Positions 1 through 64,000 of a DNA stretch of 64,000 nucleotides are shown here, one piece after another. Position 1 is the stretch's first letter; the number at the start of each line of letters is the position of its first letter. This stretch comes from Methylobacterium variabile (GTDB taxonomy: Bacteria > Pseudomonadota > Alphaproteobacteria > Rhizobiales > Beijerinckiaceae), in the NCBI RefSeq assembly GCF_001043975.1, contig NZ_LABY01000053.1, forward strand, positions 1-64,000, given 5' to 3'. The translations under genes were made by a program, and so were the position numbers. The notes beneath the pieces were generated by a model. The model did no database searches and had not been told where the DNA came from. It saw only the letters and a program-made list of their open reading frames with translations.

Positions 1-13
1 GGGTAATACCGCC

Positions 14-114
14 GCGCCTTCGAACGGACTCGTTCGGAGGCGCAAGGCAAGCCCGAACGGGCGCCGGCGCTGATGCGCCGGACGCCTTCGCATCGACGTG
101 TCGATGCGAAGGCG
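14..114. repeat. Two hairpin-forming palindromes downstream of tRNA-Gly genes
   Basis: Two strong inverted repeats are visible. Positions 14-43 form a 13-bp stem (one G-U) with a 4-nt loop. Positions 83-114 form a perfect 15-bp stem with only two central bases (32-bp palindrome). Both carry a GCGCCTTCG-type arm. They lie just downstream of the leftward tRNA-Gly genes, so they could end that transcript, but no T-tract follows in that direction. They could equally be REP-like elements. No gene is evident between 1 and 158. Confidence 0.55.
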
Positions 115-158
115 CGAGGGTATGAGGCTGCGCTTGATTAGATCGTCATGGGGAGAAA

Positions 159-233
159 TGGAGCGGGCGAAGGGATTCGAACCCTCGACCCCAACCTTGG
201 CAAGGTTGTGCTCTACCCCTGAGCTACACCCGC
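159..233 (-). tRNA. tRNA-Gly (GCC), copy 1
   Basis: Read on the minus strand this is a 75-nt tRNA with the CCA end encoded. The acceptor stem GCGGGTG pairs with CGCCCGC, the D-arm has GTAGCTCAG, the anticodon arm CCTTGCCAAGG carries GCC, and the T-arm contains GGTTCGAATCC. It decodes GGC/GGU glycine codons. The next copy starts 24 bp away. Confidence 0.96.
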
Positions 234-257
234 TCACTCTGCGAGGCCCGACGAACT

Positions 258-332
258 TGGAGCGGGCGAAGGGATTCGAACCCTCGACCCCAACCTTGGC
301 AAGGTTGTGCTCTACCCCTGAGCTACACCCGC
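258..332 (-). tRNA. tRNA-Gly (GCC), copy 2
   Basis: Identical in sequence, by eye, to the first copy over all 75 nt, with anticodon GCC and encoded CCA. The spacers on either side (24 and 29 bp) differ in sequence, so the unit repeated is the tRNA itself. Confidence 0.96.
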
Positions 333-361
333 CCAAACCCGTTCGGCCTTCTGTGGAAAAC

Positions 362-436
362 TGGAGCGGGCGAAGGGATTCGAACCCTCGACCCCAACCT
401 TGGCAAGGTTGTGCTCTACCCCTGAGCTACACCCGC
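362..436 (-). tRNA. tRNA-Gly (GCC), copy 3
   Basis: Third tandem copy, again 75 nt with GCC anticodon and encoded CCA. It is the promoter-proximal member of the leftward array. The promoter would lie in 437-536, where I could not pick out a clear -35/-10 pair. Confidence 0.96.
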
Positions 437-536
437 TCGCTGTTTTCCGCGGCGACACCGTAGCGGCGCCGATGAGCGGCATAAACACCATTCCGCCGGG
501 CAGCGCAAGGGGTTCCGGAGCCGGCTTCCGGGCCTC

Positions 537-1007
537 CTACCAGGTGGCGGCGGGCGGCGCGTCGCCGGCGATCTCGGCGAGGCGCGCCCGGGTCGCCGGG
601 GTGGTCTCCGGCGGCAGGGCGTCGAGGGGGAAGAACGCGGCCGCGGCGATCTCGCGGTCGGGACGCTTCGGCACCGGCACCGTGAAGGCGCGGGCGACGT
701 AGAGCGCGACGTGGTCGCGCTTCGAGGCGCGCCGGTTGTAGTAGAAGCCGTGCAGCGCCGGCGTCGCGCCAGGGTCGAGGACGATCTCGGCCTCCTCCCG
801 AAACTCACGGGTGATGGCCTCGATCGCGGTCTCGCCCGGCTCGACGCCGCCGCCCGGCAGGTGCCAGCCGTCCATGTAGGTGTGGCGCACGAGGCAGACG
901 CGGTTCTCGGCATCGATCGCCGCGCCGCGCACGCCGAGGGTCATGCCGCGGGTGAAGCGCCAGACGAAGTGGGCGCCCCGCATCAGCAGGGCCTGCTTGC
1001 GCGTCAT
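537..1007 (-). CDS. NUDIX hydrolase
   Basis: A 156-residue NUDIX-family pyrophosphohydrolase, which cleaves nucleoside diphosphates linked to another moiety and needs divalent metal. The NUDIX box starts at GGGVEPGE and runs through REFREEAEI, so the metal-binding REXXEE core is intact. The glycine normally near the end of the box is glutamate here. An N-terminal stretch (WRFTRGMTLGVRGAAID) leads into the fold. The substrate cannot be told from sequence. It lies 21 bp upstream of the FAH-family gene and probably shares its leftward direction of transcription. Confidence 0.88.
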   Translation of the reverse strand: MTRKQALLMRGAHFVWRFTRGMTLGVRGAAIDAENRVCLVRHTYMDGWHLPGGGVEPGETAIEAITREFREEAEIVLDPGATPALHGFYYNRRASKRDHVALYVARAFTVPVPKRPDREIAAAAFFPLDALPPETTPATRARLAEIAGDAPPAATW

Positions 1008-1028
1008 CCCGCGGCTCCCCGGCGGTTC

Positions 1029-1727
1029 CTAGACCACGGTCAGGCGGATCTCGCCGACGCCCTCGATCGTCCCGACCATGGTCTGGCCGCGGGAGACCGC
1101 GCCGACGCCCTCCGGCGTGCCGGCGAAGATCACGTCGCCGGGCTCGAGGGCGAAGTAGGTCGACAGGTAGGCGATCTGCTCGGCCACCGACCAGATCATG
1201 TCCGAGAGGTCGCCCTTCTGGCGGACGGTGCCGTCGACCGAGAGGGTGATGGCGCCCTTCGCCGGATGGCCGATGACGGAGGCGGGCTTGAGGGTGCCGA
1301 CAGGGCCCGACAGGTCGGAGGCCTTGCCGAGCTCCCAGGAGCGGCGCAGGGCCTTGGCGTCGTCCTGCAGGTCGCGCCGGGTCATGTCGAGGCCGACCGC
1401 GTAGCCGTAGACGTGGTCGAGGGCCTGGGCGACCGGGATGTCGCGCCCGCCCTTGGAGAGCGCCACCACCAGCTCGACCTCGTGGTGGTAGTTCGCGGTC
1501 TTCGGCGGGTAGGGGTGCTCCACCGTCACGCCCTCCGGCACCACCTGCAGGGCGTCGGCGGGCTTCATGAAGAAGAACGGCGGCTCGCGGGTCGGGTCGG
1601 CGCCCATCTCCCGGGCATGGGCGGCGAAGTTGCGCCCCACGCAGTAGACCCGGCGGACGGGAAACAGGTCTTCGGTGCCGTCGATCGGGAGCGCGACGCG
1701 CGGCGGGTTCGGGATCACGGAGAGCAT
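1029..1727 (-). CDS. Fumarylacetoacetate hydrolase (FAH) family protein
   Basis: A 232-residue single-domain FAH-family enzyme, the size of fumarylpyruvate hydrolases and related acylpyruvases that cut C-C bonds of beta-diketones. The family start RVYCVGRNFAAHAREMG and the metal-binding HHEVELVVAL segment (both acidic residues kept) are visible, as is the closing GDVIFAGTPEGVGAV motif. Family knowledge suggests a role in aromatic compound or tyrosine catabolism, or as an oxaloacetate/acylpyruvate hydrolase. No other pathway genes are adjacent, so the substrate is open. The ATG at 1727 starts directly before a conserved-looking N-terminus. Confidence 0.85.
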   Translation of the reverse strand: MLSVIPNPPRVALPIDGTEDLFPVRRVYCVGRNFAAHAREMGADPTREPPFFFMKPADALQVVPEGVTVEHPYPPKTANYHHEVELVVALSKGGRDIPVAQALDHVYGYAVGLDMTRRDLQDDAKALRRSWELGKASDLSGPVGTLKPASVIGHPAKGAITLSVDGTVRQKGDLSDMIWSVAEQIAYLSTYFALEPGDVIFAGTPEGVGAVSRGQTMVGTIEGVGEIRLTVV

Positions 1728-1864
1728 GGGTCTGCTGTCTCGGGCAGGGTTTCGCGATGGAGCCGCGCGTCTTGGAAAAAGGGCCGGCCGACCGCTATCT
1801 AGAGGGCGGCCCGGCGGCGCGCCATCCCGGCCCGCCGCAACCCTCCTCCGCCAAGCTCCCGCCC

Positions 1865-3343
1865 GTGACCCACAGCCTGCTTGCCACCCTCGCGGCCCGC
1901 CTCGGGCCCGCGCACGTCCTCACCGACGAGACCGACCTCGCCCCCCACCTTGCCGAGACCCGCGGCCTCTACCACGGCCGGGCCCTGGCGGTCGTGCGCC
2001 CGCGCGACACCGCGGAGGTCGCCTTCGTGGTGCGGGCCTGCGCCTCGGCGCAGGTGCCGGTGGTGGCCCATGGCGGCAATACCGGGCTCGTCGGCGGTGG
2101 TGTGCCGTTCGGGGGCGTGGTGATCTCGCTCACCCGCCTCGACCGGGTGCGGGCGGTCGATCCGCTCGACGCCACCATCACGGTCGAGGCCGGCTGCGTG
2201 CTCGCCACCGTGCAGCAGGCGGCGGACGCGGCCGGGATGCTGTTTCCGCTCTCGCTCGCCTCTGAGGGCTCCTGCCGCATCGGCGGCAACCTTGCCACCA
2301 ACGCCGGCGGCACGGCGGTGCTGGCCTACGGCAACGCCCGCGAGCTGACGCTCGGCCTCGAGGTGGTGCTGGCGGACGGGCAGGTCTGGAACGGCCTGCG
2401 GGCCCTGCGCAAGGACAATTCCGGCTACGACCTGAAGAACCTCTTCATCGGCTCGGAAGGCACCCTCGGCATCATCACGGCGGCGGTGCTGCGGCTGCAC
2501 CCGAAGCCGGTGTCGAAGGCCACCGCGTTCCTCGGCCTCGCCTCGGCGCGGGCGGCGCTCGACGCATTCGGGCGCCTGCGCGACGGGCTCGGGCCCCGGC
2601 TCACCGCCTTCGAGTACGTGCCGCGCTTCCCTCTCGAGGTCGTCCTGCGCCACCTGCCCGGCGCCGTGCGCCCGCTCGTCGGCGACCACGCGGCCTACGC
2701 CCTCGTCGAGATCTCCTCCCCGGCTCCGGACGCGGGCGGCGAGCTCGAGGCGCAGCTGGCCGAGCTGATCGAGGCCGGGCTCGCCGAGGACGCGGTGCTG
2801 GCCCAGAGCGAGGCGCAGGGTTCGGCCCTCTGGCGCCTGCGCGAGAGCCTGTCGGAGATGCAAGGATACGAGGGCGGCTCGATCAAGCACGACGTCTCGG
2901 TGCCGGTGTCCCGGGTGGCGGAGTTCCTGGAGCGGGCCACCGCCGCCTGCGAGGCGGCGCTTCCCGGCGTGCGGGTCTGCGCCTTCGGGCATTTCGGCGA
3001 CGGCAACATCCACTTCAACCTGACCCAGCCGGTCGGGGCCGAGAAGGCGGCCTTCCTGGCCGAGTGGCCGCACTTCAACCGCATCGTCCACGACATCGTC
3101 CACGCCATGGACGGCTCGATCGCGGCCGAGCACGGCGTCGGGCTCATCAAGCGCGACGAGCTGCCCCGCTACAAGGACCCGGTCGCCCTCGACCTGATGC
3201 GCCGCCTCAAGGGCGCCCTCGATCCGAAGGGCATCCTCAATCCCGGCAAGGTGCTGGCACCCGCGGGCGAAGGCCCGGAGGCGCTGCCGGTCGCGCAGGC
3301 CGTGCGGCCGTATCCGGCCGCACGGTCGGATACGGCCGCATGA
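1865..3343 (+). CDS. FAD-binding oxidase (D-2-hydroxyacid dehydrogenase type)
   Basis: Flavoprotein of the GlcD/D-2-hydroxyglutarate dehydrogenase group, which oxidises D-2-hydroxyacids and passes electrons onward. The FAD-binding motif HGGNTGLVGGGVPFGG lies near residue 70. The SEGSCRIGGNLATNAGG and GSEGTLGIIT motifs follow. The C-terminal FAD-oxidase domain ends with FGHFGDGNIHFN and the signature AAEHGVGLIKR. I chose the GTG at 1865 (492 aa) because the 36 residues upstream of it are proline-rich, low complexity and unlike the family. An ATG at 1757 gives 528 aa. The last codons overlap the next gene by an ATGA. Confidence 0.85.
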   Translation: MTHSLLATLAARLGPAHVLTDETDLAPHLAETRGLYHGRALAVVRPRDTAEVAFVVRACASAQVPVVAHGGNTGLVGGGVPFGGVVISLTRLDRVRAVDPLDATITVEAGCVLATVQQAADAAGMLFPLSLASEGSCRIGGNLATNAGGTAVLAYGNARELTLGLEVVLADGQVWNGLRALRKDNSGYDLKNLFIGSEGTLGIITAAVLRLHPKPVSKATAFLGLASARAALDAFGRLRDGLGPRLTAFEYVPRFPLEVVLRHLPGAVRPLVGDHAAYALVEISSPAPDAGGELEAQLAELIEAGLAEDAVLAQSEAQGSALWRLRESLSEMQGYEGGSIKHDVSVPVSRVAEFLERATAACEAALPGVRVCAFGHFGDGNIHFNLTQPVGAEKAAFLAEWPHFNRIVHDIVHAMDGSIAAEHGVGLIKRDELPRYKDPVALDLMRRLKGALDPKGILNPGKVLAPAGEGPEALPVAQAVRPYPAARSDTAA

Positions 3344-4413
3344 TCTCGCTGTTCCGCTCGGCGCCTCCGGAGCCGGCGGGCTTCACCGCGGCGGCCCTGC
3401 TCGGCGCCTTCGAGAGCCTGGGCGACAATTGCGAGTTCGGCATCGCCCAGCGCTACGCCGGAGCCGATCCCCTCGGGCTGTTCCGCCTGTCCTCGGCGCC
3501 GATCGCCGACCTCACCCACGCGGTCGAGACCCGGTTCGCCCATTACGGCGGGCCCGACGACATCGAGGTCCGGGTCGGCGCCGGCGGCTACCTGTTCTGC
3601 CACAGCCGGGCCTACGGCTTCGCCTACCACACCGGCGACATGGCGCCCCGCACCCGGCCGGCGGACATCCTCCAGCGGGAGATCCGCCGGATCGACTACC
3701 TGAAGCAGCGGCTGCTCGCCGACCTCGCCGAGGGCGAGAAGATCCTCGTCCGCAAGGGCCCGCCGGGGGAGACGGACGAGGCGGTGCGGCGCCTCCTCGC
3801 CGCCCTGCGGGCGATCGGCCCGGTGACGCTGCTGCGGGTGTGCGAGGCCGAGGCAGACCGTCCGCCCGGCCCCGTCGCCTGGCGCGGCGAGGGCCTGATG
3901 CAGGGAGCGCTGCCGCGCTTCGCCCCTTACGCCGCCGCGACGGATGCCGACATCGAGGGCTGGCTCGCCGTCTGCGGCCGGGCCTACGCCCTGCGCCACA
4001 GCCTGGTCGCGCCGCCGGACCTGGCGCCGGCCGGCCCGCCGCTCCTCGACGCGCCCGGGACCACCCGCCACGTCCTGCCGGCCGCCGCACCCGATCCTGG
4101 CCTCCTCGTGGGACCCCGCCCGGTCACCGGCTTGCGCCCGAACCGCCTCCACGTCGTCTCGGCCGAGATCCGGCTGCCGGAGGATTTTCCCGGGATCCGG
4201 GCCGCCCTCGCGGTCGTCGACTCCCCGGCCCACGCCCGCAGCGAGGCGGATCCCGCCCGCCGGGGCACCTGGCAGACGGTCTACACCGCCATCAAGACGC
4301 GCAAGCGCCAGACCGAGGCCGAGTTCGGGCTGATGCTGGCCGGCCCCGCCGGGACGGCGGCCGAGGCGCGCCGCTGGCGGGTGACGGAGGGCTGCCTGCC
4401 GGGGCTGGCGTGA
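3340..4413 (+). CDS. Conserved hypothetical protein, DUF-like (ESLGDNCEFG family)
   Basis: A 357-residue protein starting at an ATG that overlaps the stop of the oxidase gene (ATGA), so the two are translationally coupled. The N-terminus contains FESLGDNCEFGIAQRY followed by PLGLFRLSS, a pattern I associate with uncharacterised alphaproteobacterial proteins often near glycan genes. I cannot assign an activity. The C-terminal third is rich in Arg and Pro and contains an ETEAEFGLMLAGP stretch. No signal peptide or membrane segment is apparent. Confidence 0.7.
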   Translation: MISLFRSAPPEPAGFTAAALLGAFESLGDNCEFGIAQRYAGADPLGLFRLSSAPIADLTHAVETRFAHYGGPDDIEVRVGAGGYLFCHSRAYGFAYHTGDMAPRTRPADILQREIRRIDYLKQRLLADLAEGEKILVRKGPPGETDEAVRRLLAALRAIGPVTLLRVCEAEADRPPGPVAWRGEGLMQGALPRFAPYAAATDADIEGWLAVCGRAYALRHSLVAPPDLAPAGPPLLDAPGTTRHVLPAAAPDPGLLVGPRPVTGLRPNRLHVVSAEIRLPEDFPGIRAALAVVDSPAHARSEADPARRGTWQTVYTAIKTRKRQTEAEFGLMLAGPAGTAAEARRWRVTEGCLPGLA

Positions 4414-4453
4414 GGTCGCCGACCCCGCGAGCGGGCACAGGACTCGCGTGGCC

Positions 4454-4711
4454 TCAGCCGCCCGTCAGCCGCCCCGCGCTCCTGCGAACGATCACCGCCG
4501 CGAGGTCGCCGACGCTTCGGAGGCCGTCGACCTCCCGGGTGGTGAGGGTGATCCGAAAATGCGCCTCGACCGCGACGATGATCTCGATCATCCGTGTCGA
4601 GTCCCAGCCCTCGACGTCCTCGGCGGTCAGCCCGGGCGAGAGCGCGATCGGCTCGCCGAAGATCTCCTCGAACAGCGGGCCCAGCTCCGCCAGCACGGCG
4701 TCCTCGGTCAT
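4454..4711 (-). CDS. Acyl carrier protein
   Basis: An 85-residue ACP-like protein that would carry acyl or aminoacyl groups on a phosphopantetheine arm. The attachment site reads EGWDSTRMIEII, with the DS motif intact but Thr where DSL is usual. It is acidic, with predicted helices before and after. Start ATG 4711 fits ACP length; a longer in-frame extension upstream is basic and unlike ACPs. No ketosynthase or NRPS gene is adjacent, so the partner is encoded elsewhere. It is separate from the lipid A ACP at 17534-17821. Confidence 0.85.
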   Translation of the reverse strand: MTEDAVLAELGPLFEEIFGEPIALSPGLTAEDVEGWDSTRMIEIIVAVEAHFRITLTTREVDGLRSVGDLAAVIVRRSAGRLTGG

Positions 4712-4984
4712 GGTGGGGTCCTCGACAGTGCCGCGGCGATCCAGCGCGAACCGGGTCGCCGCGATCTTAAGGGGAATCGCATCGCGCGAGTCTGCCGGGA
4801 TCCTCGCGTCCTGCACCGCTTTCGTAGCCCGGGCGGACATCGCTTCGTCGCGTGACGCGGTGAGCGGGCCGGTGCCCGCGCGCAGCCGTGTTCCCCGCGC
4901 CGGGGTGGCCTGTTCGCCCGCGTCTTGCATGGACTGACTGAGTTGCTAGCTCAGAGCGTCAAGAGACTCCCGGAGAGCCCCGGC

Positions 4985-7351
4985 ATGAACGCCCGTCCCG
5001 ACGCCCGCGACTTCGCCAGCCCGCAGAAATTCGGCATCGGCCAGCCCGTGCCGCGGGCGGAGGACCCGGTGCTGGTGCGGGGCGAAGGGCGCTACACCGA
5101 CGACCTCGCCCTCGACGGGCAGGCCTACGGCGTGTTCGTGCGCAGCCCGATCGCCCACGGATACCTGCGGGGCATCGACGCGGAGGCCGCGCTCGCGATG
5201 CCGGGCGTCCTCAAGGTCGTCACCGCGGCCGACCTCGAGGGCTACGGGCCGATCGGCAACGCCCTGCCGTTCAAGAACCAGGACGGCACGCCGATGCGCA
5301 AGCCGCCCCAGCATTCCCTGAGCGTGGACCGGGTGCGCTACGTCGGCGAGCCGGTCGCCCTCGTGGTGGCCGAGACCCTGGCCGAGGCCCGCGACGCCGC
5401 CGAGGCGGTGGTGCTCGACATCGAGGACCTGCCCGTCGTCACGACCCCGGACGAGGCCGCCGCCGAGGGCGCCCCCCTCCTCCACGACGACGCGCCCGGC
5501 AACCTCGCCCTCGACTTCCGCACCGGCGACCAGGCGGCGACGGAGGCGGCTTTCTCCAAGGCGGCCCACGTCGTCTCCCTCGACCTTCTCAACAACCGCC
5601 TCGTCATCAACCCGATGGAGCCGCGCTCGGCCATCGGCGTGTACGAGCCCGAGGACGGCCGCTTCACCCTCCATGTCGGCTCGCAGGGCGTGTTCGGCCT
5701 GCGCAACAACCTCGCCGAGGGCGTGCTGAAGCTGCCCCGCGACAAGGTGCGGGTGCTCACCGGCAATGTCGGCGGCTCGTTCGGCATGAAGGCGCCGGTC
5801 TATCCCGAGTATCTGCCGCTGCTCCAGGCGGCGAAGCTCCTGGGCCGGCCGGTGAAGTGGACCGACCTGCGCTCCGAGAGCTTCCTGTCCGACCATCACG
5901 GCCGCGACGTCGCGGTGAATGCGGAACTGGCGCTCGACGCCGAGGGCACCTTCCTGGCCTTCCGGGTGACGGGCCGCGCCAACATGGGCGGATACCTCAA
6001 CCCGCTGGCGCCCCTGTTCCAGACCGTCAACATTGCCCGCAACATGGTCGGCGTGTACCGCACTCCGGTCTTCGACGTGACGGTCGCCTGCCTGTTCACC
6101 AACACCACGCCGATCGGCGCCTACCGGGGCGCCGGGCGCCCCGAGGGCAACTACTTCATCGAGCGCCTGATCGACACGGCCGCCGCCGAGACCGGCCTCG
6201 ACCGGGTGGAGCTGCGCCGCCGCAACCACATCCGCCCGGCCGACATGCCCTACAAGGCCCCGTCGGGCCTCACCTACGACAGCGGCGACTTCCCGGCGGT
6301 GCTCGACCGGGCGCTCCAGGCCGCCGACTGGGACGGCTTCCCGGCCCGGCGCGCCGAGAGCGAGGCGCACGGCAAGCTCCGCGGCATCGGCATCGGCGAC
6401 TACCTCGAGATCACGGCGCCGCCGCAGAACGAGATGGGCGGCATCCGCTTCGAGGCCGACGGCACGGTGACGATCATCACCGGCACCCTCGATTACGGCC
6501 AGGGCCACCTGACGCCCTTCGCCCAGGTGCTGCACGACCGCCTCGGCATCCCGCTCGACCGCATCCGCCTGCTCCAGGGCGACAGCGACCAGCTCATCGC
6601 CGGCGGCGGCACCGGCGGCTCGAAATCGCTGATGGCAAGCGGCACGGCGCTGGTCGAGGCCGGCGACCTCGTGATCGCCAAGGGGCGCGAGGCCGCGGCC
6701 TCGGTGCTCGAGACCGGCCCCGCCGACATCGAGTTCCGCGACGGGCGCTTCACCATCGCGGGCACCGACCGGGGCATCGGCCTCCTCGAGCTCGCCGCCA
6801 AGGTGCGCGCCGGCCTGCCCGACCCGTCCGCGCCGAAGAGCCTCGATGTCGCCCACACCCACAAGGAATCGCCCTCGGCCTTCCCGAACGGCTGCCACGT
6901 CGCCGAGGTGGAGGTCGATCCCGAGACCGGCGTCACCACGGTGGTGCGCTACACCACGGTCAACGACTTCGGCACGCTGGTGAACCCGATGCTGGTCGAG
7001 GGCCAGCTCCACGGCGGCGTGGTCCAGGGCATCGGCCAGGCCCTGATGGAGCGCACCGCCTACGACGAGCAGGGCCAGCTCGTGACCGGCTCGTTCATGG
7101 ATTACTGCCTGCCGCGGGCCTCCGACGCGCCGTTCATGGGCTTCGAGAGCCACGCCGTGCCGGCGACCACCAACCCCCTCGGGGTGAAGGGCTGCGGCGA
7201 GGCGGGCTGCGCCGGCTCGCTGCCCTCGGTGATGAACGCCCTCGTCGACGCGCTGCGCCCCCGCGGCATCCGCCACATCAACATGCCGGCGACCCCGCAG
7301 GCGATCTGGTCGGCGCTGCAGGAGGCCGGAACGGCGGGAGGCCGCGCGTGA
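4985..7351 (+). CDS. Xanthine/CO-dehydrogenase-type molybdopterin subunit
   Basis: A 788-residue large subunit of the xanthine oxidase family, which hydroxylates its substrate at a Mo-cytosine-dinucleotide centre. The first domain ends near residue 130. The Moco-binding signatures GGSFGMK (about 262), GAYRGAGRPEG (about 377) and GCGEAGCAG with the catalytic Glu (about 734) are all visible. AYRGAGR is the form II (CoxL-like) loop, not the AYRCSFR loop of true CO dehydrogenases, so CO oxidation is not implied. No small [2Fe-2S] or FAD subunit lies beside it. Start ATG 4985 has GGAGAG 8 nt upstream. Confidence 0.9.
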   Translation: MNARPDARDFASPQKFGIGQPVPRAEDPVLVRGEGRYTDDLALDGQAYGVFVRSPIAHGYLRGIDAEAALAMPGVLKVVTAADLEGYGPIGNALPFKNQDGTPMRKPPQHSLSVDRVRYVGEPVALVVAETLAEARDAAEAVVLDIEDLPVVTTPDEAAAEGAPLLHDDAPGNLALDFRTGDQAATEAAFSKAAHVVSLDLLNNRLVINPMEPRSAIGVYEPEDGRFTLHVGSQGVFGLRNNLAEGVLKLPRDKVRVLTGNVGGSFGMKAPVYPEYLPLLQAAKLLGRPVKWTDLRSESFLSDHHGRDVAVNAELALDAEGTFLAFRVTGRANMGGYLNPLAPLFQTVNIARNMVGVYRTPVFDVTVACLFTNTTPIGAYRGAGRPEGNYFIERLIDTAAAETGLDRVELRRRNHIRPADMPYKAPSGLTYDSGDFPAVLDRALQAADWDGFPARRAESEAHGKLRGIGIGDYLEITAPPQNEMGGIRFEADGTVTIITGTLDYGQGHLTPFAQVLHDRLGIPLDRIRLLQGDSDQLIAGGGTGGSKSLMASGTALVEAGDLVIAKGREAAASVLETGPADIEFRDGRFTIAGTDRGIGLLELAAKVRAGLPDPSAPKSLDVAHTHKESPSAFPNGCHVAEVEVDPETGVTTVVRYTTVNDFGTLVNPMLVEGQLHGGVVQGIGQALMERTAYDEQGQLVTGSFMDYCLPRASDAPFMGFESHAVPATTNPLGVKGCGEAGCAGSLPSVMNALVDALRPRGIRHINMPATPQAIWSALQEAGTAGGRA

Positions 7352-7659
7352 GCGACCCCGTGACCCTGGCGGCCCAGGCCCGCGTCGACACCCCGCAGGG
7401 CAGCCGGTACCTGACCCAGCTCTGCAAGCACTGGAGCCACAAGTTCCCCGACACGACCTTCACGCCGGAGCGCGGCGTGGTGCCGTTCGGGGAAGGCCGC
7501 CGCTTCACGGCGGAAGCCGACCCCGAGGGCCTGACCCTGCGGGTCGAGGCGCCGGACCTGGAAAGCCTCACCCGGATGCAGGGCGTGGTGGCCGAGCACC
7601 TCGCCCGCTTCGCCTTCCGCGAGGATCTGGGTGGCATCGCCTGGACGCGGGTGGGGTGA
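7348..7659 (+). CDS. DUF2218 family protein
   Basis: A 103-residue protein of the DUF2218 type, recognised from SRYLTQLCKHWSHKF at the N-terminus followed by an acidic and aromatic segment and ESLTRMQGVVAEHLARFAFRE. The start is a GTG that overlaps the stop of the molybdopterin subunit (GTGA), which implies translational coupling. Function is unknown. In other bacteria the family sits near siderophore or metal genes; here the neighbour is a molybdoenzyme. Conserved His and Cys residues could bind metal, which is speculation. Confidence 0.8.
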   Translation: MSDPVTLAAQARVDTPQGSRYLTQLCKHWSHKFPDTTFTPERGVVPFGEGRRFTAEADPEGLTLRVEAPDLESLTRMQGVVAEHLARFAFREDLGGIAWTRVG

Positions 7660-7713
7660 GGCCCCACTGATCGCAGCACGAGGACACCGCTCGCCCGCAG
7701 GAGACGATTTCGC

Positions 7714-8949
7714 ATGAGCACGCACGACGCCCGCCTCGACCGGCTCGCCGAGGTCGCCGTGAGGGTCGGGCTCGGGCTCCGGCCCGGGCAGGAGCTGGTG
7801 ATGACGGCGCCCCTCGACGCGCTGCCGCTCGCCCGCCGCATCACCGCCCAGGCCTACAAGGCCGGCGCCTCGGTGGTGACGACGCTGCTCGCCGACGACC
7901 AGGCCACCCTCGCCCGGTTCGAGCACGGCCACGACGAGGCCTTCGACCACGCCGCCGGCTGGCTCTACGAGGGCATGGCCAACGCCTATCGCGGCGGCGC
8001 GGCGCGCCTGGCCATCGCGGGCGACGACCCGTCCCTGCTCGCCGGCCAGGACCCGGACAAGGTGGCGCGGGCGAACCGGGCCCGGTCCAAGGCCTACATG
8101 CCGGCGCTGGAGCAGATCGCCAACTTCTCGACCAACTGGACCATCGTCTCGGCGGCGACCCCGGCCTGGGCCCGCACGGTGTTTCCGGACCTGCCCGAGG
8201 ACCAGGCGGTCGTCCGGCTGTGGGACGCGATCTTTTCCGCCTCGCGGGTCGACGGCCCCGATCCGGTCGGCGCCTGGGAGGCCCACAACCGAGCGCTGAG
8301 CGACCGCACCGCCTATCTCAACGCCCGCCGCTACGCCGCCCTGCACTTCCGCGGCCCGGGCACCGACCTGACGGTCGGCCTCGCCGACGACCACGAGTGG
8401 TGCGGCGGCGCCACGACGGCGAAGAACGGGATCGTCTGCAACGCCAACATCCCGACCGAGGAGGTGTTCACGACGCCGCACCGCTTGCGGGTGCAGGGCC
8501 ACGTCAGCGCGACGAAACCCCTCTCCTACCAGGGCACCCTGATCGACGGCATCGCGGTGCGTTTCGAGGAGGGCCGCATCGTCGAGGCGCGGGCCCGGAC
8601 CGGGGGCGACGTGCTGGCGAAGGTCATCGACACGGACGAGGGCGCGCGCCGCCTCGGCGAGGTGGCGCTGGTGCCGGCCTCCTCGCCGATCTCGGCCTCG
8701 GGGCTCCTGTTCTGCAACACCCTGTACGACGAGAACGCCGCGAGCCACATCGCGCTCGGCCAGGCCTACAGCAAGTGCTTCCGCGACGGCGGTGCCGGGC
8801 TGACGGAGCTCGACCTTATCGCCCGCGGCGCCAACCGCAGCCTGATCCACATCGACTGGATGATCGGCTCGGCCGAGGTCGACGTCGACGGCGTCACGCC
8901 GGAGGGCAGGCCTGAGCCGCTGATGCGCCGGGGCGAGTGGGTCGACTGA
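7714..8949 (+). CDS. Aminopeptidase, M29 family (AmpS-like)
   Basis: A 411-residue M29 metallo-aminopeptidase, which removes N-terminal residues from peptides in the cytoplasm using a dinuclear metal site. Characteristic segments are GLRPGQELVMTAPLDALPLARRI at the start (helix-strand-helix), the metal-ligand region around FNTE-like positions near SSPISASGLLFCNTLYDENAASHIALGQAY, and IHIDWMIGS near the C-terminus. The length matches the family. It starts at ATG 7714, 54 bp after the DUF2218 gene, so it may be in the same transcript. The facing neighbour at 8953 is convergent. Confidence 0.9.
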   Translation: MSTHDARLDRLAEVAVRVGLGLRPGQELVMTAPLDALPLARRITAQAYKAGASVVTTLLADDQATLARFEHGHDEAFDHAAGWLYEGMANAYRGGAARLAIAGDDPSLLAGQDPDKVARANRARSKAYMPALEQIANFSTNWTIVSAATPAWARTVFPDLPEDQAVVRLWDAIFSASRVDGPDPVGAWEAHNRALSDRTAYLNARRYAALHFRGPGTDLTVGLADDHEWCGGATTAKNGIVCNANIPTEEVFTTPHRLRVQGHVSATKPLSYQGTLIDGIAVRFEEGRIVEARARTGGDVLAKVIDTDEGARRLGEVALVPASSPISASGLLFCNTLYDENAASHIALGQAYSKCFRDGGAGLTELDLIARGANRSLIHIDWMIGSAEVDVDGVTPEGRPEPLMRRGEWVD

Positions 8950-8952
8950 GCC

Positions 8953-9990
8953 TCACCCCACGAAGATGAGCTTCTTGCCGCGGTTCTCGCCGCGGTATAG
9001 CGAGGCGATCGCGCCGGGGGCGGCCTCGATGCCCTCGGAGATGTCCTCGTCGAGGGTGATGCGCCCGTCCGCGTACCAGGCGGCCAGGGCCGCGACCGCG
9101 TCCTCGAGGCGGGACTTGTGGTCGAGCACCACGAAGCCGCTCCAGACCAGGCGCCGGGTCAGGATCTCGCGCTCGACCCGGGGCCCGGTCGGCGTCTCGG
9201 CCCAGCTCGCCACCGAGGCGGTGCCGCACTGGACGATCCGCCCACCCACCGCCATCCGGCGCAAGGCGGCGTCGAGGATCGGCCCGCCGACATTGTCGAA
9301 GTACACGTTCACGCCGTCCGGTGCCTCCCGGGCGAGAGCGGCGGCCCAGTCCTCGGTCCGGTAGTTGTAGGCGGCCGCAAAGCCGAAGGCCTCCCGGCAG
9401 CGGGCGACCTTGGCGTCGTCGCCGGTGAGCCCGATCGGGCGGCAGCCGAGATTGCGGGCGATCTGGCCGACGAGGCTGCCGACCGCGCCGGCGGCGGTCG
9501 AGACCAGCACCGTCTCGCCCGGTTGCGGCCGGCCGAGCACCGTCAGCCCGAGATGGGCGGTGAGCCCGTTGAGCCCGAGCAGGCCGGCATGGGCCGAGAG
9601 CGGCACGGCCTCCGTGGCACGCCGGAAGATCGCCGAGACCGGCACCGCGGCGTAGTCCTGCCAACCGAACCAGCCGTACAGGAACTCGCCCTCCGCTACC
9701 TCGGGGGCGTTCGAGCGGACGACGATCCCGACCGCCAGCGCCCGCATCGGGCTGCCGAGGGGGACGGGCTGGGAATAGTTCGCCTCTGCGCTGGCCCAGC
9801 CGCGCTGCGCCGGGTCGACCGACAGGTAGAGGTTGCGCACCAGGATCTCGCCCGGGCCCGGCTCCGGCACCGGGACGGCGTCGAGGCTGAAATCCTCGGC
9901 CTGCGGGATGCCGGCGGGGCGGCGGGAGAGGAGCACCCGGCGGTTGCGGTCAGGCAGGCTGTAGGCGGGGATGTCGGTCGGGCCGGTCAA
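8953..9990 (-). CDS. NADP-dependent medium-chain reductase (CurA/leukotriene B4 reductase type)
   Basis: A 345-residue zinc-free medium-chain dehydrogenase/reductase that reduces double bonds of alpha,beta-unsaturated ketones with NADPH. The N-terminus (NRRVLLSRRPAGIPQAEDF) and the SVDPAQRGW motif are typical of the CurA/YncB group. The nucleotide-binding loop is VSTAAGAVGSLVGQIARNLG. FDNVGGPILDAAL follows. No structural-zinc cysteine cluster is present. It converges with the aminopeptidase with only 3 bp between stops. Confidence 0.88.
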   Translation of the reverse strand: MTGPTDIPAYSLPDRNRRVLLSRRPAGIPQAEDFSLDAVPVPEPGPGEILVRNLYLSVDPAQRGWASAEANYSQPVPLGSPMRALAVGIVVRSNAPEVAEGEFLYGWFGWQDYAAVPVSAIFRRATEAVPLSAHAGLLGLNGLTAHLGLTVLGRPQPGETVLVSTAAGAVGSLVGQIARNLGCRPIGLTGDDAKVARCREAFGFAAAYNYRTEDWAAALAREAPDGVNVYFDNVGGPILDAALRRMAVGGRIVQCGTASVASWAETPTGPRVEREILTRRLVWSGFVVLDHKSRLEDAVAALAAWYADGRITLDEDISEGIEAAPGAIASLYRGENRGKKLIFVG

Positions 9991-10137
9991 CGGTCGTCTC
10001 CTCCTGGCGACGCATTCGTCCGGCGCCGCTTCTCGCGATCCGGCGCGGCAGCCGCTCGGTCGCGAAGCTCACACCGTACACGATAGTGCGGCCGCGAACA
10101 GGCTATAGGCCTCTCTGTTGTCAGCACATCCCCTTTT

Positions 10138-10328
10138 CGGGCCCGGAACGAGCCTGCACGACTGAAGCGTCAGCGAAAGGAGATCCGGGATCCAGCAATC
10201 AAACTTCGCGAAGCGCCGGCATGAAGGAAGCGTTGCACCATGCAGAGTCGCTTCGCGGCATATCTCGCGTCTGGATCCCGCATCTCCTTCCACTTCGTCT
10301 CAGTCGTGCAGGCCTGGTCCGGGCCCGG
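10138..10328. repeat. Long imperfect inverted repeat element
   Basis: Two 58-nt arms, 10138-10195 and 10271-10328, are roughly 80% complementary by eye, separated by a 75-nt centre. Shared blocks include GGGCCCGGA, GCCTGCACGACTGA, AAGGAGAT and CGGGATCCAG. The region 9991-10369 holds no convincing gene. A related single arm lies at 23677-23713. This looks like a small dispersed, non-autonomous intergenic element. Confidence 0.75.
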
Positions 10329-10334
10329 AAAGCG

Positions 10335-10354
10335 CGGTGCCTCACAGGGCACCG
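10335..10354 (-). terminator. Hairpin after the DUF1223 gene
   Basis: A perfect 7-bp stem (CGGTGCC with GGCACCG) and 6-nt loop lie 16 bp past the stop of the leftward gene ending at 10370. The following bases on the minus strand are CGCTTTCC, a weak T-run, so it could act as an intrinsic terminator. Confidence 0.45.
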
Positions 10355-10369
10355 GAGAGGAAGCAACTG

Positions 10370-11116
10370 TCAGAGCCCGGGCCCCTTGGCCGCTCCGAGG
10401 ATGCGTCCCGGCCCGTTGTTCTCGGCCTGGAGCACCAGCACGTACGAGTCGGCGTCCGCCGTCGCCAGCACGGCGCGGGGCATCTCGTAACGTGCGGGAG
10501 CGCCGTGCCAGGAGCCGACGTGGTGCATCCCCCGCACCACGTTGCGGTAGGTGACGGTGCGGCCCCGGTTCTCGCCGCGGCCGATCGCGACCTCGCGGGT
10601 GCGCGCGACGGGCAGCAACCACAGCTCCGCGGTACGGCCGGCCTCGGGCGCCGGGCCGACATCGATCACGATGCGGTCAGGGGCTGCCTCGCTGCGGATC
10701 CTCACCGGCAGGCTCGCCGCGGTGCCGGGGTCGCGAATGCTGCGCTCCAGGGCCGCCCGGTCGGACCCGACCACCGTCGCGGCGCCGTTCACCACCGCCT
10801 GGGGCGTGAAGACCTGCCGGTCGCCGCGCATGCCCGCATAGGCCCGCTGGCGCGCGGTGAACGAGGTGCTGGCCAGCGTGTCCTTCCAGCCGAGGTAATC
10901 CCAGTAGGTGACCGGCAGGGTCAGGGCGATCACCCCCGGATCCCGGGCGAGCTCGCTCACCAGCCGGTCCGCCGGCGGGCAGGCGGAGCAGCCCTGGCTG
11001 GTGAACAGCTCGACCACCGCCCGCGGAGGAGCGTCCTCGGCGCGCACCGGGCCGGCGAGGCCGAGCCAGGCCGGGACCAGGCCGGCGAGCAGACGGTGGG
11101 GGAGTACGCGCGTCAT
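10370..11116 (-). CDS. DUF1223 thioredoxin-like exported protein
   Basis: A 248-residue DUF1223 protein. The first 26 residues form a signal peptide (hydrophobic LLAGLVPAWLGLAGPVRAED). The mature part begins VVELFTSQGCSACPPADRL, the family hallmark, with a thioredoxin-like CxxC. It then has TYWDYLGWKD and a C-terminal beta-rich half. Function in the cell is unknown. A periplasmic redox role is an inference from the CSAC motif. It lies 41 bp downstream of lpxXL and is probably the last gene of the lipid A transcript. Confidence 0.85.
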   Translation of the reverse strand: MTRVLPHRLLAGLVPAWLGLAGPVRAEDAPPRAVVELFTSQGCSACPPADRLVSELARDPGVIALTLPVTYWDYLGWKDTLASTSFTARQRAYAGMRGDRQVFTPQAVVNGAATVVGSDRAALERSIRDPGTAASLPVRIRSEAAPDRIVIDVGPAPEAGRTAELWLLPVARTREVAIGRGENRGRTVTYRNVVRGMHHVGSWHGAPARYEMPRAVLATADADSYVLVLQAENNGPGRILGAAKGPGL

Positions 11117-11156
11117 GTGGCATCAACACCCGGCGGACGGGCGGACGGAAGTCACG

Positions 11157-12200
11157 TTAGCTTGAGGCTTGAGTGGTCGGGGCCGGCGCCCGGGCCGCCG
11201 CGGCGCGCGGCAGCATGGCGGGGCGCCAGCGCCGGTGCATCCACAGCCACTGCTCGGGATGGTCCCGCACCCAACCGGCGATCACGTCGGTCATCGCCTG
11301 CATGGCGCCCTGCACGTCGACTGCGCCGCTCGCGTCCCGCGGCAGGTCGAGGGCCGCGGTCAGCTCGAGGCGGAAGCGGTCGCCGGGCAGCCGGATCACC
11401 CGCACCCCGTGGACCGGGCAATCGTAGTGCCGCACGAGCTTTCCGAGCAGCGGGTTGACCAGGGCGGGCTGGCCGAGGAAGTCCACCACCACCCCGCGGG
11501 TGAAGTGCTGGTCGACCAGCATGCCGAGATGGCCGCCGCGCTCGACCACGCCCTGCATCGCGAAGGCGGCCCCGGGCCCGGCCGCCGTGAGCCCGCCCAT
11601 CGTGGCGCGGCGCACCTCCTGCACCAGCTGCGCGGCGGCCGGACTGTTCGGCGGGCGGAAGACCGCGCTCGCCTCCAGCCCAAACCGGGCGGCGCAGATC
11701 GCCGGCAGCTCCCAGTTGCCGAGATGGGCCGAGAAGATCAGGCCCGGCTCGCCGTCATCGCGCAGCGCGAAGAAGTGCTCGATGCCCTCGACCTCGATCC
11801 GCCCCGGCGTCGCGGCCTCCGGATCGTAGTCGAAGATCTCGCCGAGATGGGCGTACTCGGCGCCGGTGCGGCCGAGATTGTCCCAGGAACCCAGGGCGAT
11901 GGCGGCGATCTCGGCCTCGCTGCGCTCCGGGAAGGCCCGGCGCAGGTTGGCGAGCGCCGTGCGGTGGGAGGGCAGCAGCGGGCCGACCGCGCGGGCGATT
12001 GCCGCCCCGGCCGCCGCGGCGCGCGCCGGGCCGAGCCACCGGGCGAGCACGAACAGGGCCCGGACCAGCAGGACCATCGGCAGGCCGGCGAGGCGGGACA
12101 GGGCGCGGTAGAGCCTCAGCTTCAGGCGCAGCACGAGGAGTTCACCAAGCATTCCGGGGGGACGGGAGGCGGGATCACGCAGGATTCCCGAGCCCTGCAC
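11157..12200 (-). CDS. lpxXL: Lipid A late acyltransferase (LpxXL/HtrB family)
   Basis: A 347-residue membrane-anchored acyltransferase of the HtrB/LpxL family. The catalytic HX4E motif is HLGNWE, and the family segments VFRPPNSPAAAQLV, MLVDQHFTRGVVVDFLG and HPEQWLWMHRRW are intact. Its position at the end of the acpXL cluster argues that it transfers the very-long-chain hydroxy-acyl group from AcpXL onto lipid A, as LpxXL does in rhizobia. The GTG at 12200 has AAGAGG upstream; an internal ATG at 12152 (331 aa) starts nearer the usual N-terminus and is an alternative. Confidence 0.85.
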   Translation of the reverse strand: MQGSGILRDPASRPPGMLGELLVLRLKLRLYRALSRLAGLPMVLLVRALFVLARWLGPARAAAAGAAIARAVGPLLPSHRTALANLRRAFPERSEAEIAAIALGSWDNLGRTGAEYAHLGEIFDYDPEAATPGRIEVEGIEHFFALRDDGEPGLIFSAHLGNWELPAICAARFGLEASAVFRPPNSPAAAQLVQEVRRATMGGLTAAGPGAAFAMQGVVERGGHLGMLVDQHFTRGVVVDFLGQPALVNPLLGKLVRHYDCPVHGVRVIRLPGDRFRLELTAALDLPRDASGAVDVQGAMQAMTDVIAGWVRDHPEQWLWMHRRWRPAMLPRAAAARAPAPTTQASS

Positions 12201-12279
12201 CCCGCCTCTTCCACGGCCGGACCCATTTGCGCAAGAGCACCACGGCCATACCCGTGCCCGTCGCGGGCACCGGATAGCC

Positions 12280-13302
12280 TCAGAGGGTCACAAGGATCTT
12301 CCCGAACACCTTGCGCGACTCGAGCCGCTCCAGCCCTTGCGCGAAATCGGCGAGCGGCAGGACGCTGTCGATCACCGGATTCATCCCGTCCGCCATCTTC
12401 GCCAGCGCATCGCGGATGTTGGCGATGCGGCAGCCGAACGAGCCGGTGATGCGGTACTGCTGCTGGAACAGCTGCATCAGGTTCATGGTGGTGGAGACGC
12501 CGGAGGTCGACCCGCAGGTGACGAGCCGGCCGCCGCGCTTGAGGCAGAGCAGCGAGCCGTTCCAGGTCTCGGGGCCGACATGCTCGAACACCACGTCGAC
12601 GCCCTTGCGCCTGGTGGCCTTGCGGACCTCGCCCTCGAAGCGCTGGTTTCGGTAGTTGATGACGTGGTCGGCCCCGAGAGCCCGCGCCTTCTCGCCCTTG
12701 GCGTCGTCGCCCACGGTGGTGAACACCGTGCAGCCGATGGCCTTCGCCATCTTGATCGCCGTGGTGCCGATGCCGGAGCCCCCGGCATGGACCAGGATCG
12801 TCTCGCCGGGCTCGAGCCGGGCGTTGTCGAACAGCATGTGCTGCACCGTGCCGAAGGCGATCGGCGCGCAGGCTGCGTCGGTGAAGCTCACGGTCTCGGG
12901 CACCGGCACCACCAGGCGGGCCGGCAGGTTGACGTATTCCCGGGCGAATCCGTCGACGTGGAAGCCGAGCACCCCGCCGACATCCTCGCACAGGTTGTCG
13001 CGGCCCTCGCGGCAGGCGCGGCATCGGCCGCAGGTCAGGGCGCCGTAGGGCGCGACCTTGTCGCCCGCCTTCAGGCCCTCGACGCCCTCGCCGACGGCCG
13101 CGATCTCGCCGGCCGCCTCAGCCCCGACGGTGAGCGGCAGCTTGCGCTTGGCGAAGGCCATGCCGCGAAAGCCCCAGACATCGATGAAGTTGAGGCCGAC
13201 GGCGCGCACCCGGATCTGCACCTCGTCCGGGCCGGGCGGATCCAGGTCCGGGACCTCGGTCAGGCGCAGGTCGCGGTCGCCGAAGAGCTGGAGGGCTTTC
13301 AT
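12280..13302 (-). CDS. Zinc-type alcohol dehydrogenase of the lipid A long-chain cluster
   Basis: A 340-residue medium-chain dehydrogenase with the structural zinc loop CGRCRACREGRDNLC and the nucleotide loop HAGGSGIGTTAIKMAK. Rhizobial acpXL clusters carry an equivalent alcohol dehydrogenase between the ketosynthases and lpxXL, and I assign it by that position. Its exact step is not established. By analogy it may act as an enoyl reductase in elongation. The GHE motif of catalytic zinc sites is replaced by GAEAAGEIAAVG, so catalytic zinc may be missing. Confidence 0.8.
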   Translation of the reverse strand: MKALQLFGDRDLRLTEVPDLDPPGPDEVQIRVRAVGLNFIDVWGFRGMAFAKRKLPLTVGAEAAGEIAAVGEGVEGLKAGDKVAPYGALTCGRCRACREGRDNLCEDVGGVLGFHVDGFAREYVNLPARLVVPVPETVSFTDAACAPIAFGTVQHMLFDNARLEPGETILVHAGGSGIGTTAIKMAKAIGCTVFTTVGDDAKGEKARALGADHVINYRNQRFEGEVRKATRRKGVDVVFEHVGPETWNGSLLCLKRGGRLVTCGSTSGVSTTMNLMQLFQQQYRITGSFGCRIANIRDALAKMADGMNPVIDSVLPLADFAQGLERLESRKVFGKILVTL

Positions 13303-13473
13303 CAGGGTCCTATCGTGTCTCGCGGGGCGGTCTCACGGACTCGACCCGGGGCGCAGGCGCGACCGTCTCTGGGCTCGCGCGGTTCCCCTCCCTCTCCCAC
13401 ATGGGAGAGGCGATTCCGCGCCTTCGTGTCAGCGGGGACTTAAACCGGCGGGGCCGGGACGACAACGCACCCG

Positions 13474-13821
13474 TCACTCCGGCGTCAGATACCGCCTTCG
13501 CGCCCAGCCGACGATCGGGCCGAGCTTCACCCGGCACCAGGTCAGTCCGCTCGGGGTGTCGTTGGTGCAGCCGAAGCCGCGCAGGCGCCCGCGGGCCGGC
13601 GCCTGCCCAAGGGCCGGCGAGTCGGCGTCCGGCGCCTCGCGGATGCTGAGCGTGTCGCCCCGGGGCAGCCCCTCGACCCGGAAGAACTCCGGCCGGCCGA
13701 ACTCCTGTCGACCGGGCTCTTGCCGGCCGGGCTCTTGCCGACCCGGTTCCTGGGCGAAGGCCCAGGCCGGTGCGAGGAGGAGCGCCGCCGCAGCGACGGC
13801 GCGCACTTGTGGGAGCCGCAT
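13474..13821 (-). CDS. Small exported SH3-like protein with EPGRQ repeats
   Basis: A 115-residue protein with a signal peptide (VRAVAAAALLLAPAWAFAQ), then three tandem EPGRQ units encoded by 15-bp repeats (about 13692-13740), then a bacterial SH3-type domain (TLSIREAPDADSPALG and a Cys pair in FGCTNDTPSGLTWCRVKLG). Such domains often bind cell-wall peptides. It sits in the lipid A gene cluster between the short-chain reductase (17 bp upstream) and the alcohol dehydrogenase (171 bp downstream). The start ATG 13821 is set by the signal peptide. Confidence 0.7.
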   Translation of the reverse strand: MRLPQVRAVAAAALLLAPAWAFAQEPGRQEPGRQEPGRQEFGRPEFFRVEGLPRGDTLSIREAPDADSPALGQAPARGRLRGFGCTNDTPSGLTWCRVKLGPIVGWARRRYLTPE

Positions 13822-13838
13822 GGGATGAGACAGCTTCG

Positions 13839-14609
13839 TCAGATGCGGTGGATGCCCATCATCGCGGTGAGTCCGCCATCCACCGGCAGCACCGCGCCGG
13901 TGATGTAGCCCGCCCCCGGGCCGAGCAGGAACGCGACGAGGTCCGCCACCTCCGCCGGCGCGGCGAAGCGCCCGGTCGGGATCTGCTTCTCCATCCCGGC
14001 GCGGTGGGCGGCGTAGGGGGCCATCATGTCGGTGTCTATGAAGCCCGGGGCCACCACGTTGACGGTCACGCCGCGGCGGGCCGATTCGATGGCGAGCGTC
14101 CGGCAATAGGCGATGAGCGCGCCCTTGGTGGCGGCGTAGGCCGCGTTGCCCGGGTTGGCCTGGAGCGCCGCCACCGAGCCGATCGCCACGATGCGCCCGG
14201 CCCTTGCCCGGGTCATCGGCCGCACCAGCGCCTTGGCGAGGCGGGTCAGCGACCAGAAGTTCACCTGCATGGCGGCCTCGGCCCGGTCCTGGTCGAGCAC
14301 CGCCGCGAGGCTGTCGCAGGGCTGGCCGGCATTGTGGACGAGGCCGAAGATCTCCTCGCCCTCCATCACGGCGCAGAAATCGTCGAGCGCCGCCCGATCC
14401 GACAGGTCGAGCGGGTGGGGCCGCAGGCGCCGCTCGGGGTGGAGGGCGGTGAGTTCGAGGGCCAGCGCCTCGGCCGCCTCCCGCGAGTCCCGGTAGGTGA
14501 AGTCAACGTCGTGCCCGGCCGCCGCCAGCGCCCGCACGATCGCGCCCCCCAACCCCCGCCCGCCTCCGGTGACGAGGACGCGCCGCGCGCCTGTCGCGGG
14601 GGCGCTCAT
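13839..14609 (-). CDS. Short-chain dehydrogenase, 3-oxoacyl-ACP reductase type
   Basis: A 256-residue SDR with the NAD(P) loop [11 protein letters not shown], the NAG motif (HNAGQP), catalytic Ser in GSVAAL, and YAATKGA (YxxxK). PGFIDTDM and the C-terminal GAVLPVDGG are typical of FabG. It starts at ATG 14609, overlapping the stop of the upstream ketosynthase by 4 bp. In context it most likely reduces 3-oxoacyl-AcpXL during very-long-chain synthesis. A dedicated reductase is not always present in rhizobial versions of this cluster, as far as I recall. Confidence 0.85.
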
Positions 14610-15877
14610 GCTGGCTCCGCCCCGAACACCAGGCAGGTGTTCTGGCCGCCGAAGCCGAAGGAGTTCGACAGCACGGTCGTCACCGGCACGTCGCGGGCGC
14701 TCGTGACCACGTCGAGGGGGATCGCCGGATCGGGTACCGCGTAGTTCAGGGTCGGAGGCACCCGGCCGTGGGCGATGGTGAGGAGCGAGAACGCCGCCTC
14801 GATCGCGCCGGCCGCCGTGAGGGTGTGGCCGATCATCGACTTGTTCGAGGAGATCGGCACGCCCCGCATGCGCTCGCCGAACACCGCGAGGCAGCCCATC
14901 GCCTCCATCTTGTCGTTCTCCGGCGTGCCGGTGCCGTGAGCGTTCACCGTGTCGATCCGGTCGGGGTGGAGGCCGGCATCGTCGAGGGCCGCCTGGATCG
15001 CCGCGATGATCGGCGCGCCGTCCGGGCTCGAACGGGTGCGGTGGAAGCCGTCGCCCTTCTCGCCGCAGCCGAGCACGTAGCCGAGGATGCGGGCGCCGCG
15101 GGCGCGCGCCCGGGCGGCGTCCTCGAGCACGAGGGCGGCGGCGCCCTCGCCCATCACGAAGCCGTCGCGGTTCTTGGCGAAGGGCTTGGCGGCGCCTTCC
15201 GGCGGGTCGTTCTGGGTCGAGAGGGCGGAGAGCAGCGAGAACCGGATCAGCGATTCCGGGTTCACCGAGCCGTCGGTGCCGATGCAGAGCGCGGCCTCGA
15301 CCTCGCCGCGCCGGATCGCCTCGACGCCGAGCTGGATCGCGGTCGCGCCCGAGGAGCAGGCGGTCGAGAGCGAGATCGGCGAGCCCCTGGTGCCGAAGCG
15401 GTCGGCGATGCGGTCGGCCACCGTGCCGAAGATGAACAGGTCGTGCCAGTCGTCGAAGCGCCGGCTCGCCGCCGCCCGCAGCAGGTCGGAGTAGGTCACG
15501 TCGCCGTTGGTCGCCGCCGCCTCGGCGAGCGCCTGGCGCTGCGGCCACTCGATCTCGACCGGCGGCACCGCCATGAACAGCGCGCCCGGGAAGTCCCCGG
15601 CGAGACCGGCCAGCGACACCGCTTCCTCGGCGGCGGCCTCGGCGAAGCGCTCGGAGAGGAGCGGCGCCACCATCGGGTCGGCGGGGATGAAGTCGACCGT
15701 GCCGGCGATGCGGGTGCGCAGGCCCTCGGTCGGGAAGCGGGTGATGGCGTGGATCCCGGAGCGGCCCGCGGTCAGGGCGGCCCAGTTATCCGCCGTACCC
15801 TGGCCGAGCGAGGTCACCACGCCGATGCCGGTGACCGCCACCAGCGGGCGGCCCATCGCGTCGCGGTCGCGGCTCAT
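14606..15877 (-). CDS. Beta-ketoacyl-ACP synthase, catalytic (FabF2XL-like)
   Basis: A 423-residue condensing enzyme with a complete Cys-His-His triad: Cys174 in [10 protein letters not shown], His314 in [11 protein letters not shown] and His351 in [13 protein letters not shown]. It would elongate acyl chains on AcpXL with malonyl-ACP. Stop and start overlap with both flanking genes by 4 bp, so it is made together with the degenerate partner encoded just upstream. The pair resembles the ketosynthase/chain-length-factor arrangement of type II polyketide systems. Confidence 0.9.
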
Positions 15878-17049
15878 GACGTCTCCCTTGCGGTGCCTGC
15901 GGCCTCACCTGCGGCGGTGATGCGAAGCACGCCCTCGCCCCGGCGATGGCCGACCGCCGTGACGGCGACCTCGCGGGCCTCCCCTGCCGCCACCAGGGCG
16001 GTCGCGAGGGCGGCGCCGAAGGGCGCCGCGACCTCGAGCGTGTGGCCAGTGAGGTCGCCGAGCGCGCGGACCGGCGCGCCGGGCGCGAGGTCGTTCAGGG
16101 CGTCGCGCTCCTCCTCGGTGATGCCGGCGCAGCCGGTGGCACCGGAGATCACGGCGTCGGGCGCCCGGAGCCCGGCCGTGCTCCAGAGGCCGGCGAGGCT
16201 CTTTGCCACGCTGCCGGGCACACGCTTCGTGCGATCGCTCGCCACCGCGTCGAGCCGGGCCAGCGCCCGGGCGCCGCGATTCCTCGCATGCTCCTCGGAT
16301 TCCAGCACCAGGAAGGCCCCGCCGGAGCCCAGGACGAAGCCCGGGGCGTCGCCGCGCGCGAAGACCGGCCGGTAATCGGGCTTGCTGAGATACCCGCCCA
16401 TCTCGTGGATCAGCAGCACGTCGGCGCGCTCGGCGTTGTACGATCCGCCCACCAGGACAACGTCGAGCTGGCCGGCAGCGATGCGGGCCTGGGCGATGCG
16501 CAGGGCGTCGACGCCGCTCGATTCCTCGCCCATGAAGGTGCGCGAGGCCCCCGTGACCCCGTGCACGATGGCGATGTTGCCGGCGAGCAGGTTCGAGAGC
16601 TGGGCCAGGAACAGCGTCGGGCGCAGGTCGTTCTGCAGCCGCTCGTTGAGGTAGGCGCCGGGATCGGCGGCCCCGCGCAGCCCGGTGAGGATCTGGCCGT
16701 CGACCGCGTAGTCGCGCTCGCCGCCGCCCGCCGCCACCACGAGGTGCATGGCGGCCTTCAGGCCCGCATCCGCCTTGGCGCCGGCCGCGTCGAGGGCGAG
16801 GCCCGCGGCGTAGACGCCGAGGCGCTGCCACGGCTCCATCTGGCGCTGGTCGGACTTCTTCGGGATCTGCCCGTCGAGGACGAGAGGAGCGGCCGGGTGA
16901 ACCGGGTAGGGCGCGAAGGTCTCGGCGTCGGTGCGCGGCGCCTCTCCGGACCGGAAGGCGGCGAGATGGGCCGCGACGCCCTCCCCGGCGCAGGAAACGA
17001 GCCCGAGGCCCGTGACCACGACGTTGCGGGGGTCAGTCAGACGGGTCAC
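15874..17049 (-). CDS. Ketosynthase-like protein lacking the active-site Cys (FabF1XL-like)
   Basis: A 391-residue thiolase-fold protein related to FabF. The nucleophile position reads MGEESSG near residue 176, with Glu where Cys is expected. The first catalytic His is also lost (GATGCAG instead of AHGTG). The second His region GDLTGHTLEVAAP is kept. It therefore cannot condense by itself and is probably the non-catalytic subunit that sets chain length for the adjacent FabF2XL-like enzyme. That role is inferred from type II polyketide chain-length factors. It overlaps the genes on both sides by 4 bp. Confidence 0.85.
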   Translation of the reverse strand: MTRLTDPRNVVVTGLGLVSCAGEGVAAHLAAFRSGEAPRTDAETFAPYPVHPAAPLVLDGQIPKKSDQRQMEPWQRLGVYAAGLALDAAGAKADAGLKAAMHLVVAAGGGERDYAVDGQILTGLRGAADPGAYLNERLQNDLRPTLFLAQLSNLLAGNIAIVHGVTGASRTFMGEESSGVDALRIAQARIAAGQLDVVLVGGSYNAERADVLLIHEMGGYLSKPDYRPVFARGDAPGFVLGSGGAFLVLESEEHARNRGARALARLDAVASDRTKRVPGSVAKSLAGLWSTAGLRAPDAVISGATGCAGITEEERDALNDLAPGAPVRALGDLTGHTLEVAAPFGAALATALVAAGEAREVAVTAVGHRRGEGVLRITAAGEAAGTARETS

Positions 17050-17510
17050 GCGGCCGCTCCGTCGAGGAGGCCGATGCGGGCGGCGCGCTCGCGCATCGGT
17101 GCGTCGAGGCCGTCCGGGAACGGCATGGTCTTGAAGCGCAGCTCGGCGTTGCAGAGCGGCTTGCCCTCGGCCCGGATCGCCGCCTTCGTCACGGCGTACC
17201 CTGAGCCGTCGTGCTCCAGGCTCGCCTCGACCTCGAGCACGGCGCCGGGGCCGACGAACGAGCGGAAGCGCGCCTTGTCGACGCCCATCAGGAACGGCAT
17301 GTGGCTGAACGACGCACGGGCGAGCAGCAGGTAGCCGGAGGCCTGCGCCATGGTCTCGGTGAGGAGCACGCCCGGCACCAGGGGGTGGCCGGGAAAGTGC
17401 CCCTCGAAGACCGGGCTCGCCATCGGCACCGTGGCCAGCGCCTCGATGCGCCCGGCGGCGCGGTCGAGGCTCACGACCCGATCGATCATGTCGAAGTATT
17501 CGAGGCGCAT
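17046..17510 (-). CDS. 3-hydroxyacyl-ACP dehydratase (FabZXL-like)
   Basis: A 154-residue hotdog-fold dehydratase. The active-site segment FEGHFPGHPLVPGVLLTETMAQ has the catalytic His38 and the Glu at 52. It would dehydrate 3-hydroxyacyl-AcpXL during C26-C30 chain building. The start ATG 17510 gives FabZ length and lies 23 bp after the stop of acpXL. The stop overlaps the next gene. Confidence 0.9.
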   Translation of the reverse strand: MRLEYFDMIDRVVSLDRAAGRIEALATVPMASPVFEGHFPGHPLVPGVLLTETMAQASGYLLLARASFSHMPFLMGVDKARFRSFVGPGAVLEVEASLEHDGSGYAVTKAAIRAEGKPLCNAELRFKTMPFPDGLDAPMRERAARIGLLDGAAA

Positions 17511-17533
17511 CCCCGCGACTGCCTCAGCCGGTC

Positions 17534-17821
17534 TCAGACCTTGGCGGCCTTCTCGGCCACCAGTCCGTCGATGCGCTCGCACAGGTTCTTCAGCACGAAG
17601 TACTGCTCGGCCGGAACCTTGCCCTCGTTGACCTCCTGGGTCCACTGCTCGAGGGGCAGCTTGATCCCGAAGGTCTTGTCGATCTCGAAGGCGATGTCGA
17701 GGAAGGCCAGGCTGTCGATGCCCAGGTCGTCGATGGCGTGGCTCTCCGGCGTGATCTTCTCGCGCGGGATGTCGGCGACGTCGGCGATGATGGTGGCGAC
17801 GCGGTCGAAGGTGTCGGACAT
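17534..17821 (-). CDS. acpXL: Acyl carrier protein AcpXL for lipid A very-long-chain acyl
   Basis: A 95-residue acyl carrier protein with the phosphopantetheine site [15 protein letters not shown] (Ser37). Its N-terminus [23 protein letters not shown] and C-terminal extension with [15 protein letters not shown] match AcpXL and not the housekeeping AcpP, and it is longer. In rhizobia AcpXL carries the 27-hydroxyoctacosanoate destined for lipid A. It is the first gene of the minus-strand cluster. The promoter should lie in the 251-bp divergent gap to 18073, where I found no clear boxes. Confidence 0.93.
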
Positions 17822-18072
17822 GGACGTGCAGCCGTCTTCCTGCTGAGGTCTGGCTCGAACGGCGCGACCTCCGGACACCGCCCGCGCCCCGGCCACGAAA
17901 CCGCCTACCCGAAACGGGTCCGCCGGGCCGCGCCCGGTCGAGGGGCCCGCATACACGAGGGGGGCCGGGCCGGCAACCGCGCGGCGTTTCCGCGGCCGCG
18001 CCACGCCCTAGGTCAGGCCGGATGACGCACCCGCGGAGCACCGGCCGAGGACCAACCCGAGGAACGACCGGC

Positions 18073-19197
18073 ATGGAACACGTGAAGCCCCCGGCGGAGT
18101 CCGGGCCGGGACCGGCGGCCACGCTGCCGGCTGCGACGGGCACCTCCGCCTTCGCCCGCGCTGCGCTGGTCGTCGGCCTCGCCGGCCTCGGCGTCTGGGT
18201 GCTGCACCCCTACCTGCCGGCTCTCGCCTGGGCGGTGATCCTGTCGATCGCCCTGTGGCCGCTGCGCGAGCGGCTGGTGCGGATCGCGCCGCCGGGCCGG
18301 CACAACGTCCTCTGGCCCGCCCTCCTCACCCTGGTGGTGGCCCTGGTGATCCTGGTGCCGCTCGTGGTGGCCGCCGTGCAGGCGGCGCGGGAGGCGCACG
18401 ACGCGATCGGGTTCTGGCGCCGGATCGAGGAGCAGGGCTGGCCGGTGCCGGACTTCGTCGCCCGCCTGCCCTTCGGGGCCGCGCAGGTCTCGGCCTGGTG
18501 GCAGGAGAACCTGAGCCACCCGCAGGGCTCGTCCGAGGTGCTGCACCGCCTCGACCAGTCGCTCAACCACTCATCGGTCGTCGGTTTCGGGCGCACCTTC
18601 GGCAGCCAGATCGTCCACCGGGCCGTGCTGTTCGGCTTCACCCTGCTGACCCTGTTCTTCCTGTTCCGCGACGGGTCGGCGGTCGCGGCGCAGGCGCTGT
18701 CGGCGGCGCGCCGGCTGTTCGGCCCGCGCGGCGAGCGGGTGGCGCGCCAGATGGTGGCCTCGGTCCACGGCACCGTGGACGGTCTGGTGCTGGTCGGCCT
18801 CGGCGAGGGCTTCCTGCTGGGCGTGGTCTACGCCTTCGCGGGGGTGCCGCACCCGGTGCTCCTCGGCGCCGCGACCGCGCTCGCCGCCATGATCCCGTTC
18901 GCGGCCCCGGTGGCCTTCGGCCTCGCCGCCCTGCTCGCCGGCGCCCAGGGCAGCGTCACCGCGGCGGTGGTGGTGGTGGTCGCCGGCCTCGTCGTGACCT
19001 TCGTGGCCGACCACTTCGTCCGCCCGGCGCTGATCGGCGGCGCCACCCGCTTGCCCTTCCTGTGGGTGCTGCTCGGCATTCTCGGGGGCGTCGAGAGCTT
19101 CGGGCTCCTCGGCCTCTTCCTCGGGCCGGCCGTGATGGCGGCCCTGGTGCTGCTGTGGCGCGAGTATACTGCGGGCGACGACCGGCCCGTCTCCTGA
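18073..19197 (+). CDS. AI-2E family transporter (PerM-like membrane protein)
   Basis: A 374-residue integral membrane protein of the AI-2E/PerM family. Two N-terminal helices (about residues 25-65), one at about 75-105, a long soluble part (110-170), then several helices to the C-terminus are apparent from hydrophobicity. The segment DHFVRPALIGGATRLPFLWVLLGILGG is a family landmark. Members export small molecules or ions; the substrate is unknown. ATG 18073 is preceded by GAGGAA. It is divergent from acpXL. Confidence 0.87.
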   Translation: MEHVKPPAESGPGPAATLPAATGTSAFARAALVVGLAGLGVWVLHPYLPALAWAVILSIALWPLRERLVRIAPPGRHNVLWPALLTLVVALVILVPLVVAAVQAAREAHDAIGFWRRIEEQGWPVPDFVARLPFGAAQVSAWWQENLSHPQGSSEVLHRLDQSLNHSSVVGFGRTFGSQIVHRAVLFGFTLLTLFFLFRDGSAVAAQALSAARRLFGPRGERVARQMVASVHGTVDGLVLVGLGEGFLLGVVYAFAGVPHPVLLGAATALAAMIPFAAPVAFGLAALLAGAQGSVTAAVVVVVAGLVVTFVADHFVRPALIGGATRLPFLWVLLGILGGVESFGLLGLFLGPAVMAALVLLWREYTAGDDRPVS

Positions 19198-19226
19198 TTC
19201 GCCGTGCCGAGAGACCGCCCACCCCG

Positions 19227-19712
19227 ATGAGATTCCTGCTCGCCGCCGCCCTGCTCGCCGGCCTTTCCGCCTGTCCCGCCGCGGCGCAATGGGACGACGA
19301 CAGCCCGCGCCCCCGGCGCGGCTACGGCGACGATGACGGCCGTCGCGCCGACTCGTGCTCGCGCGACGACCGCGACCTTCGGGACGGCGACCGGCGCGAC
19401 GTCGACCGGAGGGAGTTCGACCGGCGGGAGGCCGATCGCCGGGACCCTGACGAGATCCTGCCGCGGCGCCGCGATCGCGACGACCGGGATCGCGACGTCG
19501 GCGGCCGCGGGCGCCGCGACTGGGACGAGCGGGACCGCCGCGACGCGGATGGCCGCTCCCGCCGGTGGCGGGACGTGGCGCCTCCGGGCTACCGCCGCGA
19601 CGACCGCTACGGTTCCTATCCCGAGCCCTACGGACGGGTGATCGGTCCCGCGCCCGCGCCCGGCGGCGTCTTCGTCGTTCCGCCGCCGATTCCCGGGGCG
19701 GGCTCCCGCTGA
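19227..19712 (+). CDS. Exported Arg/Asp-rich low-complexity protein
   Basis: A 161-residue protein with an N-terminal signal peptide (FLLAAALLAGLSACPAAAQ) and then about 100 residues made almost only of Arg and Asp with Gly (DRRD, RDDRDRD patterns). A Pro/Gly/Tyr tail ends PPPIPGAGSR. The Cys in LSACPA could be a lipobox, although the site after it (AAAQ) suits signal peptidase I. The alternating charge suggests a disordered polyampholyte in the periplasm or envelope. I recognise no family. It begins 29 bp after the AI-2E gene. Confidence 0.6.
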   Translation: MRFLLAAALLAGLSACPAAAQWDDDSPRPRRGYGDDDGRRADSCSRDDRDLRDGDRRDVDRREFDRREADRRDPDEILPRRRDRDDRDRDVGGRGRRDWDERDRRDADGRSRRWRDVAPPGYRRDDRYGSYPEPYGRVIGPAPAPGGVFVVPPPIPGAGSR

Positions 19713-19729
19713 TTCCGAGAGGTCGTCCG

Positions 19730-20206
19730 ATGAGCCAAGCTCCCACCCCCCGCGGCGAGGCTGCCCGCCGCCTCGCCGATCTCGGCCTGACGCTGCCGCG
19801 CGTGCCCGAGCCCCGCGGCGCGTTCCTGCCGTTCTCGCGCATCGGGCCGACGCTGTGGCTTGCCGGGCAGATCTGCGAGTGGGAGGGGGAGGTGCGGTTC
19901 ACCGGCCCGGTGACCGACATCGCCACCGGCCGCGAAGCGGCGCAGGTCTGCGCCCTCAACCTGCTCGCGGCGTTGAGCCTCGCCCTCGACGGCGAACTCG
20001 ACCGGGTGGTGCGCTGCCACCGCCTCGGCGGCTTCGTTCAGGTGAACCAAGGCTGGCCCGACGTGCCGAAGGCGGTCAACGGCGCCTCCGACCTGATGGC
20101 GCAGCTCTTCGGCGAGGCCGGCCGCCACGCCCGCACGGCGATCGGCGTCGCGAGCCTGCCGGCCAATGCCAGCGTCGAGGTCGACGGGATCTTCGAGGTG
20201 AGGTGA
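19730..20206 (+). CDS. RidA (YjgF/YER057c) family protein
   Basis: A 158-residue RidA-family protein. RidA hydrolyses reactive enamine/imine intermediates to ketoacids and ammonia. The LAGQICEWEGEVRFTGPV opening, NLLAALSLALDGELDRV helix and the C-terminal HARTAIGVASLPANASVEVD with the conserved Arg are typical. It belongs to the longer RidA subgroup with about 35 extra N-terminal residues. ATG 19730 is 17 bp after the previous stop, so co-transcription is likely. Confidence 0.88.
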   Translation: MSQAPTPRGEAARRLADLGLTLPRVPEPRGAFLPFSRIGPTLWLAGQICEWEGEVRFTGPVTDIATGREAAQVCALNLLAALSLALDGELDRVVRCHRLGGFVQVNQGWPDVPKAVNGASDLMAQLFGEAGRHARTAIGVASLPANASVEVDGIFEVR

Positions 20207-20209
20207 GGG

Positions 20210-20629
20210 TTAGTGCGCGTCGCCCGTCGCGCGGCCGGTGTGGTAGCCGGCCGCCTGCTCGACGAGGGTGAGGATGTCGAGGGCGCGCCAGGGCTTCGGG
20301 ATGAAGGTGGCCGACATGCGCAGGTCGCTCGGCTGGTCGCCGGCATCGCCGGAGGTGAGCAGCACGTGGACCCGCGGCCAGGTGACGCCGATGATCCGCG
20401 CCAGCTCGAACCCGCCGATCTGGCCCGGCGTGCGCACGTCGGAGAAGACGACGTTCACCTCCTCGCCCCGCTCGCGCAGGATGGCGAGGGCCTTCTCGGC
20501 CGTCTCGGCCTCGATGACGCGGAAGCCCGTTTCCTCCAGCAGCGTGGCCGCGAGGAAGCGCTCCTCCGGTTCGTCCTCGACGACCAGGATCACGGGCTGG
20601 GTCTTCGCGGCGGCGCTGGACTCGGTCAT
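20210..20629 (-). CDS. Stand-alone response-regulator receiver protein
   Basis: A 139-residue single receiver domain. The acidic pocket is VVEDEPEE, the phospho-acceptor Asp sits in NVVFSDVRTPGQIGGFEL, the Thr/Ser switch is LLTSGD and the conserved Lys is in FIPKPW. No output domain is present, so it would signal by protein contact, as CheY-type regulators do. Start ATG 20629 was chosen as the codon just before the disordered TESSAAAKTQ leader. No histidine kinase is next to it. Confidence 0.88.
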   Translation of the reverse strand: MTESSAAAKTQPVILVVEDEPEERFLAATLLEETGFRVIEAETAEKALAILRERGEEVNVVFSDVRTPGQIGGFELARIIGVTWPRVHVLLTSGDAGDQPSDLRMSATFIPKPWRALDILTLVEQAAGYHTGRATGDAH

Positions 20630-20751
20630 GAGCAGGGAACGAGCGGACGGCCCAGTGGTTGCATAGCTCCCGGGGCCCTGGAACAATCTCACCCGAGGTG
20701 TTGCGGCCATGCAAGGGCGGCCGCAACGCCCCGGTCGAATCGCATCGGAAA

Positions 20752-21651
20752 TCAGGCGACACCGTGCTGGCGGAACCACGCCAGCATCCGCGCCCAGCCA
20801 TCCTCCGCCGGGCCCTTGCGGTAGCTCGGGCGGTAATCGGCGTGAAAGCCGTGCGGCGCGTCCGGGAAGATCACGATGTCGACGGTCTTGCCGGCGGCCT
20901 TCGCCGCGTCGCGCGCCTTCTCGACGTCGGCGACCGGGATCCCGGCGTCAGATGCGCCGTAGAGGCCGAGGATCGGGGCGCGGATGTCCGGGATCACGTC
21001 GGCAGCGGTCTTCGGCTGGATGCCGGTGCGGTTGCCGCCGAAATTGCCGTACCAGGCCACGCCCGCCTTCAGGCTGGCGCTGTGGGCGGCGTAGAGCCAC
21101 ACGGTGCGGCCGCCGCGGCACCAGCCGGTGATGCCGAGCTTGCCCGGATCGCCCTTGGCCTCCGCGGCCGCCCAGGCGGCGGAGGCGTCGAGGTCGCCCA
21201 TCACCTGCGCGTCCGGCGTCTTCGACACGACCTCGCGGACGATCTCCTGCACGTCGGTCATCTTCGAGACGTCGCCCTGGCGGGCGAACAGCTCGGGCGC
21301 CACCGCGGTGTAGCCGGCCTTGGCGAGCCGCCGGCAGATGTCCTTGATGTATTCGTGGACTCCGAAGATCTCCTCGACCACGAGGACGATCGGGAACGGC
21401 CCGGGCCCTTCCGGCATCGCCCGGTAGGCCGGCATCGGCCCGTCGCCGACCGGGATCCGCACCTCGCCGGCGACGATGCCGGCCTCGTCGGTGCGGATCG
21501 CTTGCGCCTCGACCCGGGTGGTGGCCAGCGTCAGGCCGCTCATCAGGCCCGTCATCACGAAGCCGCGCCGGGAGAAGGGCGGGATCACCAAGCCGTCGAG
21601 CTGCTCGAGGTCCGTTGCCGCGCCCGCCCGTGCCTCGTCGCTGTTCGCCAT
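20752..21651 (-). CDS. Dienelactone hydrolase family protein, possibly Tat-exported
   Basis: A 299-residue alpha/beta hydrolase of the dienelactone hydrolase family. The nucleophile Cys is in GITGWCRGGRTVW, the Asp in LYGASDAGIP and the His in DAPHGFHADYR. The N-terminus has PPFSRRGFVMTGLMSGLTLATTRVEA, a twin-Arg-like signal. The RR pair is followed by GFVMTG, so Tat export is plausible. About 50 residues precede the enzyme domain. No chlorocatechol genes are nearby, and the natural substrate is unknown. Confidence 0.85.
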   Translation of the reverse strand: MANSDEARAGAATDLEQLDGLVIPPFSRRGFVMTGLMSGLTLATTRVEAQAIRTDEAGIVAGEVRIPVGDGPMPAYRAMPEGPGPFPIVLVVEEIFGVHEYIKDICRRLAKAGYTAVAPELFARQGDVSKMTDVQEIVREVVSKTPDAQVMGDLDASAAWAAAEAKGDPGKLGITGWCRGGRTVWLYAAHSASLKAGVAWYGNFGGNRTGIQPKTAADVIPDIRAPILGLYGASDAGIPVADVEKARDAAKAAGKTVDIVIFPDAPHGFHADYRPSYRKGPAEDGWARMLAWFRQHGVA

Positions 21652-21774
21652 CCGCCTGCCCTCCCCGTGCCGGCGCAGGTTCGCGCCGGGGCGCGATCAT
21701 GCGTGCCGGCGCCCGGGGGGCAAGGGCGAACATGCGCCGTCCACGGTCACGATCCAGTCAGGCGCGACGAAAGA

Positions 21775-21801
21775 AGGGCCCTCCGCGCGGCGGACGGCCC
21801 T
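21775..21801 (-). terminator. Intrinsic terminator of the 21830 gene
   Basis: On the minus strand a GC-rich hairpin (AGGGCC paired with GGCCCT, with further inner pairing) is followed directly by TCTTTCG. It lies 29 bp past the stop of the leftward gene ending at 21830 and fits a rho-independent terminator. Confidence 0.6.
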
Positions 21802-21829
21802 GTCGTTCGGCACGATCGGCGGGTCGCGG

Positions 21830-22573
21830 TCAGGCTACCGCGGCCTTGCGGGCCTTGGCGGCGCTGCGGGCGGGCCAGCCGAGGGCCACGAGCCGGGCCT
21901 TGGCGTGCTCGCGCACCTCGTCGCGCAGGCCCGACGGCATCGCCGCGAGCGCGGATTGCGTCTCGGGGGCGAGCATCAGGTCGGTCACCGCGTTGATCGA
22001 CTGCGCCTCGTCGATGCGCGCCGTCAGGTCGGCCTCCGCCGAGCCGGCCGCCGATTCCGGCGCGGCCCGCGGCGCCTCGGCGTCGTCCGCCGCCTCGCCC
22101 TCCTCCGGCGCGGGTGCCGGACCGGCCTTGCGGGCCTGCGTGTTCGCCGCCACGAGATCGGGTCGGCTCGCCTTGAACTCGTCGGCCTCGTCCTCGGAAT
22201 AGAGCAGGCCGTGCAGGCCGGCGAGCTTCAGGATCACCCGGTCCTTCGCCCGCTTCTCCGCCATGGCGAAGACGTAGGCCGCCTGCTTGCCGGAGACCCG
22301 GTAGTTCACGCCGATCAGGGCCTCGCCGATCGACCACTCGGTGCGGTCGCCGTTCGGGCCCGGCATGTGGCCGGTCACCAGGATCACCGCCTCGTCCCGC
22401 TCGGCCCGCACGATCACCGGGGCGTCGAAGCGGATGCGGGCCTGCACGGCGATCCGCTCCAGGGCCTTGTGATAGATCACGGCCGTGCCCTGCACGCGCC
22501 AGACGTTGCCGGCCAGGGGCTCGCCGTAGGTGGCGAGGATGTCCGCGATCTGCTTGTCCGTGGTTGCGCTCAT
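21830..22573 (-). CDS. SOS-boxed protein with phage single-strand-annealing (Rad52/Erf-like) character
   Basis: A 247-residue protein. The first 130 residues form a mixed alpha/beta domain containing VIYHKALERIAVQARIRF, then WSIGEALIGVN, then AMAEKRAKDRVILKLAGLHG. The last segment resembles the AxxxAxKRAL..LxG helix of Rad52/Erf/Sak single-strand-annealing proteins and similar phage proteins. A disordered Ala/Glu/Pro linker (about 140-185) and a C-terminal helical domain follow. The family call is an inference from pattern. A perfect LexA box lies 53 bp upstream (22626-22640), which supports a DNA-repair role. Start ATG 22573 sets a normal N-terminus. Confidence 0.55.
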   Translation of the reverse strand: MSATTDKQIADILATYGEPLAGNVWRVQGTAVIYHKALERIAVQARIRFDAPVIVRAERDEAVILVTGHMPGPNGDRTEWSIGEALIGVNYRVSGKQAAYVFAMAEKRAKDRVILKLAGLHGLLYSEDEADEFKASRPDLVAANTQARKAGPAPAPEEGEAADDAEAPRAAPESAAGSAEADLTARIDEAQSINAVTDLMLAPETQSALAAMPSGLRDEVREHAKARLVALGWPARSAAKARKAAVA

Positions 22574-22625
22574 GTCGATCGATCTCACCTGCTGACAGCG
22601 GGCTCCGGGCTGGACGGGACGGCCG

Positions 22626-22640
22626 GTTCCCTGTTTGTTC
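22626..22640 (-). promoter_or_regulatory. LexA (SOS) box GTTC-N7-GTTC
   Basis: GTTCCCTGTTTGTTC on the plus strand reads GAAC-N7-GAAC on the minus strand, the alphaproteobacterial LexA operator. It ends 53 bp before the start of the leftward gene at 22573, a normal operator position. The divergent gene at 22911 is 271 bp away and less likely to be controlled by it. The remainder of 22574-22910 holds no gene. Confidence 0.75.
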
Positions 22641-22910
22641 TCTCTAGCACGGCATATGGCGATTCGCGAGCGTTTTCGCCTCAGCAAGGCCAGAGGATGC
22701 GGCCGGCCGCGATGATGTTTTGTCGCATCGCCGCCGCGTGCCGAGGCTGAGCGGCGACGAGTCCCCGATCAGAACCGCCGCGCCGTTGTGACGTCGATTT
22801 CCGCGCCGTTGCTCGCAAGGATCTCGTTCGCTAAATGTTCCTTCAGAGACGCACGAGCAAGACTGTAGCAGGTCGCTCGGTGCGCGCCGCCCGCCGCTCC
22901 GGAGCCCCGC

Positions 22911-23591
22911 ATGAGCACCCCTGCCCTCCTCGACCCCGCGACCCTGCTCGAGCGGCCCGGCCAGCGCCGCAGCGCGGTGCGGGGCGTTGCGCCCCGGCGC
23001 GGCGGCGCCCTCGCGCCGTCGGTGCCCCGCCCGGCCCTGGTCGCCGACTTCCTCGCCATCGCGGCCCTCGACCCGGTGGTGGAGCGCCTGCGCGCCGCCC
23101 CGGCTCCGGTCCGCCTGCAGCTCGGCGACGCGACGGTCGAGCACGCCGCCGATTTCGAGCAGGTCCGGACCGACGAGCCGGGCCTCCTCATCGACGTGGT
23201 GGCGGAGGCCGATCTCGGCCGTCATCCGTTTCGCACCGCCTACGTGGCCGGTGAGCCGGTGCTGGCCGAGGACGGCCGCCGCTTCGTGATCGAGAGCGCC
23301 GCGACCCTGCGGGCCGAGCCCCGCATCTCGACCGTGCGCCTGATCATGGCCTGCCGCCGCACCTACGTCTCGGCCGGCGACCGGGTGCGGGTCCTCCACC
23401 ACCTCGACGAGTGCGGCACCGGCCGCCTGGTCGAGTGCGCCGCCATGGCGATCAACGCCCAGGACGGCGTCGCCGCGGTGCTGGCGCTCGCCGTCGAGGG
23501 GCTGGTGGCGGTCGACATCAGCCGCCCGATCCTGCCCGAGACCCCGGTGCGCCGGCGCCCGCTGCCCTATCCGGATCCGTTCGGCTTCTGA
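22911..23591 (+). CDS. Hypothetical protein, possible degenerate TnsA-like fold
   Basis: A 226-residue protein I cannot firmly assign. Residues 67-101 (VRLQLGDATVEHAADFEQV, then GLLIDVVAEAD) recall the D-F...strand core of TnsA/PDDEXK nucleases, but the catalytic Lys after the second strand is missing. The C-terminal part (155-203) with VLHHLDECGTG and VAAVLALAVEGLVAVDI looks like the winged helix that follows TnsA domains. So it may be an inactive nuclease-like DNA-binding protein. It faces away from the SOS-boxed gene at 22573. No transposase genes are nearby. Confidence 0.45.
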   Translation: MSTPALLDPATLLERPGQRRSAVRGVAPRRGGALAPSVPRPALVADFLAIAALDPVVERLRAAPAPVRLQLGDATVEHAADFEQVRTDEPGLLIDVVAEADLGRHPFRTAYVAGEPVLAEDGRRFVIESAATLRAEPRISTVRLIMACRRTYVSAGDRVRVLHHLDECGTGRLVECAAMAINAQDGVAAVLALAVEGLVAVDISRPILPETPVRRRPLPYPDPFGF

Positions 23592-23676
23592 GCAGGTCGG
23601 ACGCGGCGTTGCACGCCACGGCACACGACAGAGGCCAGAACCCGCTGGACCGGTGCTCCAGCCAAGCACCCCCTGT

Positions 23677-23713
23677 CCCGAATCTCCTTCCGCCGACGCC
23701 CCAGTCGTCCGGG
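23677..23713. repeat. Single arm related to the inverted repeat at 10138-10328
   Basis: CCCGAATCTCCTTCCGCCG and the following CAGTCGT match, with a few substitutions, the arms of the 10138-10328 element (CCCGGATCTCCTTTCGCTG in the left arm read on the opposite strand). No clear second arm is seen beside it. It lies in the 216-bp gap between 23591 and 23808, which otherwise contains no gene. Confidence 0.55.
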
Positions 23714-23807
23714 AAAGGGGAAGAGCCTCATGACGAGCGTCTCGTCCTTTCAGCCCGGATGCCGCTCAGTTCGGATGAGGGGGTTGGCGGCCGCGGGCTG
23801 AGCGCCG

Positions 23808-24821
23808 TCAGGTCCCCCGCCGCGCCACCGCCGCCTCGACGAGCGAGCGGATCGCCGCCCGCACCGGTTCCGGCGTGTCGTCGCGCGTGAACTTCGCCTC
23901 GATCTCCTCGCGGATCAGGGCGCCATCGTCGCTGCGGGCGAGGTCCGTCGCGGTCTCGGCCCGCAGCAGGGACACGAAGGCGCTCTCGACTCGGCCGGCG
24001 GCCTCCGGCGAGGCGTCGGCGGCGATGTCTACGGCGACCTGACGGCCGGTGAGGTCGAACACGTCAGCCGCGAAGGGCAGGCGCTCCTCGCTCAAGGAGA
24101 GGTCGCCGGCGAGCACGAAGGCGGCGGGGACGTGGGCGATCAGGTCGACGGAGGCCCGGGTGATGTTGCCCGGGTTGAACCACAGCGTCGCGCCGACCCG
24201 CACCGGCGCGTGGCGCTTGTGGACGTGGCCGTTGATGGCGAGGTCGCAGCCGAGGATCGCGTCGGGCGGCACCGCGCCGGGATAGCCGGCCCCGAAGGCG
24301 AGGTCGTGGTGGGTGAGCCAGACGACCTTGTCCGCCGCGGGAAAGAGCCCGCGCGCATCCGCCGGGATCGCCTGGCCGAACGGCGTGGCACCCAGGCCGA
24401 GGTGGCGCCCGTCGACCCGGTAATGCGCCGCCGGGCCGGATTCGGGAACCACGTCGAGGACGTCGCTCACCGCCAGCATCGCCAGGCTGTCGCCGTCCGA
24501 CAGGCGGGTGTGGCGGATGTCGTGGTTGCCGACATTGGCGAGCGGCCGGTGGCGAAACCCCTTGAGGATCCGGATGAGGCGCGACTTCAGGCTCTCGTCC
24601 GGCTCCACCGGCCGCTCGAACAGGTCGCCGAGGAGCAGGGGCGCGAGGTCCCGGGCATTGGCCAGCGCGACGCAGTGATCGAGCTTGGCCAGCACCGGCG
24701 CCGGCCAGTCGGGATCCTTGCGCCGGCCGGGCCGGCGCGACGAGACGTGCGGGTCGCCGATCACCAGGAGGCCGGCGCACTCAACCGGCGCGGCGTCGAG
24801 CCGCTCGTGTCCGAGGATCAC
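23808..24821 (-). CDS. SbcD/Mre11-like metallophosphoesterase
   Basis: A 337-residue calcineurin-like phosphoesterase with the full metal-site set: GDPH near the start, LLGDLF, NVGNHDIRH, WLTHHDLAFG and INGHVHKRH. Partnered with the ATPase encoded just upstream it should act as an Mre11/SbcD-type nuclease on DNA ends. A 110-residue C-terminal part after the catalytic domain (ATDLARSDDGALIREEIEAKF) has no motif I know. The start is GTG 24821, overlapping the ATPase stop (GTGA), so the two are translationally coupled. It belongs to the SOS-boxed unit starting at 27131. Confidence 0.85.
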   Translation of the reverse strand: MILGHERLDAAPVECAGLLVIGDPHVSSRRPGRRKDPDWPAPVLAKLDHCVALANARDLAPLLLGDLFERPVEPDESLKSRLIRILKGFRHRPLANVGNHDIRHTRLSDGDSLAMLAVSDVLDVVPESGPAAHYRVDGRHLGLGATPFGQAIPADARGLFPAADKVVWLTHHDLAFGAGYPGAVPPDAILGCDLAINGHVHKRHAPVRVGATLWFNPGNITRASVDLIAHVPAAFVLAGDLSLSEERLPFAADVFDLTGRQVAVDIAADASPEAAGRVESAFVSLLRAETATDLARSDDGALIREEIEAKFTRDDTPEPVRAAIRSLVEAAVARRGT

Positions 24822-26794
24822 GCCGCTTCCTCCGGCCGGGTGCCGTGGCGATGCCCGGCGAGCAGAGCGGCCGGGGCCGTGGGCGTGCCGCAGGCCGGGC
24901 AGCGCCCGCCGGTCGCGGCCAGCACCTCCGCCATCGCGGCCTCCGTCGCGGCGAGGCCGTCTCGAGCCGCGTCCGCCCGGGCCCGGGCCTCGGCGAGGCG
25001 GCGGCCGATCTCGGCGAGGCGCCGGGCCGTCGCCGCGGCGTCCGGCCGGAGCACCGGCTGCGGTGCCGCGTCGGGCAGGGTCTCGAGGAGTGCCGCCCGG
25101 CCCTCGGCATCGGCGAGGTCGCGCGTCAGGCGGCGCAGCCGGGCGGCGTGGGCGGTGGCCGCCCGCGAGTCCCGCGGCACCGGCGCCTCCCGCGGCAGCT
25201 CCGCGAGGGCGGCGAGCCGCGCCTGCGCGGCGGCAAGGTCGCGGGCGCCGCCGAGGACCCGGCGCCCCACCGCCTCGCGGTGGCGCGCCTCCGCGAGCGC
25301 GCGCCCGAGTTCTGCGCCGATCTCGGGGCCGGGCAGCGCCGCCAGCGCGCTGGCGCGGGCCGCGGCGCCGGCGGCGAGGCGGGCGGCGCGGGCGAGGCGG
25401 TCGCGCAGCGCCTCGCGGTCGCGCAGGCGCGCCGCCTCCGCATCGAGGCTGACCGCCTGCGCCCGGAGGTCCTGCAGCGCCTCCGCGAGGGCGTCGAGCC
25501 CGTCGAGGTGACCGAGCCTCTCCCGCAGGCGGGTGATCTCGCGCTCGCCCTCGCGGACCGTGCGCTGGTCCTCGGTGACGCGCTCGCGCTGGAGCGCCTG
25601 CATGTCGCGGATCAGCCCGGCCTCGCGGCCGATCGACAGCACCGCCGAGCGCCGGGCCGGCTTCTCGCCGAGCAGGAAGACCGGAAATTTCTGGTGCGCC
25701 ACGTGGACGTCGAGTTCCTCGACCCGGGTGATGCCGAACAGGCGCTCGACCCAAGAGGGCACGTCGCGGCCGCCGGTCTCGAGGGTCGCGCCGTTCTCCT
25801 GCACCAGCGAGCCGTCCGCCTCGTGCAGCGACCACAGGTTGACCGGGGTGCGCCTGGGCTGGCGGACGTAGCGCAGGATGCGCCCGCCGGCGACGCCGAT
25901 CTCGACCCGCGCCGCGCTTGCGCCCGCCCGCACCAGGCTGTCGCGCACCTCGCCGTAGAACACTGCGCGCAGGGCCCGGATCACCGTCGACTTGCCGTGG
26001 TTGTTCGGCCCGACCAGGGCGTTGACCCCGGGACTGAGCGGCAGCGTCGCGTCGGAAAAGCCCTGGACGTCGACGAGGCGCACGAAGCGGAAGCCCGGCA
26101 TCTCCGGCGACCACGCCGCCGCGCAGGAAGCCGCCGACCCGTCGATGGCGACCCCGGTTTCCGGCCGCCCGGCGATGCGGCTGACCGTCAGGCCGGCGTC
26201 GAACCCCGCGACGTCGTGGTGCGAGATCGCCAGGCACTGCACGCCGAGCCGGGCGGCGCCGTCGTCGAGCACCCGGTAGAAGGCCGGCACCCGGTCCGGC
26301 GCGATCCAGCAATCCGCCTCGTCGAGGGCGAGGAAGCGGCCGACGCCGGCCTTGACCACCGCGATCAGGCGCAGGGCCATGCCGACCACGTTGGTCATCG
26401 CGCCGCCGTTGTCCTCCAGCACGTCCTCGCGGCCGCCGTCCGGGCGCTCGACCGCGATGTCGAGGGCCGGCAGGCCGCGCTCCGTGGTGAGGTCGAGGCG
26501 CACCGGCTTCTCGCCGGGCAGGACCTCGCGGACGAGGGCGGTGAGCAGCGTCTCGAAGGTCGCGACGCTGCGCCGGTTGGCGTCCTGCTGCAGCTCGCGC
26601 AGGTAGGTGTCGACGGCGTCGCGCTGGGCGAGCCGGCCCTTGGCGGCCGCGACCGCCCGGGTCCGGGCCGCGAGGTCGGCCCGGTCGCGGTCGCGGGCCG
26701 CCTCGAGGCGGGCGAGCATGCGGGCGGCGCGCGCGAGGTCGTCGTGAGAGACGCCGCCCTGAGGCAGGCCGTCCTGGGTGTCGGTCGGGGTCAC
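24818..26794 (-). CDS. SbcC/Rad50-like ATPase with circularly permuted domain order
   Basis: A 658-residue SMC/Rad50-type ATPase in unusual order. Residues 20-80 are a coiled coil. The C-lobe comes next, with Walker B FLALDEAD (154-161) and the H-loop ISHH (190-193). Only after this is the Walker A loop VGPNNHGKST (261-270) with the Q-loop HQKF (367-370). A long coiled coil (395-625) ends in CPAC (632-635), half of a zinc hook, 23 residues from the C-terminus. Canonical Rad50 has Walker A first and Walker B last, so this chain looks cut at the hook and fused at the head. GTG start 26794, 16 bp after the upstream gene. Confidence 0.82.
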   Translation of the reverse strand: MTPTDTQDGLPQGGVSHDDLARAARMLARLEAARDRDRADLAARTRAVAAAKGRLAQRDAVDTYLRELQQDANRRSVATFETLLTALVREVLPGEKPVRLDLTTERGLPALDIAVERPDGGREDVLEDNGGAMTNVVGMALRLIAVVKAGVGRFLALDEADCWIAPDRVPAFYRVLDDGAARLGVQCLAISHHDVAGFDAGLTVSRIAGRPETGVAIDGSAASCAAAWSPEMPGFRFVRLVDVQGFSDATLPLSPGVNALVGPNNHGKSTVIRALRAVFYGEVRDSLVRAGASAARVEIGVAGGRILRYVRQPRRTPVNLWSLHEADGSLVQENGATLETGGRDVPSWVERLFGITRVEELDVHVAHQKFPVFLLGEKPARRSAVLSIGREAGLIRDMQALQRERVTEDQRTVREGEREITRLRERLGHLDGLDALAEALQDLRAQAVSLDAEAARLRDREALRDRLARAARLAAGAAARASALAALPGPEIGAELGRALAEARHREAVGRRVLGGARDLAAAQARLAALAELPREAPVPRDSRAATAHAARLRRLTRDLADAEGRAALLETLPDAAPQPVLRPDAAATARRLAEIGRRLAEARARADAARDGLAATEAAMAEVLAATGGRCPACGTPTAPAALLAGHRHGTRPEEAA

Positions 26795-26810
26795 GCCTGG
26801 GGCCGGCCGG

Positions 26811-27131
26811 TCAGCGGGCCGTGTCGAGGGCGGCGAGGCGGTCCTGCACCGCCCGCAGGGCCTGCGCGAAAGCCTCGACCCGGCGGGCGTTCTCGGCCCG
26901 GGCCTCCTCGATCATGCGCCGGATCTCGGCCTCGTCGTCGGTGCCGAGCTCCTCCCTGGCCTGGGCCCGGGCCGCCGCCAGCTCGGCGGTCAGCCGCTCG
27001 ACGTCGCTCTCGGCCCGGATGCGGTCGGCCCGCAGGCGCTCGTAGGCCGGCTGCAGCGCCTCGAGGCGGCGCAGCGCCTCGACGTCCGGGCTCGCGTCCC
27101 GCGGCTCCTGCCCCTTGCGGCTGCGCTCCAT
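26811..27131 (-). CDS. Small charged coiled-coil protein of the SbcCD-like operon
   Basis: A 106-residue highly charged helical protein with a continuous coiled-coil pattern from DVEALRRLEALQ to AVQDRLAALD and no other domain. ATG 27131 is preferred because GACGAGGAGCGAG puts AGGAG 6 nt upstream; an earlier ATG at 27149 gives 112 aa with no such site. It is the first gene of the unit transcribed from the region holding the LexA box 27248-27262, and the ATPase gene follows after 16 bp. It could be an accessory to the SbcCD-like complex. No known family recognised. Confidence 0.65.
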   Translation of the reverse strand: MERSRKGQEPRDASPDVEALRRLEALQPAYERLRADRIRAESDVERLTAELAAARAQAREELGTDDEAEIRRMIEEARAENARRVEAFAQALRAVQDRLAALDTAR

Positions 27132-27247
27132 CTCGCTCCTCGTCGTCATCGGCCTGAGGTGGCATCCGGCCCGCGCTTTGGCAACGGCGCCGGCGTTCGA
27201 GAAATGTTCGTCCGGCCCTGTTGACGGCCTGTGCAAATCAGCCCAGT

Positions 27248-27262
27248 GTTCCGGTAATGTTC
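27248..27262 (-). promoter_or_regulatory. LexA (SOS) box GTTC-N7-GTTC
   Basis: GTTCCGGTAATGTTC matches the alphaproteobacterial LexA operator exactly (GAAC-N7-GAAC on the minus strand). It is 117 bp upstream of the small coiled-coil gene (27131, minus) and 61 bp upstream of the hypothetical gene at 27323 (plus). Either or both could be under SOS control. A TTGACG at 27220-27225 might be part of a plus-strand promoter. Confidence 0.7.
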
Positions 27263-27322
27263 CACGTGGTGAGCCGACCCGGGAGGCGGCGCGGCGTCGC
27301 GGTGGAACCTCGGGAGACCCGC

Positions 27323-27733
27323 ATGGAGACCATCCGCCTGGACGACGCCGCGGCCGAGGCTGCCCCGCTGTTCGAGAACCGGGACTGGCGCCTCCATGCG
27401 GACGGCCTGGAGCACCGGGACACCGGCTACTTCATCGACCGCGACGCCTTGGACGCCCGGCGGCCCGACGGCTACTGGGAGTGGCCGCTGCACCTCTCTG
27501 AGAAGAGCTGGTGCGGCGTGCGCAGCTTCCGCGAGGCCTTCGCCGCGGCGCTCGCCGCCTTCGGCATCGTGCCCGACCGCAAGCTCACGCTCTCCTTCGC
27601 CCTCGGCTTCGGCACCCGGGTGGGCGGTGCGGCGCCGGACGCGTTCGTACCCCTCGCCGACCTGGTGCGCCCCCGCGCGCCCGCGCTGCGCCCCGCCCCC
27701 GCGATCCGTCCGCTGGTCGCGGCGAGCGCCTGA
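27323..27733 (+). CDS. Hypothetical protein, SOS box upstream
   Basis: A 136-residue cytoplasmic protein with no signal peptide. It contains WRLHADGLEHRDTGYFIDRDAL, WEWPLHLSEKSWCG and a basic, Pro-rich tail. I recognise no domain. ATG 27323 follows CGGGAGACCCGC, a reasonable ribosome site. It is transcribed away from the SbcCD-like unit, and the LexA box lies 61 bp upstream of its start, so it may share SOS control. Confidence 0.6.
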   Translation: METIRLDDAAAEAAPLFENRDWRLHADGLEHRDTGYFIDRDALDARRPDGYWEWPLHLSEKSWCGVRSFREAFAAALAAFGIVPDRKLTLSFALGFGTRVGGAAPDAFVPLADLVRPRAPALRPAPAIRPLVAASA

Positions 27734-27824
27734 TCGCGGCGGCGCCCGCGCATCCGCTCTCCCCTCGCGGCGAAAAGTATTCTAGAGCCCGCCCGAGCAG
27801 AGGCCGTGCGGGGAGCGGGCGATC

Positions 27825-28127
27825 GTGAGCGGGCACCGCAGCGTGGAGATCATCGTCCGGGGCCGCGTCCAGGGCGTCGGCTACCGGGCCTGGACCAAGG
27901 GCGTGGCGGAGGCGCGGGGCCTCTCCGGCACCGTGCGCAACCGGCGCGACGGCAGCGTCGAGGCCCGCCTGTCCGGGCCGGAGGACGCCGTCGCGGCGAT
28001 GATCGAGGCCTGCCGCGAGGGACCGCCCGGGGCGAGGGTCGAGGACGTCACCGTCGGGGATCTGGCCGCGAGCGACCGCCCGGACGCCGCTGGCCCGCGC
28101 GGCGTGCAGATCCTGCCGACGGCCTGA
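27825..28127 (+). CDS. acyP: Acylphosphatase
   Basis: A 100-residue acylphosphatase, which hydrolyses carboxyl-phosphate bonds. The signature [11 protein letters not shown] carries the catalytic Arg and [12 protein letters not shown] the catalytic Asn. The size is normal for the family. The start is GTG 27825. The next gene begins 11 bp downstream. Confidence 0.93.
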
Positions 28128-28138
28128 CGGCCCCCGGC

Positions 28139-28846
28139 ATGTTCCCTGATCTCGGCCTGAGCAGCTTCTCGCTCGTCGATGCCGCCGCCCTCGTCTGCTT
28201 CCTCTCGGCCTGGTTCGGCTACTCCTACGCGGTCGAGCACCTCGGCGGCGGCAAGCGCAGCCTCAACGGCATGATGAACCGCTACCGCCACGCCTGGGCC
28301 GACCAGCAGATGGTGCGCGAGAACCGGGTGGTCGACACCACGATCAACGCCTCGCTCCAGAACGGGACCGCCTTCTTCGCCTCGACGGCGCTGATCGCGC
28401 TCGGCAGCGCGCTCACCCTGTCGCGCTCCGCCGACGACGCCCTGACGCTGTTCTCGACCCTGCCGCTCGGGGCGCCGATGACCCGGGCGGTGTGGGAGAT
28501 CAAGGTGGCGGGCCTCGCCCTGATCTTCGTCTACGCGTTCTTCAAGTTCGCCTGGGCCTACCGGCTGTTCAACTACGGCGCCATCCTGATCGGCGCCGTG
28601 CCGCCCCATGACGGCGACCCGGTGCGGATCGCCCGGGCGGCGCGCCGGGCCGCCGCCATGAACGTGGTGGCGGGCGGCCACTTCAACCGCGGCCAGCGCG
28701 CCTTCTTCTTCGCGCTGGCCTATCTGGGCTGGTTCGTCAGCGGCTACGTGCTGCTCGTCACCACCGCGATGGTGCTCACGGTGATGTGGCAGCGCCAGTT
28801 CGCCTCCGACGCCCGCCGCGCCCTGCAGGACCACGATGATCCCTGA
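28139..28846 (+). CDS. DUF599 family membrane protein
   Basis: A 235-residue inner-membrane protein of the DUF599 family with about four hydrophobic helices (residues 11-30, 75-97, 113-140 and 195-220). Landmarks are RHAWADQQMVRENRVVDTTINASLQNGTAFFAS and FNRGQRAFFFALA. The function of the family is unknown. ATG 28139 lies 11 bp after the acylphosphatase stop, and the 3' end overlaps the next gene by 11 bp, so three small genes probably form one operon. Confidence 0.85.
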   Translation: MFPDLGLSSFSLVDAAALVCFLSAWFGYSYAVEHLGGGKRSLNGMMNRYRHAWADQQMVRENRVVDTTINASLQNGTAFFASTALIALGSALTLSRSADDALTLFSTLPLGAPMTRAVWEIKVAGLALIFVYAFFKFAWAYRLFNYGAILIGAVPPHDGDPVRIARAARRAAAMNVVAGGHFNRGQRAFFFALAYLGWFVSGYVLLVTTAMVLTVMWQRQFASDARRALQDHDDP

Positions 28847-29099
28847 CGATTACGAGCTCGAGCTCACCATCCTGCGCCTCGTGACCGATCGCGGCGCCGA
28901 CAAGACCGTCTGCCCTTCCGAGGTCGCCCGGGCTCTCGGCGGGCCGCATCCGGACGGATGGGGCCCGCTGATGCAGCCGATCCGCCGCCAGGCGGTGCGG
29001 CTGATGAAGGAGGGCCGCATCGCCATCCTGCGCAAGGGCAAGGTCGTGCCGGACCCGGACGACTTCCGGGGCGTCTACCGGCTGTCGCTGCCGCGGTAG
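28836..29099 (+). CDS. DUF3253 family protein
   Basis: An 87-residue protein resembling DUF3253, a small winged-helix-like fold: ILRLVTDRGADKTVCPSEVARALGG, then WGPLMQPIRRQAVRLMKEGRIAILRKGKVV. The arrangement suggests DNA or RNA binding but no function is established. It overlaps the DUF599 gene by 11 bp and converges with ydcF. Confidence 0.8.
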   Translation: MIPDDYELELTILRLVTDRGADKTVCPSEVARALGGPHPDGWGPLMQPIRRQAVRLMKEGRIAILRKGKVVPDPDDFRGVYRLSLPR

Positions 29100-29105
29100 C
29101 GGGAC

Positions 29106-29894
29106 TCACGGACCCGGAAACACCGTCGCGGTGTAGCCGGACATCCGGTAGGCCACGAGGCCGAGCCACTCGCGCACCGCGATGTCGAGCTCGAACAGTC
29201 CGTCCCCGGCGGTGGAGTGGATGGCGACGACGCGGGGGCTGGTGCGGTAGTCGACCGGGTAGGCCGTCACCGTGAAGCCGGCGTGGCGGAAGCAGCCCAT
29301 CGCCCGCGGCATGTGCCAGGCCGAGGTGACGAGGAGCCAGCGCTCGCCGGGCTTCGGCTTCACCAGCTCGGCGCTGAAGGCGGCGTTCTCCCGGGTGTTG
29401 CGGGAGCGGTCCTCGTAGGTGATCCGCTCCGGCGCGACGCCGAGCGACGCGGCGCGACGGCGCACGATCGCGGCCTCGGAGACGGCGCCGTCGCCGGTGA
29501 GCCGGCCGGAGCCGCCGGCGAAGACGACCGTGGCCTCCGGATACCGGCGGGCGAGGTCGCCAAGGGCCACCATGCGCTCGCCGGCGTCATTGAGGACGAG
29601 CTGGCCGCGGGCCGCCGACAGCCCGGTCTCGACGGCGCCGCCGAGCACCACGATCCCGGCGACCGGGGCGCCGTCGTCGCGGAATTCCGGGAATCGGTTC
29701 TCGAGCGGCCCGAACACGAGCGACGCCAGGGGCGAGAGCCCGCCCGCGAGCAGGATAAGGCCGGAGGCGGCGCAGAGCCCGAGGCCGAGGCGCCGCCAGC
29801 GCACGCTGAGCCCTGCCCCGGTCAGAACCAGGAGCAGGAGCAGGTTCGAGGGTGCCGTGAGGAACCACAGCACCTTCGAGAGCACGAAGAACAC
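29106..29894 (-). CDS. YdcF/DUF218 family protein
   Basis: A 262-residue membrane-anchored DUF218 protein. Two N-terminal helices (residues 15-31 and 37-56) precede the DUF218 domain with VVLGGAVE, VVFAGGSG, EDRSRNTRENA and VTSAWHMPRAMGCF. Family members such as ElyC act in envelope or peptidoglycan homeostasis. The enzymatic activity is unproven. The start matches the first hydrophobic helix. Confidence 0.87.
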   Translation of the reverse strand: MFFVLSKVLWFLTAPSNLLLLLVLTGAGLSVRWRRLGLGLCAASGLILLAGGLSPLASLVFGPLENRFPEFRDDGAPVAGIVVLGGAVETGLSAARGQLVLNDAGERMVALGDLARRYPEATVVFAGGSGRLTGDGAVSEAAIVRRRAASLGVAPERITYEDRSRNTRENAAFSAELVKPKPGERWLLVTSAWHMPRAMGCFRHAGFTVTAYPVDYRTSPRVVAIHSTAGDGLFELDIAVREWLGLVAYRMSGYTATVFPGP

Positions 29895-29935
29895 CGGGAT
29901 GGTCCCGGCCGGCGCGGATCAGGCCTTGCCGATCG

Positions 29936-30640
29936 TCAGGCCTTGCCGGTCTCGGCCTCGTAGCGGGCCCGGGTCTCGGCGTTCGGCGGGTAGAGGCCCG
30001 GCAGGGACACGCCCTTGTCGACCTCGCGCATGATCCAGAGCTCGAGGCGCTCCTGCTCGACGGCGGCGAGCGCCACCTCCTCGGCGAGGGCCGCCGGGAT
30101 CAGCACCGCCCCGTCGCCGTCCGCCACCACGATGTCGTCGGGATAGACCGCGACGCCGCCGCAGCCGACCGGCTCGCCCCAGCCGACGAAGGTCAGGCCC
30201 GCCACCGAGGCCGGCGCCGCGACGCCGGAGCACCAGACCGGCAGGCCGGTGCCGTCGACACCCTCGCCGTCGCGCACGACGCCGTCCGTGACGAGCGCCG
30301 CGACGCCCCGCTTCTTCATCCGCGCGCAGAGGATGTCGCCGAAGATGCCGGCATCCTGCACGCCCATCGCGTCCACCACCGCGATGCAGCCCTCGGGCAT
30401 CGCCTCGATCGCCGCGCGGGTCGAGGTCGGGCTCGACCAGGATTCGGGGGTCGCCAGATCCTCGCGGGCCGGCACGAAGCGCAGGGTGAAGGCCGGGCCG
30501 ACCACCCGCTGCCCGGCGGCGAAGCGCGGCATCGGCCCGCGCATCCAGCAGCGCCGGATGCCTTTCTTGAGGAGCACGGTGGTGAGGGTCGCGGTGGTGA
30601 CGGCCTGCAGGGCGTCGAGGAGCGTCTTGTCGAGCGGCAT
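29936..30640 (-). CDS. RraA/HMG-aldolase family protein
   Basis: A 234-residue member of the RraA superfamily. The GDILCARMKKRGVAALVTDGVVRD stretch contains the G-D-x4-R...D pattern that in class II HMG/CHA aldolases binds metal and pyruvate. With this motif intact it is more likely a pyruvate aldolase or oxaloacetate decarboxylase than the RNase E inhibitor the RraA name suggests. It is 41 bp upstream of ydcF and has the same orientation. Confidence 0.85.
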   Translation of the reverse strand: MPLDKTLLDALQAVTTATLTTVLLKKGIRRCWMRGPMPRFAAGQRVVGPAFTLRFVPAREDLATPESWSSPTSTRAAIEAMPEGCIAVVDAMGVQDAGIFGDILCARMKKRGVAALVTDGVVRDGEGVDGTGLPVWCSGVAAPASVAGLTFVGWGEPVGCGGVAVYPDDIVVADGDGAVLIPAALAEEVALAAVEQERLELWIMREVDKGVSLPGLYPPNAETRARYEAETGKA

Positions 30641-30743
30641 CGGGCCTTCGGGGGCGTGGGGAGTGACGAAGTCAGACCTAGCCGATCCTGGCGCGCGCGG
30701 CCACGCCGTGGGCGCATGGCCGCGCGGATCGGCCCGTGCCGGC

Positions 30744-31361
30744 TCAGCTCAGCGGCGGCAGCGCAACATCGGCGGCCGGCCGGGCCCGCACGCGCTCGTA
30801 CCAAGCGCGCAGGGCCGGCCGCTCGGTCCGCGGCACGTCGAGGTGGAGCCAGCGGTGGGTGGCGGCGCCAAGCGCGATGTCGGCCGCCGTGAACCGGTCG
30901 CCGACCGCGTAGGCGCGCCCCGCCAGATGGGCGTCGAGGAGGCCTGCGCAGGCTTCCGAGGCCTCGACCGAGCGGTCGATGACCGCCTGGTCGCGCTGCT
31001 CGGGCGGGGTGCGGACCGTCTGCCAGAACGCGTCCCGTGTCGAGGGGGTGAAGCGGGTCGCCTGCCAGTCGAGCCACTGGTCGACGAGGCCCGCCTCCCG
31101 CGGATCCTCCGGCCAGAGGCCGCCGGTGCCGTGTCGGCGGGCGAGGTAGCGCAGGATCGCGTTCGACTCCCAGAGGACGTAGCCGTCCTCCTCCATCACC
31201 GGCACGAGGCCGTTGGGGTTCAGCGCCAGGTAGTCCGGGTCTCCCACCCGGCCGAAGGCGCCGCCGGCCTCGACCCGCTCGTAGGGGAGGCCCAGCTCCT
31301 CCAGTCCCCACACCGCCTTCTGCACGTTGACGGAGCTCAGCCGTCCCCAGAGCCTGCGCAT
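30744..31361 (-). CDS. Glutathione S-transferase
   Basis: A 205-residue GST. The N-terminal thioredoxin-like domain has SSVNVQKAVWGLEELGLPYERV, NPNGLVPVMEEDGYVLWESNAILRYLA with the cis-Pro and the Ser that binds glutathione. The C-terminal helical domain has YAVGDRFTAADIALG. The start ATG 31361 lies inside the end of the upstream aminomutase gene (25-bp overlap), so the two are probably co-expressed. Confidence 0.9.
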   Translation of the reverse strand: MRRLWGRLSSVNVQKAVWGLEELGLPYERVEAGGAFGRVGDPDYLALNPNGLVPVMEEDGYVLWESNAILRYLARRHGTGGLWPEDPREAGLVDQWLDWQATRFTPSTRDAFWQTVRTPPEQRDQAVIDRSVEASEACAGLLDAHLAGRAYAVGDRFTAADIALGAATHRWLHLDVPRTERPALRAWYERVRARPAADVALPPLS

Positions 31362-32446
31362 CCCGCGTCCCCTCCCGTCGGATCGTCTTGCTTCGGATCG
31401 TCTCGCGGCGGGTAGGCGTGCGTCCCGCCGCGAGGGTCGGTGACGGTCCAGCCCGCGGGGCCGCCGGCCAGGTAGCCCGGCCCCACCGGCACCTTGCCGT
31501 ATCCGCCCGGGATGTCGAGGACGTAGGTCGGCTGGGCGAGGCCCGAGACCCGGCCGCGCAAGGACCGCATCAGGGCCTGGCCGGCCTCGAGCGTCGTGCG
31601 CAGGTGGCGCGTACCCGGGGCGAGGTCGCCGTGGTGCAGGTAGTACGGCTTGATCCGGTTCTCGACGAAAGCGCGCATCAGCGCCGCCAGGGTCTCGGGA
31701 TCGTCGTTGACCTGGCTGAGCAGCACCGACTGGCTCACCATCGGGATCCCGGCATCGACGAGGCGGGCGATGGCGGCGCGGGCCCCTTCCGAGAATTCCC
31801 GCGGGTGGTTGGCGTGGAGCGCCACGAACACCGCGCCGCCGAACGCCTTGAGCGCCCCGATCAGGTCCGCGTCGACCCGGGCCGGATCGACGACGGGCAC
31901 GCGGGTGTGCAGGCGCAGCACGCGGACGTGGGGCACGACCCGCAGGGCGGCGGCGATGCGGCCGAGCCGCCGGGGCGAGAGGACGAGCGGATCGCCGCCG
32001 GTGATCACCACCTCCCAGATCTCCGGGTGGTCGGCGATGTAGGCGAGCGCGGCGTCGAGCTCCGCCTCGGTGAGGCTCCCCTGCCCCTCCGGCCCGACCA
32101 CCTCGCGCCGGAAGCAGAAGCGGCAATAGACCGGGCAGACGTGCAGCGGCTTGAGCAGCACCCGGTCGGGGTAGCGGTGGACGATGCCGGGCAGCGGGGC
32201 ATGGGCCCCGTCGCCGATCGGGTCGGCCCGCTCCTCCGGGGCGGTGACGAGTTCCTCCGCCCGCGGCACGAACTGGCGGCCGACGCCGTCGTCCGGGTCC
32301 TCGATCAGGTCCGCCATCGCGGGGGTGATCGACACTGCGTAGCGCGCCGCGACCCGCTCCAGCGCCGGCAGCCGCTCGGCCGTCACGAGGCCCCGCTCCG
32401 CGAGCGCCGCCGGGCCGCGCAACGGCGCGCGCACCGCACCGGTCAT
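31337..32446 (-). CDS. epmB: EF-P beta-lysylation radical-SAM protein (EpmB)
   Basis: A 369-residue radical-SAM lysine 2,3-aminomutase family enzyme. HVCPVYCRFCFRREVVG holds the CX3CX2C cluster motif; ITGGDPLVLSPRRL and the PLP-Lys region YVLDIPGGYGKVPVG are in place. It is short compared with catabolic KamA. Next to epmA and efp it should make R-beta-lysine for EF-P modification. The start ATG 32446 overlaps the epmA stop by 4 bp. Confidence 0.9.
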   Translation of the reverse strand: MTGAVRAPLRGPAALAERGLVTAERLPALERVAARYAVSITPAMADLIEDPDDGVGRQFVPRAEELVTAPEERADPIGDGAHAPLPGIVHRYPDRVLLKPLHVCPVYCRFCFRREVVGPEGQGSLTEAELDAALAYIADHPEIWEVVITGGDPLVLSPRRLGRIAAALRVVPHVRVLRLHTRVPVVDPARVDADLIGALKAFGGAVFVALHANHPREFSEGARAAIARLVDAGIPMVSQSVLLSQVNDDPETLAALMRAFVENRIKPYYLHHGDLAPGTRHLRTTLEAGQALMRSLRGRVSGLAQPTYVLDIPGGYGKVPVGPGYLAGGPAGWTVTDPRGGTHAYPPRDDPKQDDPTGGDAGCAGSGDG

Positions 32447-33495
32447 CGCGGGCCCTCGGCCACGGGAGTCCAGATCACCTCCTCGATCCGGCGGGCGCCG
32501 GTCGCCAGCATCACGAGGCGGTCGAAGCCGAGCGCGATGCCGCTCGCCTCGGGCATCCGGCCGAGGGCGGCGAGGAAATCCTCGTCGAGGGGGTAGCGCT
32601 CGCCGTAGATCCGCTCCTTCTCGTCCATCTCGGCGGCGAAGCGCCGGCGCTGCTCTGCCGGATCGGTCAGCTCGCCGAAGGCGTTGGCGAGCTCGACGCC
32701 GCAGCAATAGAGCTCGAAGCGCTCCGCCACCCGCGGGTCGCCGGGGCTCGGCCGGGCGAGCGCCGCCTCGGGGATCGGGTACTCGCACAGGATCGTCGCC
32801 CGGCCCCGGCCGAGCATCGGCTCGACCCGCTCCACCATCACCCGGCTCACGAGGTCGGCCCAGGTGTCGTCGGGGGCGGTCCGGATGCCCGCCCGCCCGA
32901 GCGCCGCGGCGAGCGCCGCGCCGTCCGTGCTCCCATCGGGCGCGACCGTCGCCAGGAGGTCGATGCCGGCGTAGCGGGCGAAGGCCTCGGCGACGCTCAC
33001 GCGCTCCGGCTCGGCGAAGGGGTCGGCCTCGACCCCGCGCCAAGTGAAGGTCCGCGTACCGGCGGTCTCGGCGGCGAGGCTGAGCAGGGCGGCGCAGTCG
33101 CGCATCAGGCTGTCGTAGGTCTCCCCCGCCCGGTACCACTCGAGCATGGTGAATTCCGGGTGGTGCAGGGGTCCGCGCTCGCGGTTGCGGTAGACCGGGC
33201 CGAGGCTGAACAGGCGCCGCTCGCCCGCCGCCAGCAGCTTCTTGCAGGCGAATTCCGGCGAGGTGTGCAGGTAGAGCGGCCGCTCCGCGCCGTCCGGCCC
33301 GATCTCCCGGGTGCCGAAGGCCGAGAGATGCGCCTCGTTGCCCGGCGAGATCTGGAGGGCGGCGGCCTCGACCTCGACGAAGTCGCGGGCCGAAAACCAG
33401 CCCCGCAGCGACGCGGCGATGCGGTTGCGCAGGAGGAGCCGCGGCCGGCGGTCGGCGTGGACGTGGGGGGCCCACCAGGGCGAGGCGGCGGTCAT
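32443..33495 (-). CDS. epmA: EF-P lysine ligase (EpmA/PoxA/GenX)
   Basis: A 350-residue class II lysyl-tRNA-synthetase-like protein without the anticodon-binding domain. Motif 2 is HHPEFTMLEWYRAG and motif 3 GIALGFDRLVMLATG, with HTSPEFACKKLLAAG before. It ligates beta-lysine to Lys34 of EF-P. I take ATG 33495 because its N-terminus matches EpmA better; ATG 33522 adds nine residues and has no better ribosome site. It is divergent from efp, about 190 bp apart. Confidence 0.92.
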   Translation of the reverse strand: MTAASPWWAPHVHADRRPRLLLRNRIAASLRGWFSARDFVEVEAAALQISPGNEAHLSAFGTREIGPDGAERPLYLHTSPEFACKKLLAAGERRLFSLGPVYRNRERGPLHHPEFTMLEWYRAGETYDSLMRDCAALLSLAAETAGTRTFTWRGVEADPFAEPERVSVAEAFARYAGIDLLATVAPDGSTDGAALAAALGRAGIRTAPDDTWADLVSRVMVERVEPMLGRGRATILCEYPIPEAALARPSPGDPRVAERFELYCCGVELANAFGELTDPAEQRRRFAAEMDEKERIYGERYPLDEDFLAALGRMPEASGIALGFDRLVMLATGARRIEEVIWTPVAEGPR

Positions 33496-33682
33496 GCTGA
33501 GGTCACTGCGCGAGGCGATCATCGGGTGGCGGGCGACTGGCGGTGGCGCCTGAGATGCGATAGGGCGGGCCGAAGGCTTCGTCTGCCGGCGCGGCCGAGC
33601 GCCCGCGGCCCGGCAGACAGGCGCCCGCGGCTTGGCGGACGCCGCCGCTCCCTGTCAACGCTCTCAGACCAGGATTCGCCCC

Positions 33683-34252
33683 GTGCCGAAGGTGATCGCC
33701 AGCTCTCTCCGCAAAGGCAATGTCGTCGACAAGGACGGCCGGCTCTACGTGATCCTCTCCGCCGAGAACATCCACCCCGGCAAGGGCACGCCGGTGACCC
33801 AGCTCGACATGCGCCGGATCACCGACGGGGTGAAGATCTCGGAGCGCTACCGCACCACCGAGCAGGTCGAGCGCGCCTACGTCGAGGACCGGGAGCACAC
33901 CTACCTCTACAGCGACGCCGAGGGGTTCCACTTCATGAATCCAGAATCCTACGAGCAGCTCGCAGTGCCGGAGGACGTGATCGGCGACCAGGCCGCCTAC
34001 CTGCAGGAGGGCATGGCGGTGATGCTCTCGACCCATAACGGCGTGCCGCTGGCGATCGAGCTGCCCCAGCGCGTGACCCTGGAGATCACCGACACCGAGC
34101 CGGTGACCAAGGGCCAGACCGCGTCCTCGTCCTACAAGCCCGCCACGCTCTCGAACGGCGTGCGCACCCTGGTGCCGCCCCACATCTCCACCGGCACCCG
34201 CGTCGTCATCATGACGGCGGACGGCTCCTACGTCGAGCGCGCCAAGGACTGA
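33683..34252 (+). CDS. efp: Translation elongation factor P
   Basis: A 189-residue three-domain EF-P, which relieves ribosome stalling at polyproline. The N-terminus is [15 protein letters not shown] (GTG 33683), and the modification loop is IHPGKGTPV with Lys34, the residue lysylated by EpmA in Escherichia coli. The C-terminal signature VLST-like region and THISTGTR-type ending ([25 protein letters not shown]) are intact. Both modifying enzymes are encoded next door. Confidence 0.95.
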
Positions 34253-34259
34253 GGTCCGG

Positions 34260-34280
34260 CGGGCGGCGCGCCGCCGCCCG
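34260..34280 (+). terminator. Hairpin after efp
   Basis: A 9-bp perfect GC stem (CGGGCGGCG with its complement) and 3-nt loop begins 8 bp after the efp stop. There is no T-run. A second GC hairpin follows near 34296. Convergent genes end on both sides, so this may stop transcription from either. Confidence 0.4.
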
Positions 34281-34302
34281 ACCGCAGGATTCCCCCGGGC
34301 GG

Positions 34303-35328
34303 CTACGCGCCGCCCGCAGCCCGGAAGCACGACCGGGATGCCTCGAGCGCCCGCGCCTGGTCCTCCGCCGTGAAGGCGCTCCCCGCGGCCGCCTGCCACA
34401 GGCCGTCCCGGCGCAGCCGCTCGAGCACGCAGCGCGCCGCCACCCGGCAGGCCGCTTCGCCGCCGCCGGCCTCGGCGCAGTTCGCCCGATACTCGCGCAG
34501 GAACTGGGCCTCCCCGGCCCGCGGATGCGGCCCGGTGAGCGCCGCGACCCCGTAGAGCAGCCCGAGCAGCACCGGCTGGTGCACGAGGTAGACCGCGAGG
34601 CTGTGCCGCCCCGCCGCGGCCGCGAGCCGCGCCGCCGGGCGCCGTGGCGCCCAGGTCCCGAGCCGCGAGGCCGCGAGGCGCGGCAGCCCGATCCGCCCGA
34701 GCTCCACCCCCGCCAGCACGAAGCCGAACCAGGGAAACAGCGGCACGTAGTCGTTCGTCGTCGGCACCGTGGCGCCGAGACCGAGGAAGAGCAGCGCCGG
34801 CGTGTCGAGGAAGCCCGGCACTCCCGCCGCCGCGGCGAGCGCCGGCCCGGCGAGGACAATCGCCGCGGCGAGCCCGACGAGCGGCAGCGGCGCCGACAGG
34901 GCCGGCAGCGCCAGCACGCTCGAGACGGCGATGCAGTGCAGGATGCCGAAGAAGATCCAGGAGCCGGGAAAGGCCCAGAGGGTCGCGAGCGAGATCAGCC
35001 CGGCCGCCGCCGCGATGCGGCCGAGCCGCCGGAGATAGGGGCGCCACCACCCTGACCTGCGTCCCCGGGCGAGCACGAGGCTCACCCCGACGAGCATCAG
35101 GAAGCTCGCGGCGATGCCGTGCGCCGCCGCCCGGCCCGCCGGCGACAGGGCGGCGTTCTCGGGCGTCAGCCGCAGGAAGCCGAGGTCCCAGGTCAGGTGG
35201 TAGAGGGCCATTGCCAGGAGGGCGAGGCCCCGGGCGAGATCGATGATCGCGAGGCGCCGGGCCGGCGCGGCACTGGGGGTCGGGGTCGGAATCGGGTCTC
35301 TCCGGGACGGCGGCACCGGTGCCGTCAT
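34303..35328 (-). CDS. DUF1624/heparan-alpha-glucosaminide acetyltransferase-like membrane protein
   Basis: A 341-residue polytopic membrane protein with about eight helices. IIDLARGLALLAMALYHLTWDLGFL is the catalytic-domain signature of the DUF1624/HGSNAT family, with His and Asp at likely active positions, and GRHSLAVYLVHQPVLLGLLYG resembles acyltransferase-3 helices. The C-terminus carries a Cys-containing helical tail (NCAEAGGGEAACRVAARC). The role is probably an acetyl or other group transfer to a glycan. Start ATG 35328 removes a basic leader. Confidence 0.82.
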   Translation of the reverse strand: MTAPVPPSRRDPIPTPTPSAAPARRLAIIDLARGLALLAMALYHLTWDLGFLRLTPENAALSPAGRAAAHGIAASFLMLVGVSLVLARGRRSGWWRPYLRRLGRIAAAAGLISLATLWAFPGSWIFFGILHCIAVSSVLALPALSAPLPLVGLAAAIVLAGPALAAAAGVPGFLDTPALLFLGLGATVPTTNDYVPLFPWFGFVLAGVELGRIGLPRLAASRLGTWAPRRPAARLAAAAGRHSLAVYLVHQPVLLGLLYGVAALTGPHPRAGEAQFLREYRANCAEAGGGEAACRVAARCVLERLRRDGLWQAAAGSAFTAEDQARALEASRSCFRAAGGA

Positions 35329-35586
35329 AGCCGAGCCCGGCCTCCGCGCCGGTGCCTGCGGCGAAAACGCGCAGGCGTGGGGCCGCGGCCGCGGATGGAG
35401 CCTCAACCGGTGCGCGTTGCCCTGCGAAGCTGCCTCTGCGAATTGCAGAATGCGCGGCGGAAGGGCGAATCCGGCGAGGACATGCGGGATCGGCGTCTCA
35501 ACTCGGCGGATTCGGGCTTCCCCGAAGTCATGACTTTGTTAATCTGCCGGTGAAGCGCGCGACGCGATTCGAGTGGGTTGCTTACG

Positions 35587-36207
35587 ATGTCGGACGAGTT
35601 CGGTTCAGGCCCTGCCGGGGAGCGGTCGGGAGGCCCGTTCGGTGAGGGCATGCGCGAGGCCCGGGCCGGGCTCGAGGCGGCGGAACGGCCGGTCGAACTC
35701 GTCGAGGTCAGCGGCCGCATCAAGTGGTTCGACGTCGCGAAGGGATTCGGCTTCATCGTTCCGGACAGCGGCGCGCCCGACGTCCTGCTCCACGTCACCT
35801 GCCTGCGCCGCGACGGCCATCAGAGCGCCAGCGAGGGCGCCCGGATCGTCGTCGAGGCGGTTCAGCGCCCGCGGGGCTGGCAGGCCTTCCGGGTGGTCTC
35901 CCTCGACCAGTCGACGGCGACCCATCCGGCCGAGCTGCCGATGCCGCGCACCCACGTGACCGTGGTGCCGACCAGCGGGCTGGAGAGCGCGGTCGTGAAG
36001 TGGTTCAACCGCCTGCGGGGCTTCGGCTTCCTCAGCCGGGGCGACGGCACGCCGGACATCTTCGTGCACATGGAGACCCTGCGGCGCTACGGCATCGCCG
36101 AGCTGAAGCCGGGCGAGCACGTCATGGTGCGCTACGGCGACGGGTCGAAAGGCCTGATGGCAGCCGAGGTGCGCCTGGCCGAGGGTGGGCCGCCCTCCTC
36201 GCATTGA
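35587..36207 (+). CDS. Protein with two cold-shock domains
   Basis: A 206-residue protein with two cold-shock (OB-fold) domains that bind single-stranded nucleic acid. Domain 1 (about 46-110) has [18 protein letters not shown] and [10 protein letters not shown]. Domain 2 (about 135-198) has [17 protein letters not shown] and [10 protein letters not shown]. Both RNP1-like KGFGFI/RGFGFL motifs are present. Tandem cold-shock proteins of this size are common in alphaproteobacteria. An earlier TTG at 35578 is possible; ATG 35587 is more usual. Confidence 0.92.
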
Positions 36208-36282
36208 GGCCGTCCGGCCCGGCCGCGCGTTTCCGTGACGGCCCGGGCTCCCCGTCGCCCGTCGAGACCCTAGCTCAGCTCC

Positions 36283-36774
36283 ATGTCGCTCCGCTCCGCA
36301 CGGCCCGTGGCCGCCCTTCCGCGCCGGCTCCTCGCCGTGCTCGTCCTTCTGCTCCTGCCCGCGCTGGCGCCCTCCGGGGCGCTGGCCGACGGGCCGTTCG
36401 AGCCCCTGACGATCGCCTCTCGCACCGGCCAGCACAGCTTTCAGGTCGAGGTGATGCGGGACGATGCCGGGCGGGCGCAGGGCCTGATGTTCCGCCGCGC
36501 CATGGCGCCGGACCGGGGCATGCTGTTCGACTTCGAGCGCACCGCCCCGGTGTCGATGTGGATGAAGAACACCTACCTGCCGCTCGACATGCTGTTCATC
36601 CGGGCCGACGGCACGGTGGCCCGCATCGCGGCCGATACCGAGCCGCTCTCCACCCGCACGATCTCCTCCGGCGAGCCGGTTCTCGCCGTGCTCGAGCTCA
36701 ATGCCGGCACCGCCGCTCGCCTCGGGCTGCGCGCCGGCGACAGGGTCGAGCACCCGCTGTTCCGCGGGCGCTGA
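36283..36774 (+). CDS. DUF192 family exported protein
   Basis: A 163-residue protein with a cleavable signal peptide (LLAVLVLLLLPALAPSGALA, about residues 16-35) and one DUF192 domain: QVEVMRDDAGRAQGLMFRRAM, then VSMWMKNTYLPLDMLFI and VLELNAGTAARLGLRAGD. The family is widespread and uncharacterised. It may bind small ligands outside the cytoplasm. A hairpin terminator follows directly. Confidence 0.87.
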   Translation: MSLRSARPVAALPRRLLAVLVLLLLPALAPSGALADGPFEPLTIASRTGQHSFQVEVMRDDAGRAQGLMFRRAMAPDRGMLFDFERTAPVSMWMKNTYLPLDMLFIRADGTVARIAADTEPLSTRTISSGEPVLAVLELNAGTAARLGLRAGDRVEHPLFRGR

Positions 36775-36778
36775 CGGG

Positions 36779-36798
36779 CCGGCGGCGAGAGCCGCCGG
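36779..36798. terminator. Bidirectional hairpin terminator
   Basis: A perfect 8-bp stem (CCGGCGGC with GCCGCCGG) and GAGA tetraloop lie between two converging genes that end at 36774 (plus) and 36806 (minus). Confidence 0.55.
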
Positions 36799-36805
36799 GA
36801 GGCGG

Positions 36806-37018
36806 TCAGAAGCCGCGGTTCGAGATGCTCGGGATCGACGGCTGGGTGAAGGCGCGGTTCACGTCCGGCCGGCGCTGCGTGCCGTTGGTGTCGCTCGAGC
36901 GCACGTAGTTCTTGGTGTCGAAGGTCTCGGCGAGGCCGGTGCCGCGCGGATCGGTGCTGGTGCAGGCGGCGGCGAGGCCCGCGAGGGTGAGCGCCGCGGC
37001 GACACGGAGGAAACGCAT
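36806..37018 (-). CDS. Small lipoprotein
   Basis: A 70-residue protein with a lipoprotein signal: MRFLRVAAALTLAGLAAAC, where the lipobox is LAAAC and Cys19 would be lipidated. The mature 52 residues are polar, with a TNGTQRRPDVNRAF stretch, and no known family is evident. It would sit in the inner or outer membrane facing the periplasm. Confidence 0.75.
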   Translation of the reverse strand: MRFLRVAAALTLAGLAAACTSTDPRGTGLAETFDTKNYVRSSDTNGTQRRPDVNRAFTQPSIPSISNRGF

Positions 37019-37271
37019 GAGGGGGTCCTGGCTCTGACGGTACGAGCCGGGGTGCCCGGCTCCCGCCCGCCCGTCAAGGCGTCGGCGGCCGGGCCGGTCG
37101 GTTCACGGGCCGGTGTGTCCCCGGGTCCGGTGCATTCTTGGGCGGGGTCCGCGGCTCGCCCCGAGACGAATCCCCTCCCCTGTGCCCGCCGCGCCGCGGC
37201 CGGCGGAATGTGTGGAGGGCCGCGATTCTCCGGCTGGCGGACGCCCCGGGTTTGCGCGAGAGTCCGCGCCG

Positions 37272-37520
37272 ATGAGCAACGTCGTTCCCCTGCTGCGCCC
37301 GCGTCCGGCGCCCGATGCCGCCGCCCGCGCCACCGCGGCGATCGTCTCCGACCTGGTGACGATCGCCGAGCAGCTGCACGACATCGGTGCCCGGGCTGCC
37401 GATCTCGGCCGGCCGCGCACGGAGGCCGAGCGCACGGTGCAGATGGTGCTCGACGCGGTCACGGCGATCGAGCGCGCCCTCGACACGATCACGGACGGCG
37501 GCGACTACACGCCCTTCTGA
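37272..37520 (+). CDS. Small helical hypothetical protein
   Basis: An 82-residue acidic protein, mostly helical from ATAAIVSDLVTIAEQL to DTITDGGDYTPF. No domain recognised. The start ATG 37272 follows a region with no clear ribosome site. The next gene starts 25 bp downstream, so they may be co-transcribed. Confidence 0.6.
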   Translation: MSNVVPLLRPRPAPDAAARATAAIVSDLVTIAEQLHDIGARAADLGRPRTEAERTVQMVLDAVTAIERALDTITDGGDYTPF

Positions 37521-37545
37521 ACGGCGTGACGCGGAAGGAGCCCGG

Positions 37546-37998
37546 ATGCCCGTCTCGGTCCGCCGCCTCGCTCCCGCCGACCTCGCGCTCCTGCGCGATC
37601 TCAACCGGCTGTTCGGCGAAGCCTTCGACGATCCCGACACGTACGCGGGCGCCCCGCCCGACGACGCCTACCTGGCAGGCCTGCTGGCGAAGGAGCACGT
37701 CTTCGTGCTGGCGGCCCTCGCGGACGGGGAGGTGCGAGGCGGCCTCGTCGCCTACGCCCTCGACAAGATCGAGCAGGCGCGGCGGGAAGTCTACGTCTAC
37801 GACTTGGCCGTCGCAGGCTCGCACCGGCGGCAGGGCATCGCCACGGCCCTGATCGATCACTTGCGGGCGACGAGCGGCGCCTGGGTGATCTTCGTCCAGG
37901 CCGATCCGGGGGACGCGCCCGCCATCGCGCTCTACACCGGGCTCGGCCGGCGCGAGGACGTGCACCACTTCGACATCCCGGTATCGCCGTCCCCGTGA
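37546..37998 (+). CDS. GNAT acetyltransferase of the AAC(3)-I aminoglycoside type
   Basis: A 150-residue GNAT protein. FGEAFDDPDTYAGAPPDDAYLAGLL, then EVYVYDLAVAGSHRRQGIATALI (acetyl-CoA loop RRQGIA), WVIFVQADPGDAPAIALYTGLG and HHFDI follow the plan of AAC(3)-I enzymes that acetylate gentamicin-type drugs at N3. Length and all blocks agree. This is recognition by eye; activity on drugs is unproven, since chromosomal relatives often have other substrates. ATG 37546 has GGAAGGAG upstream. No integron or transposon sequence flanks it. Confidence 0.85.
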   Translation: MPVSVRRLAPADLALLRDLNRLFGEAFDDPDTYAGAPPDDAYLAGLLAKEHVFVLAALADGEVRGGLVAYALDKIEQARREVYVYDLAVAGSHRRQGIATALIDHLRATSGAWVIFVQADPGDAPAIALYTGLGRREDVHHFDIPVSPSP

Positions 37999-38002
37999 CG
38001 CC

Positions 38003-38728
38003 TCACGCCCCGGCGTCGAGCACGCTGCGGAAGACCGCGCCGTAGTGGCAAGCGGCGGCCGCCAGCACGAAGCCGTGCCAGATCGCGTTCTGGAACGGCA
38101 GCTGCCGCCAGACGTGGAAGATCACCCCGAGGGAGTAGAGCAGGCCGCCGGCGGCGAGCAGCCACAGGGCGGGCGGAGACAGGACGGCGATGACCGATTC
38201 GTAGGCCATCAGCCCGCTCCAGCCCAGCGCCAGGTAGAGCCCGATCGCGAGCCGGTCGAAGCGCCCCGGGAGCGTCAGCTTCACCGCCGCTCCCGCCGTC
38301 GCCACCAGCCAGATCCCGGCGAGCAGCCCGAAGGCGAAGCTGTCGGTGCCGACGAGGGTCACGAGCGGCGTGTAGGTGCCGGCGATCATCAGGAAGATCG
38401 TCGCGTGGTCGGCCCGGCGCAGGCGCCACTTGAGCCGGCCGACCGGACACATGTTGTAGGCCGCCGACGTGCCGAGCATCGCCACGAGGCCGGCAGCGTA
38501 GACGCCCACCGCGACCTGCTCGGCGGGAGCGAGGTTCGACAGTGCGGCGCTGATCGTCAGCGCCAGGGCGCCGATCACGCCGAGGCTCACGCCGACCACG
38601 TGGATGACGCCGTCGGCGAGCAACTCGCGCGGCGTGTAGGTCCAGGCGAGGCTCAGGGGCCGGCCGTCGGGCGCGAAGCGCGCGTTCAGAACTGAGGAAG
38701 CGTCCAGGGATTGATCCTGCGCAGTCAT
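38003..38728 (-). CDS. Hemolysin III/TrhA family membrane protein
   Basis: A 241-residue seven-helix protein of the PAQR/hemolysin III family. The motif DGVIHVVGVSLGVIGAL carries the early His; SAAYNMCPVGRLKW and RRADHATIFLMIAGTYTP hold the metal-binding Asp-His set; and VIFHVWRQLPFQNAIWHGFVL the last His pair. Bacterial members such as TrhA control membrane energetics and lipid homeostasis, and cytolysis is not implied. Convergent with the AAC-like gene with 4 bp between. Confidence 0.9.
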   Translation of the reverse strand: MTAQDQSLDASSVLNARFAPDGRPLSLAWTYTPRELLADGVIHVVGVSLGVIGALALTISAALSNLAPAEQVAVGVYAAGLVAMLGTSAAYNMCPVGRLKWRLRRADHATIFLMIAGTYTPLVTLVGTDSFAFGLLAGIWLVATAGAAVKLTLPGRFDRLAIGLYLALGWSGLMAYESVIAVLSPPALWLLAAGGLLYSLGVIFHVWRQLPFQNAIWHGFVLAAAACHYGAVFRSVLDAGA

Positions 38729-38818
38729 CAGGCCTCCGCTCCTCGGGCCGGGAGACCCCTCCCGGTTGACCGAGGTTAAGCTCCAAGCATGAACGTAGGA
38801 CGAACGTTCCCGCGACGC

Positions 38819-39928
38819 TCAGGCCGCACGCAGCGCGGCGGGAGCGGGCGCGCGGCAGAGCCGGGCAAGAGAGAGGCGGGCATGGGCGCTCGCCATGCCG
38901 AGCACCAGCATCGCGGCGAGCTGGTGGGCGAGGCCCGCCCAGAGCGGCACCACCAGGAGGAGCGTGACGATCCCCAGGACCGCCTGCGCGGCGACGAGGC
39001 CGACGAGCGCGGTGGCACGCCGCGCCGCGCCGGTGCCGGGTGCGGTGCGCCGGGCGTCGAAGGCGTGGAACGCCGCGAGCGCGAGCAGCGCGTAGGCGGT
39101 CAGGCGGTGGTTGAACTGCACCAGGGCGACGTTGTCGACGAAGTTCTCGATCCACGGCGTGACGGCGAACAGGCCGCCGGGGGCGAACCCGCCATCCATC
39201 AGCGGCCAGGTGTTGTAGGTCAGCCCCGCCTTCGAGCCCGCGACGAGGCCGCCGAGCGCGATCTGCACCAGCACCAGCGCCATCAGGGCGAGCGCGGTGC
39301 GCGACAGCCGCGCCGGCACGACCTCGTCGCGCTTGGCGTCGAGCCCGGAGGCGAGCCAGACGAGGCCGGCGTAGATCGCGCTCGCCAGGGTCAGGTGCAG
39401 GGCGAGCTTGAGGGGCGCCACGGCGGTCATGCCCGGCTGCAGGCCGGACGCGACCATGATCCAGCCCACGGCGCCCTGCAGGCCGCCGAGCAGCCCGAGG
39501 CCGAGGAGGCTCAGGGACAGGCGCCGGTCGAGCTGGCCGCGCCACCAGAAGAACAGGAGCGGCAGGAAGAACGCCAGGCCGAGCAGCCGGCCGAGCAGCC
39601 GGTGGCCCCACTCCCAGAAGTAGATGAACTGGAAATCGGACAGGCTCATGCCCTGGTTGAGCAGCCGGTACTGCGGCGTCGCCTGGTACTTGGCGAATTC
39701 CTCGGCCCAGGCCTGGCCTGAGAGCGGCGGGATCGCGCCGGTCACGGGCTTCCACTCGGTGATCGACAGGCCCGAGCCGGTCAGCCGCGTCGCGCCCCCG
39801 ACCGCCACCATCGCGACCACCATGGCGGCCATGACGAAGAGCCAGGTCCGCACGGCGCGGCGGGACCGGGGTGCCGCGGCGGCGGGCGCCGCTTGCGGAG
39901 CGATGCTGATCGTGGAGGTGCTGCTCAT
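38819..39928 (-). CDS. ctaA: Heme A synthase (CtaA/Cox15)
   Basis: A 369-residue eight-helix protein that oxidises the C8 methyl of heme O to give heme A for aa3-type oxidases. GGATRLTGSGLSITEWKPVTG is the family hallmark, followed by WEWGHRLLGRLLGLAFFLPL (heme His), LHLTLASAIYAGLVW and VQFNHRLTAYALLALAAFHAFDAR (His). The type is the one found in alphaproteobacteria and mitochondria. It needs no partner in the window; oxidase genes are elsewhere. Confidence 0.95.
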   Translation of the reverse strand: MSSTSTISIAPQAAPAAAAPRSRRAVRTWLFVMAAMVVAMVAVGGATRLTGSGLSITEWKPVTGAIPPLSGQAWAEEFAKYQATPQYRLLNQGMSLSDFQFIYFWEWGHRLLGRLLGLAFFLPLLFFWWRGQLDRRLSLSLLGLGLLGGLQGAVGWIMVASGLQPGMTAVAPLKLALHLTLASAIYAGLVWLASGLDAKRDEVVPARLSRTALALMALVLVQIALGGLVAGSKAGLTYNTWPLMDGGFAPGGLFAVTPWIENFVDNVALVQFNHRLTAYALLALAAFHAFDARRTAPGTGAARRATALVGLVAAQAVLGIVTLLLVVPLWAGLAHQLAAMLVLGMASAHARLSLARLCRAPAPAALRAA

Positions 39929-40015
39929 GCGCGCCCGCTTAGCGGCGGGGATGCGGGGTGCGCAACGTCCTGCGGTGCCGCACCGGCCCGGCTCGCGCGA
40001 TCCACGGGCGCGCCG

Positions 40016-41155
40016 TCACTCCTCCGGCCGCGCCAGGACGCCCCCGGTGATCGCCTCGCGCACGCCCGTGGTCGACGGGAAGGTGATCGGCAGGCCCGTG
40101 AGCGAGCGCACCGCCAGGTAGGCGAAGGCCTGCGCCTCCAGGAAGGCCGAGGACCAGCCGATGGCGTCGGCGGTCGTGATCTCGGCGCGCAGGTGGTAGT
40201 TCAGCTGGCGCAGCAGCTCGCCGTTGCGGGCGCCGCCGCCCGAGACGATCCAGCGGGTCGGCGGGTCGGAGGCGTGGTCGAGGGCGCGGGCGACGGCCCG
40301 GGCCGTGAAGGCGGTGAGCGTCGCGGCCCCGTCCTCGGTCGAGAGCTGGCCGGCGAGCTTGTGCGAGAACCAGTTCCGGTCCAGCGACTTGGGCGGCCGG
40401 CGCGAGAAGAACGGGTGGATCAGGAGCCAGGCCAGCAGCGGCTCGTCGGGCCGGCCGCGGGCAGCGGTGCGGCCGTTGTCGTCCAGGGCGTGGCCGGTGC
40501 GCTCGCGCATCCAGTCGTCGATCAGCGCGTTGCCCGGGCCGGTGTCGAAGGCCAGGATCCGGCCATCCCGGGCGATCAGCGTGGCGTTGGCCACGCCCCC
40601 GATGTTGAGGATGCCGAGGCTGTCGGTGAAGCCTGAGGCCTGGGCCAGCGCCCGGTGGAACACCGGCACCAGCGGCGCCCCCTGCCCGCCCGCCTCGATG
40701 TCGGCGTTGCGCAGGTCCGACACCACCTTGATGCCGAGGCGCCGGCTGAGAGCGCCGCCGTCCCCGATCTGCACGCTCATCTTCTGGTCGGGCCGGTGCA
40801 CCACGGTCTGGCCGTGGAACCCGACGACGTCGATGTCGGCGGCGCTCAACCCGTTCTCGGCGAGGAAGTTCTCGACCGCCTCGGCGTGGAGGCGGGTGAC
40901 CAGCTCCTCGGCTTCGGGCAGGCAGCCCGGGCGCTCGCTGCGCTCGGTCACCGCCTCGGCGTCGACGAGCGCTTGGCGCAGCAGCGCCCGGTCGTCGTCG
41001 GAATAGGCGCGGTAGCCGGTCGGCCCGAGGGGCTCGAGGTAGCCGTTGTGGCTGCGCTCGACCCGGATCGTCTCGCCATCGGTCTCGATCAGGGCGACGT
41101 CGACGCCGTCGAGGGAGGTGCCGCTCATCAGCCCGATCGCCCGCCGCATCGCCAT
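40016..41155 (-). CDS. anmK: Anhydro-N-acetylmuramic acid kinase
   Basis: A 379-residue ASKHA-fold kinase that opens and phosphorylates 1,6-anhydro-MurNAc during peptidoglycan recycling. The start IGLMSGTSLDGVDVALIETDG is the AnmK signature; VVGFHGQTVVHRP, NIGGVANATLI and SGGGARNGELLRQL are all present. It is divergent from tyrS, a gene order often seen in bacteria. The promoters of both must lie in 41156-41311. Confidence 0.95.
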   Translation of the reverse strand: MAMRRAIGLMSGTSLDGVDVALIETDGETIRVERSHNGYLEPLGPTGYRAYSDDDRALLRQALVDAEAVTERSERPGCLPEAEELVTRLHAEAVENFLAENGLSAADIDVVGFHGQTVVHRPDQKMSVQIGDGGALSRRLGIKVVSDLRNADIEAGGQGAPLVPVFHRALAQASGFTDSLGILNIGGVANATLIARDGRILAFDTGPGNALIDDWMRERTGHALDDNGRTAARGRPDEPLLAWLLIHPFFSRRPPKSLDRNWFSHKLAGQLSTEDGAATLTAFTARAVARALDHASDPPTRWIVSGGGARNGELLRQLNYHLRAEITTADAIGWSSAFLEAQAFAYLAVRSLTGLPITFPSTTGVREAITGGVLARPEE

Positions 41156-41311
41156 CCCGAATCGCCCCCGTGCCTTTCGGGGCCGGCACTGCTATGAGCC
41201 GGCCTGTTCCGAATCCGACGGAGCTAGCATGGCGGCGGGTCGCTGTCGCGCCCAACTCCCCCGCCAGATTGCCCTCGCCAGATTGCCCTCGCGAGACTGA
41301 TTGAGAGTTCC

Positions 41312-42586
41312 ATGGCCGTGCCCACCGACTTCGCGCCGCGATCCGACTTCCTCCGCGTCCTCCTGGAGCGCGGCTACGTCCACCAGTGCTCCGACTTCGC
41401 GGGCGTGGACGAGGCCGCCCGCGAGGGCCGGCTCACGGCCTATGTCGGCTACGACTGCACGGCGCCGTCGCTGCATATCGGCCACCTGCTCTCGATCATG
41501 ATGCTGCACTGGCTCCAGGCGACCGGTGGCAAGCCGGTGGCGCTGATGGGCGGCGGCACCACCCGGGTCGGCGACCCGTCTGGCCGCGACGAGAGCCGCA
41601 AGATCCTCACCCTCGACCAGATCGAGGCCAACAAGGGCGAGATCGGCAAGACCTTCGCGCGCTTCCTCGATTTCGGCGACGGTGCCAATGCCGCGCTGAT
41701 GGCCGATAACGCCGAGTGGCTGACCACGCTCAACTACATCGAGATGCTGCGCGAGATCGGCCGGCACTTCTCGGTCAACCGGATGCTGTCGATGGACAGC
41801 GTGCGGCTGCGGCTGGAGCGCGACCAGGAGCTGTCGTTCCTGGAGTTCAACTACATGATCCTGCAGGCCTACGACTTCGTCGAGCTGAACCGTCGCTACG
41901 GCGTGACGCTGCAGATGGGCGGCTCGGACCAGTGGGGCAATATCGTCACCGGCATCGATCTCGGCCGGCGCCTCGGCACGCCGCAGCTCCACGCCCTGAC
42001 CTGCCCGCTGATGACGACGGCCTCCGGCGCCAAGATGGGCAAGACGGCGTCGGGCGCGGTCTGGCTCAACCCGGACATGCTGAGCCCGTACGATTACTGG
42101 CAGTTCTGGCGCAACACCGAGGATGCCGATGTCGGCCGCTTCCTGCGCCTGTTCACCCTGATGCCGCTCGACGAGGTTGCCCGGCTCGAGGCGCTCGGCG
42201 GCCAGGAGATCAACGAGGCCAAGAAGGTGCTGGCGACCGAGGCCACCGCCCTGCTGCACGGCCGCGAGGCGGCGCAAGGCGCCGCCGAGACGGCGCGGCG
42301 CACCTTCGAGGAGGGCGCGCTGGCCGAGAGCCTGCCGACCGTCGAGGTGGCGCGCGCGGCGATCGAGGCGGGCCTCGGCGTGCTCTCGGCCTTCGGGCCC
42401 GAGCACGCGGCGCTCGTTCCCTCGACCAGCGAGGCGCGCCGGCAGGTGAAGAGCGGCGGCCTCAAGGTCAACGACGCGCCCGTCACCGACGAGCGCGCGG
42501 TGATCGGGCCCGAGGACGTCACCCCGGAGGGCGTGGTGAAGCTGTCCTTCGGCCGCAAGAAGCACGTGCTGCTGCGGGTGGTGTAG
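41312..42586 (+). CDS. tyrS: Tyrosyl-tRNA synthetase
   Basis: A 424-residue class Ic synthetase. The HIGH motif is LHIGHLLSI, the tyrosine pocket has [10 protein letters not shown] and [11 protein letters not shown] with [11 protein letters not shown], and KMSKS reads KMGKT. The C-terminal S4-like domain has [14 protein letters not shown]. Start ATG 41312 gives the normal length. Two hairpins follow the gene. Confidence 0.97.
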
Positions 42587-42597
42587 CGGTCCGACCG

Positions 42598-42664
42598 GCC
42601 CTCCTCCGCGGGAGGAGGGCTCCCCACGAGAGAAGCCCCGCCGCGGCGGGGGCCGGGCGGGGCT
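42598..42664 (+). terminator. Two consecutive hairpins after tyrS
   Basis: Positions 42598-42620 form a perfect 10-bp stem with a 3-nt loop (GCCCTCCTCC against GGAGGAGGGC), 11 bp past the stop. Positions 42634-42664 form a second, 9-bp stem (AGCCCCGCC against GGCGGGGCT). Neither has a T-run, but their location supports termination. Confidence 0.55.
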
Positions 42665-42737
42665 GAAGTCGAGGTCCAGAGAGCCCGAGCTTAGTGCCGC
42701 CCGTGCGGGCGCCGCATCCTCTGTTTGCAGTAAGGAT

Positions 42738-43034
42738 TCAGGCGTGCCGCCGGGCCCGGCGCCGCGGCGCGGTCCGGGTCAGGGCGGCGGGGGCGCAACG
42801 CTGCCAGCCCCAGTGCTCGTAGGCGGTCGCGGCGCGCGCCTCGCACCAGCCCTGGCCGTGCAGGGCCGTGGCGAGACGGTCGCGGTCCTCGCAGGCCTGG
42901 TTGGCCAGCGGCGAGGCCGGCAGGCCGCAGGCCGCGTCGGCCCGCTGCCAGCGCGAGACGAGATCGCCCGCGGCGGCCGGAGCGGCGGCCGCGACCAGCA
43001 GGGCGAGAAAGAGGGACGAACGCAGGAGCGACAT
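42738..43034 (-). CDS. Small exported Cys-containing protein
   Basis: A 98-residue protein with a signal peptide (SSLFLALLVAAAAPAAAGD). The mature part holds four Cys (AACGLP, ACEDRD, WCEARA, RCAPAA), which could form two disulfides in the periplasm, and ends in a basic RRRARRHA tail. The pattern DAACGLPASPLANQACEDRDRL is reminiscent of small alphaproteobacterial exported proteins but no family is recognised. Start ATG 43034 sets the signal peptide. Confidence 0.6.
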   Translation of the reverse strand: MSLLRSSLFLALLVAAAAPAAAGDLVSRWQRADAACGLPASPLANQACEDRDRLATALHGQGWCEARAATAYEHWGWQRCAPAALTRTAPRRRARRHA

Positions 43035-43350
43035 CACGCGGGGCCTCGGTGAACTGGATTGCTTCGTAACAAAGAATCGTGGCGCGGATCGGACGGATTC
43101 GTGCAGTTCCGTCAAGCAGAAACCCGCGTTTGCGTCGGGGCCTAATCCGTTCGGCCGAGTCGCGCCGCCGGTTGGATGATGCGCTGGGTTCGGAAAGGAC
43201 GATCCTGTGCCGCTCCGGCAGACGTTCTGCTGCCTGTAACATCCTCGCGGCCATCGGGCGTTACCAGGGGGCGCGGAGGGCGCCCTCGCCAGCGCCGCAA
43301 TCCTGTGCTCAAAGGGCGGCGACCTCACGCCAGACGAGCCCTCCCCCACG
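43035..43350. other. Intergenic region without a recognised gene
   Basis: This 316-bp stretch lies between two divergent genes and presumably holds promoters for both. I saw GATTC at about 43104 (GANTC, the CcrM methylation site) but no convincing promoter, binding site, RNA or small gene. Confidence 0.4.
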
Positions 43351-43932
43351 ATGCTGCGCCGCCTCTACGAGTGGATCCTCGCGCTCGCCGCGCGCCCCTC
43401 GGCCCCCTACGCGCTCGGCGCGGTCTCCTTCGCCGAGAGCTCGTTCTTCCCGATCCCGCCGGACGTGATGCTGGTGCCGATGGCGGTGACCCGGCCCGAG
43501 CGGGCCTGGACCTACGCGCTCATCGCGACCCTGACCTCGGTGGCCGGCGGTCTCGCGGGCTACGCCATCGGGGCGCTGCTCTACGATTCGGTCGGTGCCT
43601 GGCTCTTCCATCTCTACGGGCTCGACAAGGGGGCCGACGCCTTCCGGGAGGCCTACGCGCATTACGGGCACTGGGTGATCCTGCTCAAGGGCCTGACCCC
43701 GATCCCCTACAAGCTCGTCACCATCACGTCGGGCTTCGCCGGCTACGACCTGTTCTGGTTCACGGTCCTGTCGCTGATCACCCGCGGGGCGCGGTTCTTC
43801 ATCCTGGCGGGCCTGGTCGGCCGCTACGGCGTCGGCATCCGCACCGTCCTCGACCGGCACCTGAACGCGGTGGCGGCGGTGTTCGTGGCCGTCGGCGTGC
43901 TCGGCTTCGTCGGCTTCCGCTACCTGTTCTGA
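43351..43932 (+). CDS. YqaA/DedA-like membrane protein
   Basis: A 193-residue membrane protein of the YqaA (SNARE-associated/VTT) family with about five helices. FAESSFFPIPPDVMLVPMAV and the re-entrant GLTPIPYKLVTITSGFAGYDLFWF are the paired Pro-containing motifs of the DedA superfamily. These proteins are thought to move lipids or couple to the proton motive force. The dsbB-like gene starts 23 bp after its stop. Confidence 0.9.
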   Translation: MLRRLYEWILALAARPSAPYALGAVSFAESSFFPIPPDVMLVPMAVTRPERAWTYALIATLTSVAGGLAGYAIGALLYDSVGAWLFHLYGLDKGADAFREAYAHYGHWVILLKGLTPIPYKLVTITSGFAGYDLFWFTVLSLITRGARFFILAGLVGRYGVGIRTVLDRHLNAVAAVFVAVGVLGFVGFRYLF

Positions 43933-43955
43933 CGGTCCTTCCGAGGGTTCTTCCC

Positions 43956-44465
43956 ATGGCCCACGCCCTCGCCGCGCGGCTGACCACCCCCCGGACGGCG
44001 GCCGTGCTGGTGCTCCTCGGCGCCGCCGCCACGGTGGGCGGCGCGCTCATCTTCCAGCACGGCTTCGGCTACGTGCCGTGCAAGCTCTGCCTGACCGAGC
44101 GCCAGCCCTACTACCTCGCCCTTCCCGTCGCGGCGGCGGCCGCTTTGCTGCCGCGACGCCTCGCCGGCCTGCTCCTCGGGCTGGTGGCGGTGATCTTCCT
44201 CGTCGGCGCCGGCCTCGGCCTCTACCACGCTGGGGCCGAGTGGGGATTCTGGCCCGGCCCGAGCGATTGCGGCGGCGGCGCCGGCCCTGCACCGGCCGGC
44301 GTCAACGATTTCCTCAAGTCCCTGGAGACGACCCGCCCGGTCGACTGCACCGCGGCGGCCTGGCGCTTCCTCGGGATCTCGCTCGCCGGCTGGAACGCGG
44401 TGATCAGCCTGGCGCTCGCGGCCCTCGCCGGCACGGCGGCCCTGCGGGGGCTGCGCCGCGGCTGA
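43956..44465 (+). CDS. dsbB: Disulfide bond formation protein B
   Basis: A 169-residue four-helix membrane protein that reoxidises DsbA and passes electrons to quinone. The first Cys pair is in GYVPCKLCLTERQPYY; the second pair is spread over SDCGGG and VDCTAA in the second periplasmic loop. The helix count and length match DsbB. It lies just after the YqaA gene, probably in one transcript. Confidence 0.9.
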   Translation: MAHALAARLTTPRTAAVLVLLGAAATVGGALIFQHGFGYVPCKLCLTERQPYYLALPVAAAAALLPRRLAGLLLGLVAVIFLVGAGLGLYHAGAEWGFWPGPSDCGGGAGPAPAGVNDFLKSLETTRPVDCTAAAWRFLGISLAGWNAVISLALAALAGTAALRGLRRG

Positions 44466-44475
44466 ACCGCGCGGA

Positions 44476-44829
44476 TCAGCGCTTCGGCTTCATCGAGCCG
44501 GGGTCGGCGAGGAGCGCGGCCAGGCGCTCGGAATCGAGCGCCGGCTCCGGCTTCGGCTTCGCCTCCTTTCGCGGTTCCGGCTTCGTCTCGGCCTTGGCCA
44601 GCCGGGCGACCTTGGCGGCGGGCGGCGTGGGCACGATCGAGCCTGTGGTGACGGGCTCGTCGAGGGGGACGGGCTTCGCCGCGGCGACGAGCTGCGCCGG
44701 GCGGGGCGGCTCGCGCTCGAGCTGGGCCGAGCAGACGGCGCAGACCGTGGCGAAGCCGAGGGCTGCGATCGATGCGAGGATGAGGTTGCTACGCAGGGAC
44801 ACGGCCGGAGACTCGGGACGTTTGACCAT
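44476..44829 (-). CDS. Hypothetical membrane-anchored protein, Lys/Pro/Glu-rich
   Basis: A 117-residue protein with one N-terminal hydrophobic helix (LILASIAALGFATVCAVCSA), followed by a low-complexity Ala/Lys/Pro/Glu region and KLMKPKR-like basic end (DPGSMKPKR). It is probably an inner-membrane anchor with a periplasmic tail. No domain is known. Converges with dsbB. Confidence 0.55.
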   Translation of the reverse strand: MVKRPESPAVSLRSNLILASIAALGFATVCAVCSAQLEREPPRPAQLVAAAKPVPLDEPVTTGSIVPTPPAAKVARLAKAETKPEPRKEAKPKPEPALDSERLAALLADPGSMKPKR

Positions 44830-44899
44830 TCGGGAGCCTAGGCGCCGACCCCTTAACGATCCCCTCGACCTCCGGACCGCCGTTCAGGTCCCGCACACC

Positions 44900-45277
44900 A
44901 TGTCCCTAGGGCAGTGCGAACCGGAGGCGGCCCGCCGACTTACCCTACGGAATGCGGGGCGGCGGATGTTCTTCATCACGACGGCGGCGATCGCCGGGAC
45001 CACGACGGCGGGAGCGTGGCTGATTCACGTCGCGCCGTTGCCCGCGGCGCTCTGCGCGGTGGTGTCCGGCGTGGCCAGCGCGGCGGTCGCGGCCGCCCTC
45101 GTGGCCTGGATCGACCGGCCTGGCGGCGCGGCCCGGCCGGACGCGCCGCCGGATCCCGCGGCGGAGCGGGCGCCGGACCTGCCGCGCGGACGCCTCGTCA
45201 GGCTGCATCCGCTCCGCAGCCCCCACCACCATCGCCCCGGCCGGAACGGCGGCCGGCGGTTCGCCTCCGCTCCGTGA
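44900..45277 (+). CDS. Hypothetical two-helix membrane protein
   Basis: A 125-residue predicted membrane protein with helices at about residues 23-44 (MFFITTAAIAGTTTAGAWLI) and 50-74 (ALCAVVSGVASAAVAAALV), and a basic, His/Arg-rich cytoplasmic tail. No family recognised. Support is modest: hydrophobic pattern, and no competing gene in either strand. Confidence 0.45.
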   Translation: MSLGQCEPEAARRLTLRNAGRRMFFITTAAIAGTTTAGAWLIHVAPLPAALCAVVSGVASAAVAAALVAWIDRPGGAARPDAPPDPAAERAPDLPRGRLVRLHPLRSPHHHRPGRNGGRRFASAP

Positions 45278-45388
45278 TCTCCCCAGGAACCCGGTCGGCG
45301 CGGCCCGGTTGACGCTCGCACGAAGCAAGGCCGAGCGACGCAGCGTGGCAACGCCCTCCTCCCCAGGCCGGCCCGGCGGACTTACCGC

Positions 45389-47584
45389 TTGAGGCCGATC
45401 CTCCCCGCCCTGATGCTCGTCGCGGCCGGCACCGCTGCGCAGGCCGCCGGGATCGGCTCCGGCGGCGGCCCGTCCGAGGTCGTGCTCCTCGTCCAGATCG
45501 TCGTGCTCCTCGCCGCCGGGCGCCTGCTCGGCGAGGCGATGCTGCGGGTCAGCCAGCCGGCAGTGATGGGGCAGCTGCTGGCCGGCCTCCTCCTCGGCCC
45601 CTCGTTCCTCGGGGCGGTGTGGCCGGAGGCGCAGCACTGGCTGTTTCCGCCCGGGCGCGACCAGAAGGCGATGCTCGACGGCATCGCCCAGCTCGGCGTC
45701 CTGCTCCTGCTGCTGATGACCGGCATGGAGACCGACCTCGCCCTGGTGCGCAAGGTCCGGCGCGCGGCGCTCAGCGTCTCGGTCACCGGCGTCGCGGTGC
45801 CGTTCGCCTGCGGCTTCCTCCTCGGCGAGATGCTGCCCGCCGCGATGCTGCCGCGGCCGGAGCTGCGCCTCGTCACCTCGCTCTTCCTCGGCACCGCGCT
45901 GGCGATCTCCTCGGTCAAGATCGTCGCCATGGTGGTGCGCGAGATGAATTTCCTGCGCCGCAACGTCGGCCAGGTGATCGTCGCCTCGGCGATCATCGAC
46001 GACACGATCGGATGGGTGATCATCGCGGTGATCTTCAGCCTGGCCCAGGCCGGCACCGTCGACCCGTGGGAGATCGGCCGGAGCCTCGCCGGCACCATGG
46101 TCTTCCTGGGATTGAGCCTGACGATCGGGCGGCGCCTCGTCTTCCTGCTGATCCGCTGGGCCAACGATACCCTGCAGAGCGAGGCCGCGGTCGTCACCGC
46201 GATCCTGGTGCTGATGGGGGCGCTGGCGCTGGTCACGCAGGGGCTCGGCGTCCACACGGTGCTCGGCGCCTTCGTGGCCGGCCTCCTCGTCGGCCAGTCG
46301 CCGATCCTGACCCGGCGGATCGACGAGCAGCTGCGCGGCGTCGTCACGGCCCTGTTCGCGCCGATCTTCTTCGGGCTCGCGGGCCTGAGCGCCGACCTCA
46401 CCATCCTGCGCGACCCGCGCCTCCTGCTCCTCACCCTCGGGCTCATCGCGATCGCGAGCCTCGGCAAGTTCGCCGGCGCCTTCGCGGGCGGGCGGCTCGG
46501 CGGCCTGAGGACGGCCGAGTCCCTGGCCCTCGCCTGCGGCATGAACGCGCGCGGCTCGACCGAGGTGATCGTCGCCTCGATCGGGCTGGGCATGGGGGCG
46601 CTGAGCCAGGACCTGTTCACGATGATCGTCGCGATGGCTCTTATCACCACGCTCGCGATGCCGCCGATGCTGCGCTGGGCCCTGCACCGCCTGCCGCTCA
46701 AGGGCGAGGAGAAGGAGCGGCTGGAGCGGGAGGCGGCGGAGGAGCGCGGCTTCGTCGCCAATCTCGAGCGCCTGCTGGTGGCCGCCGAGGGCGGTCCCGA
46801 GGAGCGCGCGTCGGCGAGCTTCGCCTCCCGGATCGCCGGCCTCGTCGCCGGCTCGCGCGGCATGCCGGTGACCGTGGTGCGGCTCGGCCGCGGCGGCGAC
46901 GGCGGGGCGCTGTCCGGCGCGGTGGTCGAGGCAGCGCAGGAGGGAGCAGGCGATGGGGAGACGCGGACGGTCGAGGTGACGGAACTCACCCGCGACGAGC
47001 CCGCGGCCGAGGCGCTGAGCGCGGAGGCCCGCAAGGGCTACGATCTCCTGATCGTCGGCATCGACCCGGCCGTGGCGCCGCATGCCGGCCTCGCCGAGAG
47101 CGTGGCCGGCGCGGCCGAGCGCTTCGACGGTCCCCTCGCCGTCGCGGTCGCGCGGGGAGTGCACCGCGCCGACCCGGAACGTGCCGCGCTCTCGCTGCTG
47201 GCGGTGGTGGACGGCACGCAGGCCGCACGCCGGGGCGCCGAGATCGCCGTCACCCTGGCCCGGGGCACGGGCGCGCCGCTGACGGTGCTCTTCCTGGCCG
47301 AGGCCGCCGGCACCGGGCGTCGCCTCGCGGGCCTGCGCCAGGGTGATGCTGCAGCCCTGCGGGAGGTGCTCGACCATGCCGAGCAGAACGGAGTGCGCGT
47401 GCGGACCGAGCTTCGCCACGCCCGAGCGCCGGAGCGGGAGATCCTGCGCCAGGCGAAGGCCGGCGACCACGACCTGATCGTGATGGGGGTGACCCGCCGG
47501 TCCGGCGACGGCGCCGCCTTCGGGCCTCTCGCCGAGGCGGTGCTGGAGGCCTCGGACCGCTCGGCGCTGCTCCTGGCGAGCTGA
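45389..47584 (+). CDS. CPA2-type cation:proton antiporter with UspA-like C-terminus
   Basis: A 731-residue protein. Residues 25-420 form a CPA2 antiporter core with about 12 helices: GQLLAGLLLGPSFLG, LLLLMTGMETDL, SAIIDDTIGWVIIAVI (the ion-binding Asp pair region) and NARGSTEVIVASIGL. A charged linker (about 430-450) is followed by two universal-stress-like domains, with YDLLIVGIDPA and DHDLIVMGVTRRSG. This resembles cyanobacterial/alphaproteobacterial Na+ or K+/H+ antiporters. Start TTG 45389 is weak; ATG 45413 is an alternative. Confidence 0.87.
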   Translation: MRPILPALMLVAAGTAAQAAGIGSGGGPSEVVLLVQIVVLLAAGRLLGEAMLRVSQPAVMGQLLAGLLLGPSFLGAVWPEAQHWLFPPGRDQKAMLDGIAQLGVLLLLLMTGMETDLALVRKVRRAALSVSVTGVAVPFACGFLLGEMLPAAMLPRPELRLVTSLFLGTALAISSVKIVAMVVREMNFLRRNVGQVIVASAIIDDTIGWVIIAVIFSLAQAGTVDPWEIGRSLAGTMVFLGLSLTIGRRLVFLLIRWANDTLQSEAAVVTAILVLMGALALVTQGLGVHTVLGAFVAGLLVGQSPILTRRIDEQLRGVVTALFAPIFFGLAGLSADLTILRDPRLLLLTLGLIAIASLGKFAGAFAGGRLGGLRTAESLALACGMNARGSTEVIVASIGLGMGALSQDLFTMIVAMALITTLAMPPMLRWALHRLPLKGEEKERLEREAAEERGFVANLERLLVAAEGGPEERASASFASRIAGLVAGSRGMPVTVVRLGRGGDGGALSGAVVEAAQEGAGDGETRTVEVTELTRDEPAAEALSAEARKGYDLLIVGIDPAVAPHAGLAESVAGAAERFDGPLAVAVARGVHRADPERAALSLLAVVDGTQAARRGAEIAVTLARGTGAPLTVLFLAEAAGTGRRLAGLRQGDAAALREVLDHAEQNGVRVRTELRHARAPEREILRQAKAGDHDLIVMGVTRRSGDGAAFGPLAEAVLEASDRSALLLAS

Positions 47585-47603
47585 CGATCCGGCGAGCCGA
47601 CGA

Positions 47604-48077
47604 TCAGTTGCGGTCGTCGGGGAGCGACGGTAGCGGCTGCACGGCGATGCCCTCCTCAAGGAGCGAGCGCGCCTCGGTGAGGCTCGCCTCGCCGTAGATC
47701 GCCCGCTGCTCGGTCTCGCCGTAATGCATCCGCCGCGCTTCCGTCGCGAAGTTCTCCCCGACATGGTCGGCGGTGCGGGCGACGTGCTCGTGCAGGGCGC
47801 GGATCATCGCGCGCAGCTGCCGCTCGGGCTCGGAGACCAGGCTGACCGGCGCCTCAGCGGGGGGCGGTGCCGCGGGCGTGCTCGGCGCCTCGACCGGGGC
47901 GGGCAGGTCCGCGGCGCGGCCGAGGGACGGCGCCATGATCTGCTTGGCGACCTTCGGGCTGTTGCAGAACGGGCAGGTCACGAGCCCGGCCCGCTCCTGC
48001 TCGTCGTAGGAGGCGCTCGAGGGGAACCAGCTCTCGAAGCTATGGCCGGAATCGCAGGACAGGGCGTAGCGGATCAT
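47604..48077 (-). CDS. DUF1178 family protein
   Basis: A 157-residue protein of DUF1178. MIRYALSCDSGHSFESWFPSSASYDEQ followed by CPFCNSPKVAKQIMAPSLG gives two Cys motifs likely to bind zinc. The C-terminal helix HVARTADHVGENFATEARRMHYGETEQRAIYGEAS is the family signature. The function is unknown. A Pro/Ala linker separates the two parts. In alphaproteobacteria it is often next to grxC and a nitrilase-like gene, as here. Confidence 0.9.
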   Translation of the reverse strand: MIRYALSCDSGHSFESWFPSSASYDEQERAGLVTCPFCNSPKVAKQIMAPSLGRAADLPAPVEAPSTPAAPPPAEAPVSLVSEPERQLRAMIRALHEHVARTADHVGENFATEARRMHYGETEQRAIYGEASLTEARSLLEEGIAVQPLPSLPDDRN

Positions 48078-48170
48078 GATCGGGATATCGGTGGGCGGGC
48101 GCGCGGCTGCGAGGTCTGTGCGACGCTTCAGCCGCCCCGTGTGGCGGAAATCCGCCCCGCTGGGAAGCGT

Positions 48171-49010
48171 CTAACCGCGAGCGGTCTCGACCACCACCGG
48201 CCGGGCGTGGCGCAGGGCCGGGATGCGCGCGCGGGCGTCGGCGACGAGCGCCATGTCGATCTCGGCCAGGATCACCCCCGGCTCCGCACCGTCGGCCTCA
48301 GCCAGCACCCGGCCCCAGGGGTCGACGATCAGGGAGTGGCCGTAGGTCTCGCGCCCGTCCTCGTGCCGGCCGCCTTGCGCGGCGGAGATCATGAACGAGC
48401 CGGTCTCGATCGCCCGGGCGCGCTGGAGCACGTGCCAGTGCGCCTCGCCGGTCTGGCGCGTGAAGGCGGCCGGCGCCGACAGGATCTCGGCTCCCGCCTC
48501 GGCCAGCGCCCGGTAGAGGGCGGGGAAGCGCACGTCGTAGCAGATCGCGACGCCGAGGCGGCCCCAGGGCAGGTCTGTCACCACCGCCCGGGCGCCGCCG
48601 GTATAGGTGGCCGATTCCCGGTAGCTCTCGCCGTTCGGCAGGTCGACGTCGTAGAGGTGGAGCTTGTCGTAGGACGCGGTCACGGCACCCTCGCGGTCGA
48701 TCACAAAGGCGCGGTTGGCGACCTTGTCGCCGTTCCGCACGGCCAGCGAGCCGACATGGACCACGACGCCGCGCTCGCGGGCGACGTCCCGCAGGGCGCC
48801 GAGGGTCGGATCGTGCTCCGGCTCGCGGATCTTCTCGAACAGGCTCGGCCGGTCGCGCTCGAGGAGCGCGGTCATCTCGGGCGTCTGCACGTAGTGCGCG
48901 CCGCGCTCGGCCGCCTCGCGGATGCCCGCCACCGCGGCGTCGCGGTTGCGCGCGGGATCGCGGCCGGAGCGCATCTGCACGCAGGCGGCGACGAAGCGGG
49001 GAGCGGTCAT
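48171..49010 (-). CDS. Carbon-nitrogen hydrolase (nitrilase superfamily, Nit1 type)
   Basis: A 279-residue nitrilase-superfamily amidase. The catalytic triad is Glu in VQTPEMTALLE, Lys in SYDKLHLYDVDLP and Cys in AICYDVRFPALYRAL. By resemblance to Nit1 it could be an amidase that repairs deaminated glutathione. Its neighbours grxC and DUF1178 fit a redox/glutathione theme. Confidence 0.88.
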   Translation of the reverse strand: MTAPRFVAACVQMRSGRDPARNRDAAVAGIREAAERGAHYVQTPEMTALLERDRPSLFEKIREPEHDPTLGALRDVARERGVVVHVGSLAVRNGDKVANRAFVIDREGAVTASYDKLHLYDVDLPNGESYRESATYTGGARAVVTDLPWGRLGVAICYDVRFPALYRALAEAGAEILSAPAAFTRQTGEAHWHVLQRARAIETGSFMISAAQGGRHEDGRETYGHSLIVDPWGRVLAEADGAEPGVILAEIDMALVADARARIPALRHARPVVVETARG

Positions 49011-49121
49011 GGGCGTCGGACTCCGGAAGACCCCGCGAGCTTACGCCCGAACGGCCAGGCCCCGCCAGGGGCTCGATCCGCCAGGAGCCCGACCTGTCAG
49101 GAGCCCGCGACCTGCCGGAGG

Positions 49122-49379
49122 TCAGCCGGCCAGCAGCGGGTCGAGGCGGCCGGAGCGGTCGAGGGCGTAGAGGTCGTCGCACCCGCCGACATGGGTCTCG
49201 CCGATGAAGACCTGCGGCACGCTGGTGCGACCGCCGGCCTTCTCCACCATCTCGCGCCGGGCGCCGGGCTTGGCCTCGACGTCGATCTCGGTGAAGGCGG
49301 CGCCCTTCTCCTGCAGCAGCGACTTGGCCGCCGTGCAGTAGGGGCACCAGCTGGTGGTGTAGATCGTGACCGGCTGCAT
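49122..49379 (-). CDS. grxC: Glutaredoxin 3
   Basis: An 85-residue dithiol glutaredoxin reduced by glutathione. The active site is WCPYC in TIYTTSWCPYCTAAKSLL, cis-Pro is in TSVPQVFIG, and the GSH-binding GGCDDLYALD follows. The size and motifs are standard for GrxC. Confidence 0.96.
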   Translation of the reverse strand: MQPVTIYTTSWCPYCTAAKSLLQEKGAAFTEIDVEAKPGARREMVEKAGGRTSVPQVFIGETHVGGCDDLYALDRSGRLDPLLAG

Positions 49380-49450
49380 CCGTCGGCTCGTGCGCTGAGG
49401 GGATCGCCCGATATAGGCGCCCGGCGGTCGTGCCGCCAGCGGCGACCTCG

Positions 49451-49545
49451 GGCCGTCATCGGTGTCTCGACCCAGGGCGGCCGCCAGGCCGCCATCAGGT
49501 TCTCGACCCGGAGCGGCCGTCAGGCCGCCATCAGCTTCTCGACCT
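49451..49545. repeat. 36-bp tandem repeat running out of the cpdR 3' end
   Basis: Three units start at 49451, 49487 and 49523, spaced exactly 36 bp, each beginning GGCCG(T/C)CATC and containing TCTCGACC. The third unit is the end of cpdR (minus strand, codons for VEKLMAA and stop at 49520-49522). The other two are diverged copies outside the gene that still read VEN-LMAA and VET-PMTA in the same direction. Confidence 0.7.
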
Positions 49546-49876
49546 CGGTGACGAGCTCGCGCAGGTGGAAGGGCTTCGACAGGACCTTGGCGTCCTTCGG
49601 GGCCTTGGAGTCGGGATTCAGCGCCACCGCGGCGAAGCCGGTGATGAACATCACCTTGATGTCGGGATCGAGCTCGGTGGCGCGGCGCGCCAGCTCGATG
49701 CCGTCCATCTCCGGCATCACGATGTCGGTCAGCAGGAGCTCGAAGGGCTCCTCGCGAAGGCGGTTATACGCCGAGAGCCCGTTGTCGAACGAGGCCACGT
49801 CGTAGCCCGCGTTCTGGAGCGCCTTGGCGAGGAAGCGACGCATGTCGTTGTCGTCTTCCGCGAGGAGGATCTTCAT
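49520..49876 (-). CDS. cpdR: CpdR-like response regulator
   Basis: A 118-residue single receiver domain: ILLAEDDNDMRRFL acidic pocket, phospho-acceptor in LLLTDIVMPEMDG, FITGFA switch and VLSKPF Lys. Length and the KLMAA C-terminus agree with CpdR, which in Caulobacter, when unphosphorylated, brings substrates such as CtrA's regulators to ClpXP and is itself degraded. Two C-terminal Ala are known to matter there. Start ATG 49876 was chosen for a clean receiver domain; an ATG at 49912 adds 12 residues. Confidence 0.9.
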   Translation of the reverse strand: MKILLAEDDNDMRRFLAKALQNAGYDVASFDNGLSAYNRLREEPFELLLTDIVMPEMDGIELARRATELDPDIKVMFITGFAAVALNPDSKAPKDAKVLSKPFHLRELVTEVEKLMAA

Positions 49877-50088
49877 GAACGAAAGTCCCGGATGCCGATT
49901 CGGTGCGTTCATTCCATAAAGCGGCGCCTTGGTAAACAGAGGGTTGATGCCGCTGGCGGCAGGCCGGAATCGCAGGGGCGGCGGCCGCTCTCGGCAGTGG
50001 ACAGGCCTGGGCCGTGGCGCCAGATTAGCCGGATGATGGTGCGATCGCGTCCCGCCCCAGGCCCCGCTCCCCTGCCCCGGGCGACCGG

Positions 50089-50979
50089 ATGAGCCGAGTT
50101 CCCCCCGCCAGCCTGTTCACGCCGCCCTTCCGGGTGGACGAGCCGGAGCGGCAGACCCTGCCGTTCGTGTACAACACCGGCCATTCGGGGGCGGTCTATC
50201 CGGCCTCCTTCGTGGCGGCCTCGCGCCTCGACGCAGTGGCCCTGCGCCGTTCGGAGGACGCCTTCGTCGACCGGCTCTACGCGCCCGTCGTCGGCCTCGG
50301 CGCGCCGCTGATGCAGGCCTCGTTCCCGCGAGCCTATCTCGACGTGAACCGGGAGCCCTACGAGCTCGACCCGCGCATGTTCGACGGGCGCCTGCCGTCC
50401 TTCGTCAACGTGCGCTCGATGCGGGTGGCGGGCGGCCTCGGCACGGTGCCGCGGGTGGTGGCCGACGGCCAGGAGATCTATCGCGGCCGCCTGCCCGTCG
50501 AGGAGGCGTTGGCGCGCATCGAGGAGCTGTACAAGCCCTATCACCGTACCCTGAAGGAGCTGGTGGCGCGCACCGCCCGGGCCTTCGGCCACGCGGTCCT
50601 GATCGATTGCCACTCGATGCCCTCGACGAGCCTCGCCCGGGACGACGGGCCGATGGTCGACGTCGTGCTGGGCGACCGCTTCGGCACCTCCTGCGCGCCG
50701 GACCTGATCGACTGCGCGGAAGCCGCGTTCCGCGGCCACGGCCTCCGGGTGGTGCGCAACAAGCCCTACGCGGGCGGCTTCATCACCGAGCATTACGGCG
50801 AGCCGGCGCTCGGCCGTCACGCCCTGCAGATCGAGGTCAACCGCGCCCTCTACATGGACGAGCGCAAGCTCCTGCCCCGGCCCGGCTTCGAGGCGCTATC
50901 GCGGACCCTGACGGAGGTGGCGGAGACCCTGGGGCACGCCGCCCTCGACCTCGGCCCCCGGCGCATCGCCGCCGAGTAG
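50089..50979 (+). CDS. N-formylglutamate amidohydrolase
   Basis: A 296-residue zinc hydrolase of the N-formylglutamate amidohydrolase family, the last step of one histidine-degradation route. FNTPHSG-like VYNTGHSGAVYP gives the metal His, LIDCHSMPS the second set, and GGFITEHYGEPALGRHALQIEVNRALYMDE the C-terminal ligands and substrate Arg. No hut genes are adjacent. It is divergent from cpdR, 212 bp apart. Confidence 0.9.
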   Translation: MSRVPPASLFTPPFRVDEPERQTLPFVYNTGHSGAVYPASFVAASRLDAVALRRSEDAFVDRLYAPVVGLGAPLMQASFPRAYLDVNREPYELDPRMFDGRLPSFVNVRSMRVAGGLGTVPRVVADGQEIYRGRLPVEEALARIEELYKPYHRTLKELVARTARAFGHAVLIDCHSMPSTSLARDDGPMVDVVLGDRFGTSCAPDLIDCAEAAFRGHGLRVVRNKPYAGGFITEHYGEPALGRHALQIEVNRALYMDERKLLPRPGFEALSRTLTEVAETLGHAALDLGPRRIAAE

Positions 50980-51211
50980 GACGCTCATCGATGATCGCCG
51001 TGGCTGGCGCCGCCGGCCCGATCGGCTAAGCAGGGCTGCGAGAACTCCCCGCGGTAATCCGGCGAGGACGGCCCGGGGCTTCTCCCTGCCTCTGGGGCAG
51101 CACGAGGGTGCGCTGCCTCGAACCTTCGCTCGTGCCGCACCGTCCGCGACGAGCCGGCTTCAACCGCGCCGGACGACGCGCGTCCGGACGATGTTTCTGG
51201 GGAACTTCGCG

Positions 51212-52096
51212 ATGACCGACCTCCGCCTCCGCCGCAGCGTGCTCTACATGCCGGGCTCGAACCAGCGCGCCCTCGAGAAGGCGCGTACGCTCGCGGCCGA
51301 CGCGCTCATCCTCGACCTCGAGGACGCCGTCGCCCCCGACGCCAAGGACACGGCGCGCGAGCAGGTCTGCGCCGCGGTGCGCCAGGGCGGCTACGGCGAG
51401 CGCGAGCTGATCATCCGGGTCAACGCCCCCCAGACGCCGTGGGGCGAGGCGGACCTGCGGGCGGCGGTGGAGGCGAAGCCCGACGCGATCCTGATGCCGA
51501 AGGTCTCGTCCCCGGCGGTGCTCGAGAACATCGCCGACCGCCTCGAGGCCCTCGACGCCGCGCCCGGGATCAAGGTCTGGGCGATGATCGAGACCCCGGC
51601 GGCGATCCTCAACATCCAGTCGATCGCGGCGGCGCGGCGCAACCCGGGCACCCGGCTCACCTGCTTCGTGCTCGGCACCAACGACCTCGCCAAGGACACT
51701 TGGACCCAGATCGTCCCGGGCCGCGCCCCGATGATGCCGTGGCTGATGACGGCGCTCGCCGGCGCCCGGGCGGAGGGCCTGACCATCCTGGACGGCGTCT
51801 ACAACAACTTCTCCGACGTCGAGGGCTGCCGCGAGGAGTGCCGCCAGGCGCGCATCCTCGGCTTCGACGGCAAGACGCTGATCCATCCGAGCCAGGTCGA
51901 GCTCGCCAACACCGCCTTCGCGCCGACCGAGGACGAGGTCGCGGTCGCCCGCAGCGTGATCGAGGCCTTCGACCGGCCCGAGAACGCCAAGCGCGGCGCC
52001 ATCCAGATCAACGGCCGCATGTTCGAGCGCCAGCACATCGGCATGGCCCGCCGCGCCGTCGCCTGGGCCGAGGCCATCGCGGCCCGGGGGCAGTGA
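51212..52096 (+). CDS. CitE-like CoA-ester lyase (HpcH/HpaI superfamily)
   Basis: A 294-residue lyase of the CitE group, relatives of malyl-CoA lyase. RRSVLYMPGSNQRALEKA, ALILDLEDAVAPDAKD (metal Glu/Asp), WAMIETPAAILN and GFDGKTLIHPSQV are the family landmarks. It could cleave or hydrolyse L-malyl-CoA or a related ester, for example as in the (S)-malyl-CoA thioesterase branch; methylotrophs have several such proteins. ATG 51212 has GGGGA upstream; an earlier ATG at 51191 adds seven residues. Confidence 0.88.
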   Translation: MTDLRLRRSVLYMPGSNQRALEKARTLAADALILDLEDAVAPDAKDTAREQVCAAVRQGGYGERELIIRVNAPQTPWGEADLRAAVEAKPDAILMPKVSSPAVLENIADRLEALDAAPGIKVWAMIETPAAILNIQSIAAARRNPGTRLTCFVLGTNDLAKDTWTQIVPGRAPMMPWLMTALAGARAEGLTILDGVYNNFSDVEGCREECRQARILGFDGKTLIHPSQVELANTAFAPTEDEVAVARSVIEAFDRPENAKRGAIQINGRMFERQHIGMARRAVAWAEAIAARGQ

Positions 52097-52187
52097 GGCC
52101 CGGCGAGGTTCTGAGGCGGCGCGCAGGCCCGCCTCGGCCTGCGCCCCGTGCGGGCTTGACCCTCGGATAGTTGCAGTGCACAAATTG

Positions 52188-52203
52188 TTAAGGAACATTT
52201 AAC
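52188..52203 (+). promoter_or_regulatory. CtrA box TTAA-N7-TTAAC
   Basis: TTAAGGAACATTTAAC matches the CtrA consensus (TTAA-N7-TTAAC) with no mismatch. It lies 123 bp before the start of the hypothetical gene at 52326, in a short AT-rich stretch of a GC-rich region. A TTGAC at 52156 could serve as a -35 element. CtrA itself is encoded at the end of the window. Confidence 0.65.
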
Positions 52204-52325
52204 GCGTGGTCTCCGGGAGTTTCCGGGACCGGCGCGACTCTCCGGCCCGGCCGCCTTCGGGCCGCACCTGGGCGCCCTCTGCTTCCCGGCGCCGCTCCCT
52301 CGACGTTGATGCGACGGAGACCGCC

Positions 52326-52682
52326 ATGCGTTGCGCGCCGCCCGCCTTCGAGACCATCTTCCGCATCCCCGGCGAGCACCGCCTGGAGAGCGCCGGCATG
52401 CTCGGCCGCGGCGGCCGGGTGTTCGGCATCTGCTGGTTCCACCAGGAATACGACCGGCTCGACCGCCTGGTCGCCCGCTACGAGACCTACGACGAGGTCG
52501 GGGCGGATGGTGCGCCGCGCTGCGGCTGGCGCCGCTACGACGAGGCGGGGCACCTCACCCTCGGGCACGAGGTCGGCATGCGCTGGGCCGCCCTGGTCGA
52601 GAGCCTCTCCCGGCGCGAGGCCGAGACGGCCCTCCAGCACCCGCTGGCGCAGGCCGCGGATCTCACCCCCGTCCCGGCCTGA
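52326..52682 (+). CDS. Hypothetical protein downstream of a CtrA box
   Basis: A 118-residue protein I do not recognise. It has AFETIFRIPGEHRLESAGMLGRGG, then FGICWFHQEYDRLDRLVARYETYDEVG and a charged helical C-terminus. No signal peptide or membrane helix. The perfect CtrA site upstream suggests cell-cycle control. A strong hairpin follows the gene. Confidence 0.55.
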   Translation: MRCAPPAFETIFRIPGEHRLESAGMLGRGGRVFGICWFHQEYDRLDRLVARYETYDEVGADGAPRCGWRRYDEAGHLTLGHEVGMRWAALVESLSRREAETALQHPLAQAADLTPVPA

Positions 52683-52742
52683 GGGCCTGCACAGCCCAAG
52701 CCCAGGCCCTCCCCGCCCGCCGGCATCAATCTCTCGTAACCT

Positions 52743-52778
52743 CGCACGCGGAGCGGCTCCGCGGCCGCTCCGCGTGCG
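52743..52778. terminator. Strong bidirectional hairpin
   Basis: A perfect 15-bp stem (CGCACGCGGAGCGGC with its complement) and 6-nt loop sits between genes that converge (stops at 52682 plus and 52785 minus). It lacks a T-run but is the strongest hairpin in the area. Confidence 0.6.
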
Positions 52779-52784
52779 GGTGCC

Positions 52785-53189
52785 TCAGCGCGCCGGCTTC
52801 TTGGCCGGGTCGGCCGCGGGCGTGATGCTGCCGGTCTGGGTCACCTTCTCCTTCGCTTGGTCGAGGCGCTTGGTCAGGGAGGCGAGGTCGCGCTGCGTGG
52901 TGGCGAGCTGCGCCTTCGCCTTGTCGCGGGTCGCGCCGAGCTGGGCGATCTCGTCCCGCGTCGCGGCGATCCTGGCCTGACGGTCGCGCAGCTCGGCCTC
53001 GACGTCCTGGAACTGCTTGAAGCGCGCGGCGAGGGCGTCGCGCTGGCTCTCAGTCTCCGTCAGCTGGGCCTGGAGCGCGCTCCGGCCGGAGGCGGCGACG
53101 CCGTAAGCGCTCCAGCCCGACAGGGCACCGAGGCCGAGGAAACCGGCCACGAGGGCGGCGGGAGTGGGGCGGAACCGCAGGGGACGCAT
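52785..53189 (-). CDS. Single-pass membrane protein with periplasmic/cytoplasmic coiled coil
   Basis: A 134-residue protein with a hydrophobic N-terminal helix (LVAGFLGLGALSGWSAYGVA) and then a heptad-type coiled coil (LTETESQRDALAARFKQFQDVEAELRDRQARIAATRDEIAQLG and onward). The Pro/Lys tail ends TPAADPAKKPAR. The arrangement resembles short septum- or envelope-associated coiled-coil proteins. No specific family recognised. Confidence 0.6.
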   Translation of the reverse strand: MRPLRFRPTPAALVAGFLGLGALSGWSAYGVAASGRSALQAQLTETESQRDALAARFKQFQDVEAELRDRQARIAATRDEIAQLGATRDKAKAQLATTQRDLASLTKRLDQAKEKVTQTGSITPAADPAKKPAR

Positions 53190-53438
53190 CGGCAGTCCTC
53201 GTCACAGACGGGTGGGGCCGCCGCACGGCGGCCGAGGAGGTCCCGAACCCGGGATCACGACTGATCCAGACGATGACGGATCTTCGTTAACGACGCCTTG
53301 CTGCGATTCGCCGTTCGAAACCTTAATGGAACATCACCTGTATCGGTGATTGCCAACCCATCAGGTCACGGAATTCTTAACCTCCGAAATGTTAGTCCTT
53401 GATGTTAGAACTTAAGCGAGCCAGGAGAGTGGGCTTCG

Positions 53439-54704
53439 ATGAGGCGGCCGTTCGTCCGTTTCCGCCGCGACCGCCGCGGCAGCGTGGCGGTGATCATGGC
53501 GCTCGCGATGATCCCCGTGACCTTCCTGGTGGGTGCCGGCGTGGACTACGCCCGCGCCACCGCCGTCAAGGCGAAGATCCAGACGGCCACCGACGCCGCG
53601 GTGCTGGCGGTGATCCGCGAGGTGCCGACCCTGCGGGCCGACGCCGATTTCCAGAGCCGCGCCAGGGCGTTCTTCGACGCGAGCTTCCCCCCGCAGGCGG
53701 GCGTGACGGTGACGCGCTTCACGCCGACCCGGGCCGGCACCCAGGTGACGATCACCGCCACCGCGCAGGTGGAGATGACCCTCGGCCGCCTCATGCATCC
53801 GGATCCCCTGGAAGTCAGCGGCGCGTCGCAGGCGATGTCCGGCGGCAAGGCGGTCGAGATCGCGCTGGTGCTCGACAATACCGGCTCGATGAACGATTCC
53901 GGCAAGCTCCCGGCCCTGAAGCAGGCGGCCAAGGATTTCCTGAGCTACCTCGACAAGGTCGTCGTCAGCCGCTCCGACGCCAAGGTCGCCCTGGTGCCGT
54001 TCTCCACCCAGGTGAACCTCGGCACCACGGTCACGAGCGCGGGCTGGCTGAGCTACACGAAGGTCGGCTCCGTCACGAGCGCGACCTGGAAGGGTTGCAT
54101 CACCGACCGCGACCAGCCCTACGACGTGCAGGTCCCGAACGCGGAGCCGACCGGCGCCGGCGCCTATCCGGCTGACAAGTGCAGCTCGTCCTCGAACGGC
54201 GTGCCGACCCTGACGGCGATCCGTCCGCTCAGCACCGATTACGGCGCCCTCGGCACCGCCATCGACAGCATGACCGCGGGCGGCAACACCAACGTCACCA
54301 TCGGGGTGGCCTGGGGCACCGAGGCGCTCACGCCCTACGGCCCGCTCAGCACCGCCACGAGCCTCTCGAACGATCGCGTCACCAAGATCATGGTCGTCCT
54401 GACCGACGGCCTGAACACGGCGAACCGCTGGAACACCGCCTGCACCGGCAACTGGTTCGCCGATCTCTTCTCCGGCTGCGTCGACGACAGCGTCATCGAC
54501 GCCCGCACCCTCTCGGCCTGCACGGCGGCGAAGAATGCCGGGATCACCATCTACACGGTGCGGGTGATCGACGGAAACGCGAGCATGCTGAAGTCGTGCG
54601 CCAGCAAGGACGGGTTCTTCTACAACGTCATCACGGCGGACGACCTCAAGCCCGCGTTCCAGAGCATCGGCAGCTCGATCGCGCAGTTCCGGCTGACGCA
54701 ATAG
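53439..54704 (+). CDS. Tad-type pseudopilin/von Willebrand protein (TadG-like)
   Basis: A 421-residue exported protein. The N-terminus RRDRRGSVAVIMALAMIPVTFLVGAGVDYARA is a TadE/TadG-type pilus segment, with one membrane helix. From about residue 135 a VWA domain follows: IALVLDNTGSMND (MIDAS, D-x-T-G-S), VVLTDGLN and a C-terminal helix with DLKPAFQSIGSSIAQFRLTQ. Several Cys pairs suggest disulfides. The role is pilus assembly or surface adhesion. No other tad genes are adjacent. Confidence 0.85.
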   Translation: MRRPFVRFRRDRRGSVAVIMALAMIPVTFLVGAGVDYARATAVKAKIQTATDAAVLAVIREVPTLRADADFQSRARAFFDASFPPQAGVTVTRFTPTRAGTQVTITATAQVEMTLGRLMHPDPLEVSGASQAMSGGKAVEIALVLDNTGSMNDSGKLPALKQAAKDFLSYLDKVVVSRSDAKVALVPFSTQVNLGTTVTSAGWLSYTKVGSVTSATWKGCITDRDQPYDVQVPNAEPTGAGAYPADKCSSSSNGVPTLTAIRPLSTDYGALGTAIDSMTAGGNTNVTIGVAWGTEALTPYGPLSTATSLSNDRVTKIMVVLTDGLNTANRWNTACTGNWFADLFSGCVDDSVIDARTLSACTAAKNAGITIYTVRVIDGNASMLKSCASKDGFFYNVITADDLKPAFQSIGSSIAQFRLTQ

Positions 54705-54734
54705 CCGCGGCGCGGCCCGGCCGAGCGCGACCTG

Positions 54735-54763
54735 TTGACACGCGCGCTGCGTTGCAGCATCGT
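54735..54763 (+). promoter_or_regulatory. Candidate promoter of the phasin gene
   Basis: TTGACA at 54735-54740, then 17 bp, then CATCGT at 54758-54763. The -35 is perfect and the -10 is poor (three matches). It lies 62 bp upstream of the phasin start and is offered as a candidate only. Confidence 0.35.
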
Positions 54764-54825
54764 GTTTGCTGCGTCGCACAAATCCTCACGGGCGGCGCGC
54801 GTTGCGATTGCCAGAGGGAACGCCC

Positions 54826-55212
54826 ATGAGCAGCACCCAGAAGCCCTTCGAGATTCCCACCGAGATGCGCGACTTCGCCGAGAAGGGCGTGCACAACGCC
54901 CGCACGGCATTCGGCACCTTCCTGGGCACCGCCCGCAAGCTCGCCGAGACGGTGCAGTCCTCGACCAACACCTCGCAGACCGGCATGGGTGCTGCCGTCA
55001 CCCGCGGGTTCGACTACACCGAGCAGCACGCCAGCGCGACCTTCGACCTCGCCGAGAAGCTGGTGCGCACGCGCGACGTCAAGGAGGCGCTGGAGCTGCA
55101 GGGCGAGTACATGCGCAACCAGATCAGCGCGCTGCAGACCCAGGCGAAGGAGTTCGCCACCCTGTCCGAGTCGATCAAGGCCGACCTGAACAAGACCGAG
55201 GCCAAGGCGTAA
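54826..55212 (+). CDS. Phasin family protein
   Basis: A 128-residue phasin. Phasins coat polyhydroxyalkanoate granules. The N-terminus PFEIPTEMRDFAEKGVHNARTAFGTFLGTAR and the C-terminal ELQGEYMRNQISALQTQAKEFATLSESIKADLNK are typical of the phasin_2 type. All-helical, no Cys. AGAGGGA precedes ATG 54826, a good ribosome site. A second, phasin-like gene follows at 55633. Confidence 0.92.
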   Translation: MSSTQKPFEIPTEMRDFAEKGVHNARTAFGTFLGTARKLAETVQSSTNTSQTGMGAAVTRGFDYTEQHASATFDLAEKLVRTRDVKEALELQGEYMRNQISALQTQAKEFATLSESIKADLNKTEAKA

Positions 55213-55632
55213 GGTCTCCCGTCCCCGGGGCCCGCGGGCTTCGCCTGGGAACAGTACCGGCGACCCGGTCTCATCGATCGCCTTGCGCCCGGAGCGCCGT
55301 CTCCGGGCCGGATTGTTCTTGCACGAGACTCCACCGGCGTGCCGGGACCGGCGCCCGTGCGCGCGATCGCCGGCTGTTCCGTTCTTCGGGCGGCCTTCCC
55401 GCGGATGAGCGTGGGGCGGCGTCCCGTGCCCTGACGAGGGGATGACATCGGCGGCGCGCTTCGGCGCGTCGCGGATGGCCGCGCGGCATCGCCCGCGCCG
55501 ACCTGCCGGTGCCCCGGACCAGCCTGCCGGCGCTCCGGCTTCGCGCGTTAGCCCTCGCACGGGGCGGGAGCGACGCGCTCGCCAGGCGCCGCGCCAGGGA
55601 CGCGGCGTCCGCCAATCCGAGGAGGCCGAGTC
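55213..55632. other. Intergenic region between the two phasin genes
   Basis: These 420 bp contain no convincing gene on either strand, only short frames of arginine-rich composition. GGCGGCCTTCCCG-like GC-rich stretches could hold promoter or terminator signals, but none could be defined. Confidence 0.4.
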
Positions 55633-56457
55633 ATGACCATCCGCCGCACCGACAAGACCCGCAAGCCGACCCGCCGCGCCCCCGTCCGGACCGCGGCGCG
55701 GACGGATGACAGCGCCAAGTCCGGAGACCTGCCGAAGTCCGGTGAACTCCCCACGTCCGGAGAGCTGGCCGAGACCGCCGACGTCGAGCCGGAGGCGGGT
55801 CCCGGGATGCTCGCCGCGACGGACGAGGCCGATCAGCCCGGCGCCGCGCCGGCCGCAGAGGCGTCCGACGACGCCCAGGGCGCGCCGGAGGAGGCTTCGG
55901 AGGACGCGTCCACGGAGGAATCCTCGGAGGACGAGGCGACCGACGCGCCGGAGACCGCCATTCAGGAGCCTGCCGCCGAGCAGGACACGCCGGCAGCGAT
56001 CGACGAGCCGGTCGCCGAGGACCTCGCGGCCGACGGCCGCACGGAGCCGGCAGCGCAGGAGACCACCGTTCAGGCGGCCGAGGCGCCTGCCGAACAGCCG
56101 CCGGTTCCGGCCGCGGAGTCCGTGTCCGAGGCACCCGCCGCCGCGCCGGAGGCCGGGGCCAAGCCTGAATCGACGTCCAAGGCCGGGGCGCCGGGCCGAG
56201 AGGAGGTTCCGCTCGCAGCCATGCAGGGCTTCATCGAGATCAACGGCCGGGTGGTGGCATTCCTGCAGGGCGAGAGCCAGGCGGCCCTGGCCTTCTGGCA
56301 GGCCGCGCTCACCGCCCGCACCCCGAGCGACCTCGTGCAGCTCCACGCTGCCGAGGTGAGCCGGGCGTTCGACGCCGCCCTCGCCTGCTGGACCGACCTC
56401 GCCCGCCGCATGGGTCGGTACAGCGTTCTCGCGCCGCTCCAGGCCCGCGCCGCCTGA
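55633..56457 (+). CDS. Phasin-like protein with long acidic low-complexity N-terminus
   Basis: A 274-residue protein in two parts. Residues 1-30 are basic (RRTDKTRKPTRRAPVRTAAR). Residues about 30-200 are disordered and rich in Ala, Glu, Pro and Asp, with repeated GELP/SEDA motifs. The C-terminal 75 residues (AMQGFIEINGRVVAFLQGESQAALAFWQAALTA) form a phasin-like helix pair. It follows the ordinary phasin gene, and may also bind granules. The start ATG 55633 has GAGGAGGCCGAG upstream. Confidence 0.72.
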   Translation: MTIRRTDKTRKPTRRAPVRTAARTDDSAKSGDLPKSGELPTSGELAETADVEPEAGPGMLAATDEADQPGAAPAAEASDDAQGAPEEASEDASTEESSEDEATDAPETAIQEPAAEQDTPAAIDEPVAEDLAADGRTEPAAQETTVQAAEAPAEQPPVPAAESVSEAPAAAPEAGAKPESTSKAGAPGREEVPLAAMQGFIEINGRVVAFLQGESQAALAFWQAALTARTPSDLVQLHAAEVSRAFDAALACWTDLARRMGRYSVLAPLQARAA

Positions 56458-56585
56458 CGCCGCCCATCGGCCGGCATCCTCACGGATGCCGGTGCCGGCA
56501 CTCTCACGGGTGCCGGCCTTCCGCGGCGCACCGACCCGACGCGTGACGGGGTCGGCTCACGATTGGCTCACGCAAGGAGACTGGG

Positions 56586-56840
56586 ATGTTGGACGCTTGG
56601 TACGCGACGGCGATGCTCGCCATGGAATCCCAGAAGGTGATCGAGCTCCGGCTCGTCAAGCTGGCCTGGGGCGGCGTCGCCGGCCAGGTCGAGGCGCAGC
56701 GCATGGTCAGCGAGAAGATCGGCGCTGCCCTCGAAGCAACCGGGACCCTGCTCGGCGGCGGCACGCCGGAGGCGGTCATCGACCGCTATCGCGAGCACGT
56801 CCGCAACAACGTCGAGCGCCTGTCCGCGCCGACTAGTTGA
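56586..56840 (+). CDS. Small hypothetical protein of the phasin cluster
   Basis: An 84-residue helical protein, MLDAWYATAMLAMESQKVIELRLVKLAWGG, then GQVEAQRMVSEKIGAALEATGTLLGGG. It looks like a short helical granule- or membrane-associated protein. ATG 56586 follows AAGGAGA, a strong ribosome site. Overlaps the convergent gene (56833) by 8 bp. It fits the phasin neighbourhood, but the function is unknown. Confidence 0.7.
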   Translation: MLDAWYATAMLAMESQKVIELRLVKLAWGGVAGQVEAQRMVSEKIGAALEATGTLLGGGTPEAVIDRYREHVRNNVERLSAPTS

Positions 56841-57159
56841 TCGCGCAGAACCCCGCGCCGGAGCCGAAGACCCGACCGGTGCACCAGGGCTTGGCCGGGA
56901 CCGGCGCCGGCGCGGGGGCAGCCTCGCGCCGCATGACGGGCGCGGTGGTGCCGGTCGTCATCGGCTCCGGCCCACCGGCCTCGACCGCCGCCGTCTGCAC
57001 CCGCGGCGGCTCCTCCGGCGTGTGGGACGGAGCGTCGTGGCTCCGGGCAACGAAGACGGTGCCGCGCCGGCCCTTCGCCTCGGCGGGTGCAGAGGCCGCG
57101 AGCGCCGATACCGCGACCCCACCAAGGGCGACCAGCCCGAGCACCAGACCTGCACGCAT
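56833..57159 (-). CDS. Exported hypothetical protein with C-terminal disulfide motif
   Basis: A 108-residue protein with a signal peptide (VLGLVALGGVAVSALAASAPAEA), a Pro/Ala-rich disordered body, and a C-terminal PWCTGRVFGSGAGFCAIN with two Cys 12 residues apart. No family recognised. The 3' end overlaps the preceding gene by 8 bp. Confidence 0.6.
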   Translation of the reverse strand: MRAGLVLGLVALGGVAVSALAASAPAEAKGRRGTVFVARSHDAPSHTPEEPPRVQTAAVEAGGPEPMTTGTTAPVMRREAAPAPAPVPAKPWCTGRVFGSGAGFCAIN

Positions 57160-57344
57160 CGCGTCACCCCTCCTCCACCGCCGCGCACCGCCGCGCGCGG
57201 GCGACCGGATACGGGACGAGCTTCGCCCGGCGGCCCTCAGCCGCGGCTTAAACCGATCGACGGCATTCGACGGATCCAGGCGGTTTCACCGGACGAGACC
57301 CGGTTGTTCGCTCCGGGCGATCGGGGCGCGATCTCGGCTCGGTC

Positions 57345-58232
57345 TCAGCGCTTGCGCAGCCACAGGCTGGTCTCGAAGGCGCCCGGCGGCAGGGGCAGGC
57401 GCGTCAGGACGCCATCAAGGGACCAGCCGGTCCGCATCGCGACGTAGCGGCTGGCGAAGAGCGGGGCGTAGGCGCCGCCCTGGAGGAGCGCCCCGACCAT
57501 CAGTTGCTCGTTGTAGCCGCGCCAGGCCCATTCCTCGGGATAGGCGTCGGGCAGGAACACGTCGTGCAGATGCACGATGACGCCGGCGCGAAGGCGCGGC
57601 AGCACGTCGAGGATCAGGCGGTCGACATCCGTGCCCGGCATCGCCACGTGGCTCGAATCGATGAACAGCACGTCGCCGGGATCGAGGGACGAGGCGGCCG
57701 CCGCATCCTCCGGCCCGAACAGGCGCGCCGCATGGCGCACGCCGAGGCCGGCGAGCGGTGCCCGCGGCGCCGGATCGATGCAGGTGATCGCGGTGGTGAG
57801 GCCGCCGTCGCGGACGGCTTGCGCGAGGAAGCGGGTCGAGTGGCCCGAGCCGATCTCGACGATGCGGCCCGGCCGCTCCCGCCGCACCAGGGCATAGGCC
57901 GCCGCCGCGTCGAGGCGCGGGAACCAGTCCTGGGTGAACCGCGCCGGCCGCTCGCCGACGAGGCCTGGGCCGCCGGCAGCGATGCGGTCGAGGTCCGGGG
58001 CGAACGCCTCGATCGCCGCGAGGACCGCCCGGAACTCCGGCTCGGCCTCGGAAAAGATCGGGCGGAGGGCCGGGTAGCCCTCCGCCCGCGCCGCACCGGC
58101 ATGCCGGTACGGGATCAGGAAGCCGCCGGACGGCAGGCCGAGCAGGGTGCCAAGACCGAGCCCGGCCCGCCGGAGGCGGACGCGCAGGCGGGTGCGGGCG
58201 CTCTGGCGCTGCCCACCTGCGGCGCGGCTCAT
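57345..58232 (-). CDS. Class I SAM-dependent methyltransferase
   Basis: A 295-residue protein with a SAM-binding core: RIVEIGSGHSTRFLAQAV (motif I), ITCIDPAP and DVLFIDSSHVAMPGTDVDRLILDVLPRL. HLHDVFLPDAYPEEW looks like metal or substrate contacts seen in small-molecule or lipid-modifying methyltransferases (class with HDVFxP). An ATGA overlap couples it to the flippase-like gene upstream. The substrate may be a lipid or glycan, which is an inference from that partner. Confidence 0.82.
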   Translation of the reverse strand: MSRAAGGQRQSARTRLRVRLRRAGLGLGTLLGLPSGGFLIPYRHAGAARAEGYPALRPIFSEAEPEFRAVLAAIEAFAPDLDRIAAGGPGLVGERPARFTQDWFPRLDAAAAYALVRRERPGRIVEIGSGHSTRFLAQAVRDGGLTTAITCIDPAPRAPLAGLGVRHAARLFGPEDAAAASSLDPGDVLFIDSSHVAMPGTDVDRLILDVLPRLRAGVIVHLHDVFLPDAYPEEWAWRGYNEQLMVGALLQGGAYAPLFASRYVAMRTGWSLDGVLTRLPLPPGAFETSLWLRKR

Positions 58233-59278
58233 ACCGCCTTGCGCACCTGCGCGTCGCGCAGGTCCGGGGTGATGCCGGGGCCGTCGACGGGCGGCGGCGG
58301 CACGGCGGCGGGGGAGCGCGCCTTGTTCCGCAGGGCGTCGGCGAGGCGACCGCGCTCGAACAGCAGCACCACGGCGATCGCCAGGGCGAAGGGCACGAGC
58401 AGGTAGAACAGGCGGAAGATCAGCACGGCGGCGAGCACGTCGGTCTTCGGCAGGTCCGGCATCGCCGTGATGAAGACGAGCTCGAACACCCCGATGCCGC
58501 CGGGCGCGTTGGAGACCAGCGCCACCGAGAACGAGGCGAGGAACACCGCCAGCACCACGAGGAAGCCCGGATTCCCGACCTCCGGCAGAGCGAAGTAGAT
58601 GATGCCCGCCGCACCCAGCAGCTCCAGGGGGGCGGCGATCAGCTGGCGGCCCATGATGTTGGGGCGGGGATACTCGATCTTGAACGAGCGGATGTGGAGC
58701 GGCCGCAGCTGCAGGATCGAGCCGATGACGTAGAGGGCGACGAAGCCGAGCAGGCCGGCGCCGACGAGGCGGGCGGTGGTCGGGCTCGCCAGCATCGACG
58801 GCAGCAGGCTGCTGACGCGCTGCAGCAGCTCGGGCTCGAGCGTCAGAACCAGGCCGCCGAGGAGCGCGGTGCCGAGGCCGAAGGTGAAGGAGCACAGCGC
58901 CACCAGCACAGCCACCTGCGCGGCGGTGAGCCCCTTCGAGGTGTAGGCGCGGTAGCGCACCACGGCGCCCGAGAACACCGAGGCGCCGATGTTGTGCGAC
59001 AGCGCGTAGGTGGTGAACGAGCAGACCGAGACGAAGAGCCAGGAGATGCCCTTCACGCCGAGATGCAGCAGCGCGATCCGGTCGTACCAGGCGAGCGCCC
59101 CGTAGGCGACCAGGGTGGAGAGGACCGCCAGGGCGTAGCGGTGCGGCGGGATCGCCGCGAGGCTGGCCTTCACGTCGGCGAAGGACAGCCCCTTGAGCAG
59201 GTGCCACAGCAGGTAGACCGACACGACGACGGCCCCGAGGCCGATGACCGGCCAGATGAACTCTTTGATCTTCTTCAT
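58229..59278 (-). CDS. LPG synthase/UPF0104-type flippase-like membrane protein
   Basis: A 349-residue integral membrane protein with about eight helices of the UPF0104/lysylphosphatidylglycerol synthase N-terminal family (YbhN-like). YALSHNIGASVFSGAVVRYRAY and FSVALVSNAPGGIGVFELVFITAMP are characteristic. It lacks the cytosolic aminoacyl-transferase domain of MprF. Probably a lipid flippase. Start ATG 59278 precedes a first helix; an upstream ATG at 59374 adds a basic leader. Confidence 0.85.
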   Translation of the reverse strand: MKKIKEFIWPVIGLGAVVVSVYLLWHLLKGLSFADVKASLAAIPPHRYALAVLSTLVAYGALAWYDRIALLHLGVKGISWLFVSVCSFTTYALSHNIGASVFSGAVVRYRAYTSKGLTAAQVAVLVALCSFTFGLGTALLGGLVLTLEPELLQRVSSLLPSMLASPTTARLVGAGLLGFVALYVIGSILQLRPLHIRSFKIEYPRPNIMGRQLIAAPLELLGAAGIIYFALPEVGNPGFLVVLAVFLASFSVALVSNAPGGIGVFELVFITAMPDLPKTDVLAAVLIFRLFYLLVPFALAIAVVLLFERGRLADALRNKARSPAAVPPPPVDGPGITPDLRDAQVRKAV

Positions 59279-59414
59279 CGCGGTCTCGTCGCGTCCCCAT
59301 TCTCGCGCGCGCTTCTGCCCGACCCTGCGGGTGACCGCAAGGACGGTTCCGGCGCGCGCCGTCCCTCCTTTCATGGGATCGTGACGGTTTCGTGCCGACC
59401 CGCGGTCAGGCGCG

Positions 59415-60302
59415 TCAGGTTCCGCGGGCCTCGAGCCAGTCGAGGATCAGGCGGGCGACGCCCTCGGAGCCGAGGTCGAGCTGCAGGAAATGGGCGATTC
59501 CCGGCACGGTGCGGTGCTCGGCGCCGTGGTAGAGCGCGGTGCGCCACGTCGTCGCCGGCCAGATCATGCGGTCGTCGGCGCCCCCGAGCACCAGGGTCGG
59601 CACCCCGGCGAAGGCCGCCGAGAGCGGCAGGACCGGCCAATGCGCCTCGGCGAGCGCGACCGGGCTCTCGGCCGACATCCGGCCGGCGTAGTTCTGGGCC
59701 CGCTCGAGCGGCAGCCCCTCGGAGAAGAGCCAGTGCCGGGCGAGCGCCACCGCCGGCTCCCGGCCGGGCAGGAGCGAGCCGGCCAGCGCCTCGACCCAGA
59801 ACCCCGCATCGGTCATCGCGATGCGCGGCCCGACGAAGCCGAGCCCCTCCGGCGGCAGGGAGGCCAGCAGCACGAGGCCCCGCAGCGGCACCTGGCCGAG
59901 GAGGCGCTGGCCCAGGAGCCCGCCGAGGGAGTGCGCGACCAGCACCGGCGGCTCGTTCCACTGCGACAGCGCCAGGCGCAGGTCGGCGAGGTAGTCGGTC
60001 AGCGACGCGGTCCGCAGCTCCCGCCCGCCGGCGCTGCGGCCATGGCCGCGCAGGCTCACGGCGGCGGCCCGGCGGCCGCGCCGGGCGAGGTGGGGCAGGA
60101 AGATCTCCTCGAACATCCAGGCGCCCCCGAAGGCCCCGTGCACGAACAGGAGGGGGGCGCCCTGGGGCGTGCCGGCCGGCTCGGCCTCGATCCACTCGAG
60201 GGGCGGGCCGTCGCGGCGCTCGAGCATGCGGCGCGACACCTGAGCCCGCGGCTCGGTGACGACGGTGAAGCGGCGCCGGTCCCGCGCGTGAGCCTCGTGC
60301 AT
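59415..60302 (-). CDS. Alpha/beta hydrolase
   Basis: A 295-residue alpha/beta hydrolase. LLFVHGAFGGAWMFEE is the oxyanion loop, nucleophile Ser is in VLVAHSLGGLLGQRLLG, Asp in LGGADDRMIW and His in GIAHFLQLD. The substrate is not evident. I take ATG 60302; ATG 60317 is 5 residues longer. GAGAGGC precedes 60302. Confidence 0.85.
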   Translation of the reverse strand: MHEAHARDRRRFTVVTEPRAQVSRRMLERRDGPPLEWIEAEPAGTPQGAPLLFVHGAFGGAWMFEEIFLPHLARRGRRAAAVSLRGHGRSAGGRELRTASLTDYLADLRLALSQWNEPPVLVAHSLGGLLGQRLLGQVPLRGLVLLASLPPEGLGFVGPRIAMTDAGFWVEALAGSLLPGREPAVALARHWLFSEGLPLERAQNYAGRMSAESPVALAEAHWPVLPLSAAFAGVPTLVLGGADDRMIWPATTWRTALYHGAEHRTVPGIAHFLQLDLGSEGVARLILDWLEARGT

Positions 60303-60491
60303 CCTCGTGCCTCTCATCGGGCCGCTGCGGCGGCCCGCCTCTCCGGCTCCGCCGGCGGCGAGCCATTTCCCGCCGGGAATCTATCGGCCGAGCCCCGTCC
60401 GCCCAGTCTGCCCGCGGAAAGCTTGACGCAGGTGTAACGGGCCGGTCCCTTTCTGCGCGCCGGCCACGCCGGCAAGAGGAGGAGAGTTCCC

Positions 60492-61106
60492 GTGAGCGAC
60501 CATCCGACCAACGGCCCGCGCCTGAGCCTCGACGGCTACACGGCGGTCCCGCCGACCCACGTCGCCACCGTCGTCACCTACCTTGAGATGCGGGAGCCCC
60601 CTCCCCTACGAACCGGGGACCGCCTGCCGCTCGCGCCCATCGGCGCGGAGATCGCCCGCTACCGGTCGCTCTACGGGGCTGTCGGGGCGCCCTGGCTGTG
60701 GTTCGGCCGCGCCCGCATGGGAGACAACGCGCTCGCGGGAATCCTGGGTGATCCGGACGTCGAAGCCCTGGCCCTCACCGAGGATGGACGCGACATCGGC
60801 CTCCTCGAGCTCGATTGGCGCCGGCCCGGCGAGGCGGAGCTCGCCTATTTCGGGCTCGTCCCGGAGGCGGTCGGCCGCGGCCTCGGGCGGCGGCTGGTGG
60901 ATGAGGCCCTGCGCCGCGCCTTCGCCCGCCCGATCGGGCGGTTCTGGGTGCATACCTGCACCCTCGACCATCCGGGCGCGGTGGCGTTCTACCGGCGCTC
61001 GGGCTTTCGCGCCTACGCCCGGGCGATCGAGGTGACGCCGGACCCGCGGCTCACCGGGGACCTGCCGCGCGACGCGGCCGGGCAGATCCCGCTCTTGGCA
61101 GATTGA
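60492..61106 (+). CDS. GNAT family N-acetyltransferase
   Basis: A 204-residue GNAT protein. The acetyl-CoA motif is LVPEAVGRGLGRRLVDEAL; the C-terminal TCTLDHPGAVAFYRRSGFRAYAR completes the fold. The acceptor is unknown. The start is GTG 60492 with GAGGAGGAGAG ahead, a very strong ribosome site. Confidence 0.87.
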   Translation: MSDHPTNGPRLSLDGYTAVPPTHVATVVTYLEMREPPPLRTGDRLPLAPIGAEIARYRSLYGAVGAPWLWFGRARMGDNALAGILGDPDVEALALTEDGRDIGLLELDWRRPGEAELAYFGLVPEAVGRGLGRRLVDEALRRAFARPIGRFWVHTCTLDHPGAVAFYRRSGFRAYARAIEVTPDPRLTGDLPRDAAGQIPLLAD

Positions 61107-61210
61107 GACGTCGGCGGCTCCGAACGCACCCGCTCGAAGGGGTGCCGGTTCTCATGCGCCGGGCGCCCCGGCATCGCTCCGTCGATGGCGAGGCGCGGGA
61201 GGACGAGGCG

Positions 61211-61618
61211 TCAGGCCCGGGCGCGGCCGAGCCCGATCGCGTCCATGCTGGCCTGGTCGCGGGCATTCTCGGCGGCGCGCTCGCTGGTACGCTCGCGGTC
61301 GTCGAGGATCTCGACCTTCTTCAGCTCCTCGAACGCCTCGGCGAGCGCCGCCTTGGCCTCGGCGAGCTGGACATCGAGGTCCTGGGCGGAGCGGCGGATG
61401 TTGTCGCGGCGCTGGGCGGCGGCGCGGGCATAGGTCGGATAGGCGAAGTGGGCCGGATCGGAGATCCCGGCCCGCTGCTCCTCCTGGCCGATCTCACGGT
61501 CGAGATCGGCGGCCATACGGGCGAAATCGGCGATCATCGCCTCGATTTGCGCGACTTTGCGGCGCTTCTCGTCGGCCTGAAAGCGGCGCAGCCGGATGAG
61601 CGTGTCCCGCGACTTCAT
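61211..61618 (-). CDS. fliJ: Flagellar export chaperone FliJ
   Basis: A 135-residue coiled-coil protein of the flagellar export apparatus that works with FliI. The N-terminus KSRDTLIRLRRFQADEKRRKVAQIEAMI and the length agree with alphaproteobacterial FliJ. It lies 89 bp downstream of fliI on the same strand. Start ATG 61618 fits; an earlier ATG at 61666 gives a 16-residue leader. Confidence 0.85.
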   Translation of the reverse strand: MKSRDTLIRLRRFQADEKRRKVAQIEAMIADFARMAADLDREIGQEEQRAGISDPAHFAYPTYARAAAQRRDNIRRSAQDLDVQLAEAKAALAEAFEELKKVEILDDRERTSERAAENARDQASMDAIGLGRARA

Positions 61619-61707
61619 CTGAATCTCACTCCCGCCAGCGGCATGCGGCCGAGACCCGCCCGCCACGCGCCGCTACGCGGCCGCGGGGCGGGCCGCACGA
61701 CCGGCCC

Positions 61708-63138
61708 TCACGGCTCGCCGACGATCGCGGCGAGGCGTTCGTAACCCTCGCGGATGGAGGTTGCTTCTTCCTTACCCTGCCCCAGAAAAGCCTCCAGATC
61801 GGGCATCAGCCCGATCGCCTCGTCGACCTCCGGCGAGCTTCCGGGACGGTAGGCGCCGAGCCGGATCAGCTCCTCCATGTCGGCGTAGGTCGAGAGCACC
61901 CGGCGGGCGCGGCGCACCACGGGCAAGTACGCTGGATCGCAGGAGCGCGGCATGGTGCGCGAGACCGATCGCAGCACGTTGATCGCCGGGTAGCGCCCGC
62001 GCTCGGCGATGGCCCGCTCCATCACGATGTGCCCGTCGAGGATGCCCCGCACGGCGTCCGCCACCGGCTCGTTGTGGTCGTCGCCTTCGACCAGCACGGT
62101 GAACAGGCCGGTGATCGCCCCCTCCCCCGTCCCGGGCCCGGCCCGCTCAAGCAGGCGCGGCAATTCGGAGAAGACGGTCGGCGTATAGCCCTTGGCGGTC
62201 GGCGGCTCGCCGGCGGCGAGCCCGATGTCGCGCTGGGCCATGGCGAAGCGGGTGATCGAATCGACCATGCATAGCACCTGCGCGCCGGCATCGCGGAAAT
62301 GCTCGGCGAGCGCGAAGGTGACGTAGGCGGCGTTGCGGCGCATCAGCGCCGGCTCGTCGGAGGTGGCGACCACCACCACCGAGCGCGCGAGGCCCTCGGG
62401 CCCGAGATCGTCCTGGAGGAATTCCTGCACCTCGCGGCCGCGCTCGCCGACGAGGCCGATCACTGCGACGTCGGCGGCGGTGTAGCGGGCCAGCATCGAG
62501 AGCAGCACCGACTTGCCGACGCCGGAGCCGGCGAAGATGCCCATGCGCTGGCCGGCGCAGAGCGTCAGGAAGGTGTTGATGCAGCGCACCCCGAGATCGA
62601 GGGGCGGGCCGACCCGGCGCCGCGCATGGGCTGGCGGCGGATCGGCCTGGAGGCCGTAAGGAACGGGTCCGGGCGGCAGCGGTCCCTTGCCGTCGATGGG
62701 CCGGCCGAGCGCGTCGATCACCCGGCCGAGCCAGGCACGGCTCGGCCGGATCGCCCCGGCGCCCTCCGCCCGCACCCGGGCCGGGCAGCCCCGGCGCACG
62801 CCTTGGAGCGAGCCGAACGGCATCGCGAGCGCGTGGGGGCCGGAGAAGCCGATGATCTCGCACGGCACGGCGGCGCCCGCGACCTCGTTCACCACGACGT
62901 CGAGCCGGCCGCCGAGGCGCATCGCCGCCACCGGACCGGCGACCTCGATCAGCAGGCCGCGGACCGCCACCACGCGGCCGAACACCTCGACCTCCTCGAC
63001 GCCCGCCAGCAGGGCGCGGGCGGAGTCGAGGCGTCCGGCAACCAAGCGGCCGCCCGCGGCGTCGGAGCCCGTCACGGCATCATCCTGTTGATACGAGGCG
63101 CTTTCCCGAACCGTGCCGCTGCCATTGCCGCGTTCCAT
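61708..63138 (-). CDS. fliI: Flagellar export ATPase FliI
   Basis: A 476-residue F1-beta-like ATPase of the flagellar type III secretion system. Walker A is AGSGVGKS, Walker B region [18 protein letters not shown], with [22 protein letters not shown] and the [12 protein letters not shown] segment. ATG 63138 starts a Gly/Ser-rich leader of about 30 residues; a GTG about 65 bp further in (VTGSDAAGG) would give a shorter protein. Immediately upstream is a three-codon frame (see findings). Confidence 0.93.
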
Positions 63139-63508
63139 CAACGATCCATTTACCCCTCTCCTTAACACTGGGACACGTGGGATCCGGGATGGGCTCGCGG
63201 ATGTTCTCCGGGGGCGTGTCGCGGACGCAACATGACGGGCGGGTCGAACGGCGCGAGCCAATTCGGCATGCCCGGCGCAGGCGGGATGCAGGTATGCTAT
63301 CGCGATTCGGCCAGAACGGAACGCAAACCCGTAAGCGGCCGGTCCACCTTGCGGTTTGATGACCGCTTGCGGGACAGGAGCAGGGTTTGTTAACCGTTCG
63401 GGCCTAGCGTCGCGGTTCGGAAGATAACGGGCGTCACCCACGGGCCGGTGGGAGACGGGCGGCGGGGGCTTGCCTTAACCCTTGAGGGCCAGGGCTTGGG
63501 GACCTGAG
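63139..63508. promoter_or_regulatory. Divergent fliI/ctrA control region
   Basis: This 370-bp gap must hold the promoters of fliI (leftward) and ctrA (rightward). A GATTC at 63304-63308 is a CcrM (GANTC) site, as in the Caulobacter ctrA P1 promoter. TTAACC at about 63390-63395 and CCTTAACCC at about 63476 are CtrA half-sites without a partner at 7-bp spacing. The layout is in line with cell-cycle control, but no complete box was found. Confidence 0.5.
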
Positions 63509-64000
63509 ATGCGGGTACTTCTGATCGAGGACGACAGCGCGACGGCGCAGAGCATCGAGTTGATGCTCAAGTCCGAGAACTTCAACACCTACACGACCGA
63601 CCTGGGCGAGGAGGGTGTCGATCTCGGCAAGCTGTACGACTACGACATCATCCTGCTCGACCTGAACCTGCCCGACATGTCGGGCTACGAGGTTCTGCGC
63701 TCGCTACGGGTGGCCAAGGTCAAGACCCCGATCCTGATCCTCTCCGGCATGGCCGGGATCGAGGACAAGGTGAAGGGCCTCGGCTTCGGCGCCGATGATT
63801 ACCTCACCAAACCTTTCCACAAAGATGAATTGGTCGCGAGAATCCACGCGATCGTGCGCCGGTCGAAGGGCCACGCGCAGTCGGTGATCACCACCGGCGA
63901 CCTGATCGTGAACCTCGATCAGAAGACCGTCGAGGTGTCGGGCGCCCGGGTCCACCTCACCGGCAAGGAGTACCAGATGCTGGAGCTCCTGAGCCTGCGC
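63509..64000 (+). CDS. ctrA: Cell-cycle response regulator CtrA (3' end beyond window)
   Basis: The first 164 codons are visible. The receiver domain starts [20 protein letters not shown]; phospho-acceptor Asp is in [18 protein letters not shown], the switch ILSGMAG and Lys in [11 protein letters not shown]. Then [18 protein letters not shown] and [15 protein letters not shown] begin the winged-helix DNA-binding domain. This matches CtrA rather than other OmpR-type regulators. The gene runs off the window end. Divergent fliI supports it. Confidence 0.95.

Follow-up and report, generated by a model that had tools for sequence, protein, structure and literature searches.

Rad50 is usually presented as one unbroken chain that extends to the hook and then returns. 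In the Mre11/Rad50 fusion proteins, among them Mimivirus R555, the nuclease is fused to Rad50 (PMC3175470), and LmuB of the Lamassu system, as described in PMC10586767, has a C-terminal Walker B in which a glutamine is the general rule. The locus considered here lies in a 64,000-nucleotide stretch of DNA from a Methylobacterium-like bacterium that was analysed as a whole (the window), and it encodes an ATPase in which the two lobes of the Rad50 head follow one another in reverse. We read it, with a probability of about 0.7, as the ATPase of a divergent Mre11-Rad50-type complex, its Rad50 chain having been cut just after the hook and the lobes rejoined in reversed order (C-lobe, then N-lobe). 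A limited literature search, by word matching only, found no prior description of a permuted Rad50.

A permuted ATPase in a three-gene operon

The permuted ATPase is one uninterrupted frame of 658 residues at 26794..24818, along which Walker B and the H-loop precede Walker A and the Q-loop, followed by a long coil and a CPAC motif 23 residues from the C-terminus. An earlier sequence-only reading had given the coordinates, length and motif positions correctly, the gene being on the minus strand. It had missed both other genes of the operon, a small helical-hairpin protein upstream and a Mre11-like phosphoesterase downstream. The features, all on the minus strand, are as follows.

26811..27131, minus: small helical-hairpin protein, 106 residues; ATG at 27131 with GAGGAG just upstream
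24818..26794, minus: permuted Rad50-type ATPase, 658 residues; GTG start
26627..26746, minus: N-terminal helix, residues 17-56 (AlphaFold2); aligned to the N-terminal coil of the phage C-half
26141..26614, minus: C-lobe of the Rad50 head, residues 61-218; hhalign to the phage C-half (E 1.6e-14), Foldseek to Rad50 chains
26390..26413, minus: divergent ABC signature DNGGAMTN, residues 128-135; G131 and N135 invariant in 44 rows
26312..26335, minus: Walker B FLALDEAD, residues 154-161; D158 and E159 in 57/57
26216..26224, minus: H-loop SHH, residues 191-193; H192 in 57/57
26090..26140, minus: linker from C-lobe to N-lobe, residues 219-235; variable inter-lobe stretch in the alignment
25670..26089, minus: N-lobe of the Rad50 head, residues 236-375; Pfam AAA_23 (E 4.8e-9), profile to Rad50 5f3w (E 1.9e-10)
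25985..26011, minus: Walker A GPNNHGKST, residues 262-270; G262, G267 and K268 in 57/57
25691..25693, minus: Q-loop glutamine Q368; 57/57
24914..25627, minus: outgoing coil, residues 390-627 (AlphaFold2 helices); length differs among relatives
24890..24901, minus: zinc-hook motif CPAC, residues 632-635; C632 and C635 in 57/57
24845..24853, minus: HRH (HxH after the hook), residues 648-650; HxH in the tail of 50/57
23808..24821, minus: Mre11/SbcD-like metallophosphoesterase, 337 residues; GTG start; Pfam PF00149 (E 1.8e-4, just over the cut-off)

For the small hairpin gene an alternative in-frame ATG is possible at 27149. Its product is modelled by AlphaFold2 with a pLDDT of 90.5 as two long helices (15-62 and 67-105) with a GTDD turn between them, and VIA-align, with one chain compared, gave no match for it. 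An open reading frame of the same family lies upstream of the ATPase in 64/64 loci scanned (64 of 68 entries, with duplicates and cut-off ATPases included), of which 30 are in the profile by construction and some are duplicates.

The start of the phosphoesterase gene overlaps the stop of the ATPase gene by 4 nt. The PF00149 match and the motifs GDPH, GD, GNHD, THHD and GHVH, which are kept in the ten alpha/beta rows compared, mark it as a linked phosphoesterase of the Mre11/SbcD type; the SbcD model TIGR00619 does not recognise it, and a sequence search against solved structures gave no match at E 0.01. Operons of small hairpin, ATPase and third gene occur in alpha-, beta- and gammaproteobacteria. 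Where the host is a gammaproteobacterium, the third gene either no longer has the phosphoesterase motifs or cannot be recognised as coding for a phosphoesterase, and the system is therefore not always a nuclease. On megaplasmids, neighbours of the permuted gene include those for LigD, RecJ, RecQ and a UvrD-type helicase.

Conservation of the permuted order

Residues D158, E159, Q186, H192, G262, G267, K268, Q368, C632 and C635 are identical, and stand in the same order, in 57/57 distinct full-length sequences, the window included, so that the head fusion is conserved among homologues. This set derives from 68 entries (67 loci and the window), after eight had been removed for being an own copy, a duplicate, a non-member or a frame that was broken or cut off, and three more dropped as identical over the last 300 residues; 44 of the 57 form alignment A1. 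Carriers of the permuted order range from Methylobacterium and Microvirga to megaplasmids of Bosea, Variovorax, Pseudomonas and Vibrio. A motif scan of SbcC controls from the same genus and order gave the usual succession of hook, SGGE and Walker B in 5/5, and Walker A, in first place, was matched in four of these. The view that Rad50/SbcC always has Walker A first thus holds for the five controls as far as scanned, and fails for the permuted clade.

Measured against five relatives, Ka/Ks is 0.22-0.28 for the whole permuted ATPase, 0.05-0.12 in the Walker B lobe, 0.30-0.50 in the coil, which is above the whole-protein value, and erratic (0.08-0.89) in the 17-residue linker. As far as sequences can tell, the motif order of the ATPase and its conservation exceed chance. 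An assembly error or frameshift that fused two genes might be suspected, given that the halves are separate genes in phages. The fused frame is present, however, in all 57 distinct sequences kept, which come from many assemblies including complete replicons, and Ka/Ks is low in both lobes; we regard this explanation as refuted, with a negligible probability, and a frameshift between residues 200 and 255, which the sequence-only reading had named as a danger, is excluded by the conserved fused frame.

Resemblance to Rad50 and to Lamassu

Profile searches connect each part of the chain with Rad50, the N-lobe matching 5f3w (E 1.9e-10), the hook region matching the Rad50 hook structures 6zff (E 3.2e-5) and, weakly, 1l8d (E 0.004), and the C-lobe, also weakly, matching chain 3qkr_B (E 0.005). 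The best four Foldseek matches of the ATPase model are all Rad50 (9a9j, 3qkr_B, 1f2t_B and 1f2u_C), with E values for the C-lobe of 1.5e-3 (3qkr_B) and 1.7e-3 (1f2t_B). A two-lobed Rad50-type ABC head is thereby recognised, the C-lobe weakly, and these profile matches, with the phage-half alignments described below, uphold the Rad50/SbcC-type identity first proposed. VIA-align registered mostly the N-lobe, and placed SMC, Rad50, RecF and OLD chains level. The canonical SbcC/Rad50 chain order (Walker A, coil, hook, coil, Walker B) is absent from the ATPase, as is the canonical signature SGGE/Q, the window protein having DNGGAMTN where the five SbcC controls have SGGE. The window locus is not among the matches of the NCBIfam SbcC model TIGR00618, and its scores against the NCBIfam Rad50 models fall far below the cut-off.

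LmuB is itself a putative Rad50 relative of ~650 residues, often with a CPxCG hook and with the small LmuC adjoining (PMC10586767), and the permuted protein could be a plasmid- or phage-interference ATPase of this type, with a small middle component, rather than part of a repair complex. The patchy distribution, with many copies on megaplasmids, would suit such a role, and PADLOC models match the window ATPase (GajA, E 1.6e-8; LmuB, E 4.1e-7) and the phage N-half, whose best match is LmuB (E 1.4e-14). The matches of the window ATPase are confined, however, to residues 236-360 of the N-lobe, while the phosphoesterase and the small protein match no PADLOC model and no LmuA effector was recognised. 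Moreover, Walker B retains E159 in 57/57 where LmuB generally has glutamine (PMC10586767), and the partner, a Mre11-like phosphoesterase, retains its motifs in the ten rows. A Lamassu-type function is accordingly considered unlikely, and a divergent Mre11-Rad50-type ATPase is preferred.

The zinc site and the missing return coil

In the AlphaFold2 model of the ATPase (pTM 0.54), the outgoing coil is built of helices 390-429, 433-485, 490-531, 543-571 and 585-627, so that about 240 residues lead outward and a return coil of 40 leads back. This return coil is helix 17-56, present where a short N-terminal coiled coil had been noted, and by model and alignment it is what is left, in shortened form, of the Rad50 return coil; the modelled chain lacks the distal return strand. 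The sequence-only reading had proposed a protein cut at the hook tip and joined head to head, in which each of two chains contributes one ascending and one descending coil strand. The cut and the join are supported, but the two-chain geometry is not, the chain having a long outgoing coil and a return helix of only 40 residues. In one single-contig genome of the same genus the frame is broken in the coil (loci L005 and L007).

The chain carries a CxxC zinc-hook motif, CPAC, near its end. At least two further Cys or His residues follow the CxxC near the chain end in 55/57 sequences, and the tail HxH, present in 50/57, compares with a background of 26 in 6217 windows of 25 residues elsewhere in the same proteins. 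With HxH in the tail after CPAC, zinc may therefore be bound within one chain, and what had been called a zinc-hook half, correctly placed at 632-635, may instead be a complete one-chain site. A competing explanation is that the hook works as in Rad50, the CPxC motifs of two chains sharing one zinc, and that the permutation is a rewiring that leaves ordinary end-tethering in place. Conservation of both cysteines in 57/57 and the profile matches of the hook region to 6zff and 1l8d favour a shared hook, whereas the loss of Rad50's post-hook return coil from the chain and the additional Cys/His residues in 55/57 speak against it; we rate it a serious contender at somewhat under even odds.

Split Rad50 in Bacillota phages and megaplasmids

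Of the relatives found, the nearest belong to phages and megaplasmids of Bacillota. Each part has a gene of its own there, beginning with the N-half, which stops at the hook, and continuing with the small protein, the C-half and the phosphoesterase; because of this, the window ATPase looks cut at the hook and rejoined head to head. The phage N-half aligns to residues 231-640 of the window ATPase, hook included (E 4e-33), and the C-half to residues 16-209 (hhalign, E 1.6e-14), so that homology extends to both halves over nearly their full length. Homologues in two separate proteins, which had been named as grounds for doubting the fusion, do exist in Bacillota phages and plasmids, as a sister arrangement: in a tree of 16 of the 57 permuted sequences, 10 phage loci, 4 of the 5 SbcC controls and 3 YhaN-type sequences, permuted ATPases and phage split Rad50 are sister clades with support of 100. 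N-half, small protein and C-half occur together in 28/28 phage loci (two being the same phage), and the phosphoesterase lies directly after the C-half, on the same strand, in 21/21 records tested among those 28. HxH is present in 7/14 phage hook tails (14 of the 28 loci).

The small proteins are another matter. Those of Proteobacteria and phages gave a profile score of 19.7 in a test with reversed, shifted and coil-window controls, and unrelated coil windows reached up to 22.6; the Alkaliphilus small protein matches the two small-protein profiles (E 2.9e-4 and 1e-10), yet it is picked up by coil profiles as well (E 0.0025 and 0.0079). By these comparisons, the two groups are not demonstrably homologous.

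No permuted relative came up when viral contigs were scanned with the window protein, alignment A1 and two gammaproteobacterial members, which leaves a phage origin of the window's own version unsupported; one candidate, L128, was rejected as a Rad50-like protein of ordinary order. Microbacterium phage Magritte carries a C-half, and no N-half was found among the six of its genes that were translated.

Distribution and the exclusion of SbcCD

Among 37 genomes of the same genus, the permuted gene is present in six, and these coincide exactly with the six in which no SbcD-like match occurs. Of 24 further genomes from the order, nine have neither gene; 9/50 genomes that bear the permuted gene show a partial SbcD-like match (E 2.1e-9 or better), and few lineages may underlie the mutual exclusion. 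In a phylum sample the permuted gene was found in 2/398 genomes, the window's own and one of its genus, and a second sample returned the same two (2/397); with three candidates scored per genome, rarity is a rough statement. Ten of the 12 matching genomes in the 398-genome sample were discarded as having an N-lobe only, with no C-half match, in proteins that are presumably RecN.

The gene might also be decaying or accessory, with no current role, its exclusion of SbcCD being accidental and clade-borne. The coil-broken frame in the single-contig genome fits this, as do gammaproteobacterial third genes that look inactive as phosphoesterases. Constraint tells the other way, with the Ka/Ks values of 0.22-0.28 overall and 0.05-0.12 in the Walker B lobe and with catalytic residues identical across three classes, and decay is considered very improbable beside a functioning Mre11-Rad50-type complex.

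A model for the permuted complex

By sequence comparison, the order is permuted and conserved, the operon is kept, and the ATPase forms a clade with the split Rad50 of Bacillota phages; the system is regarded as a Mre11-Rad50 variant, whose function we infer. A Rad50 would have been cut after the hook and later joined head to head. Both lobes of one chain would fold into a single Rad50-like head. With ATP, two such heads would come together, each with its one long coil bearing the zinc site at a free tip. The phosphoesterase would be the nuclease of the complex, and the small hairpin a third subunit that packs against the outgoing coil and substitutes for the absent return strand. Such a complex would process or tether DNA ends, and would take the place of SbcCD where a genome lacks it.

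A bolder version, offered tentatively and with the odds against it, is an open-armed Rad50 with a single coil per head, whose free tip would be a self-contained CCHH zinc knuckle and whose return strand would be a separate, exchangeable hairpin. Tethering would then be set by binding and release of the third subunit rather than by a covalent shared-zinc hairpin. All forms would share a single origin at the hook cut, kept as separate genes by phages and megaplasmids of Bacillota and fused head to head in Proteobacteria, where SbcCD would have been replaced.

A conserved family that is cut at the hook and has its lobes swapped would test the need for a return strand and a shared zinc in ATP-driven nuclease control and end tethering. 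It would also offer structural work a compact, naturally split or permuted Mre11-Rad50, and it links phage, megaplasmid and chromosomal modules through permuted and split Rad50.

Comparison with known systems

The permuted system shares with SbcCD and Mre11-Rad50 a two-lobed ABC head, a long coil, a CPxC zinc motif and a calcineurin-type phosphoesterase partner, but its lobes are reversed, its hook lies near the chain end, its return coil is nearly absent, its signature is DNGGAMTN for SGGE, and it has an extra small hairpin gene. Another pair, seen in members of the genus that lack the permuted gene, we take to be of the YhaN/YhaO type; in it a coiled ATPase likewise adjoins a phosphoesterase, but that ATPase differs in its length of about 1160 residues, in having Walker A first and in that no CPxC was found in it. 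The Mre11/Rad50 fusions such as Mimivirus R555 likewise have a rearranged Mre11-Rad50 gene architecture, but what is described is a nuclease-Rad50 fusion, and lobe permutation is absent from that description (PMC3175470). Lamassu LmuB and LmuC offer a similar-sized putative Rad50 relative, often hooked, with a small partner, and differ in having the LmuA effector where the permuted system has a Mre11-like phosphoesterase (PMC10586767). Closest among the relatives found is the split Rad50 of Bacillota (phrog_16465 'exonuclease' and phrog_15167 'ATPase'), whose N-half ends at the hook, whose return coil is short, and which has a small coiled-coil gene and a phosphoesterase alongside, the latter fused to the N-half in some Bacillota plasmids; there the halves are separate genes, whereas the window ATPase is a single frame.

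A permuted ATPase of Rad50 type

The sequence-only reading had placed Walker B (residues 154-161) and the H-loop (190-193) ahead of Walker A (262-270), with a zinc-hook half at 632-635, in a single 658-codon frame. That frame is real and the motifs lie where they had been placed; the gene is present as a single copy in its own genome. Features of the window are as follows.

27131 (ATG) to 26811 (stop), minus strand: small ORF upstream of the permuted ATPase
26794 to 24818, minus strand: permuted ATPase, 658 codons
20752 to 21651, minus strand: dienelactone hydrolase family gene (Pfam PF01738, E 1.3e-55), unconnected with the permuted ATPase

Pfam matches of the window protein (AAA_23 and other ATPase models) are confined to the surroundings of Walker A, and annotated relatives are named AAA family ATPase, hypothetical protein or DNA repair ATPase-like protein. 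Judged by profile comparison, the permuted ATPase is Rad50-like piece by piece. The profile of alignment A1 (44 of the 57 distinct full-length permuted sequences) matches the Rad50 N-lobe (5f3w, E 1.9e-10), its N-terminal part matches the Rad50 C-lobe chain 3qkr_B (E 0.005), and its C-terminal end matches Rad50 hook structures (6zff, E 3.2e-5; 1l8d, E 0.004); SMC, RecN and RecF chains also match the N-lobe. The AlphaFold2 model (mean pLDDT 77.3, pTM 0.54) has a confident N-terminal helix at residues 17-56, two lobes, and further helices at 390-429, 433-485, 490-531, 543-571 and 585-627; the permuted chain is therefore predicted to possess a long outgoing coil and a return helix of just 40 residues. 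Rad50 chains take the first four places among the Foldseek matches to this model, at E values between 2.3e-4 and 2.2e-3; SMC chains rank lower.

Conservation of the permuted order and hook

Translated searches of plasmids found 21 records in which single pieces span approximately residues 52-448 of the permuted ATPase, in Bosea, Methylorubrum, Rhizobium, Acidiphilium, Variovorax, Pseudomonas, Vibrio, Aeromonas and Alteromonas. The genome collection contributed 51 loci. Of these, 50 belong to the permuted family and come from Methylobacterium, Microvirga and a small number of further Alphaproteobacteria, some ending at contig edges; L058 falls outside it. At least one permuted locus is chromosomal (Microvirga sp. 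VF16). Once duplicates and broken or cut-off frames were taken out, 57 distinct full-length sequences remained, including that of the window, and the permuted order, for which same-order homologues had been proposed as a check on the head fusion, was verified in every one. Residues G131, D158, E159, Q186, H192, G262, G267, K268, Q368, C632 and C635 are invariant throughout this set. Five SbcC controls from the same genus and order are arranged in the usual way: all five show hook, then SGGE, then Walker B, and in four of them Walker A was matched ahead of these. In the single-contig same-genus genome G024 (L005 and L007) the ATPase frame is broken in the coil, at about residue 515-530.

The CxxC lies close to the chain end in 57/57 permuted sequences and is followed by at least two Cys or His residues in 55 and by HxH in 50. 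Elsewhere in the permuted proteins, HxH occurs in 26 out of 6217 25-residue windows. With four potential ligands per chain in the sequence, a self-contained zinc site within a single chain is possible.

Neighbouring genes of the operon

The small protein is predicted by AlphaFold2 to form a helical hairpin (pLDDT 90.5), whose GTDD turn is invariant in 21 rows and variable in more distant ones. A matching small ORF lies 5' of the ATPase at all 64 loci scanned, a count that includes duplicates and 30 loci present in the profile by construction. Downstream, overlapping the ATPase gene by four bases, is the Mre11/SbcD-like phosphoesterase gene, with motifs GDPH, GD, GNHD, THHD and GHVH that are kept with small variations in ten alpha- and betaproteobacterial rows of the alignment. 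Among gammaproteobacterial third genes, the alignment reveals loss of these motifs in Pseudomonas, Vibrio and Alteromonas, the phosphoesterase profile did not recover that of Aeromonas, and the four proteins scanned had no Pfam match. It is possible that this third gene switched from nuclease to structural subunit. The plasmid loci of these four genera (L062 to L066) retain ATPase and hook beside a motif-less or unrecognisable third gene.

Separate Rad50 halves in phages and megaplasmids

Of the A1 rows, all 44 match the N-half family phrog_16465 and 42 the C-half family phrog_15167. Bacillus phage vB_BboS-125 has three separate genes for these parts, encoding an N-half of 471 aa that stops shortly after CPLC, a coiled-coil-like protein of 78 aa and a C-half of 211 aa. 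A C-half scan of viral contigs yielded 27 loci, many near-alike. L089, which shares its phage with L090, brings the number to 28; each has N-half, small ORF and C-half in that order on one strand, and a CxxC in the last 45 residues of the N-half. Tails are less uniform in the 14 phage loci counted, with HxH in 7 and at least two Cys or His in 10. All 21 phage records tested possess a phosphoesterase on the strand of the C-half. Its position ranges from 3 bases ahead of the C-half gene end to 1488 bases beyond it; the gap is strictly positive in 18, and in the other three the genes abut or overlap. Microbacterium phage Magritte gene 2 (L085) is a stand-alone Rad50 C-half, and none of the six translated genes of this phage is an N-half.

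Among Bacillota megaplasmids, that of Alkaliphilus has the order phosphoesterase, N-half, small gene, C-half, and those of Paenibacillus and Aneurinibacillus encode a phosphoesterase/N-half fusion followed by small gene and C-half. On the 603-kb plasmid of Jeotgalibacillus malaysiensis (L086, L138), the phosphoesterase is fused to a hook-ending N-half with a small coiled-coil gene adjoining, and the C-half lies approximately 75 kb away.

Profile comparison aligned the permuted protein with nearly the entire phage halves (N-half E 4e-33, C-half E 1.6e-14). In a tree of both lobes, comprising 16 permuted, 10 phage, 4 SbcC and 3 YhaN-type sequences and rooted on the last, the group of permuted plus phage sequences had support 100, the permuted group by itself 96 and the phage group by itself 99. 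The simplest reading of these sequences would be a single fusion event, with either the split or the fused state coming first. The small proteins of the permuted and the split group have position, size and a G-T-[DT]-[DP]-like turn in common, and their similarity in sequence is no higher than that of coil controls.

Proposed role and relation to SbcCD

At the level of sequence, the permuted order, its conservation, selection, the operon and the clade are established here. In the mechanism we propose, each permuted chain would contribute one head, heads would engage on ATP, the small hairpin protein would stand in for the return strand, and the phosphoesterase would be the nuclease partner of a complex acting in DNA-end processing. 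Megaplasmid neighbours include LigD (Bosea), RecJ (Variovorax), RecQ (Aeromonas, Alteromonas) and a UvrD-type or other helicase (Pseudomonas, Vibrio), and favour a role in repair or recombination; the Acidiphilium stretch around the permuted gene has no such neighbour. Term searches of a paper library found no account of a Rad50 that is permuted or split at the hook.

In the window's genome the SbcD model matches nothing, and SbcC matches are limited to two, both short and weak. Of 37 genus genomes, six carry the permuted ATPase (G000, G012, G015, G020, G036 and G024, its frame broken), and precisely these six are without an SbcD-like match; each of the remaining 31 has such a match, above the curated cut-off in 13 and partial only in 18. 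The chance value for this exclusion is 1 in 2,324,784 assuming independent genomes, which these are not. None of 50 genomes reached via permuted loci has SbcD above the cut-off; weaker matches occur in 15, reaching E 2.1e-9 or better in nine. Nine of 24 genomes outside the genus have neither an SbcD match nor the permuted gene, so SbcD absence alone does not call for the latter. Two of the 18 genomes whose SbcD-like match is partial only (G010 and G033), together with another genome of the order, encode a large Walker-A-first ATPase, with no CPxC found, which we take to be YhaN-type. From loci L125 to L127 set against L120 to L124, genus genomes seem to use SbcCD, a pair that is presumably YhaN-type, or the permuted system.
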